DNA of 64,000 nucleotides from Isoetes taiwanensis (lineage: Eukaryota > Streptophyta > Lycopodiopsida > Isoetales > Isoetaceae), in NCBI GenBank assembly GCA_021234155.1, contig JAJEKV010000005.1:28360689-28424688 (forward strand), given 5' to 3'. Positions 1-64,000 of this stretch are shown here, one piece after another. The position numbers and the translations under genes were made by a program. Position 1 is the stretch's first letter, and each line of letters begins with the position of its first letter. The notes beneath the pieces are model-generated. The model searched no databases and was not told the origin of the DNA. It was given only the letters and a program-made list of their open reading frames with translations.

Positions 1-350
1 ATTAAAGAAAAACTTCTACGCACTAAATCATTTGAAGGCATGTACATCTACAGATTTTATGAGAAATATAAGGGATCAAAGGACCTGCAAGAAGGCTTAC
101 AATTTTCTTCATACTACATGTAAGGAGATGGCAAGCAATTATCCCCACAACGGAAATGGATAATCTAAGATTGGCTGATTATGCAAATATGAGGGCTTAC
201 TTACAGCAGTTGAAGGCATTCCAAGGGGAAATTAAACTCATACTATATGCTTTGAATGGTTTATCAACAGAATATCAGCATGTCAACCACTTTATATGCT
301 CCAGCTGTGCTAGTCTGTCTTTGTCACAGATCATTTAGGAAAGCTCTTCT
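1..350 (+). pseudogene. Ty1/copia gag (UBN2-type) fragment
   Basis: Residues encoded at 156-338 read like the C-terminal part of a plant copia Gag/UBN2 domain. A leucine-rich segment is followed by a phrase of the form LYALNGLSTEYQHV and then LSLSQII, matching the family's usual 'LLNGLPxEYxxxV...LSL' order. A stop directly follows, and no gag start, protease or integrase is visible, so this is a scrap truncated by the window edge and by decay. Recognition rests on motif order only; a chance ORF is not excluded. Confidence 0.4.
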
Positions 351-784
351 ACGAAGGCCAGGTTTGTAGGAGCATCTCTTGAGAGCTTAGGCTTTCAAGG
401 CTGTAGGGGGAGCTATTGCAGTATACAGGGTCACAGGCATTCTCCAGAGAGAGCTTTGCCACTCTTAAAGAAATGATTTCGAGTTTGATTTACTTTACTA
501 TTTGCGATCACATTTGGTACTCAAATTTGAGTCAATTGTTTAATTTTATCGTCCATTCTCATCTCTTATTGTATTTGTATGAGATCATCCATTTCTTTAT
601 TGACCTTCAACTTGCAACAGCCTAAACCATTGAGAGTCTTTGATTTTGTTGAAATACATCATCTAGCTGCGCCTTTATGTTATAATGGGACTCTCACGCG
701 TTCTTGAATTTGCTTCATATTTGCTTCATCTTCATCTTTTCTATCCCTAATTCTTCCTACTTCAGCAACACATGGCCTTGAATT
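351..784. other. No recognisable feature
   Basis: AT-rich sequence between two gag relics. Short ORFs have no family signature. Confidence 0.4.
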
Positions 785-1735
785 GTGTCCTCAAACAATT
801 CTGGAGGTTCTAACCATTGCATATGGAACTCCAAATTGTGTTCGTGCCAAGAAGCACTCAAGAGGGACCTATGCAGGATTCAGCTGGCCATACCTTTCCC
901 CCCGCCTGACTGGGGCACCATATCTCCAATTTGGGTCCCATCTGCACCTATGTATGATGGAACCACAAACCCTACAGACTTTCTGCTGGTCTTTGAAGAG
1001 TACTATGAACTGGTAATAGGCCAGGGAGAAAACTTGGGGTCTTTGACAAATGCATGAGGGTAAATGCCTTGAAGTGGTTTGATTATGATCTGTCCAATAA
1101 AGGCACAAGTTGGGAAGCTGTTAGAGAATCGTTTCTCAAATTATTTGGTAAAGTGCTTAGCACTGCAACTTTGGTACAGGAACTGAATAATTTCAGAATT
1201 CAGCAAATAGAGAGATTTTCACACTATTTGAAAATATGCAGGAAGAGAGGTATTCAAATAGAAATACACTTTCCAGTATTATACCACTTCATTTTAGGCC
1301 TTCAGACTGGCAATTTACTCAATCTTTGTCGCAAGTTTTTGCTAAACATGTAGAAGAGGACGACCTGGTGTTTCCATCACCTCATGCCTCAGTTCATGCC
1401 TGGGGAGACTTTCAAGAGAACCAATAGCACCTAGTACTTCCATGATAGTTTATGCTACTGAAGCCGAAAAGAGTGAGAAGATCAATTGGAGGATTAAGGG
1501 CAAAACTTAGAAAGGGCACGAGGAATTAAAAGAGCAACAAGGGCCTTTCAAACTTTGCTCCAGGAAGGTTTTCAAAAGCAAGAAGCTGCATTTTCTGTGC
1601 AAATGAAGCAGATGGTTGAGGAAATGCAGACGACTATGGTGATTGCAGAGAAAACATGTGTAATTTGTAAGAGAACAGGGCATAGTGAAGACAAGTGCTT
1701 TAAAAAAGATTGTCAACCTGGTCACTACAGTAAGG
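785..1735 (+). pseudogene. Ty3/gypsy gag relic, 5' part, ending in a CCHC zinc knuckle
   Basis: Three overlapping frames together read as a retrotransposon Gag. Segment 1054-1353 has the Retrotrans_gag signature: an ALKWFDY-like start, then a WEAVRESFLKLFG-type phrase, then FRIQQIERFSHYLK. At 1654-1701 a zinc knuckle of spacing C-x2-C-x4-H-x4-C follows (CVICKRTGHSEDKC). Frame changes near 1050 and between 1350 and 1555, plus stops, show it is dead. The reading frame runs straight into the LTR element that begins at 1736 and resumes after 3505, so the insertion post-dates this gag copy. In an active element Gag would form the particle and bind RNA through the knuckle. Confidence 0.7.
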
Positions 1736-1864
1736 TGTTGGAATATGGAACCTACATTAGAAGTGCTGCTTATTTACTCTGTATGATACTCGCTTATCAA
1801 TAGAACCATTCGTCCATTTCTCCTCTTTCTGTTCGTGTCTTCTCTCACGATCCAAACTTTATCA

Positions 1865-1876
1865 TGGTATCAGAGC
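1865..1876 (+). promoter_or_regulatory. tRNA-iMet primer-binding site
   Basis: TGGTATCAGAGC directly abuts the left LTR end. It is complementary to the 3' end of plant initiator methionine tRNA and primes minus-strand DNA synthesis in this class of element. Confidence 0.8.
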
Positions 1877-2343
1877 TACGGATTGAGAGTTAGACAAGCT
1901 TACCTTGCTTTATTTTCTAGATTGAAGAGAGGTTCATAGGTCTAGTTACAAAATCTGATATAGATCAGAGAAATCTGTAAAGAAATATTAAGATTGCTCA
2001 ATCCAGGTCGGATTTAAGTAAGGAAGCTTGTTTTTCTCAACAGATTTGTGCTAAATCTTGTGAGATTGGAGTAATTTTAAGGATTTTATTATTTATAATC
2101 AGAGTAAGGGGCATTCTTCAGAGCTTGTATAATCTTTGCAAAAATGGGGTAAATCTTGAGGAAAGAGCTGTAGCACAACAGAAAGGAGTTAAGAATTTAG
2201 GATGTTGTGAAGGTAGTTGTTTGCATGTTGAAGCTAAATAAGTTATGTTATTGTGTCCAAGATCTTGTGTTACAAGTAAGGGAGAGCATCTGCTGTTTTG
2301 GAAGGGAGCTTTAATCCCAAGGGGAGTTTGGAGTTAGCAGTAT

Positions 2344-2700
2344 ATGAAGCTTAATCGTAGAGAGAGTTTTTGTTTTCTTGTTTTGAGCATATATCTGCAA
2401 GGACTTCTGCACAATCAGACTAAGGTACAAGTCTGGATTAATTGCCATGGATTAGTAGATGAAGGAATATATGAAGCAGAAGTTGTTCAGGAAATGGAAA
2501 GTGAAATCGGTCAGCAATTTCAAATTCTTCTGGCTGAAACTGTCATAGCCCATAGACGCCTTATAGTGGCTGTTTATGATTGCCAATGGGATTCAAATGG
2601 ATTCTGTTCTGAATTTTTTACATTATATTTTAACAATCCTGATGGTTGTTTGGGCAGACTATGCGGTCAAGAAGAATATGCAGGGAGGTCACGCTCATGA
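2344..2700 (+). other. Unrecognised 118-codon ORF inside the LTR element
   Basis: This open frame is the longest in the interior of the 1736-3500 element. It has no CCHC knuckle, protease, integrase or RT motif and I do not recognise it. It may be internal non-coding sequence that happens to be open. Confidence 0.2.
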
Positions 2701-3505
2701 GGATAATGATATATGGGAATTTAATTGCGAGATATGCAAGTTCTTTGAAGACAAACTGCTAAGCAGCATGGGACTCATAGATTCTTCAACTGCTGGATTC
2801 CACCGGTTAAGTTGGACCAGATGATGTTCTCCCATAGCAAAGCTGCCTTTCCAGTCATTAGTTTGGATGAGGTTCTGGATATTTGAAGCTTGAGACCTCT
2901 GTGCCTCGGTAAAGCATTTCCAAAACCTTTTAAGTTGTTTCTCTATAATAGGCAGCTGGCTTTCTGCCACATCTTTCTTTGTTTTGAGACTCTGTTCTCA
3001 ATCTTCTGTGTTACCATGTATTTCTACAAGTAATATATATACACTGCCGTTTCCCCGGTTACCAAGAAAAGAAAACTCAGTAGTCTTAATTATTTGATCT
3101 TTGCTGAGTTACAAACTGTTGTGCATGAGATCAAATAAATGTCAGGAAGATCTTGTACATGATGTTAATTTGTACAGGTTTGAAGACATGTGTACAGGTT
3201 CGGTGTATGATTTGGACAGGTAGTTGGCTTCAACGATAGCTACGACCATGGCAGGGATCAGCTCGATATCAAGCAGTGCTCTACAGTGTGGATATCAAGA
3301 TTCAGATGTATCCTGTGTACAGGTTTGAAGATGTACAGGTTTATAGTTTCACACATATAGTGTGACATGTACATACATGAACATACACATGCATGTCTAC
3401 ATGTACAGTGCTGCTTATTTATTCTGTATTATCAATGGAACAGTTCGTTTATTTCTCCCCTCTCTCTTTGTGTCTTCTCTCATAGATCCAAACTTTATCA
3501 TAAGG

Positions 3506-3690
3506 AGTGCCCAGTTTTGTCCATCTGGGCATGATATTTAGTTTTGGCCAGATTTGGCAGAAAAAAATTGAACGTTAGTCAAGCATAATAATGTTGAGTT
3601 TGAAGACATTGATGTGTTTGCTGTTACACGGCAGCAAGCAAGAAATGATGTCCAGTCCATAATTAAGGTGTGACTGCCAAAACCCTATCC
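3506..3690 (+). pseudogene. Ty3/gypsy gag-pol relic, part downstream of the LTR insertion
   Basis: After the right TSD the sequence continues the interrupted zinc-knuckle region: the residues ECP complete a second Cys/His-type phrase begun before the insertion. At about 3596-3655 it reads EFEDIDVFAVTRQQAR, close to the 'AVTRAQAR' phrase that lies between Gag and protease in many Ty3/gypsy polyproteins. Stops in between show decay. This continuity is the best proof that 1736-3500 is an insertion. Confidence 0.6.
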
Positions 3691-4095
3691 TATCCTACTA
3701 ATGATAAGGTGGAGCAATTATTGAAAAATACCAAGGTGATCAGAATTCTGCATACCATTTGCTTCTGGGAAGACCATGGCAAGCGGTTATTGATGCAAGA
3801 ACAGTCTGACATAAGGGTATTTGTACAATCATGGATGGAACTCATACTGCAATATTTTATGCTATTAATTTTCCGGTTTCAATACATATCACAACTATCA
3901 TCTTCAGTTTATTATACAAAGCTTACAAGGTTCCACAGCAATATTGATAAGCTGTGCCTCTTGATTCACTTCAGGGAAGTCAAGAGTGCTACACTGGAAC
4001 TATTTCCAAAGCTTACACTTGATGATGACGTCCTATGGGAAATGTTTATATCATATAAGATCTTTTTTTGGCTCGATTCACTCAAGTTTGAGTAA
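3670..4095 (+). pseudogene. 141-codon ORF, possibly gypsy polyprotein remnant
   Basis: It follows the gag-pol junction relic and begins near a NDKVEQLLKNTK phrase, which would suit the linker before a gypsy protease. I see no D(T/S)G protease triad or RT motif. Function not recognised. Confidence 0.25.
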
Positions 4096-5340
4096 AAAGC
4101 AGATTAAGACATTGAAGCTTCTATAAAATGGTTTGCAAGCATGCCCATTTTTGTTCACACTTTTGCATTGCTCATAACTGTAATCTTTCTATCATCCCTT
4201 TGGCTTATTAAAAGAAAGAGATATTATTAACATTTACAGGATGCTGCTTGAAAATTGAATACATATGTAGTCGATATACAGCTAGGGGCAAATAAGAATG
4301 CCACCTAGAGACATATAATTCAAGATCAAAATCTAATCCGAGGTTCTAATACTAAAATGACTCTGAAGTGGGGCAAAGTGTAAACAATATTTTATTAATG
4401 ATTCTGCCAGTGTTTGAATTTCCTAGATGAGGATAAAGCTTAGATTGCACCAACCTGACCCATGTAATCTCCTCTATCTGGCTGGTTCTAATCAACACTA
4501 TTGTACTTTATCTGGTTGGGTAAACCAAAAATGGATCAAGCCAGGGCACCTAACTTGAGCATCCTTCTTCCTTTGCATCTCTCTTTTTCTTCTCCGCAAT
4601 TGATCCTTTGGTTTCTTACAAGAGAGACATTCCCTAGAACTGAAACGAGAGCTTAATGTTCATGCATGATCATCCAACCTTATGTTAATCTAATTTGGTG
4701 ACTTATTTAGTTCTAGTCATTTGTCATGGAAACCAGGTCCAATATGTCAGGAATGGGAGCACACAACGCATGCAGATAGAGCTCCTAACAAGGATATATA
4801 TGCATAGCTGGCATATTGACGAAGTTTAATCCCTACTAGAAACTTGGCAGTGCCAATAAAAAAGGATGAAGAACCATATACAGCCAAATCTCTTTGAATA
4901 GAACATAGCAGCATGCTTGCAGTGCACGAACATGCTCCTAATCTATTTAATATGGATATCTCTACCACAATAGAAAACCTTAATAAGCAAGACTAGCACA
5001 ACACCAAGCTTTGAAATAAGCTGCTGGTTGTGATTTATGGCTATCCATGCATGCACCTAATAAAAGAATTAATGTGCCATCCATGCATGCACCTAATAAA
5101 AGGATTAATGTGATTATCATACCTCTAGGGTCAACAAATGATCCAAAACAGCACTAGGATCTTCATCCCCTGCTAAAACTTATCATATTTCATTGAAATG
5201 CTTATGACCAATCATATACTCTAGAACAATCACAGTTTTAGGACATACCGCAAAAATCAATTGCTTGCTCAGCTGACTCCGGTGAAAACCCCATGGAAAT
5301 GCACAGTTCCAGCATTTTTATTCGCCTTGATGGCTGCACA
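4096..5340. other. No gene seen
   Basis: AT-rich non-coding DNA. Its only local structure is a 36-bp tandem duplication at 5043-5112. Confidence 0.4.
5043..5112 (+). repeat. 36-bp direct tandem duplication
   Basis: ATCCATGCATGCACCTAATA begins at 5043 and again at 5079. The two copies differ at one base (AAGAATT/AAGGATT). Confidence 0.8.
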
Positions 5341-7975
5341 AGGAAGGAAGGAAGGAAGGAAGGAAAAAAAGAAAGATTTATTAATGTCTGCCCATATGGT
5401 CAATGAGACGAGAACATATGATATTGAGGATCTGCAAGGAGGGTGATCACCTCCAAGACTTCAATAAAGTCTATTACCAAAACATCTAATCAAAACTTAA
5501 TGAAAGATTTCTAGGGAAGTAATCCAATAGCCATCCTAGCTGCTCCAAGGAATGCTCTGATATCGGCATTTGGCCTTTTATGAATCCTACCTTACCTTTT
5601 CTTCTGAAAAGATTGCTTGTACTTTGTATTTTGCTGCTGGTTTTACTTTCTTAGAGGTGGTAATATCATGAACTTTCCTTCTCTTTGGGCAGCCGTCCAT
5701 GATTCCAGCCTGTTATGACTCTTCACCAGCAAGGATGGATGAAGAAATGTTTGTTTGCTTTACCCCACTAGAGCGGATGCTGTTTCTATTTTTGAGGATG
5801 CTCCTTCGTTTTTGAACAATCTTATGTACAAATAAAGATACACATTTCTGGTCATATAATACTTCATGAGTTGCTGTAAGGTTTTTGGATGTTTGAAAAT
5901 GCAATGATATTTCCCTCTTATGATGTAATAGGCAGGGCAGGTAAAGATGAAATGTTTCTCAGACTCTACCACGTCCAAATTGCATAAAGTGCATAACTAT
6001 CCTCCCAGGTAATGCCTCAGATCAATTGCAGCTGATTAGAGAACACCCAGCTGAAACATTAAGTTCTTGCAAATTTCCTTTTGGAAGATAACTCTATAAT
6101 CATAAGGGGATTAAACATCTTAACTGTTTTTGAAAACCAGCATGTCGTATAGCCATTGCTTTTGAAATGTTACCCCAGCTCAATTGCAGCTGATTAGAGA
6201 ACACCCAGCTGAAATGTTAAAAAAGTTCTTAAACTTTTTCCTTTTGGAAGATAACTCTTTAGAAGGATTTAACCGCATAAAACTGCTTCAAATTATGACA
6301 TATAAGCTGGTTTCCCTGCTGTTTGGTCAGTTTTAGATTGGGCATTGCCAAAGTTATATTGGAACGGAGGTATTTTATCCATTAAAAAACCAAGGGAATT
6401 AAACATCTTAACTGCTTTTAGAAACCAGCATGTTGTACTACCTTGATCAATAAGACAACCAGCTGGCGCTCTCATGTGCCCTTGAAATGCATAACTTATA
6501 TGAAAAAGACACTGCTTGGAAAGCCACTTCAAGCTCTTAAGGCTACCAAGCACTATATTGTGAGGCACCAAGGGTTTACTTTTGATCATTCTAGATGATA
6601 GGAGAGAGATTTGAAGCCTCTCTAAATGAGACCATCATCCTCACAAATTTATGATCCATATCGGCTGCAGGTTTTGCCAACATGTCAAATAAAAGAGCTT
6701 TGCATGAACGTCATGAAAGAGCATTGTTCCTCCAACTGGGCGAGAGAGGCATATCCTTTGGCCATCCTAAGCACTTTTCAATCTGAAAGAGGGCATGAGA
6801 ACTCCACTTTAAGATATATATATGCAGATAGAATTTCAAGGTTGCCCCTCAAAGAAGAAACATTCTTCTTCAAACCCTTCCAAGTGCTGATAAACACCAT
6901 CACCTTCGTCTTCTGCAAAGTTTTACCTGTTCCTGAAGTTCATCAGCTTTTGCGATGTGCCCAGAAAGATAATGGAAACTTCTCCTTATACACGACAATA
7001 GAAGAGAAAGTATTCTTCATACCACCACTTCCAAGTGCTTTTGCTTTCCTTTAACTAAAGCGAGAAAATCTGAAACTGCCTCAAAACGCTTCTTAGGTCA
7101 TGTAAGAGATGAAAATCTAGGCATCTTGGTTGTCTAGACCATCTATAAGTTCAAAAATTATCCTTGTCTTGTGGATGGTCAGTTTGTCTGCCACGTACAT
7201 GTGCTCCAAATCATGCCAAACAAGGCCAAGGTTGGAAGCTGAAAGATCAAGCTTGGTGGAAGTCAGTCTATCGAGAGACCACAGCCTCATAATTCAGGGA
7301 GACCCTCAAGTTGCAAAATCCTTACAGAAGGTTCTGATAACATTATGTCACAAGGTATTAAATATCTATTTCTGCTCATTTTAAAGAGCACCAATATGTG
7401 GGGCCTCATACAGTTGGTGGTTCACACATCTTCTCTGGGATCAGGTAACCAAACCTGTGTGCCATACAGGCTTAACCAAAGTGTCAAAGGATATTAATCT
7501 GTACGATCATCTTGCCCCCAATCAACATTCATCTTCTCTGAGATCAGGTAACCAAACTTGTGTTCCATATAATGCAGCTGGCTTTGCCCAACAAACAGGA
7601 TAGTCTTATACATCATAATGCCTGTGAAAGCATTGTCTATCCGTTTGGGCCCATGAAGTATAGCCCTAAACAGTTGCTGTTTGGCTTGCTGTTTTCAAGC
7701 TAAATAGAAATCCACTCCAAAGGATGTATAAGCTGAGGCAATTTTCACCAACTACCTTGGAAAATAAATCCATTATGATGCTTGGTAGACTGGGAAGTAT
7801 TAAAGACTAACCCTTTGGTCTTTCACACAAAAAAACTCCCTGGGGAAAGAGGATATCAGGACTACAACATCCAGGATGGTAAAGAATCTCTCCATCAACT
7901 ATGTCGATAAAGTTTTCAACAAATCAATGTAGAGCCCCGAATAGGAATGGTGGGGAGCTAGCAAGCCTGCTTTAT
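5341..7975 (-). mobile_element. LINE relic A (non-LTR retrotransposon), minus strand
   Basis: Read on the minus strand from 7975: a degenerate PLSP-x-LF-G-LYID block (7930-7972), a degenerate YADD block (about 7855-7897, readable as DVVVLISS), a YGTQVWLP-like phrase found in LINE C-terminal regions (7422-7460, repeated near 7526-7570), and a C-terminal Cys/His motif with SEKHFIFTCPAYYIIRGKYH (5713-5978). The 3' end reads AGACATTAATAAA and finishes in a (TTCC)n tail (plus strand GGAA at 5342-5366). Many stops and frameshifts; no intact ORF2. The 5' limit is uncertain. Confidence 0.65.
5342..5366 (+). repeat. (GGAA)n microsatellite, LINE 3' tail
   Basis: Six GGAA units directly abut the minus-strand LINE terminus, as expected of a simple-repeat 3' tail rather than poly(A). 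Confidence 0.75.
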
Positions 7976-8329
7976 TCTGATTGTGCTCATCATATGATCA
8001 TTTGCTAGACATTTTACATCGGCCTGAGAATTGCAGGGTTTGTACTTACCAAATAAGAGCACAAAAGACTTTCACATTTGAGATAGCCAACTTTTTAAGA
8101 CTTCACTCTTTTTTAAGACTTCAACAATCACTCTCGAATTGACAAAATGTCTGTTGTTCAAAAGTTCTCTTCCTGAATCTTGCTTGATGTCAGGGACGTG
8201 ATGAATCATGTAAAAGGTGCTTCATGTGGACTAACTTTAGTACCATTGACTAAATTTAGTACCATAGGAACCTATGGCATTTAGAAAGAATAAGTTGCTG
8301 AGTATTCTTTTATCCTCTCTCTATGTATT
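7976..8329. other. No recognisable feature
   Basis: Spacer between two oppositely oriented LINE relics. The 5' truncation points probably lie here. Confidence 0.3.
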
Positions 8330-8650
8330 TGGGCAGTGCTATTTCTATATGAGAATGGGCAAGGAAGTGCGCAACGTCATTGTAGTTAAGCAGGGGCTGT
8401 CCTGACATTAATGATTTGGAGACTTCTATGCAGATCTTGGGTGCAGAAGGCCTCATGCTCGTACAAGAATGCATCCCAATTTTGCTTTATGCTGATGATG
8501 TCGTATTGATGTCCTCCACCCCTTAAGGCCTTCAGAAACACTTGATAGCTTTAAAGGCATTTTGCAAAAAAGGGAAACTCTCTTACTGTAAGGAACGCTT
8601 GTTAATGTTTCCGAAATGTACAGAAAAACTGTGATGCTTGCTCCTTCTAG
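8330..8650 (+). mobile_element. LINE reverse-transcriptase fragment D
   Basis: On the plus strand a frame reads INDLETSMQILGAEG, then IPILLYADDVVLMSSTP, with YADD encoded at 8488-8499, then a stop, then LQKHLIALKAFCKK. This is the palm-domain catalytic block of a non-LTR RT, with the usual 'xDxLxxLxxFCxxxxL' helix after it. The upstream RQGCPLSP block is broken (SRGCPD). Severely truncated on both sides. Confidence 0.7.
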
Positions 8651-9039
8651 TATCTACATCAGTATTCTTTATGTGAGCAATCTTTCTGCATTTGTCTTGT
8701 GTTGGCCCCTTAAATGGACCCTTGCACGATATTCTGGAAGTTGACGGTATTGAGTATTGACTTATGACTTCCCTTGTGGAGGATCAGATCCAAAAGCATC
8801 CTAACAATATGATGATGATGAAGCATCCTTGCCAATAGCAGAGAATCTGCTATATGAAGGGGAATTTAGAACAAACGCTGCTGACCTCTTTATTAGCATC
8901 ATATGTGAATAAAAGAGTATCAGATGTGTTCAAAGGGATATTTTCAAAAAAGGCCAAAGAAGGCTAAAAAGGAGGCAAGACAGATCGATAAAGAATCTTT
9001 CTGGAAGAAGGACATCAATTGTAGGTGCAGTGAATGAAA

Positions 9040-9890
9040 GAAAGAATGGGAAGAAAGAAAAAAAGAGTGAGTTTATTAATGTCTACTCATAGGGGTTATG
9101 AGCAAATAAATACAGCAAGTCTTCAACATCTAGGAGCATTCTCCTAGTTGAAGTGCTAGTTGAAGCTTATCCATGATTCTGCATTCTATAAGTTCCTTAA
9201 CGCACCCACGTATAGGGCCTAAAAAAACCCTGTGATGCCTTTGTACATACCTATAGTTCCTTTTCTTCTTTCGGGGCTGTCCCTTCTTAACCTTTTTGGC
9301 CATTCTCTGATTCTTAACGGAAGCAGACCCTTCTGAGTTCCTTTTTCGGTTTAATGGTGTATGACAAAAGAAGTCAGCACTGTTTGCTTTAATTGTGAAT
9401 CAGCTTCTTTTGTCTGATCACATTTCTTCTGAGTTTGATGAGTTCAAATATGTACAAAGCAAGGCATTTCTGATTCATGAGCTGTCTCAAAGTGGTTGGG
9501 TCCCTGAAAAGACAGTGGTACCTTCCTCTTATTTCATGACATTGGAAGATAAAGTGTTCTTCTGATTCCACTCCCCCTAAATTGAACATTTGACAGATTT
9601 TTTGTTCACGTCCCCTGCCCTTGGCCCGGCCAGCTTCAATCTCTTATTAATGGGACAAGACCCAGAACTGCCACAAATGCATTTCTGAGTTTATATGATA
9701 AGTGGGTATCTAAGTATCCAGGACGTCGAAGGGAATCATCTCTAGATATAGTCAAGAAATTGTCCTTATAGAACTGTCTTTTGTTGGATAGATCTTTTAA
9801 AGAGGTCCACTTGTCTGGAAGACTGCTCCACCATGATAACATCTGGTCCACTGTCCTAAGTGTCTGTAGTAGAGATCATTAAGATCATTC
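9040..9890 (-). mobile_element. LINE relic B, C-terminal part, minus strand
   Basis: Minus-strand frames encode a fern/plant LINE C-terminus. 9636-9851 gives a linker ending KLRNAFVAVLGLVPLI, and 9389-9640 gives a Cys/His-type zinc motif with EQKICQMF...ESEEHFIFQCHEIRGRYH. The 3' end (9045-9075) has the same AGACATTAATAAA terminus as relic A, followed by a GAAA-rich tail. This is therefore a second copy of the same LINE family in the same orientation, 5'-truncated. Confidence 0.65.
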
Positions 9891-10382
9891 TTTCATGACT
9901 AGTTGCAACTGATAAACTTTTATGATCAGAAAAGTACGCAGCACAAAGAAGACCAAAAACAGAATTTGATGACTCCGGAATGAAAAAGAGCTCTAGAGAC
10001 CCCAAATACGGTGAGAAAAGTTCTGTATCATAATCTTCTGCAGCCTTATAAACTCATTCTATTGGCATGCTGGTACCAGAGAAAAAAAATGAAGTCTTTC
10101 AACATAAAAACTTGGAAACTCAGACTCTCATATGTCAGACCTGATACTGAAACAGTCCAAAGGGAAAACTTGGAAGGGTAATGGGAGCTAACTTGGTAAA
10201 ATATCATTTTTAAAAGGCAATCTCAAACTTAAAAACAGATTGAAGTAGACCTATGGAGTATAATACTTGTCCAAAATGTTCGTTTCCATTAGAATGAATA
10301 TCTGGCTCCGTCTTCACAGCAGCTGGCAGTTTGCTTTTATTCTGTTCCGTTGTGTTCCCTGGCCATTCTTGTGGTTCTTCCT
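9891..10382. other. No recognisable feature
   Basis: Short ORFs only. It may include more LINE B sequence too decayed to place. Confidence 0.3.
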
Positions 10383-10745
10383 TCACCGTTGTGGGGTAGT
10401 TTTTTCTGGAGCATTCGGCTTGATCACTAGATGTCTGCAGATAGAAAAATGCAAATGTGACCGTCTAGACATCTTAATACGAAACCAATGCAGCCGGTTG
10501 AAATCATTCAACAAGTTTGAATTTGGAAACAGATGAACCCACAAAAGCAAAGAAGGCAACAAGGAAATGAAAGCAATGCGCAGTACCATAGAGTGCAAGG
10601 GAGCTGCATGCAGATTCTCGGGCCTCACTGAGTTGTTGGCGTTTGCAACAGGGGCACGGACAGCCATGGAAGCTATATCAGGCTTCCGATCCTCTTCAAA
10701 GGAAGAATCATAGTCTACCAGAAGCTGTTTGTGACGCTTGCCCAT
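10383..10745 (-). CDS. Unrecognised 120-codon ORF
   Basis: This minus-strand ORF starts MGKRHKQLLVDYDSS, has a charged N-terminal third, a hydrophobic stretch near residues 55-75 (LRIAFISLLPSLLLWVHLF) that could span a membrane, and a basic C-terminus. Base composition is less AT-rich than the surroundings. I do not recognise a family, and no introns or neighbours help. It may be one exon of a gene or a chance ORF. Confidence 0.2.
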   Translation of the reverse strand: MGKRHKQLLVDYDSSFEEDRKPDIASMAVRAPVANANNSVRPENLHAAPLHSMVLRIAFISLLPSLLLWVHLFPNSNLLNDFNRLHWFRIKMSRRSHLHFSICRHLVIKPNAPEKTTPQR

Positions 10746-13700
10746 TTAAGCACTTTGTGTGCAGGGGCAAATGGGCAAATGAGATCAAAATGATGAATAA
10801 TTCGGCATAACGAAGCAAGTTTAAGCTACAGAAACTGCTTACAGAGAAGAAATGGAAACGTTCGAGAGTAAAGCGACGGGCTCCCGTCCTTGTGGCCCCA
10901 GTCAGGCATGTCCACCTGCCACTGTTCTCTGATTGATCCATAGACACGGTGCCATATACGAATAAATTAAGCTTAAAGTCCCAATACCAGTCTCATCATC
11001 GGGCATGTAAAAGTAAAAGGATAAAAAAAATCTATGCATTGGTGTACCAAATGCAGCTATGGTAATGGTACCAAGTACTTACCATAGCTATCTATCCTTT
11101 TAAGTGGTCCACTTACCATGCTTTTCTTGCTAGGTAGCACCGTTAATGCTAAAACTACTTCTGGATGTTGACATGGCATTAATGGGATATTAACCACAAG
11201 AAGACCATTAGAATGCATTCTTGTATACAAGCTATGGTCAAACCAACCAAATTGTAGTAGCTCCAACTTCCTCACCTCTAGCAATTAGTTTAAATAAATT
11301 GACAGCTATAACTAAAAACTTCTTTGTAAAGTTGAGACTATCTCCTAGATACTATTTTATATGCTTATGGCAGGGTGAGCATGCAGTTCATATGAGCTAG
11401 ATGTGACAACCAAGGACTAGGATTTTATTAGTCGTTGATGATATAATTAATATAGGAAAGTGACGATTAGATGTGTTCTTTTAGGGTAACCTTGATTATA
11501 TGAAGTCTAGATGTAACCATGGTCATGTCTGGTGTTTTTAACCTATTCCTAAGATGTAATAACAGGTTATATAACATTTTGCCAGGGCATTCCAATAGCG
11601 TCGTGCCATGTGGCATGGTTTCAAACATTGAAAACATTGAATGTTTTCTTGGCTGATGTGTTGTGATTTGAGACCTCCTCTGCCAGTTGTTCCACTGGTT
11701 TTAGCCCTTCTCCAACAGCTGTTCCACTTATTTTAGCCGGCGACTCAGAGATTTACCGATTGTTACTGTGACTCCACACAACATTTTGAAGATCTACCAG
11801 TATTTTAAAGATTTTTTATTGCCATAGAATTCCATAACTTCTTTCTATGCTACAAAAATGTTGCTTTAAGCAACATTCTGGCATGTCAACCATACCTCTG
11901 CGTTCTCGCGCGTCAGCATGGTTTCCACGCCAAAAGGTTGCTTAAAATAACTTTCTTGTATACATAAAATTGTTATAAGAATATAAATAAGAACCTTGCA
12001 ACTTTCATAGGTCGTTTGTCAAGGTTGAAGACAGACCCAATGTTTGATTTTGTATATCCAACAATCATTCTCAATCTACTAAAAGATGCATTTATTACAT
12101 GTAATTTATCCAAAGTATGTAAATGTATTATCTATAAAACAGAAGCAAGATGCCTCGGTGTCTGCTGTTATCAAATCTCTGAACTTGCATATAATAGGAG
12201 TTACAGAGGCAGAGGCTAATGCCCTTTCAGATGTGGATGAGGATTTGCATTTCTTCATTGGCGTCATGCATGTGAAGGTTGTTTTCTTGAACAAGTGAAA
12301 TGGGTTTTGTATTGGGCACCATACCCCTCTTCAACAGACCTTGTGATATTAATATTGATGCGTTGCAACAATTCAGAACCTGGCAGGTTTCAAGTGATCA
12401 ACATCGATGTGAATCTAGCTGTAATTGGTTTATGCGTCTTTTATGTATCTAAAGTGAATTAAAAGCTAGCAAATTATATACACATTTGCTTCTATACCTA
12501 AGTCCCACTTTAGAACTCTTATCTGCTACAAGGTATTTTGAAGTAGTCGCATGGGTCTTGTGTTGCATATCTTGTGTATTGATCCTGTATTTTTCCTCTC
12601 GTCCTGGAAGTTTGCCATAAAGGCACCATGTGACAAATGGAAGTTTTAAGTGATTAACAATGGTGTGGCTTGGTTGCAATTGGCTCATGCCTTCAATATT
12701 TGGGTTCACTTACATTATTCTGTTATGGCCTAATAAAATGCTTTTTGCTACTTTTTGGGATATAATATGCTTTATACAATTATCTTGACTAGCTTGATCA
12801 TTCTATTTTATAAACTAAAAGGCTTGATGGTCCGTTTTGCTGCAAGTATGGTTCTTGCTTATATGTTGTTTTCTATTTTATTGGGCAAAAGGGTGTAAGT
12901 GGGGGATAGTCTCTAACAACACTTCTGCTTTGGGGTGCTTTGAGGTTGCCATTACAAAAATTTGGGCCTTCAAAACTATGGTTTGACATGTTAGTATTTC
13001 TGAGGGCAAGCCCCTGAAGAAGAAAGACTCAAATCCTCTCTAATCTAGGAAGTTAGTTGGCCATGTCCTCGATCTAGCTTCATAAATTGATTCTCCCCCT
13101 TTGGTCGATTCCACCGGCTCCTTTTCGGATGGACAAGTCTTGATTTTTATTTTTTTTCTCATTTAAGGAATTGAATGGATCTAGTTGTAAGCTATGGTGC
13201 TCATAGAGGCCAAGATCCAGAAGATTAGTATGGGAAGCCTAAATCCAAAGGGTAATTTAGGTTTGCATTCATTTTTAACATTTTTCTTTCATGATTTAGC
13301 AAAAAATACCTTCCAATTGTTTGTTTCTTTTACGTTTTGTTGCAAATACTTTTATTTAATTCATTCCAAAAGAAAAGAGATGTGGTTAGCATTAATAGGC
13401 GAGGGGAATATATTCTGCAAAAAATGTCCTGCCAATCATTATTGAAGTTGATTCTAGCAAGAGCTACCAGATCTGGTATCGTTTTGCATTCGAACTATTC
13501 TAGAAATAATTCCATGGTTCATCTGGAGAAATCATAATTGCATCACATCACACAATAGACCGAGTCTAGGAATGTTGGGCGAGTAGTAGATTGTAAACTC
13601 TCAGGAAAGGTTTATTTGACAATTCTTCTGCACGTGTCGTATTTAAAACAAGCTCTGTACCTAGCATATTTTGGACATGTGTTGATCTAAAGGTTCTTTC

Positions 13701-13800
13701 TTTAATTCTTTAGTTAGGACATGCTTAAACATGATGAATTTTAAATTTCTATTGGAGTATATGCTAACCAAGTTAGATGAAGGATGTCAGTTAGTACATT
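10746..13800. other. Long stretch without recognisable gene
   Basis: AT-rich non-coding DNA. The ORFs at 12016-12298 (both strands) and 13194-13537 match no family I know. A 21-nt near-perfect palindrome (AATGTTGCTTTAAGCAACAT) sits near 11858-11878. Confidence 0.35.
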
Positions 13801-14110
13801 GTCTCAAACCTTATAGTATTTTGCAAGCCTTAATATACAGTATACAAAATCTTGTACATGCATACCCCGCAAACGAGGATCGCTATGTACGGTCCAGATC
13901 TTGGACTAAAGGGCAAATATGCCCATCCGATAGCTCTCGCTGCCCTACGTAACCCCCCGTGTGAATATGCACCCAAACCAAAGGGGGTTTAAGGGGGATT
14001 TTAATTTAAATGTGTTAAATGCAATGGTTTGTGTTAATAATGTTAATAGTAGTTGTGTGTTAATTGTTATATTAAAAAAAAAAGGCCTCTTCGGGGCCTT
14101 AAGGATGGTG
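13800..14110 (+). repeat. Dispersed repeat family R1, copy 1 (plus)
   Basis: The order of landmarks is CTTATAGTATTTTG, ATACCCCGCAAACGAGG, GCTCTCGCTGCCCTACGT, GTGTGAATATGCACCCAAAC, CAAAGGGGGTTTAAGGGGGA, then a T-rich part and a hairpin GGCCTCTTCGGGGCC (14083-14097). The same order returns, inverted or partial, at 21.8-22.1, 23.4, 27.4 and 27.7 kb. No coding capacity; the class is unknown. Confidence 0.65.
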
Positions 14111-14399
14111 TCGGGGTGCATGTAATATTGTGCATGGAGTTTTCTTAGTGCATGTAATATTGTGTTGTGCATGGAGATTCCGTAGTGCATATGAATCATA
14201 ATAGAAAATGGTAGTAGAGCTAAAAACAAGCCATTACATTCGAAGTCCTAATATTAAGTGTGACATAATACCATAATAGATAATAGACAAATGGTAGCAC
14301 ATTTAAAAAACAGACAGACAGACTCTGAAACCTAAAATGTGATTACTCTCTGCAATGGCTTCATGGACCACTGTTAAAGAAAGAAAAATTACCATGAGG

Positions 14400-15150
14400 C
14401 CAGAAAAGGGGCCAGTTCAAGCCATCTGTTAGAGCTGCCAGATTGGCACATGCATCCAAAGCAGTCGCATAAGTGTATTTATCTGGTTTCACCCCTTCAT
14501 CATTCATTTAATTGAAAAACTCCAAAGCCTCCAAGCACATATGCTCCAAGCACATTTATTTCCATTCTGCACATATGTTCCAAGCATACTTGTCCGTGAG
14601 ATAACATCACGGTAATGCATTCTTAACATCTCCACAATAAGCATATGCTACGAAACAACAACAAGGTCTCCTTCAAAACCCATGGCAACAATGTTCTGAT
14701 GGATCTTCTTTCCAGTTACCAGATCCATCATAGCAGCACAAGCATCAAGAGCACTCACATAAGTGACTTTATCAGGAACTATGCCCTCCAGCTGCATTTG
14801 TCTAAAAAATTCAAATGCTTGATTCTCATGTCCATTCTGTGTACATGCGGCAATTATGGAGTTCCATGACACTAGATCATGGAGAGGCATTTTATGAAAA
14901 ATATTTCGGGCCTCTTGGATGCTCCCTTGCTGGGCAAATGCTGGTAACATTGAATTCCAGGAGACTACATCACGACGGGGCATCTTTTCAAATACCATTT
15001 TAGCACCATCTAGGCTTCCAAGTCTTACATAGACCCCAAGCATAAGGTTCCAAAGAATACATTGGGTTCCGGAATAGACTCAAATACTGCCTGAGCATCC
15101 TTCAAGAGCTTGAAATGTGATAGTCTTACCAGTAGAAGCTGTTCTGCAAG
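14400..15150 (-). pseudogene. PLS-class pentatricopeptide repeat (PPR) protein fragment
   Basis: The minus strand from 15150 encodes successive PPR motifs. DAQAVFESIPEPNVF runs to a 1-base frameshift near 15045. Then come WNLMLGVYVRLGSLDGAKMV, FEKMPRRDVVSWNSML, FHKMPLHDLVSWNSIIAACT and MQLEGIVPDKVTYVSALDAC. After a stop at about 14648, a further decayed motif at 14411-14500 reads VKPDKYTYATALDACANL. PPR proteins bind organellar RNA and guide editing or processing. Here the frameshift, stop codons, missing start and missing C-terminal E/DYW domain indicate a dead fragment. Confidence 0.85.
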
Positions 15151-15214
15151 CGCTAAAGAAATTTCGGCCCAAAACGATTGTTTTACCCCTCGAAACAGCA
15201 AGAGATACAGCAAG

Positions 15215-16200
15215 AGATGATATAATTCATGCTAATCAGATATTTACCTGAAGTTGCAACAGGAGGAGTGTCACGGATCAATGACTTGAAGTCCTGAATT
15301 GGGTGCTGGAGAAGAGAGATAGTCTACTGTCCACTACCGTCACCACTATCAGCACCACCATCATGGCTTAAACTTTCATGGATTGGCAAGCATCTGCTTC
15401 AAGCAATCAGGTAGCTCGTATGTTGGAACCAGTTAAGCTCTGCCCAAATCCGATGCTGCCAGAAGCATAAGAAACATAAAACGTAACTTTGCCCTAAAAC
15501 ACATTTCTTCGAACCATCTGCTTCAAGCTCGTATGCTGGAACCGGGCACTCAGGTAGCTCGTATGCTAAAACCGGTTAAGCTCTGCTGAATTCAATCCAC
15601 TCAACAACAATGTATCAATCAATCAGAATATAATAACTGGATATCAAACCTCGTCCAGTCTGCACTGTATATGAATCAGGCAAGTACCGTGGTTTCCATC
15701 CTTGATTTTTATTGTGATATGGAGTAAGTCAGCTTCATAGTATGTCAAATCCGAAAGGATCTTCACTCAAATCATTCGGCTCATATTCCTAATTCTTCTG
15801 CTAGCTTATCGTGTATAAAGAAAGAATTCCTACTTGGCATCAAATCGACCTGCCTGCCTTCATATCAGGCATCGAAACCTAGTAATAGAATCATTCCTTG
15901 TTTGCAAAGGGGTCACCAGACAAATCTTGTATGCCAAGAGAGGTTTCTGCCAACAAAATCCTGTATATCAGACTTTTCAATATATCCGGCACCTCTAGTT
16001 TCAAACGGCTTCAAACAGCCTCATTCATGAAAGAAAAGGAAGATTCGACCTGTATTTTAAAGCTGAGGCAAATCTTATGCAGTCCAAACCACAAAACCAC
16101 GCCCCCTGTTATAAGATCTGCCACCATTTTTTATGAAGAAGCTTCTCTCCTGCAAGCTTCGTGCCCTAGAATGCTATCCACGAGGCTTGCATGTTCAGCC
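15215..16200. other. No gene; short local repeats
   Basis: The phrase AGGTAGCTCGTATG followed by AACC(A/G)GTTAAGCTCTGC occurs at about 15410 and 15551, with a partial copy near 15528. No coding signature. Confidence 0.4.
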
Positions 16201-16211
16201 CCTAAAATAAA

Positions 16212-16440
16212 AAGATAGATAGATAGATAGTAGTTTTAACGTCACGCCACTAGGCAGCATCCAACTGGACATGTGACCACACACCACACTACATTGCTTG
16301 GTTGGGCCCTGCCCCCAACCACCTTACATTGCGTCTGTTGGGATTTGACCCCCAACAGTACCGAGTGCGATTCTGGGCGGTCTCGAACTCGAGACCACAT
16401 TGCTAAGGAACTAGTGTGTTACCACTAGACCAAATGCCTA
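16212..16440 (-). mobile_element. tRNA-derived SINE, minus strand
   Basis: On the minus strand the head carries a pol III box A-like TTTGGTCTAGTGGTAACAC (about 16417-16435) and a box B-like GAGTTCGAGACC (16379-16390), spaced as in a tRNA gene. The body continues to a 3' end GTGACGTTAAAACTA followed by (TATC)n (plus strand GATA repeats 16213-16232). That end resembles the LINE tails at 17.27, 20.0 and 24.7 kb. No clear TSD was found. Confidence 0.65.
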
Positions 16441-16483
16441 GTGTGTTGTGAGTCCTTGGATGTTGGACCATTGAAAAAAAAAA

Positions 16484-16635
16484 AAGCTAAATCAACGACT
16501 AAGAAATGGTGCACTCTAGATGTACGCATTAGTACATCCATTCGAATACGCCATGAAATCTTAGAAAAACCTTTGTGAAAAGCGTCCAAAAACACAAAGA
16601 AAACCCCCTGTTATTATGCTATATATTGAAGTTGT
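16484..16635 (+). repeat. Dispersed ~150-bp repeat R2, copy 1
   Basis: The landmarks AGAAATGGTGCACTCTAGAT, GTACGCAT and AACACAAAGAAAACCCCCTG recur in the same order and strand at 44115-44270, with scattered substitutions and small indels. Confidence 0.8.
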
Positions 16636-17037
16636 TACTTTCTAAACCTATTTAGGCAATATTTTTTCTTTTTTCTTTCTCATTTCAACTGACTCTGTTA
16701 TGTTACTTAAAAATTTGGCAGTGAAATACACCTATTCTAGCGTATGCATGGTGGCATAGTGTTGAACATCATTAGAGCTTTATGATGGGAAACTTTGCAC
16801 AGTTATTGTGTAATTAAAATTTTGTATTTGCATTCCTAGTTTGCCATATTTTTGGAAGTTATATGATATAAACTAACTATGAAGTTGGCGTTTGGTTTTC
16901 ATTGGTTTTACTGCATTCGACAATATGCATTAATTATCTTATCTCCATGTTGTACGTCTACCATACAAATTTGCAGTTGTGCTGCTTATGCCATGCTAGT
17001 CTATATATACTCCTATTTCTCCTTTGAAGTCATGTAG
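16636..17037. other. AT-rich sequence, probably former intron
   Basis: No ORF with a family signature. It ends in a pyrimidine-rich stretch and TAG at 17035-17037, directly before the hydratase-like pseudo-exon. Confidence 0.3.
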
Positions 17038-17152
17038 GCTCATGCATTGGAAATAAAGTGAAGATGCTACCAATACCTACAATTTATGTCATTGAAGGTG
17101 TGGCCCTAGGAGGTGGTTTCAAGTTGGCACTCATGTGATATCTGAATTTATG
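17038..17152 (+). pseudogene. Enoyl-CoA hydratase/isomerase pseudo-exon
   Basis: A frame from 17039 reads KMLPIPTIYVIEGVALGGGF, then KLAL. This is the oxyanion-hole region of crotonase-family enzymes of the AUH/methylglutaconyl-CoA hydratase type, whose usual phrase is 'PTIAxIEGxALGGGLExALxCD(L/I)R'. Just where the conserved Cys-Asp should come, the reading frame breaks at a TGA (about 17134). The stretch ends in TATG/GTAAGTT, a good splice donor at 17153, and follows a plausible acceptor. No other exons were recognised nearby, so this is an isolated relic of a mitochondrial or peroxisomal enzyme gene. Confidence 0.6.
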
Positions 17153-18000
17153 GTAAGTTCCTTTACTATTTAAAACCATGCCATTCTAAGGTCCCCTATT
17201 CAGAATAGTAGGTCACAAAGAGAAAAGACCAGAGCCACTTCAAGGATAGGGCATGAATAGAATAGAATAGATTTTTTAACATCCACGGAAAAAAAATAAA
17301 AAATAAATAATAAATAAAATAAAATTAAAGGATTGAAAAGATGGCCACTGACCAAAATGTTATATGTCATTCATCTAAGGAAATGGACTTCAAGACACAA
17401 TGAATAGAGTAGAGAAATGTTAGTATTTGATGTGGTTCTAGGAAATGCTATTTGCATTAGACACCCCAACATCTATTGTACTATAAAATAATCTCAAACC
17501 TCTACTTAAATTTGATATAGACATTTTAATGGTACCAAATATGGACATTCTAGAGTGATTCCATACAAAAGGTTTTCTTTAGTTTTTTGCCATCAAACTT
17601 TGGCTGCTATAATTGCATGCAGAAGAATATTGACTTGAGTTATATCATTGATGTCCAGTTCCAAGATGCATGAGAGTGCCACCATATCCATAAGAGACTT
17701 TAGCACATCATGGTGGCAGCGACAACACAGATCATGTACCTCGAAAGGGAAGAAAATTGTTTGATTGTTTGCCAATGAGTTAATTTTGGCTACTTTATGA
17801 TTTTAGAGGTGAAGAGGGCTTGACCTCCTGCTATCAATATGTTTTTCATTTGATCAATGCGTTCTCTTGTCACCATAGCGTGGCCTATGGAAATGTCGAA
17901 CTTTCGATCTATTTGTTTATGTGAAGCATATGGTAATGGTAACAATAAAACCCTAGTAAGAAGGGATAACCCAACAGGATGTGATTAGTAGCTTGATGGA
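17153..18000. other. No gene; contains a LINE tail
   Basis: AT-rich with no recognisable coding. (GAATA)n at about 17255-17270 followed by ATTTTTTAACATCCACGG (17271-17288) is the 3' terminus of a minus-strand LINE of the same family as at 20.0 and 24.7 kb. Confidence 0.4.
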
Positions 18001-18014
18001 GCAGTTGACTTTCA

Positions 18015-18640
18015 GATATTTATGGGAATTCCATTTCACCCTCTTATGGTGGTATTAGGAAACGCCACACCAAGATCTACTCGAGCAATCTCACGTGGGG
18101 CTGTTACAATCTCTCCCACTAGAACTATGCTCGTGTTCGTTCTCGAGCATCACAAGACCATAGACTACAACATCCCATGATGTCCAAGACCAAGCGAAGA
18201 CCATACCATTCAATGGTATCCAAGTCATACATACTTCATGGAGACTCGACTCGACCCCTGCTCTGATACCAAGTGTAACATTCCTAACCAACATGCCCTT
18301 AACCAACTTGACAAAACCGTCTAAACGTTTATGAGTAATCGCTTTTACCCATTTATGGTAGTTCTTCGGGAACACCCCCTAGGCACATTCAAGGATCGAA
18401 TACTCGAGTGGTCACTCGAACTTGAGACCCACTCTGATATTAAATGTAATGTTAACCACCTCAGCTTAACCAACTGACCAAAGCATCCGAATATTTATGG
18501 GAAATCCATCCCACCCTCTTATGGTGGTATCAGGAATGCCACACCAAGATCTACTCGGGCAGTCTCTGTTACAATCGTTCTCAAGCATCACAAGACCATA
18601 GACCACACCATCCCATGATGTTTGCAGGTACAATGGAATG
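18015..18640 (-). repeat. LTR-like sequence in tandem, with iMet PBS complement
   Basis: GCTCTGATACCA at 18260-18271 is the reverse complement of the tRNA-iMet primer site. The adjacent TGTAACATTCCTAACC (18274) would be the inner end of a minus-strand LTR. A decayed second version (CTCTGATATTA then TGTAATGTTAACC) lies at 18432-18458. The block 18023-18180 (CCTCTTATGGTGGTAT, ACACCAAGATCTACTCG, ATCACAAGACCATAGAC) is repeated at 18495-18620. This looks like a partial duplication of an LTR element's 5' end; no coding part remains. Confidence 0.5.
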
Positions 18641-19684
18641 TCGAGGATCGATTTTGTAGACAGAAGGATACACGTACAACCCTTGCTTTTTAAATGCGCA
18701 CAAATTATAAACTAATCTGCAAAACATGTTTCATTCTTGATTTTTGCCAAGGGCAAATTGTGAAAAAGCGATGATTGAAACAAATATATTTGTGTCTATA
18801 CACAAGCACAAAAGTATTGAGGGGATCAGAAAGTTCTTCCGTTAGAAAGTAATGCAATGTAAAATAAGCAAGTCTATGGAGATTTTGTCATCAAATTCAA
18901 AGAACTAACCCAAACAACTTTAGAAACATTTAGTAGCTCAATAAGATGAAGTTGATAGAAATGGAAGATCCTCCTATAGTGCTTACCTTGCTCTAATATC
19001 GTATCTCACACACGCACCTCAGTTTTCCAACGGTGATATTATATCTCAAGAGGAACTTAGGAAGCTCGAAATCGCGGCGGCAGCATGTGGTATAGAAGCC
19101 CATAAAATAAACACTAATGTGTGTGATGCATCCTAGTTGAGGCAAGAAACCCTGCACATACACTTAGGTGGAGCTTGCCGCTAAAATATTGTTGTAAAGC
19201 AAAAACTATGTACTATGGCGAAGATACTCTATCCCTTCATCATAATTGCTAAAAGGTGTGGGCATCCCACCTAAGTTTATAAAATACCGAAGGGCACGAT
19301 CTTCTTTTCACCTACTATATTACTTACACAACTGAGTAAGGGAAAGGCCTTGTGGCCTTCTTTCAGGAAGGGAAAGATGGTCGACGCGCGAAGTGAGGAG
19401 GCCTGCTTGACCTTCCGAAAAGGAGGCCACAGGGCGTTTCTCTCAATGTAGAGGGCGACTGGACCCAATACAGACATGACACTTGTCTGCATGCGAGTGG
19501 AAATCTCAGAACAACGTGTAAAAAAAGTCAGAAAGTGGCATAAAAATGACGGAATGCGGAGTAAAAATGGGCAGAATGCAGAGTAAGATGTTGCACACAT
19601 TTTTAGATTTAGAAAAGGTGACACGTCACCTATTCATTGGATGAAACGACTGATTGGGGCCCATCCGTCCTCTATGAAAATATA
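18641..19684. other. No recognisable gene
   Basis: The ORF at 19277-19624 (minus) has no signature. Confidence 0.35.
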
Positions 19685-19775
19685 AAACCTATCTGTATCT
19701 GTATCCATATCCATATCCATATCCATATCCATATCTATCTCTATCTCTATCTATATCTATCTATTTATATGTGTC
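19685..19775 (+). repeat. Microsatellite, ATCTGT/ATCCAT/ATCT units
   Basis: TATCTGTATCTG passes into (TATCCA)n and then (TATCTC/TATCTA)n. Confidence 0.85.
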
Positions 19776-19984
19776 TATCTAAAGCAAAAATAAGATGATA
19801 GCTTGTGCACCATCTTGGCTATTGAAATTTTTTAATTTATTTTAATCCCTTGATTCAAAGGTTTGTTTTGCACACATTGTAATAGAATGCCCTTGACTTT
19901 TTCTTACTTTAATTTCATCCGTTGGATTTAATGGTCTATCCAGTGGGCGCGCAAGAAGAGCACCCATTTCTCTATTCGCCCTAA

Positions 19985-20096
19985 GAATAGAATAGAATAG
20001 TTTTTTTAACGTCCACGGAGACCAATAGGTCATGGGACCCATAAGGAACGGGAAATAAACTTTCGCGTTCCAAGCAGCTCCACGTGATACCAAGCA
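19985..20096 (-). mobile_element. 5'-truncated LINE tail
   Basis: (AATAG)n at 19985-20000 is followed by TTTTTTTAACGTCCACGGAG and ACCAATAGGTCATGGGACCC. On the minus strand this is a LINE 3' UTR ending in (TATTC)n. The segment matches the terminus of LINE C at 24.7 kb almost base for base over about 40 nt. Confidence 0.65.
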
Positions 20097-20247
20097 GATT
20101 AATTTTTCCTACGCCATGCGCGTCCATTTGTTTCAAGTTTCCTTGTGATCAATGCAGTATATGACTTGCTTAGGGTTAAACGATCACTTGATCCCTGCAC
20201 TTTCATTTTGATATTAAGGATTAGCCGTGGCAAAAATACAAGATATT

Positions 20248-20829
20248 GGCTGCACTTTGATATGAAATTCTTTAACAGATCACACAACAAATTTAGAGCA
20301 ATATTCTTAGGGCATAGTTCTGCAAAAATGATCTGCCTTTTTAAATGCATTGGGATGATTTAGCCCATTTAGAAGCCCCAGATTTTAGTCTTTTAGACAA
20401 TTTTCTCTTTTTGAATAAACAAAACATGATGATTCCAAGATACATCGTGTGATGGACATATGAATTCAGATCTGCATTTGCTCTTTGTTTCTTTCTTTCA
20501 TGAGCTCCGCATACCTTCTTTCACAAGTGTAGATTCGGCTGCACTTTTAATACAAAATTGTTTAACAGATCACACAACAAATATGGAGCAATATTCTTAA
20601 GGCATAGTTCTGCAAATGTGATCTGCCTTGTTAAATGCATTGGGATGATCCAGCCCTTTTAGAAGCTCTAAATTTTAGTCTTTTAAGCAATGCCCTCATT
20701 GTTGAATAAATAAGACATGATGATTTCAAGATACATTTTGAGATGGGCATTTGAATTTAGATCTGCATTTGCTCTTTGCTTCTTCTTTCTTTCATGAGTT
20801 CGGCATACCTTCTTTCACAAGTATAGGTG
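20248..20829 (+). repeat. 289-bp direct tandem duplication
   Basis: Two adjacent copies start GGCTGCACTTT at 20248 and at 20537 and run through AACAGATCACACAACAAAT, AAATGCATTGGGATGAT and CATACCTTCTTTCACAAGT. They are diverged by many substitutions, so the duplication is old. Confidence 0.85.
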
Positions 20830-20986
20830 GGTATTGTTTTTTGGCCATCAACTTACCTTCTTTATCTATTTCGATTTTGCATCAATTGCACGTAGGAATG
20901 TAGCCTCACAAAGGAAACAATAAAACTGGCATATTGTTCCTTCATTTCCTTGATAAGGGCATACTTATTCCACATGTACAAACGGC

Positions 20987-21242
20987 AGCACCTCCCCGGG
21001 GGATTCACCTTTGATCAGCGTATAACCCATGAGAGTTCAACGGAGGGGTGTTTTTTGGACCATTTTGTATACGTATACTTAGGGGTTAGGGGTGTTTTTA
21101 GGCACTGATTTGGAGCAATATCTATACACAGAGGGGTCAAATTGCCTTTTAAGATTGCGTATACAAGGGGGGTTTTTTGCTACCCTCCGAACGCAGATGC
21201 CATACCCCCCTTATGTATAAGTGCACCCCCCGGGAGCACCTC
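20987..21242. mobile_element. hAT-like MITE, 240 bp, with 8-bp TSD
   Basis: AGCACCTC occurs at 20987-20994 and 21235-21242. The enclosed 240 bp begin CCCGGGGGATTCAC and end, on the reverse complement, CCCGGGGGGTGCAC: inverted termini matching at 12 of 14 positions. An 8-bp TSD with short TIRs fits hAT-superfamily miniature elements. No coding capacity. Confidence 0.65.
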
Positions 21243-21830
21243 AAGGTATAGAAACTTCTGTATAATTGAGAATAACTAGGAACATGTAAACTAACGATGG
21301 ATTTGCATAATAACTCTTGTTCACAATGTTGTAAATGTAAATTGATTTTAGTTTTAGTGGTTGTAGCAGCTATATATTCTGTTTGGATTTGATTGATAAA
21401 TATGAAATAGAAATGAGGATATCATGACCAACCCATATTACTACAGAACATTTTTTCATTTTGTGGAACCAGTATAAAAGTCCATTGATTTTGATTGTTG
21501 CTGAGTGAGAATGAACTATCCTTTATGGGCTATGAAGTACTGAGTTGCAGATTTTTCTTGTAAGTTCCAAAGCCCACAAGGAAATATAGAAGTTGCCATG
21601 TAGACATGATTCTCATGGACCCATGCGCACCTACACTATCATTATCCTATTATATCATTACAAGTTTATTAATATTTAGGGCCTACACATTTGGAGAAGT
21701 TTGTGACAAAAATGTGGGAAAAATAACTACAAAATATACCCAGTGTGAAAGACTCTCCTAGATTCTTAAGATTCTATAGAGATTCTATTGTCTCCAAAAC
21801 TTTCTTTACAAACTGCCCATTGTCTATGGT
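21243..21830. other. No recognisable feature
   Basis: AT-rich non-coding DNA. Confidence 0.35.
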
Positions 21831-21844
21831 AGATATAGCAATGT

Positions 21845-22080
21845 GCGTGTGCAATGTAATGGTTTGTGTTATAACTAAAAAAAATTTGGCCCCTTCGGGG
21901 CCTCCAACAGAAAACATTACATTATACTTAGATAAATATGCCCTACATCAAAGGGGGTTCAGGGGAATTTAATTAAAATTGTCTGAAGTAATGGTTCGTA
22001 TTGTGGAAAAAACAAAAATTTGGTCCCTTTGGGGCCTTAGGAAGGTGTCGTACATATTGTAGAGAAAACTATCTAGTGTT
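21845..22080 (+). repeat. Dispersed repeat R1, two diverged partial copies
   Basis: AATGGTTTGTGTTATAAC and a hairpin GGCCCCTTCGGGGCC (21887-21901) are followed by CAAAGGGGGTTCAGGGG (21949-21965) and another hairpin-like GGTCCCTTTGGGGCC (22022-22036). These are the landmarks of the 13.8-kb copy, here twice and decayed. Confidence 0.5.
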
Positions 22081-22166
22081 AAAGAAGAAAAAAAAACAAC
22101 CTAGCCCAGGTAAGGTATGGCATTTTCCTCTGTTGTTTCTTAGTCCTCTTCTAAATTCTATAACAA

Positions 22167-22196
22167 CTAGAAATGTGTGCCCGGTGATGCCGGGCA
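22167..22196 (-). mobile_element. Helitron 3' terminus (minus strand)
   Basis: Read on the minus strand: a hairpin TGCCCGG-CATCA-CCGGGCA, 7 nt, then CTAG at the border and a T outside. A subterminal hairpin followed by CTRR, inserted between A and T, is the hallmark Helitron 3' end. The element body would extend to higher coordinates; its TC 5' end was not located. Confidence 0.6.
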
Positions 22197-22199
22197 TAG

Positions 22200-23390
22200 T
22201 TGTGGAAGTGTGGAATTAGTGGATGTATTAGGTGAAAATGTGAAGAGTTGGCTTAGGTATGTCGAGCAATACCCTTGGGTGCGTGGTAGGAATAATTGAA
22301 CGCATGCTGTAAGATAGAATGGGTAATGGAACATAGACTTCAGTGTGGCGAGTATATGAGATGTGAAGTTTCAATCATATGTTTCGATTTACTGCAAAAC
22401 TTACTACTTTTTTGTATTTCCATAAGAAGGAGAGAGCTTATTTTTAATTATGCGTAGCCATGCCATCCATGTACTCATGTCTACGCCCATCCAATTTTTC
22501 TAAGAAACATATATTATACGATGTGAAGACATGTATATCTACCATTGCATACTCGATCCATGAGATGTATGTTACACCCTCTTAGTTCTTCGCAATTCAT
22601 GATGATAATGATATTAGACCCTAAATCTGCTATTTTTTAATCCCTAAACATTTAATTATGAACCAATGGATGTTAATGGTTGTGTCACCTTTAATTCTGA
22701 ACTAATGGGTATTAGTGGTCGTATCTTCATTTGATAAATCTTAAATATTCCATTGTTGAATTGGATGATATAATAAACTCTATAACCTAAATCTTTACCT
22801 AAATTAAAAGCTTTAGCTATTCCATTGGTTGTCTATTGGGTAGAGGTGCCCGATAATGTTAGGCTATGTATGGGTGTGCATGTCAATGTGAGTTGTTTGT
22901 GACCCCTGCCATGCCTAAGCGTCGTTGGATCCTGGGTCCTCCAATCTTAAATAACAAAGAAAGCTCCATTGTTATTCAACAATCAATAGTCTCTAGGTAA
23001 TGTTTGGAGAATTTGCTCACAGAAATAACTCCATGTCATGCTACAAGGGCAAGAATATCTACACAAGATACAATATGGGGACAAAGTGTATCCCTTGGTC
23101 AACATGTATCCCTCAAAGAAATTTAAGTTTTACCAAATGCCCTCAAGCTATAAATATTTATGAAATGCACTTCTTCATAGATATTAATTACTCCTTTTTG
23201 GCTGAGTGCCTATTTGTATTCATGATTCCCCAAAGGAAGCACCAAACTGTATTCTGCTCCATCAATTTTGCTCTATAGAATCTACATTGGTTTGCTCTCA
23301 GCAATCTGCTCCACCAGTTTGCTCTTCAGGATATGCTCTCAGCAAATTATTCTCTTTTGGTCAATCAACAAAATATCTCAATTGCTAAGC
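22200..23390. other. Probable Helitron interior, no gene recognised
   Basis: AT-rich; no Rep/helicase motif seen, so a non-autonomous element if it is one. Confidence 0.3.
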
Positions 23391-23394
23391 CTAA

Positions 23395-23500
23395 AACTTT
23401 TGCATAACACTTCAAAATTAAATTCCCCCTTAAACCCCCTTTGGTTTGAGTGCATATTCACACGGGGTATGACTCCGGGCAGCGAGAGCCCCTGCATCAA
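23395..23500 (-). repeat. Dispersed repeat R1, minus-strand partial copy
   Basis: TTCCCCCTTAAACCCCCTTT, GGTTTGAGTGCATATTCACA and GACTCCGGGCAGCGAGAGC are the reverse complement of the core of the 13.8-kb copy. Confidence 0.7.
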
Positions 23501-23970
23501 ATTTCTTGCATTAGATAATGGTATTCTTAGAATAACATATGTATCTTAAAAACAAGGGAGCAATGGCAATGATGTACAATTAGCCCCGTTCCTTCCATAG
23601 AATGGGATTGTATTGCATCCTCAACCAATACTATAAACCAACCGGTTGAAATTGCAAAATTTTCAGTTAAGTTAGTGTATCGTAGGAATTTTTCCAACAA
23701 GTCTTTTTATAGTTTTCTATTAGGAGAATGGAAAGTTCCAGCTCTAAACATAAGATATCCTATGGGTCAAAATAATCATAGGAAATTTTTCAATGGGACC
23801 TAAAAAGTTTACCCAACACTTAAAATGCAAAATACAAAAGTGGATTCCGATTGGCAATTTTTTTACTTACTAAGGATTCATACATTTAGATCTTTCTCAT
23901 TATACTTAGTTGTGCAGCTTTGGTGGAGCTACTTATATTTGTCCTCCTATTACATACTACCCCAAATTTG
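23501..23970. other. No recognisable feature
   Basis: AT-rich non-coding DNA. Confidence 0.35.
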
Positions 23971-24264
23971 CTAGGCGTTATCCTTCTTACTCAAAATGCC
24001 ATAATATTCTCTTGCTGCAAATGATAGTTTCTGTCCCAGTCTTAATGTTTTGCTTTCATAGCACAATTCAAGGACATCTTCCTTGCAGCGTGCAGGCCCA
24101 TCGTCACAACTATAGGCTTGGATGACATAGTTGAAGCAAGCGACCAACAATTTCAAGAGATAGTCCTCTTCATCCCTCATTTCAGCAATTGTTAGAGATG
24201 AACACAATTTTGTTCTATACTCCTGTTTTGTTCCAGAGTCTAGGATTTGGTGACAATGCTCCAC
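23971..24264 (-). CDS. Unrecognised 97-codon ORF
   Basis: The minus-strand product is rich in charged residues and cysteines, with phrases such as AEMRDEEDYLLKLLVACF and SFAAREYYGILSKKDNA. The composition looks protein-like rather than random, but I cannot assign a family. It could be a fragment of a transposon-encoded protein or an exon. Confidence 0.25.
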   Translation of the reverse strand: MEHCHQILDSGTKQEYRTKLCSSLTIAEMRDEEDYLLKLLVACFNYVIQAYSCDDGPARCKEDVLELCYESKTLRLGQKLSFAAREYYGILSKKDNA

Positions 24265-24669
24265 TTTATTCTACAGTCATGACATGAGCTATTATAACAC
24301 TGGGTGCTTTAGTTTTAATTGCCATGGTTGATGGAATATGGAAGAGGAATTTTTTTCTACTTGGATTGCATTAACAAGTAAACATTAGCATCATATTGAA
24401 ATTTTGTGTTGAGAAAGAACTATTTTATTTCTGTGGTAGTTTTAATATGTCACTTTGTTGCTGCATATGACTGAATTTTGGTGGCGAGAAAGAGCTTTAT
24501 TCTATTCACTAGAGGCGTGATCCCAGGTATCATTGTTTCAGTAAACTTGCTCTGTGCAATGAAACATGGCATCTTCATATTTTTTACTTGGTTTGGTGGT
24601 CATCATGTCTTTGTTTATCTACTTTCTCCTGGATGAGACAAAGAATGTGTCTATTTGAGGAGATGATTT

Positions 24670-26737
24670 TTGTAGGAAGGAAGGAAGGTATTTTTATCGT
24701 CCACAGAGACCAATCGGTCTATGGGACCCAATACAAAAGCGCAGCAAGTGGATTACTACCCGGATTAAAAAACCCCCGCCCCGAAGGGTTTTCGAGGGAA
24801 AAACCGTGGCAGCAATCAGCCTGCTGACAAACTGTTCTAATATATGAAATGCAAAAACACGCAAATATATACACTCATGCACTGCACCCGTAGTGCCGAT
24901 CCCATTGAGCAGCCAAGGCAGGGGGCAAAGGTGAGCTCCTTGAGATCGATTACCTCGAAGATATGCGACGACCAGCGTCTTGACCGGTGTGTTCATCGGC
25001 AAATGTAGGGGCAAGTCCGGACATACTAAGGGGCGATCTGGCGGATCTGGCTGAATCTTTGAGGCGGGCACACCGGAAAGTGTGGAGACTCATCCTCACG
25101 ACACCCATTTGGCGAAGCCTGTGAGCACGTCACGGCGGGCTCCCAATCCACCTGCCCGTCACCGATGCAAAGATGGTGGGCCCTGTCGCAAATGGAGGCA
25201 ATGAGTTTGCGCTTTTTTCGAGGCGGTAGGAGCGCAAAGTAGAGGCTGCGGGCCCAGGCTAACTTTCGGGTTGATGTGTTCCTTGTAATGGGCCATTTTG
25301 ACCTGCTCTAGAGTGCGGGGTCCCGGGCTTGCAAGGAAGCAAGCGTTGGTACTCGCCTCCACGGTGAACCGCGATCGGCCTCTGTGTCCACACCTTTGCC
25401 TTTTGTGCTCTGCCGTTCCATTTGGTGAACCGATCTCTCTTACCCCTCCAGCGGGCCACGAGCCGCTGCGGGCCCATTACCCTGGCGTAAGCCCGGTGCG
25501 GGGTGAACATCACCCATATTAACCACTTTCGAGAAAATAGGCGATGATACGTCTATCAGTTTGGGCGGCAAGAATCCGGTTTCTGCGGCCCGAGTCGATA
25601 GGGGGAAGGCTTCACCCCAAGTGCCCGTGCCAAAAATTCTGCACACCTGCTCCAAGTCATTCCAGGTCGCCAAAGGGCAGTAGGGCCCCAAACCTCGACC
25701 CGTCTGAACAGGCTCGACCGACCGGTGCCGAAAACAGATGTGGGTGATGGCCCCAATCATAGAGAGCTTTGGTGGCGACTGTTGTTCTGCATGGCATAAA
25801 AGCGCTTTCCAGCTGCTATCACCCATGGCCGGATGGGCGCCCTCCCAGCGAAGCAAGGAGGGGAACTCCACCCCTAGGTACTTGTAGGTGGGTGTGACCT
25901 CCATAGGCTGTCCCTGATATGTAAGTGCAGAAGGTGTGGGGTGGCATGAAGAGGATATGAGAACCACCCGGTCTTGGCGATTCACGCACATGTCCAGAGT
26001 CTCGGACGAGAATGTGTCTAGGGCATCGGATGAGACTGCATAGCAGGGGTGTGGGCGGATGGTCAACATCGTCGCATAGATGAGGTGGCGGATGACACAG
26101 TGCAAAAAGTCGTATGCCACCCCCCCATGCTCAGTAAGCCAGAGCTCTAACTAATCAATGTAGAGGCCAAAAAGTGTTGGTGAGAGGGGGCAGCCCTGCC
26201 GGACCCTGATACTACTGATGAATGCTTGGCCCGTCGGCTGCATCCTGCCAAAACAACTCTCATACAACTGTATATGACATTACACCCGCGGGCAGAAGCA
26301 GATTGTTGTTGATCTAGCCCATAGCTTTTCAGGGGACCGTATCAAAAGCCTTCGCGAAGTCCACAAAGCAGCAATACAAGTCCTGCCGATGGTTTCGGCT
26401 GTCTTCAATCAGTGCCCGCAGTGTAAAGATATGGTCAATCGTTGAGTGGCGGGGTCTAAAGCCTGCTTGTGTGAGGGCTCGCACATCTGCTGCCTCTGCC
26501 CAGCGGGTCAACTGCTGCTCGAGAATGCCAGCCAACAGTTTGGCAAATACTGAACTGACCATGATCGTCCGGTAATTGGCCGGACAGTGTGGGTCGCCCG
26601 CCTTGTGAATGGGGACAACCCTGCTTGTGGTCCATTGTCGGGGGAAACCTTCCTGCAAGGAAGCACTTGGTGTAAGAGGTGATGCCATTGGAAAGGAACA
26701 ACTCAAGCCAAATGCAGATCTTTGAAGACATGGTCAA
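24670..26737 (-). mobile_element. LINE C, 5'-truncated, with RT domain broken at YADD
   Basis: Minus strand from 26737: fingers/palm region with VVPIHKAGDPHCPANYRTIM, QAGFRPRHSTIDHIFTLRAL and LYCCFVDFAKAFDTVP (26329-26706); an in-frame-readable VRQGCPLSPTLFGLYID (about 26150-26205) with a stop after it; then LIYA where YADD should be (about 26064-26085). There one base is missing, so the two Asp codons GACGAT are out of frame. Thumb and C-terminal parts (SALTYQGQPMEVTPTYKYLG and on) continue to about 25.1 kb. The 3' UTR ends GTGGACGATAAAAATA then (CCTT)n. GC content is much higher than the flanks. RT would copy the element's RNA at a nicked target; this copy is inactive. Confidence 0.85.
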
Positions 26738-26739
26738 GG

Positions 26740-27442
26740 ATTTGCTGTAATATTTAGTTATAGATTATATGTAGGCATGAAGTTAACATTTGTTGCAATG
26801 AAGAGAAATAATGTTCTTTGACTTTGGCATGTCTACTCTTGGCATGTGGACTGTAAATGTCTCCTACTTTAAATTGGATTCTAGATTTTTGTGGATTTTG
26901 ATGTTGGATTTTCTCACATAAGAATTGAATCCTCACATGGAAAGTGCAAATTGTCTGACTTTGACACATCAAGCTAATGAGTTTTTTTATGTGAACTTGG
27001 AAAATTTATGTTGTCAATATTGATTTTCTATTCATCTATTGTTATTGGTCAATAATTGTCCAGATTTCTTGAGCACATGAACATATTATTGTGAAAATAA
27101 AAATGGGATGAATCCAATGGCTAAATTAACATTCAATGCAAAGTAGTATTTAAAAAGCACGTAAACAAATGTGCAGAAGCTATAATCTACTAAAATGTTG
27201 CATCATGTGGCAGCTTTAAATCTTTTAATGAAATTTGCATATCTCGAAACCGTCATACATTCCATGAATGTCTTTAACGCATCATGAGATAAATGTCTCT
27301 AATGCACCATGATAAGGTGAGAGTTTGTTAATTGATAAACTGCATAGCTTACACGTTCATATTTAAGGAGGTTACGTAAATATGATAAAATTCCTATGCT
27401 TTTACTTTTATTGTGGTGTGGAGAAAGGCCGTCGCGATACCA
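26740..27442. other. No recognisable feature
   Basis: AT-rich DNA upstream of the LINE truncation point. Confidence 0.35.
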
Positions 27443-27737
27443 TTAACATTAATTAACACAACCATTGGGTCCAACACATTTAAATTAAAATCCCCCTTAA
27501 ACCCCCTTTGGTTTGGGTGCATATTCACACGGGAGGTGACTCCGGGCAACGAGAGCTGTTGGATAGGCATATTCACCCCTTATTCCTTAATCTACACCGT
27601 ACGTAAAGTTCCTCGTTTGTGGGGTATGCAAGTACAAAATTTGCTATACTGTATAACAAGATTCACAAAATACTATAAGATTTCAAGCGGAATACTATAT
27701 GGTGTTGATTTCGTACGTGCAAAATACAATTATGAGG
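27443..27737 (-). repeat. Dispersed repeat R1, longest minus-strand copy
   Basis: The reverse complement carries the same order as 13.8 kb: CTTATAGTATTTTG, CTTGCATACCCCACAAACGA, TACGTACGGT, CAGCTCTCGTTGCCCGGAGT, CGTGTGAATATGCACCC, AAAGGGGGTTTAAGGGGGAT, TTTAATTTAAATGTGTTGGA. Confidence 0.75.
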
Positions 27738-27900
27738 GCTCTCGCTGCCCTACGTCACCCCCCGTGTGAATATGCACCCAAACCAAAGGGGGTTTAAGGG
27801 GGATTTTAATTTAAATGTGGTGGACCCAATGGTTGTGTTAATTAATGTCAATGGTAGTTATGTATTGGTTGTTAATGTCAATGGTTGTTATGTGTTGGGG
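27738..27900 (+). repeat. Dispersed repeat R1, partial plus-strand copy
   Basis: It starts GGCTCTCGCTGCCCTACGTC and repeats the core in the orientation opposite to its neighbour. The two form a palindrome-like pair with ~180 bp between the core ends. Confidence 0.75.
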
Positions 27901-28506
27901 GATTTAATTAAAAATTTTAGAATTCAAACCAGAAAAAAACTAGAATTCCCATTTGAAAGCTTTCATCACCTGTAGCTTTTGAATTTCATCACAATAAAAC
28001 AAATAGAACATAAGTAAAAGTTACCATAAAGATAGAGCAGATTGATCCCATTATTCTGAAAGTCATAAAGTTTGCAACACCCATACACAAACATTTTTCA
28101 ACTGGAATTTAACAGCAGCCTTTGGCCTCCATGGATTCTTGTGGTGAGAAACCAAAGTGGGAAACTTTTCTGCTTGTTAGCACAAGGATCTAGAAGCCTT
28201 GGAATTTGCTTAATAACTGCCTCAAAATCTAAAAATGCATGGTAATTTTTTGCAAGCTTCATTCGGAATGAGCCATAAAACAATATCCAATAGCGCAATC
28301 CTGTATTAATCAGCTGGTAGGATGTGAAAGCATAGATAACTTAACCAAACATATTTATATCATATACTATCAAAAAGATCTCGGAGAAAGCTTTCCAACG
28401 CAATAAAAATCATCTGAAACAGAGCTCTGGATCAAAAGTTATGATAAGAAATGTGTTGCCAGCGGGGAAACTGCACTACATGCGCCCTTCAAGCCCTTCA
28501 CATGCC
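27901..28506. other. No recognisable gene
   Basis: Short ORFs without signatures. Confidence 0.35.
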
Positions 28507-28620
28507 CATTATGCACCACACACACAAAAAGAGAGCTTTTGTTGTGAGCCATTGTTTGTTGACCATTATGCACCACACGCACAAAAAAGGGCTTTTGTTG
28601 TGAGCCATTGGTTGTTGACC
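28507..28620 (+). repeat. 57-bp direct tandem duplication
   Basis: CATTATGCACCACAC starts at 28507 and 28564; each copy continues to TTTTGTTGTGAGCCATTG. Confidence 0.8.
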
Positions 28621-30790
28621 ATTGAGAAAAAACAAGGTGCTGCGCACGGAGGGTTGCCCTCCATGGCCGGAGGGTGAAGTGGCTTAAATCATAGTTCAAA
28701 GTCATATTTTGACAATCAATTCAAAACGATAACCCCGAACATTTAGAAACGAAATCCTCTGTAGCCAACGAACTACCTTTATCTTCCAAAATGCAGCTAA
28801 AGAGTTTAGCAACCTGTGGAAGAAAGAACCTGTGAGTTTAGATATCAGCCACGCAGGGAGGGGGATTGTATAAGACACTCTACCCATGATTCGTTGTTAA
28901 TAATATTGAAGACTACGGTGAGTTTTGATCTGTTTTTTTTAGATTTATTTTAAGTAGCTATTTGCAGGACCTGGGTTATAGCTTCTCATACCAGTTGTCG
29001 AATATATTTTGTTGCGCATTTCAATTGATCATCTGGGCCAAGAATTGAGACCAGCAGTGACCCTTACTATATTATTATTGTGATATTCGAGTGAGGCTTA
29101 TGCATTGTGGAATGCTCTACAAGTATTTTGTCTCCTTTTATGAATGAATTTTATCATGTAAAGCCCCAAGCTATGAGTTATTGTTCTTTGGTCGTAAAAG
29201 ACTATGGAACGGTTAAAGAAATCAAGCAAGGAAGAAAAGTTGCATTAACTTTTTTAGGAGACCACCTAGGCCCATGAGACAGCTAGGAGCTTAGCTAGGG
29301 ACCTGGAGCAATGACAACAAAGAATGATATTTCCATCTTGCCTTTTATGAAGATTACATAAGTAAATAAAGGCAAAGGAAAATTTTAGAAACAGGTAAGA
29401 GGAATAGTCACAAATTGAAAATTAAAACATAATTATCCAAGTGAATAAACAATCAAATTTAAGCGAGCATGCCTTACAATAATACTGGCACCTTGCCTCA
29501 ACTATGTAAGATGTGCACCACAACTTCACAACATGGCTCCCTAATTTTAGGTTGCTTTAAATTCTACCTTACAAAATAGAAAACCCTAACTATTTTTCTT
29601 AGCATTGATGTGATTTTAGATTTTAGGTTGACCATTTTAGACCCTTTTCGTATATCTATAGCTATACATGCCAGTGTATATTTATATCTTCACCAAGGGG
29701 CAAAAACGACTCTAGCCTGAAGCTCTTGCTCATGCATTAAAAGGGAGGGCTACCACATAAGTGAAAGCAAATGTGAAGCACAACCGGTTTTCAAGGGAAG
29801 GCCAAAACATGAAGCACAACCCTGAAACAAACATGAAGCATAACCCAAACTCATTGACCTCGAGAGTCGAGTTTCGTCTTTACCCAAACACTTCGAAGAC
29901 AGCTGGCATATGACAGGCATTTTTAAATAGGTATTATTTTCATATTGATGTCAAGTTAAGCGTACATAATTTCCCCAAACATATTGAGATATCTTGTTTT
30001 ACATCGATGTTAGATTGAGCCTAAATAATTTCTTCTGAACATTTTAGGATAGATCTTGTTTCATATAATTTATCCAAACCACACAACATGTATAGCATGT
30101 ACAATGACTTAACATAATTTACTTGCAAGGGTAAAACTCTTTGAAAGTCTTGACAAATTGCAGTTCCATGTAGTAAGTTTCATCTGAAGATAACCAGCTC
30201 ATCAAAATATTAGGGCATTTCAACTCAAAACATTTTACTTTTTATAAGTATGTGAAACCCAATCATCTCAATCAACAAGTTTGAAACTTGCAAAACCAGT
30301 AAGTAACCCTTTACAAGCACAGGTTTTATGGATGAGGGTTTTCCCCTTAGGGGCAACCCAAAAAATTGGACTCAAACATACCAGTGGAATGCTATTTGCT
30401 AATAACTCACAAATTGAATGTTGCAAATAGGAAAAAAAAACACAATCCATTGGTTCCATTCAAACCTTGAACATATCGAAAGACGAGAAGCAAGAATGAT
30501 GATTTCGTTGGTGTTTTAGTTTTATTTATCGGCGCTCAACACATGCACGCACTGTAGCCCGGTTCTCCAAGATTCAAGGAATTCGATTTTTTATTGCTAT
30601 TTTTGTTTTCTAAATTTGAAATTGCCTCCAAGATTTCCAACCACCTTTATTGATTTTAGTACTAAATTGGGAGACAAAAGGGACATCGAAAATGAGACAC
30701 CCCAGTGTGCAGACATTTGTTTGGTTCTAAAACTACAAGGTTGAATCCATTATTAATGTTCGACATTTTATGGTAGAGTATATCTCTCAA
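28621..30790. other. Long stretch without recognisable gene
   Basis: AT-rich. A minus-strand ORF at 28702-28887 is not recognised. At 30333-30366 there is a lone copy of the GGTTTTCCCCTTAGGGGCAACC hairpin seen in repeat family R3. Confidence 0.35.
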
Positions 30791-30807
30791 TTTTGAATGG
30801 CGTGGAA

Positions 30808-30893
30808 GACGATCTTGAATATGTGGGATTTGAACCCACATTATGCCGAAAATCTAAGCATACCAAAGTGTAATTATAATGGCTAAGAGATAG
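30808..30893 (-). tRNA. tRNA-like sequence (pseudo-tRNA or SINE head)
   Basis: On the minus strand TGTGGGTTCAAATCCCACA (30822-30840) is a perfect T-arm: 5-bp stem, TTCAAAT loop. Upstream lies an anticodon-arm-like TATGCTTAGATTTTCGGCATA. The acceptor strands do not pair, and the D-arm is poor. Probably a pseudo-tRNA or the pol III head of a SINE. Confidence 0.35.
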
Positions 30894-30984
30894 CCATGAA
30901 GCAACCACCATCCATGAGTATTCATGTTCAAGATCTGAGAAAACTTCCTTATACATTGCTTTCTACAGCAACGTGATCTTTGAT

Positions 30985-31600
30985 GAGCCAACACGTTACA
31001 AGGAAGCCATGAACAGTTCCAGGAAAAATGAATGGAGCAAAGCCATGCAAGAAGAAAATAATCCCCTGCTAGAATATGATACATGGGACGATTGCAAGCT
31101 CCTCCTCCAAAGTAAAGCTAGTACCCGCAAGTGAGTTTGTAAAGTAAAAGTACAATGAAGAAGTAAAGATCGACGTGTTCAAAGCTCGACTTGTTGCCAA
31201 GGGATACTCATAAGTGCCAGGTATTGATATTCATGAAACATTTTCCCCTTGTTGCAAAGCTAAGTTGAGTTAAGTTCATTATTGCGTAGTAGCTGAACAT
31301 GGTCTTGGTATCAAGCAGATGGATGTCAAGATTGCTTTTCTTAATTTAAAATTAGAAGAGGAAGTGTACATGAGGCACGCACCTAGTTTCATCTCAGCAG
31401 GGCAAGAGCAGCTTGTTTACAAACTTCAGAAAGCCATTTAAGGCTTAAAATAGTCTTCTCGTCAATGGTACAAAACCATCCATATATTTCTCTTCAAAAA
31501 AAGATTCACAAGGAGCCAATCAGATTGGAATATGTACTAAGTCTTCTCTCAATTTGTAATATTGGTCGAACAACCAAATATATAAAATGAACTATTCTGT
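30985..31600 (+). pseudogene. Ty1/copia reverse-transcriptase relic
   Basis: Frames read DEPTRYKEAMNSS and EWSKAMQEE (the linker before RT), KARLVAKGYS followed by a stop then VPGIDIHETFSPC, GLGIKQMDVKIAFLN, EEEVYMRHAPSF, and LVYKLQKAI then a stop then GLK and SRQWY. This is the ordered core of RVT_2. Several stops interrupt it, and the sequence ends before the catalytic YVDD, so it is truncated and inactive. Confidence 0.85.
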
Positions 31601-31634
31601 TCATATTTGCTAAAGATTTATAAAGCCACAGTGT

Positions 31635-31715
31635 ACCCAGCATATGCTAGGCATATACCTGGATATGCCCACAAACCCACATAAACGAGGGTTTGCCCCC
31701 CTAGGGGCAACCCAA
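31635..31715 (+). repeat. Palindromic short repeat R3, copy 1
   Basis: GCATATGCTAGGCATATACC, ATATGCCCACAAACCC, ACATAAACGAGGGTTTGCCC, CCCTAGGGGCAACCCAA. It shares the whole order with 32411-32503 and 44028-44113. Confidence 0.8.
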
Positions 31716-32410
31716 GAAAGACTATATTATATATGTTGCGAAAATGGCCACCAACTATATAAATGAAATATCATGATTTCTAGACCATATTGAATGTTTA
31801 TTCGACTACAAAAGAGACCAATGTATGCAATGAATAGCGACATCATTTAGGAACATAAGACAGACAAAAGGAAGATGCAAAAGTAGGTGTATGGTGAAGG
31901 AAACGCTTTTTAGAATTTTTTGAACTTTACAAAAGAAATATTTCATCATTTGATGAAATGGGAAGAAAAATAAATAGTCCAGTAGTAATCGCAAATTAGC
32001 AAATGCTCTCGGCACTTAACAATGATGCCCCTCCATGCAAACATATTGATGCTTGCCGTGTAATACATTAAGTGATATACTCTAGTGTTGAGCTTGGATA
32101 TTGGCCCTGCTCTTGTTTTCTGATAAGCCACGAACCATTGTTTGGTGCTTCCTGTCATAGAAAATAAACAAGGATGAGAAAAACAAGACCATCAATCGCC
32201 TCTTTATCCTTTACTCTTGCAACTTACATTGTCCTTCATCCTCAAAGCCGTTTTTTCCTTGAACTTTTCTTGAGATCATTAAGACTTTTCTCTTCCAAAG
32301 ATGTTTTCCTTTATCGACTATGTTACAATTGTGATGCAGTTCTTCGGTTAACCTTGCACACTGATAATCTGCATCTTTGATTCCCTGAGAATGCGCAACA
32401 GTCCCAAAGA
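31716..32410. other. No recognisable gene
   Basis: Short ORFs without signatures. Confidence 0.35.
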
Positions 32411-32503
32411 CGGCATATGCTAGGCATATGCCGGCATATACCTAGATATGCCCACATACCCACATAAACAAGGGTTTGCCCCCCTAGGGGCAACCCAAAA
32501 ATA
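32411..32503 (+). repeat. Palindromic short repeat R3, copy 2
   Basis: The fullest copy. A nested palindrome around AGGCATATGCCGGCATATAC is followed by a strong hairpin GGGTTTGCCCCCCTAGGGGC and AACCC, then an A-run. Confidence 0.8.
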
Positions 32504-32871
32504 AAGGTTCCACACCAGCCTATGATATTGTCCACACTATAAATTTAAAAGTTTCTAACGTCATCGAAACATAAGCACTTATATTTAAGTATAGCAAGCT
32601 AATAAACATAATTTAAAGTTGTAATATTTTAGTGTTGCTACTAACAATGGCTCTTTGCATTAGCTTCGTATATGGGTCAAGTCATATTTGCAAGGTCATA
32701 TTTGCATCTTCACTTTTCATCCTATTTTGAACAATCTGTGTGCATAAAAACATGTGATTTTCTACTACTTGTAATAATCCATAACGAAAAAAAAAAAAGC
32801 AAAAAATCACAGAGAAAGATTCAAGCAGTGCCTTGCCTTATTTAAAACAGCTGGTGTTGCCAGGTATTTGA

Positions 32872-32950
32872 GAGGAACATCTTGACAAACATGCAAAAGA
32901 ACATATTGAGGAACATTTTGACAAACATGCAAAAGAACATATTGGTTAAT
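32872..32950 (+). repeat. 39-bp direct tandem duplication
   Basis: AGGAACAT(C/T)TTGACAAACAT followed by GCAAAAGAACATATTG is present twice in tandem. Confidence 0.8.
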
Positions 32951-33065
32951 CATCGACAGACCCCTTGGCACACCCTTTGAAACTAAAGAATTTAATTTTG
33001 AGTTGATATGGAGAAAAACTAAAAGTGCCATTGAAACAAAAGAATTTACTATTAAGTTGACACAT

Positions 33066-34537
33066 AGTTGACTTTTTTTTTTTGTTGAAGGCAAGATTTT
33101 TATTAATAATAATAAATGGTACATAAACCTTATTAAGGACCCCTAAAGGGCCAGATGGGAAGAATTATACCCATAACAGCTATAATGACACTAGTACAGA
33201 TATAGAGAAATTCAGTACTCCATTTGAAACCCAACTCAACTTCTTCCCTCTCAAAGCAAGTACTATGGGGACCTCTAACAAATTCCCTCTAACAATCTTG
33301 TGCGGTACTAGAGAAAGAAGTCACCCTCTTCCCGCTCTAAGCTGTACTACAGGAGCAAGATTCCTCACTTCACATCAGCCCTAGTGCCATATAGTTGTTG
33401 TCGTCCTGAAGACCAGATTAAGATTGAACGCGCATATGCTCAAGTTTAGCCACAAAAACTGATCAGCCCTATTCAATTGGCACCAAAAAGAGACTACCTG
33501 TTAAATGATGGATCAAGAAGCACCTAAGTTCCAGCCCCGTAAGATGCAAGCATAGCAGAGGCAGACAAGCAGGCTTCATTCCTGCGCATTAACTTGGCCA
33601 GAAATCAAACCTATTTCAAGGTACTAGATGGAGTTTCCCTCACTTTTCCAGCCTGTACTAAGGGAGGTAGCCTCCATTTCTTCCCCCGAAAATGGTGAAG
33701 GATCAGGCCTCCCCAAAGGGTGGTCTACCTGCTCAGCCACATCGCTGCTATCCTTACATGGGTTCTTGACTCATTAGAGCTCAGCTTCCTCAAGCAGCAA
33801 TGAGACACTCCAAGTCTCCCGCCCTGAAATGTCTGCTTGGAAGTCTTATTTCAATGACAATAGCACAGACCTAGCACAGATTTAGTCGCCAAGCTTCCCC
33901 AGCCAGGACGGGGAGAGCAAGAAGCACAAAGAGTGAACAAGGATGAACTAATCAAGAAAGCACATAACAAGTGCCAAGATGCACAGTACTGCCCTCTAGA
34001 GAGTATCTCTGTTCACAGTCCTACTGGAAAAACGACGAGCCTAAGACAAGCAATACAGAAGCCAATGAAGAGAATGCAGACCAAGAGCATCTAGGAAAGG
34101 GAAAAACCTCGGGCTGGGCCCAACCTGCAGTGAGTGCAGGCCTTGAAAAACCGCAGTGAGTGCGGCCGCACATGCCTGAGTGCTGTGTCAAACCCTTCCA
34201 TAGCTGATTCCTGCTGCTAAAATTCCACAGACTGAAAAACATGCCAGAAGTCTCATCTTTCTTACCAGCAAAACCTCCGGAGAAGAACACGAAGCATTTG
34301 TACTCTGCCATACTCCAAGCGAAGCAGGAACTCCTATGCTCAGCACCAAGCATGCCAAGAATCGGTGACCCCAGCCGCTTCTGCCTTGGGAATGGCAGTG
34401 ATGCACGTTTGTGCACCCTTCTGGCGTCCAACCTTTGGCCGACCCTGCAAGAAACGAGCGCGGCCTAAGCCACTGCTCTAGCCGCCATAGCCGCCCCTCC
34501 CGACCCTTGTTGTTGAGTTCCCATGCCAGTTGACTTT
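33066..34537 (-). mobile_element. Poly(A) retroposed unit of ~1.45 kb with 10-bp TSD
   Basis: AGTTGACTTT occurs at 33066-33075 and, perfectly, at 34528-34537. The enclosed sequence has its A-tail on the minus strand (T-run at 33073-33083), so it was inserted by target-primed reverse transcription in minus orientation, with the 5' end at about 34527. The interior is GC-richer than its flanks. Frames such as 34021-34431 (minus) are not a recognised protein, and I see no RT motif. It could be a processed pseudogene, an internally deleted LINE or a non-coding retroposon. Confidence 0.7.
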
Positions 34538-34539
34538 AA

Positions 34540-36180
34540 CTTTGGTGTCCAGACATTTAGGACTTTAACAAAACGTCTTGAACGATTGAAAAAACGTGTT
34601 GTATTAACAGCTTGAAACATGAAGTTTTTAAATGTGTAAATGTGATAGTTCCTACAGTGCCAAGGAGATGTCAATTTTCCTACCATGGATAGTTCCTGTG
34701 GCTAGATTATTTTAAGAAAATAAAATCATTACCAAGAGGGAACTATAAAACGGGCATCTCCTATGGTTGGAAGGCATGTACAGATGAGTAAACCTTTATA
34801 CCACGTTCATATGCTATAACTAGTCTCCAGCTACACAAAAATATAACATTTGAGAGAAGAACCAATGCATATACTTCTTTGGAATGATTATAGAGCACAA
34901 AATACTACCAGAAATTCTGCATCAGAATATTGAAATAACATAGTTCTTTAGCAGACTATGTATCTTTGCCTTCGTGTAGAAGTCAACTGAAAGATAAAAG
35001 GTTAGAAGTTTCTTGATGTTCATCTCTTCCTAACATAAGACACTTAAAAGTGTTAATCTCTTCATTTGCTACTACTCCAGGGCCAATTAAAATAGGCTGC
35101 AAATGCAAAAAATGGAGTAAAAACCAAAGTTACAATGCAAATGAAAGATGACTTAAAATCCACCAAACCGATTGAATTTTAAAACCGGTATTACGAACTA
35201 ACAAAAATGCACGACATGTGATGATTCACCACTTCTAAAGCTTTGCAAACTTACCAAGATTTTTGGATATTCAAGCCTGACAAAGAAAATGATCTTCAGA
35301 TCTAAAGCTCATAGGATAGATAAGAAAGAATTCTGTTTACCCTAGATTTTAGCTTGCATTAAGCCAAATCAAGTCATTTCTTTCTTTCTTTCTTACAGGT
35401 TTCAAGTATTCGATAGAGAAACAGAGTGAAGAAGGGGTCTCTTCCAATTCCTTCTCAAGGAAGTTGATGGCAAAAAAAGGTCACACAGATAGAGATTGAA
35501 AAAATAGGAGCAAACTGGAGTTAACTTCGAAAATTCAAAGGTGTAAAATAAGATTAGGGTTTTGCAGAACTGGTGAGAAATTCGGTGACTGCAGGTCAAA
35601 AAAAAAGGGGGGAGTTAAGGCGTTAAGAAACCCTTGCTTCAAGTAATCGTTAAGAAATGCAGGGTAAAAAGTGTTCTTTTAAGCCTGAGATATGAACATG
35701 AAGCATAAAAAATCAAACCTCTTTTGAAGTCGTTCAAACGTGAAGGGTAAAAAATCTGTTAAAAAAAGAGCTTGAAGCAAGGCAGACTAACCTGCACAGT
35801 ATTTCTGAAGATAAGCCTAGCCAAAAATCGATCCAGGAATTTGCAAAATCGCTGTAGATATTTCTCTGCCCTAATACCGATAAATAAAGGAAAAGAAAAA
35901 TCGTGCTGAAAACCTCAAGATTTACCTTGTTGCTTCGTAATCTAGGCTCAGGCTCTGCCCACAAATAAGGGTGCGGCTCTAGAAATGGTGCTTTTGCCCC
36001 CTAAAATAATTGCTCCTTACCCTGTTTGACGCCATCGAAAGAAAGCACACTCTGCATTATGAATAGGAACCATATCAAAAAGCGACATAGCATTTCTTGA
36101 ATCTGTGTACCTAAGCCCTGGAAAGCAAAAGTTTTACAGGTTCTTGTTTACTCTTGCTTTATGACGTAGAAAATCTTTTT
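34540..36180. other. No recognisable gene
   Basis: AT-rich DNA leading to the TATA-bearing left end of the 36-43 kb element. Confidence 0.4.
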
Positions 36181-36200
36181 CTGAACTATGATCTGCAAAA

Positions 36201-36230
36201 GGGTATAAAATCACTAGTCGGGTACAAAAA
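36201..36230 (+). promoter_or_regulatory. TATA-containing promoter-like segment, left end
   Basis: GGGTATAAAATCACTAGTCG lies about 130 bp before the first ATG of the plus-strand gene and is mirrored at 43573-43602. Confidence 0.5.
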
Positions 36231-36334
36231 AACGCGAAAAAGCAAAGCAAAAAGCAAAGCAAAAGCAAACTTTTTTCGGTTCACATTTCGGTTAGCTCTC
36301 GAATCGAATTTTTACGCCATAACTACCTCTGGCG

Positions 36335-38215
36335 ATGGCGATGAAGCTTTTGACGAAGGAATGGTACCGCTGTAAATGGATTAAATGGTTGGAGGATCAA
36401 ATTACCGGCGAGGATTGGGAATCGATGCGGAATCATGGCTTCCTTGGCGGTAAAATTAAGAAATTTTATGTGAAGCCTCATTTAAAAGAACTGCTAGATT
36501 TTTCTTATCTCGAGCTTTATCCTCATGGTCTCGCGAACAATGAGCTCAGGAAGAAATTTGCCTTTGCATTTACTTGGGAGAATTGTAGTCGAGCAGCTCT
36601 TAACCCGGACGAACACAAGATAAACTGGGTTTCATTTAAAGAACAAGTTGACAGGTACCCAAGGAAGCTAGTTAAGCTCGAACCAAAACATTCCCTGGCC
36701 GAAACAGCCTCTCCAGGCAGCAGCAGAAGAACCACACCAAATCCCACACCATTGAAGCCAAGTAATGCACAGGTTTACTCTCATGCAAGTGTTTGTTCCT
36801 TTGCTAAACAGAGGTAGCTTAATGTTTAATGTTAGGGTCTTGGATGAAGAAGTGAATAGGTTGGAGGGTGAATTTGAATTGTGCAAGAAAGATAAGGAGA
36901 CATTGCAAAAGCAAGATCACCCTAAACGCAGACATGTGAATGAGAGAGATATTGCCGGGATCGGCAAAGCGTAGAAGACATAAGGTGTTGTGTGTCGAGA
37001 TCAATTTTTGGAATCCAAAGTAGAAAAGTCTGATTCTCGATAAGAAAAGAATTGAGGACTTGATGCGTGGACTTGATGCAGGAGAAATTCTATTGCAGGA
37101 AATTAGAGAGCCTTATTGAAAAGGTGGATGATCATCAAGTTGAGAAGAAGAATGAATTGGAAGCATTACATGGAGTGCTAGAAAGGGACCTGCTCAAATG
37201 GAAGAATTACAGGGCTAATTGCTATAACTTGAGTAGTGTAAATGCCTCCCCAGATTGGGTTCAAGTTATTGCAAAGCAAAGTTGCCATTGTGTTATGAAA
37301 TACCATGTTCTCGCATGTGGATTAGCTTTCCAAGATGACTACAAGATTAGTGCAAGGCTACCATGCCAACATGCTTATCATTTAATTTTGCACCGCTTCT
37401 TGTAGAGAATAAAAAATGCCTGGATTGTTCTATGGATGTCCCAATGAAATTCTTTGAAGAACTTGGCTTAGAGACCAATGCAAATGAAGGAGAAGAAAAA
37501 GAAGAACAAAGAAACGTAAGAATCATCTAAGAAAGTAAGTATTATTTATTTGCTTTGCTTTATTTGTGAAAAATTGCTTTTGTTGAAAAGTTTTGGTCAT
37601 GTTATTTGCAGGTGAAAAGTTACCAACAAAAAGGAAACATGATGACTATGTGGATTTAGATGAATTTGGTGAATTTGGTTGATGTGAATGAAGATGTCGG
37701 GTGATTCCGACCGTGCATATGAAGGTATTTTAGAAAATATTCCAAGTTCTTCGAGGGAAGGAGCTTCTTTGGGAATTAAGAGCAGTTGAGAAGAGCTACA
37801 ATCAATATCAAGGAAACTAGCCTTGAACCTCAAAGACTATTCTTCCCGATCCTCAGAATCCAACTCGATATTCACATCGAATGCCGCGGGAAACGCATTA
37901 ACCCGATTGTGGATCAGCGAGGAGTCGGACAAATTGGTGGTCACAATTCGCAGATGCCACAAATGTAATTACCAAGCCAGTGGATGAGCAAGACAAAGAA
38001 GCGGGATCGGGAGGATGGAAGAGAAGTTCAAGAGGATGCAACAAAGAATACAAAGAATTTGAAGAAAGCTTTTTGGCAAAGCCAAAAAAAAGAAGAAAGC
38101 AATCAAACCTATTCCCAAAGTAGTTCCGAGAAGGTGCAAGTTACAAAAAGGTGACAAACGCACTCCAATAGAAAGAATATTAGATGCCTATAATGGGAAG
38201 GGCTAAACTTTGAAC
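36335..38215 (+). pseudogene. Coiled-coil protein with RING-like zinc finger, decayed
   Basis: The first exon starts at 36335 (ATGGCGATGAAG) and encodes about 145 residues of an unrecognised basic/aromatic domain (KEWYRCKWIKWLEDQI..., WENCSRAALNPDEHKINWVS), ending near a donor at about 36771. Charged coiled-coil segments follow (36840-36975; 37067-37220, IEKVDDHQVEKKNELEALHG). At 37270-37440 a RING-like finger is visible: Cys-rich start, then PCQHAYH (C-x-H-x2-H), then after a frameshift near 37385 ENKKCLDC (C-x2-C). An intron-like gap lies at about 37533-37611. Further low-complexity Lys-rich coding is interrupted by stops to about 38205. RING proteins usually act as ubiquitin ligases; the role here is unknown. 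Confidence 0.5.
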
Positions 38216-38424
38216 CCGTGAAACCACTGTATTTGACATTGTCATATTTTCAATTTGTAAGATTTCTGTTAAAATAAAATCTTTTCTAAATATTAGAATC
38301 TGTAAACTTTTCATTAAAATAAAATGTTTTCATTGAATATGTGAATGTAATCTTTTTCATAGTTGACAATGTCATATCTTAGTTTGTGTCTAAAGTGTTT
38401 TTAAAATGTATCTCTTGTTTGTAG

Positions 38425-39270
38425 GGAGGCACAAAGACAAACCTGTTGGTCCTTGATTTGAATGGTGTGCTTATGAAGAGTTGGCATAAGCATGACAAAC
38501 ACTGGAACACCAATACCGCAAATGGCGAAGAAAACCGGACACAACCAACAAAGTGCCGGGTTTGCGCACTGTGTTTGCATAATTTCATGGACTGGCCCTA
38601 GAACATTTTGAAATTGCTATTTGGTCCAGTATGAACCGCTACAAACATCATTGAGTGCCCGCAGCAGATGTTGCCCGCAGATTATCTTATTAAGTTCAAG
38701 TTCATTTGGGAAGGAGCACAATGTTTGAAATTGCCTTATCCACACCCAAACCCAATCCGCACAAGCGGCCTATTTGAAGCCACTTTCTTATGTCATTGAA
38801 GCATATCCCTGAAATGAAGAATGTCTTGTTGGTGGATGATTCTCTCAGATAAATCTTTTTTCACCAAGTGTACCATTCTTTTTAATAGTTAGCTCATTTC
38901 AGTTTGATGAGGGCATGTAATGGTTTGAAAAGATGAAGGATGTATTGTTTGGTTGGGCTTCGGAAAGTCCCGAGCCTACAAAATTTGTGAAAGAACATCT
39001 TGCCCGGTAAATTGTCAAACAAGAAGACTTTGATATTTTGGATTTGTGTTCCAAGCATGTGCGTGAGAATCCAAGATGGGCTATTCCTGCGGAAACAAGG
39101 CGTTGCCATGATGGAACTTCGGTAAGCAATTTATTTTTTGCTTGATTTGCTTGATTTGCTTGGCTTGCCATATCTTCTTACCTTAACTGGAGTTCTGCTC
39201 TTGCAGGTTCCTGGAAGACAGTTGTGAGGCAATGGATGTTAAGGAATGTCAAGAAAAGTGTAAGATGTGA
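38425..39270 (+). pseudogene. FCP1/NLI-type phosphatase-like gene relic
   Basis: An exon after an acceptor at 38424 begins TKTNLLVLDLNGVLMKSWHK, matching the N-terminal DxDG(T/V)L catalytic loop of HAD-type CTD phosphatases, here DLNGVL. Then, with frame changes, come HFEIAIWSSMNRY, YLIKFKFIWEGAQC, LSYV/HIPEMKNVLLVDDS (the distal Asp-Asp motif) and WFEKMKDVLFGWASESPEPT, KFVKEHLAR. TAA stops at 38918 and 39008 and several frameshifts kill it. A donor at 39122 and an acceptor at about 39206 lead to a short last exon ending in TGA at about 39270. Such phosphatases act on phosphoserine in nuclear proteins. It may be the C-terminal part of the preceding gene or a separate cargo gene. Confidence 0.7.
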
Positions 39271-39439
39271 AAAATACAACCGGGCAACCATAAAATTTTC
39301 TTCCGGTTGCCACATTTTGAATGCACATCGTTGTGCAATGTAATGTTAGATGTGAATATACCTGGCATATCCCCTGGTTGCCAGATTTTGAATGCACATC
39401 ATTGTGCACTCTATTGTAAACTGTTGTAACAATATCAAT

Positions 39440-42400
39440 ATGAATGTCAATGTTTTGTACTATGCACTTGTGAACTCAAACCCAAATCGAGAGCATTGAA
39501 CTCATTCCCCGAATGTAAAGATGACATGATTTTCTGGCAGGTCTCTTCTCCTAACATGTACATGTTGCCACCAATATCATTCATGTCAAACTTAACATGC
39601 CTTACCAAGTGGTCAGAATTGAAGCCACGGGCTTGTCCACCAAAGAATTGAAAAGTTAGAGTGTCTAATTGTCGATAGTAGTGGCCTGATACTATAACCT
39701 CTCCAACATTGTATACATTCCCCCACTCATCAACATAAGAATCCAAGAATGTTTGCTTTTGTCTCTCAGACACACTAAAGTAAGTAAAAGTCGACACCCT
39801 CATCATTATTTTCTTCCTTTGTGTGTACAAAGAAAGTTATTCTTAACTTCTAAGATGTCACCGAGGTAATCAAGCTCACCCTCATCATCATCATCTTCTT
39901 CTTCCTCCTCCTCATTGGATAATTTGTCTTCGTGATTCACCGGTTGTACTTCTTTTGGTTTTAATACACCTTCTTTCCAGCCCTATCCTTCTCTTGTTAA
40001 TGCAATTATCCCAATCTCCATGAAAACATGCTTGGCAAAACAAGCAAGGCATCCGGTACTCACTTTTGTTGATCCTTCCTATCAAGTGCCCTAATGCTAT
40101 GTAACTTTGAGCTCCCATTCAAAGTTTTCCATTCCTTCTTTTCAGACTTATCTATGTCCTTAGCTTCAATATTCCAAAAGTACCCGGAAAGCATTGACTC
40201 AAAGCAAGTTAATGCAAAAGCAAAGCAAAGCAAATTCGTAAAGCAAATGCAAGAGCAAATTGTTAGCAAAGATAATCAAAGCGTAAATCAAAAGTAATGA
40301 GACATCCACTGAATTGAATGAAAGCCAACATAAATGCAGAAAGCAAATGCAGAGCAAATTTAATGAATGCGTAAAGCAAATGCAAAGCCAATTCAAAGCA
40401 AAGTTAGTCAAAGCATTAATCAAAGCAAAAGCAAAAAGCAAAAGCAAAAGCAAAAAGCATCAAAGCAATTCCATCGTGAGCAAAGATAATCAAAGGTAAA
40501 TCAAAAGTAATGAGACAACCACCTGAATTGAATGAAAGCCAAGATAAATGCAGAAAAGCAAATGCAGAGTAAATTTAATGAATGCAGAAAAGCAACCAAA
40601 GCCAATTCAAAGCAAAGTTAGTCAAAGCATTAATCAAAGCAAAAGCAAAAGCAAAAGCAAAAAGCAAAAGCATCAAAGCAATTCCATCGAGAGCAAAGAT
40701 AATCAAAGGTAAATCAAAAGTAATGAGACAACCAATTGAATTGAATGAAAGCCAAGATAAATGCGTAAAGCAAATGCAGAGCAAATTTAATGAATGCGTA
40801 AAGCATATGCAAGGCCAATTCAAAGCAAAGTTAGTCAAAGCAAAAGCAAAAGCAAAGCATCAAAGCAATTCCATCAAAGCAAACACTAGGCCAGCCTATC
40901 GAAAAATACCTCTTTTTTTCATTGGCACAAGGATGGTTTTCAATGTACCATTTTAGGAATTCCACCGTGATCCTTAGCACATTGCAGCTTCTGTGAATCA
41001 TACTTCAGTTGCTCCTTTGCTAGAATTAATTTCAAAACAGCTCCAGCTCCATCATGTTCTCCTTTACCATGAGAACTTGCAAAAAAAACACCATAAATAT
41101 TCCAGTAGGATTGTTCACAAAATTTCTACCTATGTACCGTAATGGGTCCGCACCTTTGAATTGAGATGTGCAACCATCACTCCAAAAACATGGTTGCTGT
41201 ACTCTATATTCATTTGTTTCAGCTTAATCGTGCATGGACTTTCAAGCAAAGTGGTTGACAAACTCTTGAATGCTCCTTGCAATCTAAATGTAAAATGTGT
41301 CTCCCTTAATTATTCTTCGATCCAGACACGAACTTGTTTCTCGATCTGAACAAGATGCATGTGTTCCTAAATTCTTCCTCTTCCTTTTCTCAGTAGGATG
41401 TCTATAGGTAATGTGAACAAGAATAGTAATTTGGTCGGTATGCCAATGGCATGATTGTACTTCCTTCTCAATTTTGAGGCTATAGTTCTCAAAGAAAATC
41501 AATTATCGATACAATAGTATTCTTTGGAAAGTTGGCTAAGCATTGCTTAAATTGCTTTTGCCAATGTGCCCGGTAATTATGTGGAACAAATTGCACAAGT
41601 GTCTTGTTGGCATAATGAATAAACTCTTGTAATCGGAGCGCACTTGTATGCTAATCTTGTGACTTTAGTTGGTTTTTTTCCTCCCTCTTACTTAATTGAA
41701 CTCTCCTTCAAATTACTGTGCTCTTCTGTCATACAAGCAGACAATTTGGTGATGTTAGGTCCTAAACAAGTTTCGTAAAAGTAAATAACACTAAAACAAA
41801 TTAATATACCTTCTCAAACCAAGTTTCCACTCAACGTAAATGTCTTTCATTGTCTTTTCCTTTGACAGATTGGTAATGAAAAGCTACAACGTTAGCTCAT
41901 TTCCAAAATAGATATACATGAATGTTAAATGTACCTTTTCAAACCACAAGATTTACAAGCAACCATCGACAGAATGCTTGTGCCATTCTTCTAAGGGATC
42001 TTGCTTTTCACATACAAGTTCCCTCCACAACTCACTAGTAGACTTGTAAGTCATCAATTTAGCTTTGCATTCATCTCCTTCTCCACACACACCGCAGAAT
42101 TGCGGTGAACAATTTTCATGAACACCTCTAGGGTCTCGTTTTATTCGTCGCGCTCGTTTGAAGAACAAATTCCAAATGGATGTGATAATCGACAAAGAAC
42201 AAGTTTCCCTCATGAAGTCTTCTAACAAATGAAGGCTTCACCCCTCTCAAATGTTTGTTGTGCAATGTTGATATGTGGATATTGTTGCTTGAAAGCCATA
42301 TAGAACTGGAGCTGCGCAGACAACATGTAAAATTCATTTTGTAATGCATAAAGCAAAATCATGAAAGTACTGGAAACAATGAAGCAAATCAATCATAATA

Positions 42401-43335
42401 AGTAATTAATCAAAGATACTCGGTGACATTGCGTAATGCAAATTTATAAAGCAATAGGGATCAAACAATGCGATAGCAAATTCATACATAAAACATGTGA
42501 AGCATAAATTGTTCAACTTCAACATGAAAAGTTTTATCAAACACTACAAATTAACACCGACTGTAAACATTCGTGATATAAATACCGGGAGACCTCAAGC
42601 AAAATGGATTGATGGTCAACTTTATTGCCATTTTCTCGCCTTAAACTTCCTCACATGTTTTTGTATGGAGAAACTCTTGTGTTTTCAGTCCAGAACGGCA
42701 GCATAACCTTTTTCACTTCATCATGAAGATGTAATCGACCTTTTCTTCCTCAAAAACATAGACCGTGGACCTCGATTCCCTTTTCGCCATTACTCTTCTT
42801 CTATAGGTCGCACAAATAGATTTTCTAGGCACTTCAAGCAGCCCGCTAACGCAGAATGATTAAGTTTATTCTCGTGGATGTAACCATTTGTAAAGTTGAC
42901 CTTTTGCGCCGAATGTCAATCTTTTCGGTTCGCGTTTGTGGTAAATTTTGCATAGTTTCCTTCACATTAGCAATCACTTTTTGCATAACCTTTGTCTCTC
43001 TTTTTATGCAACGCTTACTTGTAAAGGTACATTTGGTTTTATCTTTCTTACAAATCTGTCCACAATAGCAGCCTTATCTAAAGCATTGGCATGTTTTGTC
43101 AGATCCTCAAAATAATCATGCATATCCTTTGAAATCTCCTGAATTCTTCTCACTTTGAGGCTTAATTCTTTGAATTAGCAGCGCTTCCATCAATTCCTTT
43201 TGCGTTTCCTTGATTCCCTTTTTACGGCAAAGCATCAATTTCACGAAAAATCAGTCTCTTCTCATCTTCATCCATTCAAATTATGAATATGAGAAACTCC
43301 AATCCCGATTCTCCATCGTGAACCAAATTTCGAGA
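39440..43335 (-). pseudogene. Transposase-like (putative RNase-H-fold) protein relic, multi-exon
   Basis: Minus strand, N- to C-terminal: a short charged start (about 43290); VKPSFVRRLHEGN (about 42200-42250); a domain with CGVCGEGDECKAKL and LWRELVCEK...EEWHKH (41950-42110); LQEFIHYANKTLVQF (about 41600); IDF then, after a base loss, ENYSLKIEKEVQSCHWHTDQ (about 41440-41510); WSDGCTSQFKGADPL (about 41140-41190); HGKGEHDGAGAVLKL (about 41025-41075). After the AAAGC-repeat intron, SEKKEWKTLNGSSKLHS and a zinc motif CLFCQACFHGDWDNC (about 39990-40160), then a 127-codon tail to 39447. The order 'DFxENY...SDGxxSQFK...HGKGxxDGxGAxxK' matches a transposase-like family common in plants and animals. 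I cannot name the superfamily. Frameshifts and stops make it inactive. Confidence 0.6.
40190..40900 (+). repeat. 213-bp tandem repeat rich in AAAGC, about three copies
   Basis: The landmark TAATGAGACA(T/A)CCA(C/A) occurs at 40295, 40508 and 40721, a constant 213-bp spacing. Each unit contains long runs of AAAGC/AAAAGC. The Lys/Ala/Ser-rich ORFs read from it are translations of the repeat. It sits inside the minus-strand transposase-like gene, where an intron is expected. Confidence 0.85.
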
Positions 43336-43572
43336 ATGGTAAGAGAGGGCAGTTCCGTAACCCCGCCCTCCTTCAATTTCGCAATTACACTCCATCATTC
43401 CCCGCCAAAGCCAACCGTAACTGATTCCCCAATAATCGGACAGCCATGTCATCGATCCGTAGGAGTGATCGAGTTTGGGGGGAATTCACAGTTCGCTGTG
43501 TGCTGAGAAGAACGAGCAAAGCAATTCGATAAAGCAAAAGCAAAGCAAAGCAAGCAGACGTCCGGACACTAC

Positions 43573-43602
43573 TTTTTCAACCCCACGAGTGATTTTATAC
43601 CC
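43573..43602 (-). promoter_or_regulatory. TATA-containing promoter-like segment, right end
   Basis: Inverted partner of 36201-36230, reading GGGTATAAAATCACTCGTGG on the minus strand, about 240 bp upstream of the first conserved coding of the minus-strand gene. Confidence 0.5.
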
Positions 43603-43676
43603 AAAACCTCTGCAGATCACATGCCATTTCTAACCAAGAACTGAAATAATACATGACTTTACCTGGACGGTTTTTC

Positions 43677-43935
43677 ATAGTCGAATACTCTTCAAGCTGA
43701 AAAAATGATCCCTTGCACGATTTACCCCAAGCTCATGCAGATGCAAAAAAACAAATAAAAAAGAGGGACTGTGGGGATTTCTCAGCGATTCGGAAGGAGA
43801 CTGTTCGTCAGATTTGAGCTCTGTTCGGAAAGGAGGCGTTTCTCGACGGAGGTGGGGAGGGGTCGCGGGGTGGCTATTTTGGGAGGAAGGCGCGGAAGGG
43901 AGGGCGTAATCCGAGTGCGAAGCCATAGCCAAGTC
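43677..43935 (-). CDS. Unrecognised Ser/Pro-rich ORF
   Basis: A minus-strand frame starts near 43932 with MASHSDYALPSAPSSQNSHP and continues with Arg/Glu/Ser-rich residues. The GC content is high against the flanks, which fits a first exon or a CpG-rich promoter as much as a whole gene. No family recognised. Confidence 0.2.
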
Positions 43936-44027
43936 CCATGGATAGCGCTTTGTGTAGCAGGTGTCGATAATGGGGCTGGATGACCGACCATTCTGAGCAA
44001 AGCGGCCAGCTTTTAGCAAATCATCAA

Positions 44028-44113
44028 GATATGCTAGGTATATGCCAGCATATACTTGAATATGCCCACATACCCACATAAACGAGGGTTTGCCCCCCTA
44101 GGGGCAACCCAAA
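44028..44113 (+). repeat. Palindromic short repeat R3, copy 3
   Basis: GATATGCTAGGTATATGCCA, GCATATACTTGAATATGCCC, ACCCACATAAACGAGGGTTT, then GCCCCCCTAGGGGCAACCC. It abuts repeat R2 directly. Confidence 0.8.
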
Positions 44114-44114
44114 A

Positions 44115-44270
44115 AGGCTAAAATCAATGGCTCAGAAATGGTGCACTCTAGATGTACGCATAGTACATCCATTTGAATACATCACGAAATCATAGGAAAA
44201 CCTTAGTGAAAAGCGTACAAAAACACAAAGAAAACCCCCTGTTATTATGCTACATATTAACTCATTATGC
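44115..44270 (+). repeat. Dispersed ~150-bp repeat R2, copy 2
   Basis: Same sequence order as 16484-16635; see there. Confidence 0.8.
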
Positions 44271-44975
44271 TCAACACTTTCATTAGGCCCTTTTTTAGCC
44301 CCTTAGTTTGGTATGGAAAAAACTAACAAATTTAAAGACTTGAAGAAGTTAGACATTGAAACAAATAGCAAGTGCACTAAAGTGACAAAAAGGCCTTGTA
44401 TTCAAAGTTTTCAAAATAACTACAAAATTAAAAGCAAAATTGTAAAAAATGTATATTGTCATAACACCAAAGCATTTTCCCATTTGCGACGCCTGCCTTA
44501 ACGAACGAACATAAATTTTGAAAATCTCATTTCGTGACTCGTTAAGCCGTAATCATCAGAGCTATTCGTGTCCTCTGCTTTAAATCAAAAGCAGATGAAC
44601 TTGAATGATCTTTCTCATCACTGTCTATCAATAAAACTTCATCTTCATCTCTAGCAACTTTTTTAGGTGTTTTACCAGATGCTAATCTTAGTAGCGCTTG
44701 AGATATAGCAAGCAACATGTTAGCAGAAGCTCTGCTCACAACAAACTCAAAGGAATCTAGAGCAACCTTTCTAGTACCTTAATTCTGTTGACTTGTAGTG
44801 CTTCCAAAGCTCTTTTCGTGAGGGATTCTAAAGCTCGAATGTCTCTTAACAAGATATGAACAACTTAAATGTGTGTATCGAATGTCTTTCAACAAGATAT
44901 AAACAATTTAAGTGTGTATTAAGGTGTTTGAAATTGAACGTGGAAACATCAAGTCCATATGTAAATCTCATCATT
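44271..44975. other. No recognisable gene
   Basis: Two short Lys/Ser-rich ORFs without signatures (44313-44501 plus, 44542-44739 minus). Confidence 0.35.
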
Positions 44976-45048
44976 ATTCGGAGGACTCGAAATTGCCAAC
45001 CACAAGGTTAAAAGCCTTGCGCTCTAGAAACTGAGCTAGAACGACAAC
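44976..45048 (-). tRNA. tRNA-Lys(TTT) pseudogene or SINE head
   Basis: The minus strand reads GTCGTTC as acceptor strand, TAGCTCAGTTTCTAGAGC as D-arm, and CAAGG-CTTTTAA-CCTTG, a perfect anticodon arm with anticodon TTT. The T-arm (GGCAATTTCGAGTCCTCC) no longer pairs, and the 3' acceptor strand matches only in part. It is therefore a tRNA-Lys-derived pseudogene or the head of a tRNA-Lys SINE. Confidence 0.6.
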
Positions 45049-46400
45049 ATGTAAATGAGTAACTAAAATTCCCCTTCTACTTAAAGCTTATGTGATATAA
45101 GATCCAGCTAGTGGTAATACTACTATAAAATCTTAATATATAACGGTTTAGTGTGCTGGATCTAGCCCTAGAGGGCTATGATTAGACAGCTAAGATTTGT
45201 TTTTAGATCACGACTAACCCTAGTATGCCCATTGTTGAACATGAAGGAGGGGTCGAGTTGCAAATCCTCACCACAGATGAACCCAGACCCAAAAGCCTTG
45301 GATGTAAGCCTTACACCTATTTTTTTTTTGTTTGGTCGATAGTAGTAAAGATGGTGCTTCATCGCTCCCAGTGTTGTATTTTGTGGCGGATTTATTGTTC
45401 CTGTGTAACATTGTGGGACTCAACATTTCAAAAAAAAGATAACAGTTTTGTCAACAAAGTAAAAATGATAATCGACTCGCAAATTGCAACACTCCAGGTC
45501 CATTTGTGCATGGTAATACTCTTTTTCTTCTGTAGATCTTTTTGCTCTTAACTTATATATGAAGTTTTATTCCAATTTATGCTTCATCTTTAGGTTTTTT
45601 TGATAAGGAATCACATATAGATGCATTTGAAGATTGAATTATGTAATGCTATCATATAGACAATGTAGAAGAACAGATTGTTGGAGGTTTGCTACTTGTG
45701 AGGCAATATTACAATGTCAGGGGTGGGCATGATTGTAAGTTGCCTTTTCCATGATTGTCCGACAAATTTAGGAAACACGATTCTCCCTTTATACTATTGT
45801 TGTTTCGTTTTCTGATTATTCCATCTATCAAGGTGGAGTATTACTGGACTATTTATTTTTTGACATGCAAAGGCTTGCCTTTTCGCGAAAAGAAAAATTT
45901 TATCTGGAGTAATCACTCATGTGTACATAGTAGTGATTTTGGCATGAATTAGATAATTTTGTTTCAAGATAACTCAATAGTAAGCAGGATATGACTAGCA
46001 TAAGGATATAGATTGTTACATCTATTCTTTTGTGAATTCTAGCGTAATAAAAAATATGTTACTTTTCAGTCTTATAATGAAATAAAAGTTCAACTTTGCT
46101 CGCTAAAATTGTGTGCTGATAAGGCTTGAAGGAGGCTCGTGCAAACTTTTTTCCTCAAGCTTCAGTTACGTGTAATTCGACTTTCGGCCTATTAGACCAC
46201 TTCCAAATTCCTGAAGAGTTATGAACGATTCATGCATGCAACAAGTTTATATGATTTCAAGGAGTAACTACCCCAACTGTGGAAGGGCAATTGACCAGCA
46301 TGATCTATAGGTAGAAGATCCTCTCAATTTAAATATTCTATTGCATGTTTTGCAAAGGCAATAAGTTTGCAAGGCATTCAAATTATCATACTAAGCCTTA
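45049..46400. other. No recognisable gene
   Basis: AT-rich; the ORF at 45225-45551 has no signature. Confidence 0.35.
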
Positions 46401-46499
46401 GGGATTGATTGTTGAAGTATACTAAGCCTAGGTGGCATGCTTAATCCACCTTGCCATGTTGGCAAGGGATAGAATAGAGGGAACTTCAAGCACTTGAAG

Positions 46500-47490
46500 A
46501 GTCGGCACCCTTCCCCAAGATGAACAAGGCCAGGACTTGGCGTGGCTACCTCACCCGATGAGGGAGAGGCCGGACCCGTGAGATGGACCCGAGAAAGGTT
46601 CTTTGAGGTTGTCTTTTCCTTACAGGCGATCCTTGGGAGGCTATATGCTAATCGCCCCCCGAGGAGCTTCAGTTCCCCTATCGGACCGTTGAATCACGAT
46701 TCATAACCCCGCTTTGAGCAGGTCCAAAAAAATCCAAGATTGGTCCAAGAGAACTTAGCAAACCACGAAGCGTCCTGTGGGCGATCGTGTAAAATCCCAA
46801 GAGCTTGTTCAAGTAGAATGAGGCTCCGGAATGGCAATTTGACTTTGCCATATCGTCCAGAATAGTGAAATTACCCCAGGGACCAAGTTACACGGTCAGT
46901 TTTGACAACAAAGAAAACATGAACACTCTACATCGCAAAGATTCTCGCAGAGGCTACCTCCCTAGGCGAATTGACTACGAATGTGTTGGACATGAGCTAC
47001 TTTGGCACTTTTTGGAGCAGGGGTGGTCTTTTGCCCACGAAAATTGGTCCCAAGGTAATGTCGACATTCTAAGCCTATTGAAAAAGTCAATTCGCAGTTC
47101 TGGAGTGCGGGAGTTGCCCGTCCATTGTCAGGGCCATAGGGAGAGGACATTTGGGACAAGCTACTTCCAAAAGGTTTTAAAAGTTTGTCTTCTCTCTCTA
47201 CATGATGACACTATGCATGATCCTAGTCGAATCTTACTAGGATATGGCCTCTGAAACATAAACCCTATGTGTTGCTAGGTTATTGAAGGGTTTACGTTAT
47301 GGAGGTCGAATTTTGGTCATTTGCACTTGGGACATGGTCGAGAAGTTGCAATTGAAGATGCAAAGCAATAGGAACTGATGGAATGGGGTTTGTATCTATC
47401 CTCCTCCCGGTGTGCCAATCAGAACTCAAGTGCCGCTTTTGCAGTAGGAAGATATTGTCTGGGATTATTCTGGATGGCCGATAGATGTGA
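46500..47490 (-). repeat. ~1-kb unit S, inverted arm 1
   Basis: The reverse complement aligns along its length with 48893-49880 and with each unit of the 57.2-62.4 kb array. Shared landmarks on the unit's forward strand include TTCGGAGGC, TGGACTTAGAA, GTCGACATT, AGTCAATT and GGCCTTGTT. ORFs in either direction are not conserved between copies, so I regard it as non-coding. Confidence 0.75.
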
Positions 47491-47725
47491 CCTTGTTTTT
47501 CAGTTGCCATGGCTCTGCATGTATGTTTAGAGATGGTGCATACGGGTTTACGTTTTGGCCTCCAAAACGTAAACCCCGTATATCGCTAGGTTATTGAAAG
47601 ATTTATGTTATAGAGGTCGAGTTTTGGTCGTTTGCACTTGGGACATTGTCGAGAAGTTGCAATTGAAGATAAAAAGCAATAGGAACTGATGAATGGGGTT
47701 TGGATCTATCCTCCTCCTACTGTGG
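47258..47725 (+). repeat. Local duplication inside arm 1 with a palindrome
   Basis: 47265-47425 (GTTGCTAGGTTATTGAAGG, ACTTGGGACATGGTCGAGAA, CTGATGGAATGGGGTTT) is repeated at 47585-47705. Between them, 47541-47580 is a near-perfect palindrome (TACGGGTTTACGTTTTGG and its complement). Confidence 0.7.
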
Positions 47726-47809
47726 TAAATTTAGAAGTCAAGAGCTAATTGTATGCAGATAATTTTTAATAGAAGTACCCAAAGAGTTTTATGGAGGAGG
47801 TTGTTTAAG

Positions 47810-48715
47810 AGAAGGCAACCTAAATATTTGCCAAGGTGGCTCAAACATGCCACGTGGGCTCCAACATGCCACCTATAAGGCTCTGACATGCCAAAGTGGC
47901 TCCAACGTGCCACCTAGGCTCCAACATGTCAAGGTGGCTCAAACATGCCACGTGGGCTCCAACATGCCACCTAGGTCCTAACATGCCAAGGTTGCTCCAA
48001 CATGCCACCTAGGCTCTAACATGCCAAGGTGTCCCCAACATGCCACCTAGGCTACAAGGTGGCACAAACATGTCAAGGTGTCTCAAACATGCCATGTGGG
48101 CTCCAACATGCCACCTAGACTCTAACATGCAAAGATGGCTCCAACATGCCAACTAGGCTCCAACATGCCAACTAGGCTCTAACATGCCAAGGTGGATCAA
48201 ACATACCACGTGGGCTCCAACATGCCACCTAGGCTCCTAACATGCCAAGGTGGCCCCAGCATGCCAAGATGGCTCAAACATGCCATGTGGGCTCCAACAT
48301 GCCACCTAGGCTCTAACATGCGAAGGTGGCTCAAACATGCCACGTGGGCTCCAACATGCCACCTAGGCCCTAACATGCTAAGGTGGCTCCAATATGCCAC
48401 CTAGGCTCTAACATGCCAAGGTGGCTCCAACATGCCACCTAGGCTCTCACATGCCAAGGTGGCTCAAACATGCCACGTGGGCTCAAACATGCCACCTAGG
48501 CTCTAATATGCCAAGGTGGCTCAAACATGCCATGTGGGCTCCAATATGCCACCTAGGTTCTAAGATGCCAAGGTGGCGCAAACATGCCAAGATGGCTCAA
48601 ACATGCCGCGTAGGCCCCAACGTGCCACCTAGGCTCTAAGATGCCAAGACGACTCCAAAATGCCAAGGTGGCTCAAACATGCCAAGATGGTTCAAACATG
48701 CCAACTGCAACTTCT
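47810..48715 (+). repeat. 19-bp minisatellite, more than 40 units
   Basis: The unit is GCTCNAACATGCCANNNNG, alternating among GCCACCTAG, GCCAAGGTG and GCCACGTGG variants. The Trp/His/Pro-rich open frames in it follow from 3 x 19 bp giving a 19-residue translated period. Confidence 0.9.
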
Positions 48716-48892
48716 CGACCATGTCCCAATTGCAAAAGATCAAAACTCGACCTCCATAACGTAAACCATTTAATAATCTAGCAACACACAGAGTTTACGG
48801 TTTGGAGGCCAAAATGTGGTCATTTTTATGGATAATCTCAGTGTACAATCTCTAAACGTTCAAGCATTATCATTGCAACTGAAAAAAACGTG

Positions 48893-49880
48893 GTTCGGAT
48901 CTATCGGCCATCCAGAATAATCCCAAACAATGTCTTGCTACCTTAAAAGCAGCTCGTGACTTCTAATTGTCACCATGGGAGGATAATATATCTAAACCCC
49001 ACTCCGTCAGTTTCTCTTGCTTCATGTCTTCAACTGCAACTTCTTGACCACGTCTCAAGTGCAAATGACCAAGACCCGACCTCCAAAAGTAAACCTTTGA
49101 AGAACCTAGCAACACACAGGGTTTACATTTCGGAGGCCATATCCTAGTCAGATTTGACCAGGATCTTGCACAGTCTCATCACATAGAGAGATGGTGTTGA
49201 CACTAGAAGATGGACCGTTAAAACCTTCCGGGTGCAGTTTGTCCCAAATGTCTTTTTCCTATGGCCCTGGCAACGGACGGACAACTTTCGCACTCCAGAA
49301 CTGTGAATTGGCTCTTCCAATGGACTTAGAACATCGACATTACCCTGGGAACCAAGCTTCATAGGCAGAAGACTACCCCTTCTCCAAGAAACGCCAATGT
49401 AGCTCATGTCCAACACATTCATAGTCAATTGACATAGAAGGTGGTTGCGGATTACTGACGTCTAGAGTGTTCGTGTTTTTTTGTTGCTAAAACTGACCAT
49501 GTAACTTGACTCCGGACGATATGGAAAACTCAAATCGCCATTCTGGAGCCTCTGTACGTCCCAAACGAGAAAACACTTGGGTTTCTACACGGTAGTCCGC
49601 AGGGTGCATCACAGTTTGAAAAGTTCTCTCGGACCGATTCTTGGAATTTTTTGAACCTGCGTGAAGCAGGTTCCTTAAACAAAGGATTCCACGGTTTGAT
49701 AGGAAACCCGAGCTCCGTAGGGGGCGTTAGCGTACGGCCTCCCGGAGGAGCGCTTCCAGGAAAGGCTGCCTCAAAACATTATTGGGGTCCATCTCCTAGA
49801 GCTTGGCCTCTCCCCTCTGGTGATGTAGCCCCGCAAATTTCTGGCCTTGTTCGACATGGGGAAGGTGCCAGCTCTAGAGA
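48893..49880 (+). repeat. ~1-kb unit S, inverted arm 2
   Basis: Forward-strand copy of the unit, from AATGTCTTGCTACC and TCCGTCAGTTTCTCTTGCTT through ATTGACATAG to CTGGCCTTGTTCGACATGGG. Confidence 0.75.
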
Positions 49881-49914
49881 GAGAAAGAGAGGGAGGGAGA
49901 GGTAGAGGGAGAGC

Positions 49915-50180
49915 ATGTTGGAGCCTCGATGACATATTTGAGCCACCTTGGCATGTTGGAGCCCATTTGGCATGTTTGAGCCACCTTGGTATGTTGGAGC
50001 CACCTTGGCATGCTAGAGCCTAGGTGGCTTGTTGGAGCCCATGTGGCATGTTTGAGCCACCTTGGCATGTTTGAGCCACCTTTGCATGTTTGAGCCTAGG
50101 TGGCATGTTTGAGCCACCTTGGCATGTTTGGGCTACCTTGGCATGTCGGAGCCTATGTGGCATGTTGGAGCCCTACAACC
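49915..50180 (-). repeat. 19-bp minisatellite, inverted second block
   Basis: Units such as TGGCATGTTTGAGCCACCT are the reverse complement of the 47.8-kb array; about 13-14 units. Confidence 0.85.
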
Positions 50181-50728
50181 ATTATCTAAAGGGACAACCT
50201 ACCTAACTCAAGGTCAACTATCAGCTTACGAACTACGGCTAAGCTCATTTTCAGAAAACATCTTGAATCTATGGAGAATACCGTGCCTCTATTCCATTCC
50301 ATATGATATATGCTTGGTTCGGAATCAAGTACCAAAAGAAAAAAATTCTGAAATAAACTTGGATGTGTTTGTAGAGGATGATCTGCAAAGGAGAAAAATA
50401 CAATTGATATTATCAAGAAAAAGTTATATTGTAGGTGTTGTATAGGTTTTTTTGATAAGATACAAGGCTATTGATCTATTTATTAATTTATTTTCTTCGT
50501 CTCTTCGAAGTAACACTTGTGTTATGTAGCTGAACTTGTAGGTTCTAATATATTTGTATAATTTGCACCTGAGGTTGGTTGAAAAGAACGAAGAAAGATT
50601 TAGATAAAATCAAGAAGAATAGGTTCAGCAGCTTCACCATCAAAAATTTGGCCACATCTTTCTATACTTTGTCTGTATAAAAGAGCAAGGATGGCCACAA
50701 AGCAAGTCCAAATATAAAACAACTCTAA
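50181..50728. other. No recognisable gene
   Basis: AT-rich; probably the 3' flank of the minus-strand hevein-like gene. Confidence 0.35.
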
Positions 50729-51229
50729 TTATGATGACGACGACGATTGCAATGGCAATGGTTGTGATGGTGATATAGATGAAGGAGAAGGAGACGGGGA
50801 CAGAGATGGAGATGAAGATGGGGAGGAAGAGGGAGATGGTAGAGGTGCAATACTATTATTGTTACTTCCATTACATTGGCTCTGACATCCATTACCACAA
50901 TAAGCTAAAGTATTACCACAATATCCATACTTGCTACAACATTCATTATTCATACAAAGGGCATCGTTAGCTTGAATACCACATCCTCTAGTTGTGTTGG
51001 TAGTAGCAGTACTATTGCACTGGCTCTGGCATCCAATACCACAATACTCAGAAGTGGTGCCACAATAGCCAAATTGGCTGCAACATTGATTAGCATCACA
51101 AAGAGTGCCTCCAATTGCTTTACCACAATCTTGTGCTGTGGTGGCTGATAGCCCCAAGCATGTCAATAGAAGAAGAACACTTGAAATGTTGGATATACCT
51201 TGAAATGTTGAAATCTTGGATATACTTAT
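50729..51229 (-). CDS. Hevein-like protein with two chitin-binding domains; start codon missing
   Basis: The minus-strand frame is open from a TAA at 51263-51265 to the stop at 50729. It holds a hydrophobic signal-like stretch ([20 protein letters not shown]). Two complete hevein (chitin-binding type 1) domains of eight cysteines follow: one from [10 protein letters not shown] with SQFGYC, the other from [10 protein letters not shown] with SKYGYC. Both keep the Ser and aromatic residues that contact N-acetylglucosamine. A Ser/Pro-rich tail of about 45 residues ends the protein. No GH19 chitinase domain follows. No ATG occurs in frame; the best site is an ATA at 51227-51229 in a good context (ACCATAAG). 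So the start was lost, lies in an unseen exon, or is non-AUG. Likely role: secreted chitin-binding defence protein. Confidence 0.75.
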
Positions 51230-51266
51230 GGTGATGTTGAATGAAGAACCAAATTTAGGGCTTTAA

Positions 51267-51296
51267 CTAGTAACGGGTGCCCGGCGTTGTCGGGCA
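51267..51296 (-). mobile_element. Helitron 3' terminus (minus strand), second copy
   Basis: Minus strand: hairpin TGCCCG-ACAACGC-CGGGCA, 7 nt, CTAG, then T. The spacing is the same as at 22167-22196. It ends about 40 bp upstream of the candidate start of the hevein ORF. Confidence 0.6.
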
Positions 51297-52900
51297 TAAA
51301 TACGGTTCTATTGCAGGAACTGAACTTAATTTCTTGCACTTGTAAATGATCTTGCCTCTTGTTGCATTTGGATAATTAACTTTTTCCTCCAGGTGGCCTA
51401 TTGATTCCTATATCTTTTAGTTTGGGTTAGTCCCATTTTTTTGGACGTGTTTTTTTTCGCATTGGACACATCACTAAAAGAGGGGCATTAATGTATGTTT
51501 TGTGGTGACTTGCTCTAGAATTGGGAATATAGGTAGAAACTTTGCCTTAAGCCTGGATAACATATAATCATAAACATGGCCATCTAAAAAAATGTTCTAA
51601 CATGGACCTTGGTGGCAACCATAATAATATATAAATTATTGGTCTATTTTTTTTTTTTATAATAGCTATATACATGTGCTTCAAACATAGATACATACGC
51701 CGATCTAGTGTGTTTTAAGTGAAGTCATGATTGTCCAATGTAGAACTTCACTTATATTGAATAAACTGCTCAGAATGCAGGTGGTAAACCAAAGAGCTGT
51801 TAGGGAGAATGTGTATATATGTGTATATGTATTGTAAAAAGCCAAACATCTATTAGGAAATGTGAATATACCACTGCTTGAAATGACATCGTTAGGCTTA
51901 TCCTTCACCAAAACTATTGTCATTCTTTTTAACTACTTTGGAAGACACCCTTGATTTAAAAGCATTAAGATATATTGATTGTAAATTTGAGGATCCCTTC
52001 TATTAATCGAAAGGCTTATCCTTCACGAAAACTATTGTCATTCTTTTTAACTACTTTGGAACACACCCTTTATCAAAAAAATATTGTGATTTATTAGACT
52101 ACTTTGTTTTCATGCAACCAACTCTAATAGAAACAATGCACATACATGATACTTCGATAATTGCAAGACAACAAAGAACAATCGTGAATGCCTTCAATCG
52201 TGAATGCCTTTTGCAAACCTCATTGCAAAAGTATAGGTTTTATTAATAAAACTCAAAATATTAAGATACTTTTGGCATTTAATATGTTAATAATCAATTA
52301 CGAAATGCATTATTGTGCAAAAGCATATGACATTTAAATAAAACTAATAGACATGTTTCATGTTTACACATCAAATCGAATTTATGTTCGTCAACGCTAG
52401 AGCACTTCTTTGGGTTCACAAAGAGTGCATGTGCAACATAACCATGGCTTTTATTCACCTATCCTTAATATACACAATGTTGTTATAAAGTTGTGGGGAT
52501 TCCCGAATCATGTGCTATTTAAACTAATGCATTCTGCTTCATAGAAGAGCTTGGGAAACCGTTATACAACATTCTGCTTCATAGAAGAGCCTAGGGTAAC
52601 CGTTATATATAAGCAACCTTTTTTCCTTGGAACGGACATTAACCTTTTTTTTCCTTGCAAGGGACATTGTGTGCTCCTCCCAGCACCTTCAAAGATGTGA
52701 CGTTCCACATATTTATATGTCTTTTTGAGTATAAATACATGACACGTCATTATGAATAATTAATGGCACATTAATTATTCATAAGCTAAGCTTAGCTATG
52801 TTAATAATTCATTATTAAAGTGGAAACCTAACCTAAAACCCTAATTCGAATTTAGGGCTTAACCTAATATTAAAAAGGGCTAAAATACCAAATTAGCTAA
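51297..52900. other. No gene; local duplications
   Basis: GGCTTATCCTTCAC followed by ACTATTGTCATTCTTTTTAA occurs at 51894 and 52013 (119-bp period). CATTCTGCTTCATAGAAGAG occurs at 52529 and 52570. The region may be Helitron interior. Confidence 0.45.
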
Positions 52901-54590
52901 TATTAACCAACCTAAAGTCGCCACCTGGCCCAAATCGATTGGGCAAGGCAGAGTTTCCAATTTGGGACACCCAAATTGGGGGTTGCACCCCAATTTGCCC
53001 CAATTCGATTTGGGGCAATTGGAGATGGAGGAGGAGATGCTGCCCAACCCTGAGATGCTGTTCGACTCTGTTCCAGCCAGAAGGATGGCGACCCAGAGGG
53101 ATAGTGGAGCTAGCTATGGTTCCGATTAGTACATAGTTAGCTTAGTTGTGATTCTAGTAGGTTAGCGCCTCTGTTAGGCTTCTTTGTTGATCTATAGTGT
53201 AGCGCCTCTCTGTGGTGTGTTCTCTCTCTGTTTTTCTCTGTGGTTTACCTGTTAGGCTAACCCTTGATTGATATGGTGAGTATTCTTATCTCTAGTTACT
53301 GTATGTGCTTTGGTTGATGGTTTAGTAGTTCTTTGCCTAGTTAGCACTCCAGAGATGGGGGATTAGGGGTAGAGACCTCTGAGCCCATGTATTGTAGTAT
53401 GCTCCTAGATAGAGCCCTGTATTATTCCCATTAGATGCGGCCTGTGTACAAGATCCCACCGAGCTGTGGAATCTATGGCATCATTGAAGCACCAGATAAG
53501 GGGCCGTAGTGATGAAGTGTGGGGTGAAGTCTCGCCTGAGCATAAAAGGCTACGGGGACTCCTTCAGTGAGCTAGGCCTAATAGCCGGTCACGTAGAGGG
53601 CCGGGTATGGGTCTGACACTCCCTAGATACAGTGGTGTGACCATCCTGTACTTTGAAGATAAAGTTAGGGGAGTAGGTCGGGTACGGATGCGGAGGTCGC
53701 TGATATGGCACGTATTCTCTAGCTCACCCATGGATTCACTGCGACTCTGGGAAGGGACACTTCTCTGACATGCCTCATCAGACCGGGGAGATGTAACCCA
53801 GAGTAGTCCCGAAGGGTGATACCTTGGGATTGCGTCTCCGGCAAGCTACAATGGCGCCATAGCTTGATTCAGCTCATCTGCAAAGTGTGCACAGGAGGGG
53901 CGGATGGAATGGAAAACCCTAGCCACTGTTCTATGCCAGCCAACGCCAGGTTATACCTCTGTCTGCTGATCTCTTGAGACCGAGCCGTCGTCCATCCTCA
54001 CAGGAGTCTGAGCCGGGGTAGAACCTGGGGTTTGGGGTGTTTTCCTTAGGACTAGATGCATCTTCTTTGCCGTTAGTACTTGGATGGATGTGCCACCCTT
54101 CGTGGTGGTTATTTATGTATGATTTATGTTGTATGCTAACATGTATTCACGCTTCCGCGACTTAGGAGTCCCATTGAAGGCATGGGCCGAATGACACCTC
54201 CGTGTCCTTCACCCGGGCATCTTTCTATGGATGGTCCGAGTTAGACGGAGGGCTCTGCTCATGGTGAGCTGGTTGCCATGGGAGGGGGGAAGTCCCTGTA
54301 TGTATACGTCGGGAGTGCCGTATATGTTCAGGGAGCGTCACAAAAGACCTACCTTACAAAAACATCCTTGTTTGATTCCATGGGTGGCCCATATTGATCC
54401 AAGATCATATAATATTGATCTCACCATCCTGTTAAGCGAAAAGAAATGTAAGCAATGTTTGAAGCAGCAGTACATTCTATTATCCTACTGACATATATGA
54501 TGGATCTATACAAAACTTTCAGCAGAACATCAACATCAGGTTCAGTAGAGTAGCAGTACATCCTATTATCCTATCTTCTTTATTAAAAAG
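52901..54590. other. No recognisable gene
   Basis: GC content rises at 53350-54250. It might be LTR-element sequence, but no LTR pair, PBS or protein motif was found. Confidence 0.3.
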
Positions 54591-54595
54591 GGAGA

Positions 54596-54891
54596 GTGTT
54601 GGGTTCCGTGCTATGTGCAGACGCATGCGGCGTTCCATCTCCGCTTGCGGGACGTTTATTTTTTGAATCTCTTAACCCCTCTCAAGCTTTGCTTTTAGAA
54701 GAATGGAGCGAATCCACCATAGCCCCTCTCCCTTACGGCACAGCTTTAGTTGGAGCTACGAAGTTTGAAATCAGTGTTCGATTTGTTTCTGGAGTCTGCT
54801 TTGAGCGGAGGCGATCCTCATGGCGAACAAGAAGATCTGGCCGTTTTAGCTGACCATGCTTTGCGCCAATATATTTTCGAGTATCATCAGC
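54596..54891 (+). CDS. Possible exon(s) of an unrecognised gene
   Basis: Two frames joined by a shift near 54775 look protein-like: LNPSQALLLEEWSES and YGTALVGATKFEISV, then DLFLESALSGGDPHGEQEDL and HALRQYIFEYHQQ, the last ending at CAGCAG/GTCCGT, a plausible splice donor at 54892. No family recognised. The CACTA element begins 280 bp downstream and may lie in the following intron. Confidence 0.3.
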
Positions 54892-55184
54892 AGGTCCGTC
54901 ATTCCTCTGTTTTCTTTTTCTTTCCATTTCCGTCTTCTTTATTTACTTTTAATCCAAAATGCTTAAAATCCTGTTTTGCATTACCGCAACTCAGAGATGC
55001 CACATGTTGTATCTATAGACATGGAGTCGACAGCCAAAGTAGCCACAGGCTCCACCTTTTTTAGTGCTTCCAATTCCATCTCCATTTCACAATGTCTGCA
55101 AAGAATTCTCGGATCCATTTGCAAGGAACAGATTTAATGTTTTATTAGTCATATTAATGGTTCCATGTTCATTACAAAAAAATT

Positions 55185-55562
55185 GCCCTGTTACGACGTC
55201 TATTACGACGTCCAGACGTCGTTTGAACGTCGATGAACGATGCCAAAAAGTCGATGAACGACGCCTTATAACGACGTCGCGCACGCCGCTTTACGACGCG
55301 GACAGCGCCGCTATATAAGCGTCGCAGCGGCGCCGCCTTAAAGCGACGGCGTGGCGTCGTTCAACGACGCCACGCACCGCGTGGGCTGCACGCCGAGGCG
55401 GCGGTGGCGTCGGCAGCGGAGTTGTCGACGTGGGCAGCGTGCGTGTTTGACGTCGTTTAACGACGTCATCGCATTACACGCGGCGACCACGCTGCCGGGC
55501 GGCCGGTAGGGCGTTGCCGGTAGCCGTTGTCGACGTGGCAGCCACGTAAGCAACGTCGTTAC
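55185..55562. repeat. CACTA left subterminal repeat region
   Basis: Dense direct and inverted GACGTCGTT/AACGACG motifs, strongly GC-rich against AT-rich flanks. Motifs of this type recur at 56742-56826. Confidence 0.8.
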
Positions 55563-55837
55563 GTGTATTAAAAAAAAAAAATTTAATTTTTTTTTTTTTA
55601 TAAATTGAAAAAAAATAATAATAATACATTTATTATGAATGAAGTTAATACATTTAATTTAAAGCCTATAAAATGAATTTAACCAATAAAGAAATATAAG
55701 ATTTTAACGTCATTAAATGATGTCGCTTAAATATATTAAAAAATACAAAAATAAATGAAGCCCCAATTTTTTTAGCTAAATACATTAATCAATAAATTAA
55801 GCTAAATACATTAATCAATACATTAAGCATATTGAAA

Positions 55838-56215
55838 ATTAAATGCTTACCTGGTACAAGGTGGCAAAGTTGTTTTGCACAAACAACGCATTTGCTAGGA
55901 GTGTACATGCAAAACAATAAATTCAATGATTAGTAAAATATTAGTATAAATAAACAACTTAAAGAAAAAAAAAAAAAAAAATATGGAAAATCAATGGGGA
56001 GGGTGGTTTCAATGGCGCCCCCTTCTTGGATAACAATTTAACCTAAATAAAGCATTAGTATTTTATTATCGTATTGAAAAATTAAATCCTTACCTGGAAT
56101 AGGTGCCAACTTGTTTTTGAAGAACAACACATTTTGCTAGGAGTGTACATGCAAAACAAAAAATTCAATGATTAGAAAGAAATAGTATAAAACAACTAAT
56201 AAGGAAAAATTTTGG
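55838..56215. repeat. ~240-bp spaced duplication with splice-donor-like borders
   Basis: Copies at 55838-55975 and about 56078-56210 share GCTAGGAGTGTACATGCAAA, ACAA, AAATTCAATGATTAG. On the minus strand each has CCAGGTAAG after a Cys-rich frame (YTPSKCVVCAKQLCHLVP), so a duplicated exon end is possible. Confidence 0.6.
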
Positions 56216-56250
56216 AAAGAAGAAGGGTCTCGTCTTTTAACGACGTCTTC

Positions 56251-56730
56251 TTAGATGGGAAAAAAATTAGAAGAAGAATGGAAGAATTCCGAAGAAGAAA
56301 AGGCTAAGAAGAAGAGGAGGAACCCGAAAATGGGGAGGAAGAATAATGAAAAAAGATGAAGCGCAAGAGGAGGATTAAGAGTAAGAATTTGAATAAGAGG
56401 AGGAAGAAGTAGTATAAGAGGAGGAAGAATCGAAGAAGAAGATGACAAAGGGAATGGAAGAATATGTATGGAAGAAGGATGCAAGAATGGAAGAAGAAGA
56501 ATGAAGGTTGAAGGAAGAACAAACAACAAATACAAAAGCCCTAAATCTACCCAAAACAAGTTTAGATTCAAAAACGAAGTTGGTTGATCCGCACATACCT
56601 TATGAAGCTTGTCTTACACTTAGAATAGACCCCAAAGTAGATCCGCGCCGAAAATCGCCTCAAAAAACGCTCCTCCATAAGCTTTGCTTGCTCGAAAATA
56701 AGCGGCGGGATTGCCGCCTGTTTTCGATTT
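56251..56730. other. Purine-rich GAAGAA tract
   Basis: Long plus-strand GAAGAA-type low-complexity DNA. The minus-strand Leu/Phe/Ser ORFs are its translation, not a gene. Confidence 0.6.
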
Positions 56731-57195
56731 AAATCATAGGTCGTCGTTTAACGACGTCGTGACGTCGTTAAACGACGACAAAAAACGTCGTTGAACGACG
56801 TTTGTAACGACGTTTTTTTTTTTTTTACGACGACCAAAAAAATAATATATATATATATTTTTTTTTTTTATAAATAGTATAGAATGCATGTACACTTGAT
56901 ACATGGGTTTATTTAACATGGATAGGGGTTTATTTGACTTGCTACACCCGTTAAAGTTATGAAATATACCACCATGAAAATGTTCAATGTTTTGTGGTAC
57001 ATCCGTTGAGCTATGAGGTATATAATACGATGATGATAACTAGTAATACCTTACCTGCTACGATAACTAATACCTTACCAATAGCTACGTGTTCGCTTGT
57101 TACGACGACATATATATATATATTTTTAATTTTGTCCCCTGCTATGAGAACTAATACCCTACCAACATGCGAAGATGTAGTTTATCTCAACATGC

Positions 57196-60100
57196 CTGTA
57201 TGTTGGCGATGACTTAGGATGCTAGCTGACAAAAAATCAGAATTTAAGTCCGTACTATGCATTAATTACTTAATTTCTGAATGTCTTGCTACTGCAAAAG
57301 CGGGCCTTGACTTCTAACTGCCACAACGGGAGGAGTACAGGTCCAAACTCCATTCCGTCAGTTCCCCTTGCTTCGCGTTCTCAACTGCATGTGATTGGCC
57401 ACGTCCCAAGTGCAAAAGACCAAAACTCGGCACCCAAAACGCAAACCCTGCTAGAACCTGGCAACTCATAGGGTTTACGTTTCGGAGGCTCTATGCTTGT
57501 CAGATTTGACTAGGACCTTGCGCCGTGTCTTGACGTAGAGGGGGTGGTGGACGGGAGCACACGGACCCTAAAAACCACCCGGAAGCAGCTTGCCCCAAAA
57601 GTCCTCTCCCAAAGGCCCTGGCGACGGACGGGCAACTTCCCCTCTCCGGAACCGTGATCTGTCTCTGCCAATGGACTCAGAACGTCGACATTGCCCTAGG
57701 GACCAAGTTTTGTGGCCAGAAGCCCACCCCTTCTCGAAGAAGCGCCAAACTATCTCATGTGCAACACACTCGTAGTCAATTGGCCTAGGAGGTGGCTGCT
57801 GAATACTGCAATGTAGGGCGTAAGTGTTTGTTTCTTTTGCAAAACTGACCGTATAACTTGGTCCCTAGGGTAATTTTGGCATTCGGACGATGTGGCTAAG
57901 TCGGATCGGCATTTGAACCTCCGCAATGTCCAAACGACAAAACACTTTGGTTTCTACACCGTCGCCTCGCAGACGCGGCAGCGGTTTGATATGTTCTCGG
58001 ACGGATGTTGGATTTTTTGGACCTTCTCGGACCAGGTTCCCCGGAACAAAGGATTCAACGGGCCGGATATGGGAACCGAGATCCCGGAGTGTGGTCTTTA
58101 GCATTACACCCCCTTTTGGGGCTCGCCTCCCGGGGTTAGGACTCTCCCCTCTAATGAGGAGGCCTTGCAAGGTCCCGGCCTTGTTTGACTTGGGCAAGTG
58201 TGCCATTTCTCTACGCGCCCAACAACAAAGCTGCCCTGACTGTTCTAGTGCAAACTATTTGATCTAAACCTTATCCAAAAATTTTGAAAGTTGGCCTCGT
58301 ATGTTGGCGATGACTTAGGAAGCTAGTCGACAAAAAAATCAGAATTTAAGTCCGTACTATGCATTAATTACGATGCAATTTACTAATGTCTTGCTCTGCA
58401 AAAGCGGCCCTTGACTTCTAAGCGCCACAACGGGAGGAGTACAGGTCCAAACTCCATTCCGTCGGTTCCCTTGCTTAGCGTTCTCAACTGCATGTGATCG
58501 CCACGCCCCAAGTGCAAAGACCAAAACTTCGGCACCCAAAACGCAAACCCCCGCTAGAACACGGCAACTCATAGGGTTTACGTTTGAGGCTCTATCCTTG
58601 TCGATTTGACTAGGACCTTCTTGGCCGGTGTCGGATGTAGAGGGGGGGTGTTGGCGCCAAAGCACGGACCCTAAAACCCCCGGAAGCGGCTTGCCCCAAA
58701 ATTCCTCTCCCAAAGGCCACGGCGACCGGACGGGCAACTTCCCCTCTCGGAACCGTGATCTGATCTCTCGCCAATGGACTTAAGCGTCGACATTGCCATA
58801 GGGACCAAGTTTTGTGGCCCAGAAGCCCACCCCTTCTCGAAGAAGCCAAACTATCTCATGTGCAACACACTCGTAGTCAATTGGCCTAGGAGGTGGCTGT
58901 TGAATCGCAATGTAGGGCGTAAGTGTTTGTTTCTTTTGCAAAACCGGCCGTATAACTTGGTCCCTAGGGTAATTTTGGCATTCGGACGATGTGGCGAAGT
59001 CGGTTCGGCATTTGAACCTCCGAATGTCCGAACGACAAAAACTTTGGTTTCTACGCCGGCCGCCCGCAGACGGGCGCGCGGTTTGATATGTTCTCCCGGG
59101 GCCGGATGTTGGATTTCTTTTGGACCTTCGGACCAGGTTCCTGGAACAAAGGATTCAACTTGGTCGGATACGGGAACCGAGATCCGGGAGTATGGTCTTT
59201 AGCGCATACACCCCCCGAGTGAGCCGCCGGGGAAAGGCTGCCTCGGGAAGCTTTTTTGGGGCTCGCCTCACGGGTTCGGACTCTCCCCTCTAATGAGGAG
59301 GCCTTGCAAGGTCCTGGCCTTGTTTGACCGGCAAGTGTGCTATTTCGGCTGCCCAACAACAGGCTGCCCGGACCGTTCTAGTGCAAACTATTTGATCTAA
59401 ACCATATCCAAAATTTTTGAAAGTTGGCCTGTATGTTGGCGATGACTTAGGATGCTAGCTGACAAAAATCAGAATTTACGTCACGTACTATGCATTAATT
59501 GAATTTACGAATGTCTTGCTACTGCAAAAGCGGGCCTTGACTTCTAACTGCCACAACGGGAGGAGTACAGGTCCAAACTCCATTCCGTCAGTTCCCCTTG
59601 CTTTGGCGTTCTCAATCGCATGTGATTGGCCACGTCCCAAGTGCAAAAGACCAAAACTCGGCACCCAAAACGCAAACCCTGCTAGAACCTGGCAACTCAT
59701 AGGGTTTACGTTTCGGAGGCTCTATCCTTGTCAGATTTGACTAGGACCTTGCGCCGTGTCTTGATGTAGAGGGGGGGTGTTGACGCCAGAGCACGGCCCC
59801 TAAAACCACGGAAGCGGCTTTTGCCCCAAAATTCCTCTCCCAAAGGCCCTGGCGACGGACGGGCAACTTCCCCTCTCCGGAACCGTGATCTGTCTCTGCC
59901 AATGGACTCAGAACGTCGACATTGCCCTAGGGACCAAGTTTTGTGGCCAGAAGCCCACCCCTTCTCGAAGAAGCGCCAAACTATCTCATGTGCAACACAC
60001 TCGTAGTCAATTGGCCTAGGAGGTGGCTGCTGAATACTGCAATGTAGGGCGTAAGTGCTTGTTTCTTTTGCAAACCTGACCGTATAACTTGGTCCCTAGG

Positions 60101-62370
60101 GTAATTTTGGCATTCCGGACGATGTGGCGAAGTCGGATCGGCATTTCGGAGCCTCCGCAATGTCCGAACGACAAAAGACTTTGGTTTTCTGTTTATGCCG
60201 CCGGGGACGCTTGCGGTTTGATATGTTCTCGGGACGGATGTTGGATTTTTTGGACCTTCGGACCAGGTTCCCGGAACAAAGGATTCAACGGCCGGATACG
60301 GGGAACCGAGATCGGGGAGTGTGGTCTTTAGCGTCGCCCCTGGGTGGCTTGGCCGCCAGAAAGGCTGCCTGGGGAAGCTTTTTGGGGCCCGCCTCACGGG
60401 GTTGGGACTCTCCCCTCTAATGAGGAGGCCTTGCAAGGTCCTGGCCTTGTTTGACTTGGGCAAGTGTGCGGCTCGGCTGCCCAACAACAACGCTGCCGGA
60501 CCGTTCTAGTGCAAACTATTTGATCTAAACCATATCCAAAATTTTTGAAAGTTGGCTTTGTATGTTGGCGATGACTTAGGATGCTAGCTGACAAAAAAAT
60601 CAGAATTTAAGTCCGTACTATGCATTAATTACGAATTTATTTAATGTCTTGCTACTGCAAAAGCGCCCTTGACTTCTAACCGCCACAACGGAGGAGTACA
60701 GGTCCAAACTCCATTCCGTCAGTTCCCCTTACTTGGCGTTCTCAACTGCATGTGATCGCCACGCCCCAAGTGCAAAAGACCAAAACTTCGGCACCCAAAA
60801 CGCAAAACCCCTCGCTAGAACCCTCGCAACTCATAGGGTTTACGTTTGAGGCTCTATCCTTGTCAGATTTGACTAGGACCTTGCGCCGTGTCTTGATGTA
60901 GAGGGGGTGTTGGCGCCGAAAGCACGGACCCTAAAACCATTCGAAGCGGCTTTGCCCCAAAATTCCTCTCCCAAAGGCCCGGGCGACGGACGGCAACTTC
61001 CCTCTCCGGAACCGCGGATGCATCTCGCCAATGGACTCGAACGTCGACATTGCCCTAGGGACCAAGTTTTGTGGCCGTAAGCCCACCCTTCGAAGAAGCG
61101 CCAAACTATCTCATGTGCAACACATTCGTAGTCAATTGGCCTAGGAGGTGGTGGCGATCACCGCAATGTAGGGCGTAAGTGCTTGTTTCTTTTGCAAACC
61201 TGACCGTATAACTTGGTCCCTAGGGTAATTTTGGCATTCCGGACGATGTGGCGAAGTCGGATCGGCATTTGACCTCCGCAATGTCCGAACGACAAAAACA
61301 CTTTGGTTTCTACTGCCGCCCGCAGACGGGGCGGCGGTTTGATATGTTCTCCGGGGACGGATGTTGGATTTTTTGGACCTTGCCGGACCAGGTTCCCGGA
61401 ACAAACGATTCAACGGCCGGATCACGGAACCGAGATCCGGAGTGTGGTCTTTAGCGACGCCCCGTGCGGAGCTGCCGAGAAAGGCTGCCTCGGGAAGCTT
61501 TTTGGGGCTCGCCTCCGGGGTTGGACTCTCCCTCTAATGAGGAGGCCTTGCAAGGTCCCGGCCTTGTTTGACTTGGGCAAGTGTGTCATTTCGGCTGCCC
61601 AACAACAAAGTACTGCCGGACCGTTCTAGTGCAAACTATTTGATCTAAACCATATCCAAAATTTTTGAAAGTTGGCCTGTATGTTGGCGATGACTTAGGA
61701 TGCTAGCCGACAAAAAATCAGAATTTAAGTCCGTACTATGCATTAATTACGAATTTCACGAATGTCTTGCTCTTTGCAAAAGCGCCCCTTGACTTCTAAC
61801 CGCCACAACGGGAGGAGTACAGGTCCAAACTCCATTCCGTCGGTTCCCCTTGCTTGGCGTTCTCAACTGCATGTGATCGCCACGTCCCAAGTGCAAAAGA
61901 CCAAAACTTCGGCACCCAAAATGCAAACCCCGCTAGAACACGGCAACTCATAGGGTTTACGTTTGAGGCTCTATCCTTGTCGGATTCGACTAGGACTTGC
62001 GCCCGTGTCTTGGCGTAGGGGGTGTTGACGCCAGAGCCACGGACCCTAAAACCACCCGAAGCGGCTTGCCCTAAAAAGTCCTCTCGAAGGCCCTGGCGAC
62101 GGACGGGCAACTTTCCCTCCGGAACGCGTGATTCGCTCTCGCCAATGGACTCGAAGCGCCGACATTGCCCTAGGGACCAAGTTTTGTGGCCGGAAGGCCA
62201 CCCTTCGAAGAAGCCAAACTATCTCATGTGCAACACACTTTCGTAGTCAATTGGCCTAGGAGGTGGGCCGTTGAATAACGCAATGTAGGGTAATAAGTGT
62301 GTGTCGTTTTTTTGCAAACCCGACAGGTGTAACTTAGTCCATAGGGTAATTTTGGCATTCCAAACGATAA
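57196..62370 (+). repeat. Head-to-tail array of unit S (~1.1 kb), 4 full copies and 1 partial
   Basis: TGTATGTTGGCGATGACTTA recurs near 57198, 58298, 59430, 60558 and 61676, and ATGTCTTGCT near 57281, 58386, 59512, 60644 and 61762: a period of 1.10-1.13 kb. All copies share AGGGACCAAGTTTTGTGGCC and GTCAATTGGCCTAGGAGGTG. Copies differ by many small indels, so no common reading frame is kept. The last copy stops near a long T-run at about 62388-62412. Confidence 0.9.
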
Positions 62371-62399
62371 GCGGCGTCGGTATTATTATTTTTTTTTTT

Positions 62400-62955
62400 T
62401 TTTTTTTTTTTTCCCCAAAAAAAAAATAGTGAAGTCGCGAAACGACGCGGCGTTGTTTACGTGGCGCTCGGCGACAATAGCGTGGCAGCGGACGATGCCG
62501 CCACACGGGCAAAACCGCCGCCAGTCGGATATTCCAGGCGTCGTTTAACGGCGTCATGTCGACGTGGCGGGACACTTTGACGTGCGACTGGCATGTCAAC
62601 AAGCCATGGCCGACCGGTCACGCCGATTTTTTAGTCGTCGTTCAACGGCGTCATGTCGACGTGGCGTAACGGTGCGGGTGGCATACCGGCATGTCGCCAA
62701 GCCACGCGGCCGGATGTGCCATGTCGCTCGCGGAGGCGTCGTTCCAACGGCGTTCACCGGCGATGTTTTGACACGCAGCTCGCCTGCCGCCTTGGCAGCG
62801 GTACCATGCCACGCGATGAGCCAATCCGACACGCCATCCCCGAAACGTCGTTGAGCGACGCCGAAGCGACGCGTTAATCGCCGTTGAACGACGATGTCGT
62901 CGATGTTCGACGACGACCCGTCGTTCTTCAACGTCGCGACGTCGTTGGACGTCGA
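62400..62955. repeat. CACTA right subterminal repeat region
   Basis: GC-rich, with repeated GGCGTCATGTCGACGTGGCG, GCGTCGTT and AACGACG motifs mirroring the left side. Confidence 0.8.
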
Positions 62956-62973
62956 CTATCCCTTGTAGTGGTT

Positions 62974-63580
62974 CCTGTTTTCATCAGTTTGATATTCATC
63001 TCTTAGATTTTGCTACATCAAATCAACATGGGATTCTGCACCATCAAGTCGAAATGAAGGTCTTCATCTTTCAAAACATCTTCGGATGGAGGAGTTCAAA
63101 CCTCTTGCTTGCACCTTTGATTTTATTTTATTTCTGTTTCTTCTTCAAATAAATAACAATCGGCTCTAACCTCTTTGCATTCCTCTCCATTTCGTCTGTT
63201 AGTCCGCTTTGTTTTTTGCATTTCTGCACTTCAACTCTATTTGGACTTTCCTCATCTAATAGCTGGATTCATGTGTTGCTACTCTATTAGGTACTGCGGG
63301 ATTTTACTTGGCCAATATGTTTTCTATTCTCTGCAAATCTAGGGCTCACTATTAGGATTTAAATATCTGGATTTTGAAGCAAGTCCTTGCTTCTTCACAA
63401 AGGTGAATTTAAGCTTTGCAATATAATACTACCTCATCTGATCTTTAGGCAAAACAGGCTTGCAGGTAAATTTCAAGCTAAGGATTTGTATTTTGTTCCT
63501 ATATTATTCTATGCTTATTCGTAAACATCTTTGGTGCAGGCTTCATGCTGGGGGTTTCTCTTTGATGGGTATCACCAGGT
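62974..63580. other. No recognisable gene
   Basis: AT-rich flank of the CACTA element; it would be intron if the ORFs on either side belong together. Confidence 0.3.
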
Positions 63581-63892
63581 TTGACAAGACATATTAAATG
63601 CAAAAAAGCTCGATCTCTTTGTCTAGCGGAAATTGGTGTTGATGCGTTGCTAGTTAGAGCACTAGAAGAATCACATGGAAAGGATTGGTACCAAGAACGT
63701 AGGAAATGTGCAATAGACAGATTTTTGGATTTCTTCTTCAAAAATAGAGTGAATCATTCTTCTGAAATTGCCGTTTTGCAAATGCACTATGATTTTTTCT
63801 TTGACTTCTTTTTGATGGGTGTGGAGAATACGACCGGGCAATGCTTAAGACGGTTTGACAAAGCACATGCACAAGGTGTAACCAGTATTTAA
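63581..63892 (+). CDS. Unrecognised 103-codon ORF
   Basis: The product is protein-like in composition (LCLAEIGVDALLVRALEES, YQERRKCAIDRFLDFFFK, FLMGVENTTGQCLRRFDKA) and ends in a TAA at 63890-63892. I do not recognise a family. An acceptor-like CAG lies at 63538-63540, so it may be a last exon. Confidence 0.3.
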   Translation: MTRHIKCKKARSLCLAEIGVDALLVRALEESHGKDWYQERRKCAIDRFLDFFFKNRVNHSSEIAVLQMHYDFFFDFFLMGVENTTGQCLRRFDKAHAQGVTSI

Positions 63893-64000
63893 TTCTCTTG
63901 CGATAACACTCAAATAGCACATCATTTGACGGCACTTGCTGTTGCTGTTGCGTCATTCTTTCATGTACCTTTCTGGAACATCTTCCTGTATTAAGAACTA

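Follow-up and report, generated by a model that had tools for sequence, protein, structure and literature searches.

A lycophyte DNA transposon lineage with 4-bp target duplications that pairs its transposase with a convergent RING/NIF gene

A 64,000-nucleotide stretch of Isoetes taiwanensis contig JAJEKV010000005.1 (positions 28,360,689 to 28,424,688, hereafter the window) contains two converging sets of gene relics, one resembling a transposase and the other combining a RING-like finger with a phosphatase-like domain, and thus raises the question of whether both belong to a single mobile element and, if they do, what role the second gene plays. A first-pass annotation had placed here, at 36185–43620, a two-gene DNA transposon relic in which a transposase faces a RING-like plus FCP1/NIF-like partner between inverted ends. 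This description proved correct, although its limits are 16–18 bp too wide on either side: the element spans 36201–43602, with AAAA at 36197–36200 and 43603–43606. What lies here is a defunct copy of a genuine plant DNA transposon with two genes. Overall, the best explanation, which we regard as highly probable, is a lycophyte DNA transposon lineage that makes 4-bp duplications and encodes a transposase and a convergent RING/NIF gene.

The element is 7,402 bp long and is bounded by imperfect 30-bp terminal inverted repeats, 36201–36230 on the plus and 43573–43602 on the minus strand, complementary at 26 of 30 positions (87%). These are the inverted segments of the first-pass annotation, which had rightly paired them but had read them as TATA segments; that reading is unsupported, since they are terminal inverted repeats and the ends of related families lack this TATA box (GGGTCTAAGTTAGATATTGGGGTAC in loci L020 and L021, GGGTGTAAATTTGATAGTGGTACC in L022). 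Both ends were present in all 14 copies that we fetched, the first 42 bases being identical in 14 of 14 and the last 42 the same in 12 of 14. Paralogues of the left flank (n = 7, 89–97% identical) break off exactly at 36200, and all five paralogous sites fetched are empty: four (L015–L018) have a single AAAA between the flanks and the fifth (L019) has one A more. The right inverted repeat was delimited by both its match to the left one and copy comparison. Comparison of copies, as proposed in the annotation, established the outer ends and the 4-bp duplication, which is perfect in 12 of 15 copies (the window copy plus the 14 fetched; the exceptions are L004, L007 and L008). Terminal inverted repeats, target duplication and empty sites are those of a class II TIR element, and we infer that it is of the cut-and-paste type. 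Related families combine GGGT ends with 4-bp duplications (ATTC in L020, ATAG in L021, ATGC in L022 and TATA in L025), and in the same four loci, as in the window (43560–43567), the palindrome GTCCGGAC adjoins the transposase-side end. In the window family the motif AAAGCAA forms clusters at either end as well as in an intron array, an AAAGCAA-rich set of about three tandem repeats of ~213 bp between transposase exons (40206–40880).

The left (plus) strand encodes the modules of the partner gene, which we delimited by comparison with other copies. A conserved N-terminal domain (MAMKL...FTWENCSRA, 36335–36694) is 87% identical to the copies' majority and has relatives in L020, L021, L022, L023, L025, L026 and L029. 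It is followed by a coiled coil with a RING-H2-like finger (36756–37527), damaged in the window but reading CSACG..CQHAYHLIC..CPDC in the majority, a charged linker region (37617–38203) and an NLI/FCP1-type (NIF, PF03031) domain (38425–38849), the motif I of which, DLNGVL, can be read in the window itself. Stops and frameshifts in the RING, NIF and transposase regions mark the window copy as a relic. Pfam searches of the copies' majority bear out the RING-like and phosphatase-like assignments of the first-pass annotation: the NIF domain scores above the cut-off (E 4.9e-11, 43 bits versus 21.8), and the RING finger falls just under its own (zf-RING_2, E 2.3e-5, 25 bits versus 27.3). Intact relatives match PF03031 along almost all of its length; four of them score 61–76 bits and one reaches E 3.3e-20. 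For RING, relatives gave 16–21 bits or no match, and none exceeded the curated Pfam cut-off. The ligand pattern CxxC ... CxHxxHxxC ... CxxC is nevertheless present in 7 of 9 rows (counted without L022 and L026, both broken at the finger), the exceptions being L024, where Y replaces one His, and L027, where the last pair is shifted. Selection on the RING is weaker than on the NIF domain (omega 0.37 for the L023/L024 pair, 46 codons).

The opposite strand encodes the transposase, in the order N-terminal part (42654–43226), middle part with Cys/His motifs (41971–42311), damaged core (40903–41629) and C-terminal part with a Cys cluster (39525–40182), all delimited by comparison with copies and the core also by its open reading frames and motif conservation. 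The core contains WSDGCTSQFK and SHGKGEHDGAGA; the SDGxxSQFK and HGKGxxDGxGAxxK motifs reported by the first-pass annotation lie in minus-strand reading frames at 41032–41223 and 40940–41125, respectively. Its DFxENY motif holds in part: DF and ENY are both present, but in different frames (junction 41495–41496). WSDGC and HGKGEHDG are invariant in five sequences, DF(A/V)ENY is found in the four that cover that stretch, and the transposase evolves under purifying selection between families (omega 0.08–0.19, 28 pairs). The order of its D..D..E/D motifs suggests an RNase-H-like fold. Of the profile searches that the annotation had called for, the one for the transposase identified no Pfam model: an intact relative of 627 amino acids gave no match, MULE transposase included, and five aligned transposases gave none that was convincing and no MULE model, the best hit being an unrelated peptidase pro-domain under the cut-off (E 0.002). 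A PDB search returned only E 0.6, and none with a profile. None of 56 transposase pattern matches in viral contigs was confirmed, and five transposase motif strings did not occur in the literature searched.

The two genes have transposed jointly and repeatedly. For 30 of the best 40 left-half matches (window included), the right half lies on the same contig in the right order and orientation, and, genome-wide, 59 of the 150 transposase places listed have a listed NIF partner within 9 kb, against a chance expectation of about 0.3; all 59 pairs are convergent. (This count compares the best 150 transposase rows with 150 further rows plus 32 and 16 picked rows, with some places duplicated.) The adjacency of the two sides, on which the first-pass annotation had made the unit depend, thus recurs among the matches listed. 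A NIF is also present at 6 of 12 randomly sampled other transposase places; at the remaining six there is no NIF match within the stretch read. The arrangement is conserved in several diverged families. Among 13 loci scanned, seven (L020, L021, L022, L023, L025, L026 and L029) have the N-terminal domain, RING and NIF facing the transposase, and the place and orientation of the partner module are unchanged across groups whose NIF domains are only about 32–53% identical. L024 gave no N-terminal domain match, L027 combines RING and transposase with a NIF remnant of 17 residues (E 0.002), neither RING nor NIF was found in L028, and none of the 14 transposases listed at 50–54% identity has a listed NIF partner. 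In one diverged family NIF is preceded by a Ulp1-like QQKDGDSCGLYV exon, whose matches (E 0.011 and 0.034) stay below the threshold of Pfam.

Purifying selection acts on the NIF domain between related families, in which it is 70–83% identical, with omega 0.12–0.19 at dS 0.6–1.4 in four pairs. The most distant pairs (omega 0.44–0.65) are uninformative because their dS is near saturation, and such pairs were excluded. The label 'cargo', used in the first-pass annotation, is accordingly too weak for a partner whose NIF domain is kept under selection. NIF/FCP1-type phosphatases have an Asp-x-Asp-x-(T/V) motif in which the second Asp is the general acid; a literature search for Scp1 D98N found no paper. 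The transposon-type NIF departs from the motif, with Asn in place of the second Asp in 36 of 36 rows. Since the pattern by which NIF rows were chosen for the omega analysis required Asn, this count rests on a pattern that admitted either residue and on a search in which the query position was masked. The latter gave 37 rows, 36 of them with Asn and the remaining one, that of the host-type L031 (DLDHTL), with Asp. The rest of the active site is kept, and D7, N9, K111, D130 and D131 are invariant in eight NIF sequences. The nearest solved structures are UBLCP1, a proteasome phosphatase (5e-12), followed by CTDNEP1 and the SCPs, from all of which the domain differs in its Asp-x-Asn and in its location inside a transposon. 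The NIF tree groups L022 with L025 and L023 with L024 and L026, as do the transposase identities; with 6 of 10 inner branches weak, we do not claim congruence.

Known systems resemble the element in part. In MuDR and VANDAL elements, too, inverted ends enclose a transposase gene together with another gene, and the MuDR likeness seen by the first-pass annotation stands for the layout, including the convergent second gene. Membership among MuDR/Mutator-like elements we reject, as these make a 9-bp target duplication, whereas the one here measures 4 bp, and none of the MULE transposase models gave a match. Sola elements make 4-bp duplications and have GRG-type ends, and the present element, a possible member, shares with them the 4-bp duplication, GGG ends and a transposase with acidic motifs. 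Plant KI-MULEs and CACTAs carry Ulp1-like proteases, as does the diverged family described above, although its match is below the cut-off and its neighbour is a NIF gene opposite a transposase of the present type. The VANDAL anti-silencing protein VANC is reported to target short motifs repeated in non-coding parts and to carry DUF1985/DUF287 (PMC5735166); the AAAGCAA repeats recall such targets, whereas the RING and NIF domains set the partner apart from VANC as there described.

That the relics are unrelated neighbours by chance is hardly credible given the shared ends, duplication, flank stops, joint copies and uniformly convergent pairs among the matches listed. It is also very unlikely that RING and NIF are pieces of host genes caught in Pack-MULE fashion and functionless for the transposon. 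The NIF domain is indeed of host type, with many strong matches in the genome, and some lineages (L027, L028) lack a whole NIF; a passenger would drift, however, and here place and orientation persist between strongly diverged groups, omega is low between related families and the D, N, K and DD residues are invariant.

While the second gene most likely encodes an accessory factor, its mode of action is a matter of competing possibilities. The NIF domain could be an active phosphatase despite its altered general acid, targeting the tail of RNA polymerase II or the proteasome and so raising transcription of the element or sparing its proteins. The nucleophile Asp, the Lys of motif III and the Asp-Asp of motif IV, all invariant, agree with this, as does the structural proximity to UBLCP1 and CTD phosphatases, but the uniform Asn of the transposon-type rows, set against the Asp retained by host-type L031, makes it rather doubtful. 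Similarly, we think it somewhat unlikely that the partner is a direct co-factor of transposition, binding DNA or targeting the transposase rather than the host, in the manner of the second ORF of Harbinger-type elements, which is a transposition co-factor. The conserved N-terminal domain adjoining the RING would fit such a role, and the AAAGCAA clusters could be binding sites; however, a NIF domain combined with a RING, or with a Ulp1-like exon, would be unusual for a DNA-binding co-factor, and the Pfam search of the partner gene matched no DNA-binding domain of note.

Maintenance of the gene under selection in several families suggests that it serves the element in managing the host, perhaps by acting on silencing or protein turnover. 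As a tentative proposal from domain content, the partner (RING and NIF as one spliced protein or separately) would bind a phosphorylated host protein with the modified NIF pocket and direct either the ubiquitin-type modification or the removal of a host factor that keeps the element in check, such as silencing or transcription machinery, thereby serving as an anti-silencing or accessory protein. It is possible, though we would not call it probable, that this reflects a lineage-wide strategy, in which a modified, potentially phospho-binding NIF and a ubiquitin/SUMO module would form a transposon-encoded modifier of host proteins that protects or boosts the element, selected through several families and perhaps shared with other kinds of transposon in the genome. 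The module in question is RING-H2 in most families read and the Ulp1-like protease in another.

Only a few cases are known in which an accessory gene of a plant transposon counteracts silencing or helps transposition; the present accessory gene, from a lycophyte, is conserved and has an uncommon composition that is open to testing. Several related families in the genome have open reading frames, and the effect of the second gene on the host can therefore be tested. Were the Asp-to-Asn pocket to bind phosphorylated host proteins, it would be a natural case of a mobile element putting an enzyme fold to new use. Among titles and abstract openings we found no publication that joins a NIF/FCP1, haloacid dehalogenase-like, CTD phosphatase, RING or Ulp1 gene to a transposon; a Repbase entry is possible.

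An approximate probe for a plant DxNG clade did not reveal a host source for the NIF domain. It matched at least 150 places at 34–43% identity, and the four that we fetched (L033–L036) belong, by eye, to another family of the same transposon lineage; for L037, which contains L034, BLAST confirmed this membership. In two further loci, L030 and L032, the stretch read contains a NIF but not this transposase, and the NIF is the only part that they have in common.

The inverted pair of terminal segments noted in the first-pass annotation is present at 36201-36230 and 43573-43602 (26 of 30 positions matching), and the ends, the flank duplication and empty sites together delimit a whole transposon, 36201-43602. 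A query combining the window's left flank with the element's first 40 bases gave 40 listed matches, the window among them: seven places match the left flank up to 36200 and then stop (89–97% identity), ten match only from about 36190-36200 onward, and 22 are partial flank matches. The sequences fetched were 14 full-length copies together with their flanks, and five of the seven places that match the flank alone. The first 42 bases are identical in all 14 fetched copies and the last 42 in 12 of them. A perfect 4-bp direct repeat flanks 12 of the 15 copies, window included (AAAA, TCAT, TATG, CATG, TAAT, TGCT, TCAT, TATA, AGGT, CGTA, TATG and TCAA); none was found around the copies L004, L007 and L008. 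Four flank-only places carry a single AAAA, as compared to two around the element in the window; the element-free site L019 has one extra A. The insertion site lies inside another repeat family (35700-36200), with seven near-identical element-free flank copies among the matches listed.

That the two halves form one unit, earlier proposed from layout, was borne out elsewhere in the genome: for 30 of 40 listed left-half matches (the window being one), the right half follows within 8 kb in the correct order and orientation; of the remainder, one is rearranged and nine have no right-half partner among the matches listed. A first look gave 664 candidates for the right part (41000-42500) versus 74 for the left (36280-37700); many right-side derivatives of the element may exist. 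Fourteen copies diverge by 2.2–4.1% from the majority sequence of all 15, and the window copy by 4.7%. The window copy is a relic, since stops or frameshifts interrupt each of its RING, NIF (NLI/FCP1-type phosphatase-like domain) and transposase parts. Among the best 150 NIF matches listed, seven of the window family (86–91% identity) stay stop-free from residue 1 of the 140 up to residue 139 or 140.

On the majority sequence the partner gene encodes four parts. First comes an N-terminal domain that matches nothing in Pfam, next a coiled coil bearing a RING-H2-like finger (zf-RING_2, 25 bits, below the cut-off of 27.3), then a charged linker, and finally NIF (PF03031, 43 bits versus a cut-off of 21.8), which scores 61–76 bits in four intact relatives and has UBLCP1 (5e-12), CTDNEP1 (9e-10) and SCPs as its nearest solved structures. 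The finger ligands CxxC, CxHxxHxxC and CxxC are kept in window-family copies L009 and L010 and in related loci L020, L021, L023, L025 and L029; Y replaces one His in L024, and the last pair is shifted in L027. Between RING and NIF, the loci examined have a stop after the RING-linker frame, followed by splice-like sites, so that the two domains could belong to one protein or to two. One stretch of G000:C1018, about 22.9-26.8 Mb, holds 12 strong PF03031 matches and is perhaps a host gene cluster.

The transposase shows the conserved motif order VSVIDF(A/V)ENY ... WSDGC(S/T/A)..QFK ... HGKGEHDG; the cores of the latter two parts are invariant over five family members, and the first is present in all four members covering that region. 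We found no convincing Pfam family and no solved-structure relative for this protein, and infer that the D, D and E/D of these motifs are the catalytic acids. Inside the gene, at 40206-40880, a ~213-bp unit rich in AAAGCAA is tandemly repeated about three times.

Protein searches of the genome, from which we took the best 150 of 4,323 NIF and the best 150 of 6,231 transposase candidates, placed a listed NIF within 9 kb of 59 of the 150 listed transposases (0.3 expected), convergent in all 59. A listed NIF partner accompanies 15 of 17 transposases of at least 70% identity, 24 of 44 at 60–69%, 20 of 75 at 55–59% and, within 9 kb among the matches listed, none of 14 at 50–54%. Of the other 91 transposases, 12 were sampled at random: a NIF sits at the expected position in six (L039, L040, L041, L042, L047, L048), and the remaining six have no NIF match within the stretch read. 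When 13 loci were scanned for N-terminal domain, RING, NIF and transposase, all four modules, with the transposase convergent, were found in L020, L021, L022, L023, L025, L026 and L029. L024 has no N-terminal match, L028 only the transposase, and L027 RING and transposase, its NIF being a 17-residue remnant (E 0.002) detected by a later search rather than the scan. L030 and L032 carry a NIF without a window-type transposase in the stretch read; L031, a host-type phosphatase with DLDHTL, gave no module match. Ends were found for L020 (7,097 bp, duplication ATTC), L021 (7,099 bp, ATAG), L022 (6,633 bp, ATGC) and L025 (6,889 bp, TATA). All four elements start with GGGT and share with the window element (43560-43567) the GTCCGGAC palindrome at the transposase-side end; comparable ends were looked for and not found in L023, L024, L026, L027, L028, L029 and L037.

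In an alignment of eight NIF domains, the first Asp, Lys of motif III and the Asp-Asp pair of motif IV are among the positions that never vary; the family's second-Asp position is likewise invariant, but as Asn. In NIF/FCP1-type phosphatases this second Asp serves as general acid. With the position masked in the query sequences, a search reached motif I in 37 of 44 sequences (no match in L028, L038, L040 and L043-L046; L034 and L037 are one place): Asn stands in 36 rows, among them the window's own and those of all 14 family copies, and only host-type L031 has Asp. Mere decay would not be expected to spare the other active-site residues. Between families, Nei-Gojobori omega for NIF is 0.15 (L022/L025, 78% identical), 0.12 (L023/L024, 74%), 0.19 (L023/L026, 83%) and 0.19 (L024/L026, 70%), with dS of 0.6–1.4 across these four pairs; L020/L021 gives 0.35, but on too few differing sites, and more distant pairs give 0.44–0.65, near saturation. 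The transposase piece gives 0.08–0.19 in all 28 pairs passing the filter (dS > 0.3, pS < 0.70), which are not independent, and NIF is therefore constrained about as tightly as the transposase between these families. RING omega is 0.37 (L023/L024) and 0.41 (L024/L027), over 46 codons only.

The top matches of a NIF-type probe modelled on a plant DxNG clade form a variant family (L033-L037) with DINN in its NIF, which faces fragments of a window-type transposase. Those fragments were recognised by eye in L033-L036; in L037, BLAST detected them with E 1e-10 and 2e-13 for the core and 9e-19 for the C-terminal part. Upstream of NIF this family has a QQKDGDSCGLYV exon that, judged by motif, is likely Ulp1-like; the Ulp1 reading is not established, because Peptidase_C48 (Pfam) stays below cut-off (E 0.011 and 0.034). 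A further NIF family, with DMNGVLLKC, follows long unnamed ORFs in L030 (oriented 2894-3820) and L032 (2540-3514), NIF being the sole part the two share at the DNA level. An L032 ORF (575-1180, minus strand) matches DUF7869 (E 2.6e-14), with a QLDNCVGQNKNR motif that we take to resemble another transposase kind, and across from it, on the other strand, is a small fragment resembling NIF (37 aa, E 9e-4). NIF may be carried by more than one kind of transposon.

We regard the mobile unit, its ends, duplication, two genes and their conservation as demonstrated. Our literature search, which did not extend to Repbase, found no paper on such a NIF and transposase pair. The transposase would move the element by cut-and-paste, and the partner protein might, tentatively, act on the host via a NIF pocket recognising phosphorylated targets and a module of the ubiquitin or SUMO type. 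VANC of VANDAL elements offers a parallel: as PMC5735166 describes, it lifts its own family's silencing and binds short motifs in the elements' non-coding parts. The window family has a short word, AAAGCAA, repeated near each end and within an intron array: 51 occurrences versus 4.8 expected (50 each in copies L003 and L011). The word is not among the top ten of L020, L021, L022 or L025; L025 has AAGCAAA (11 versus 3.5 expected). The array supplies most of the excess, with 42 of 77 AAAGC/GCTTT sites falling in 40201-41000, and AAAGCAA is therefore a lead only. In the right flank, 43603-51800, AACATGC occurs 41 times versus 1.6 expected and AGGTGGC 35 versus 0.9, perhaps a separate repeat array.
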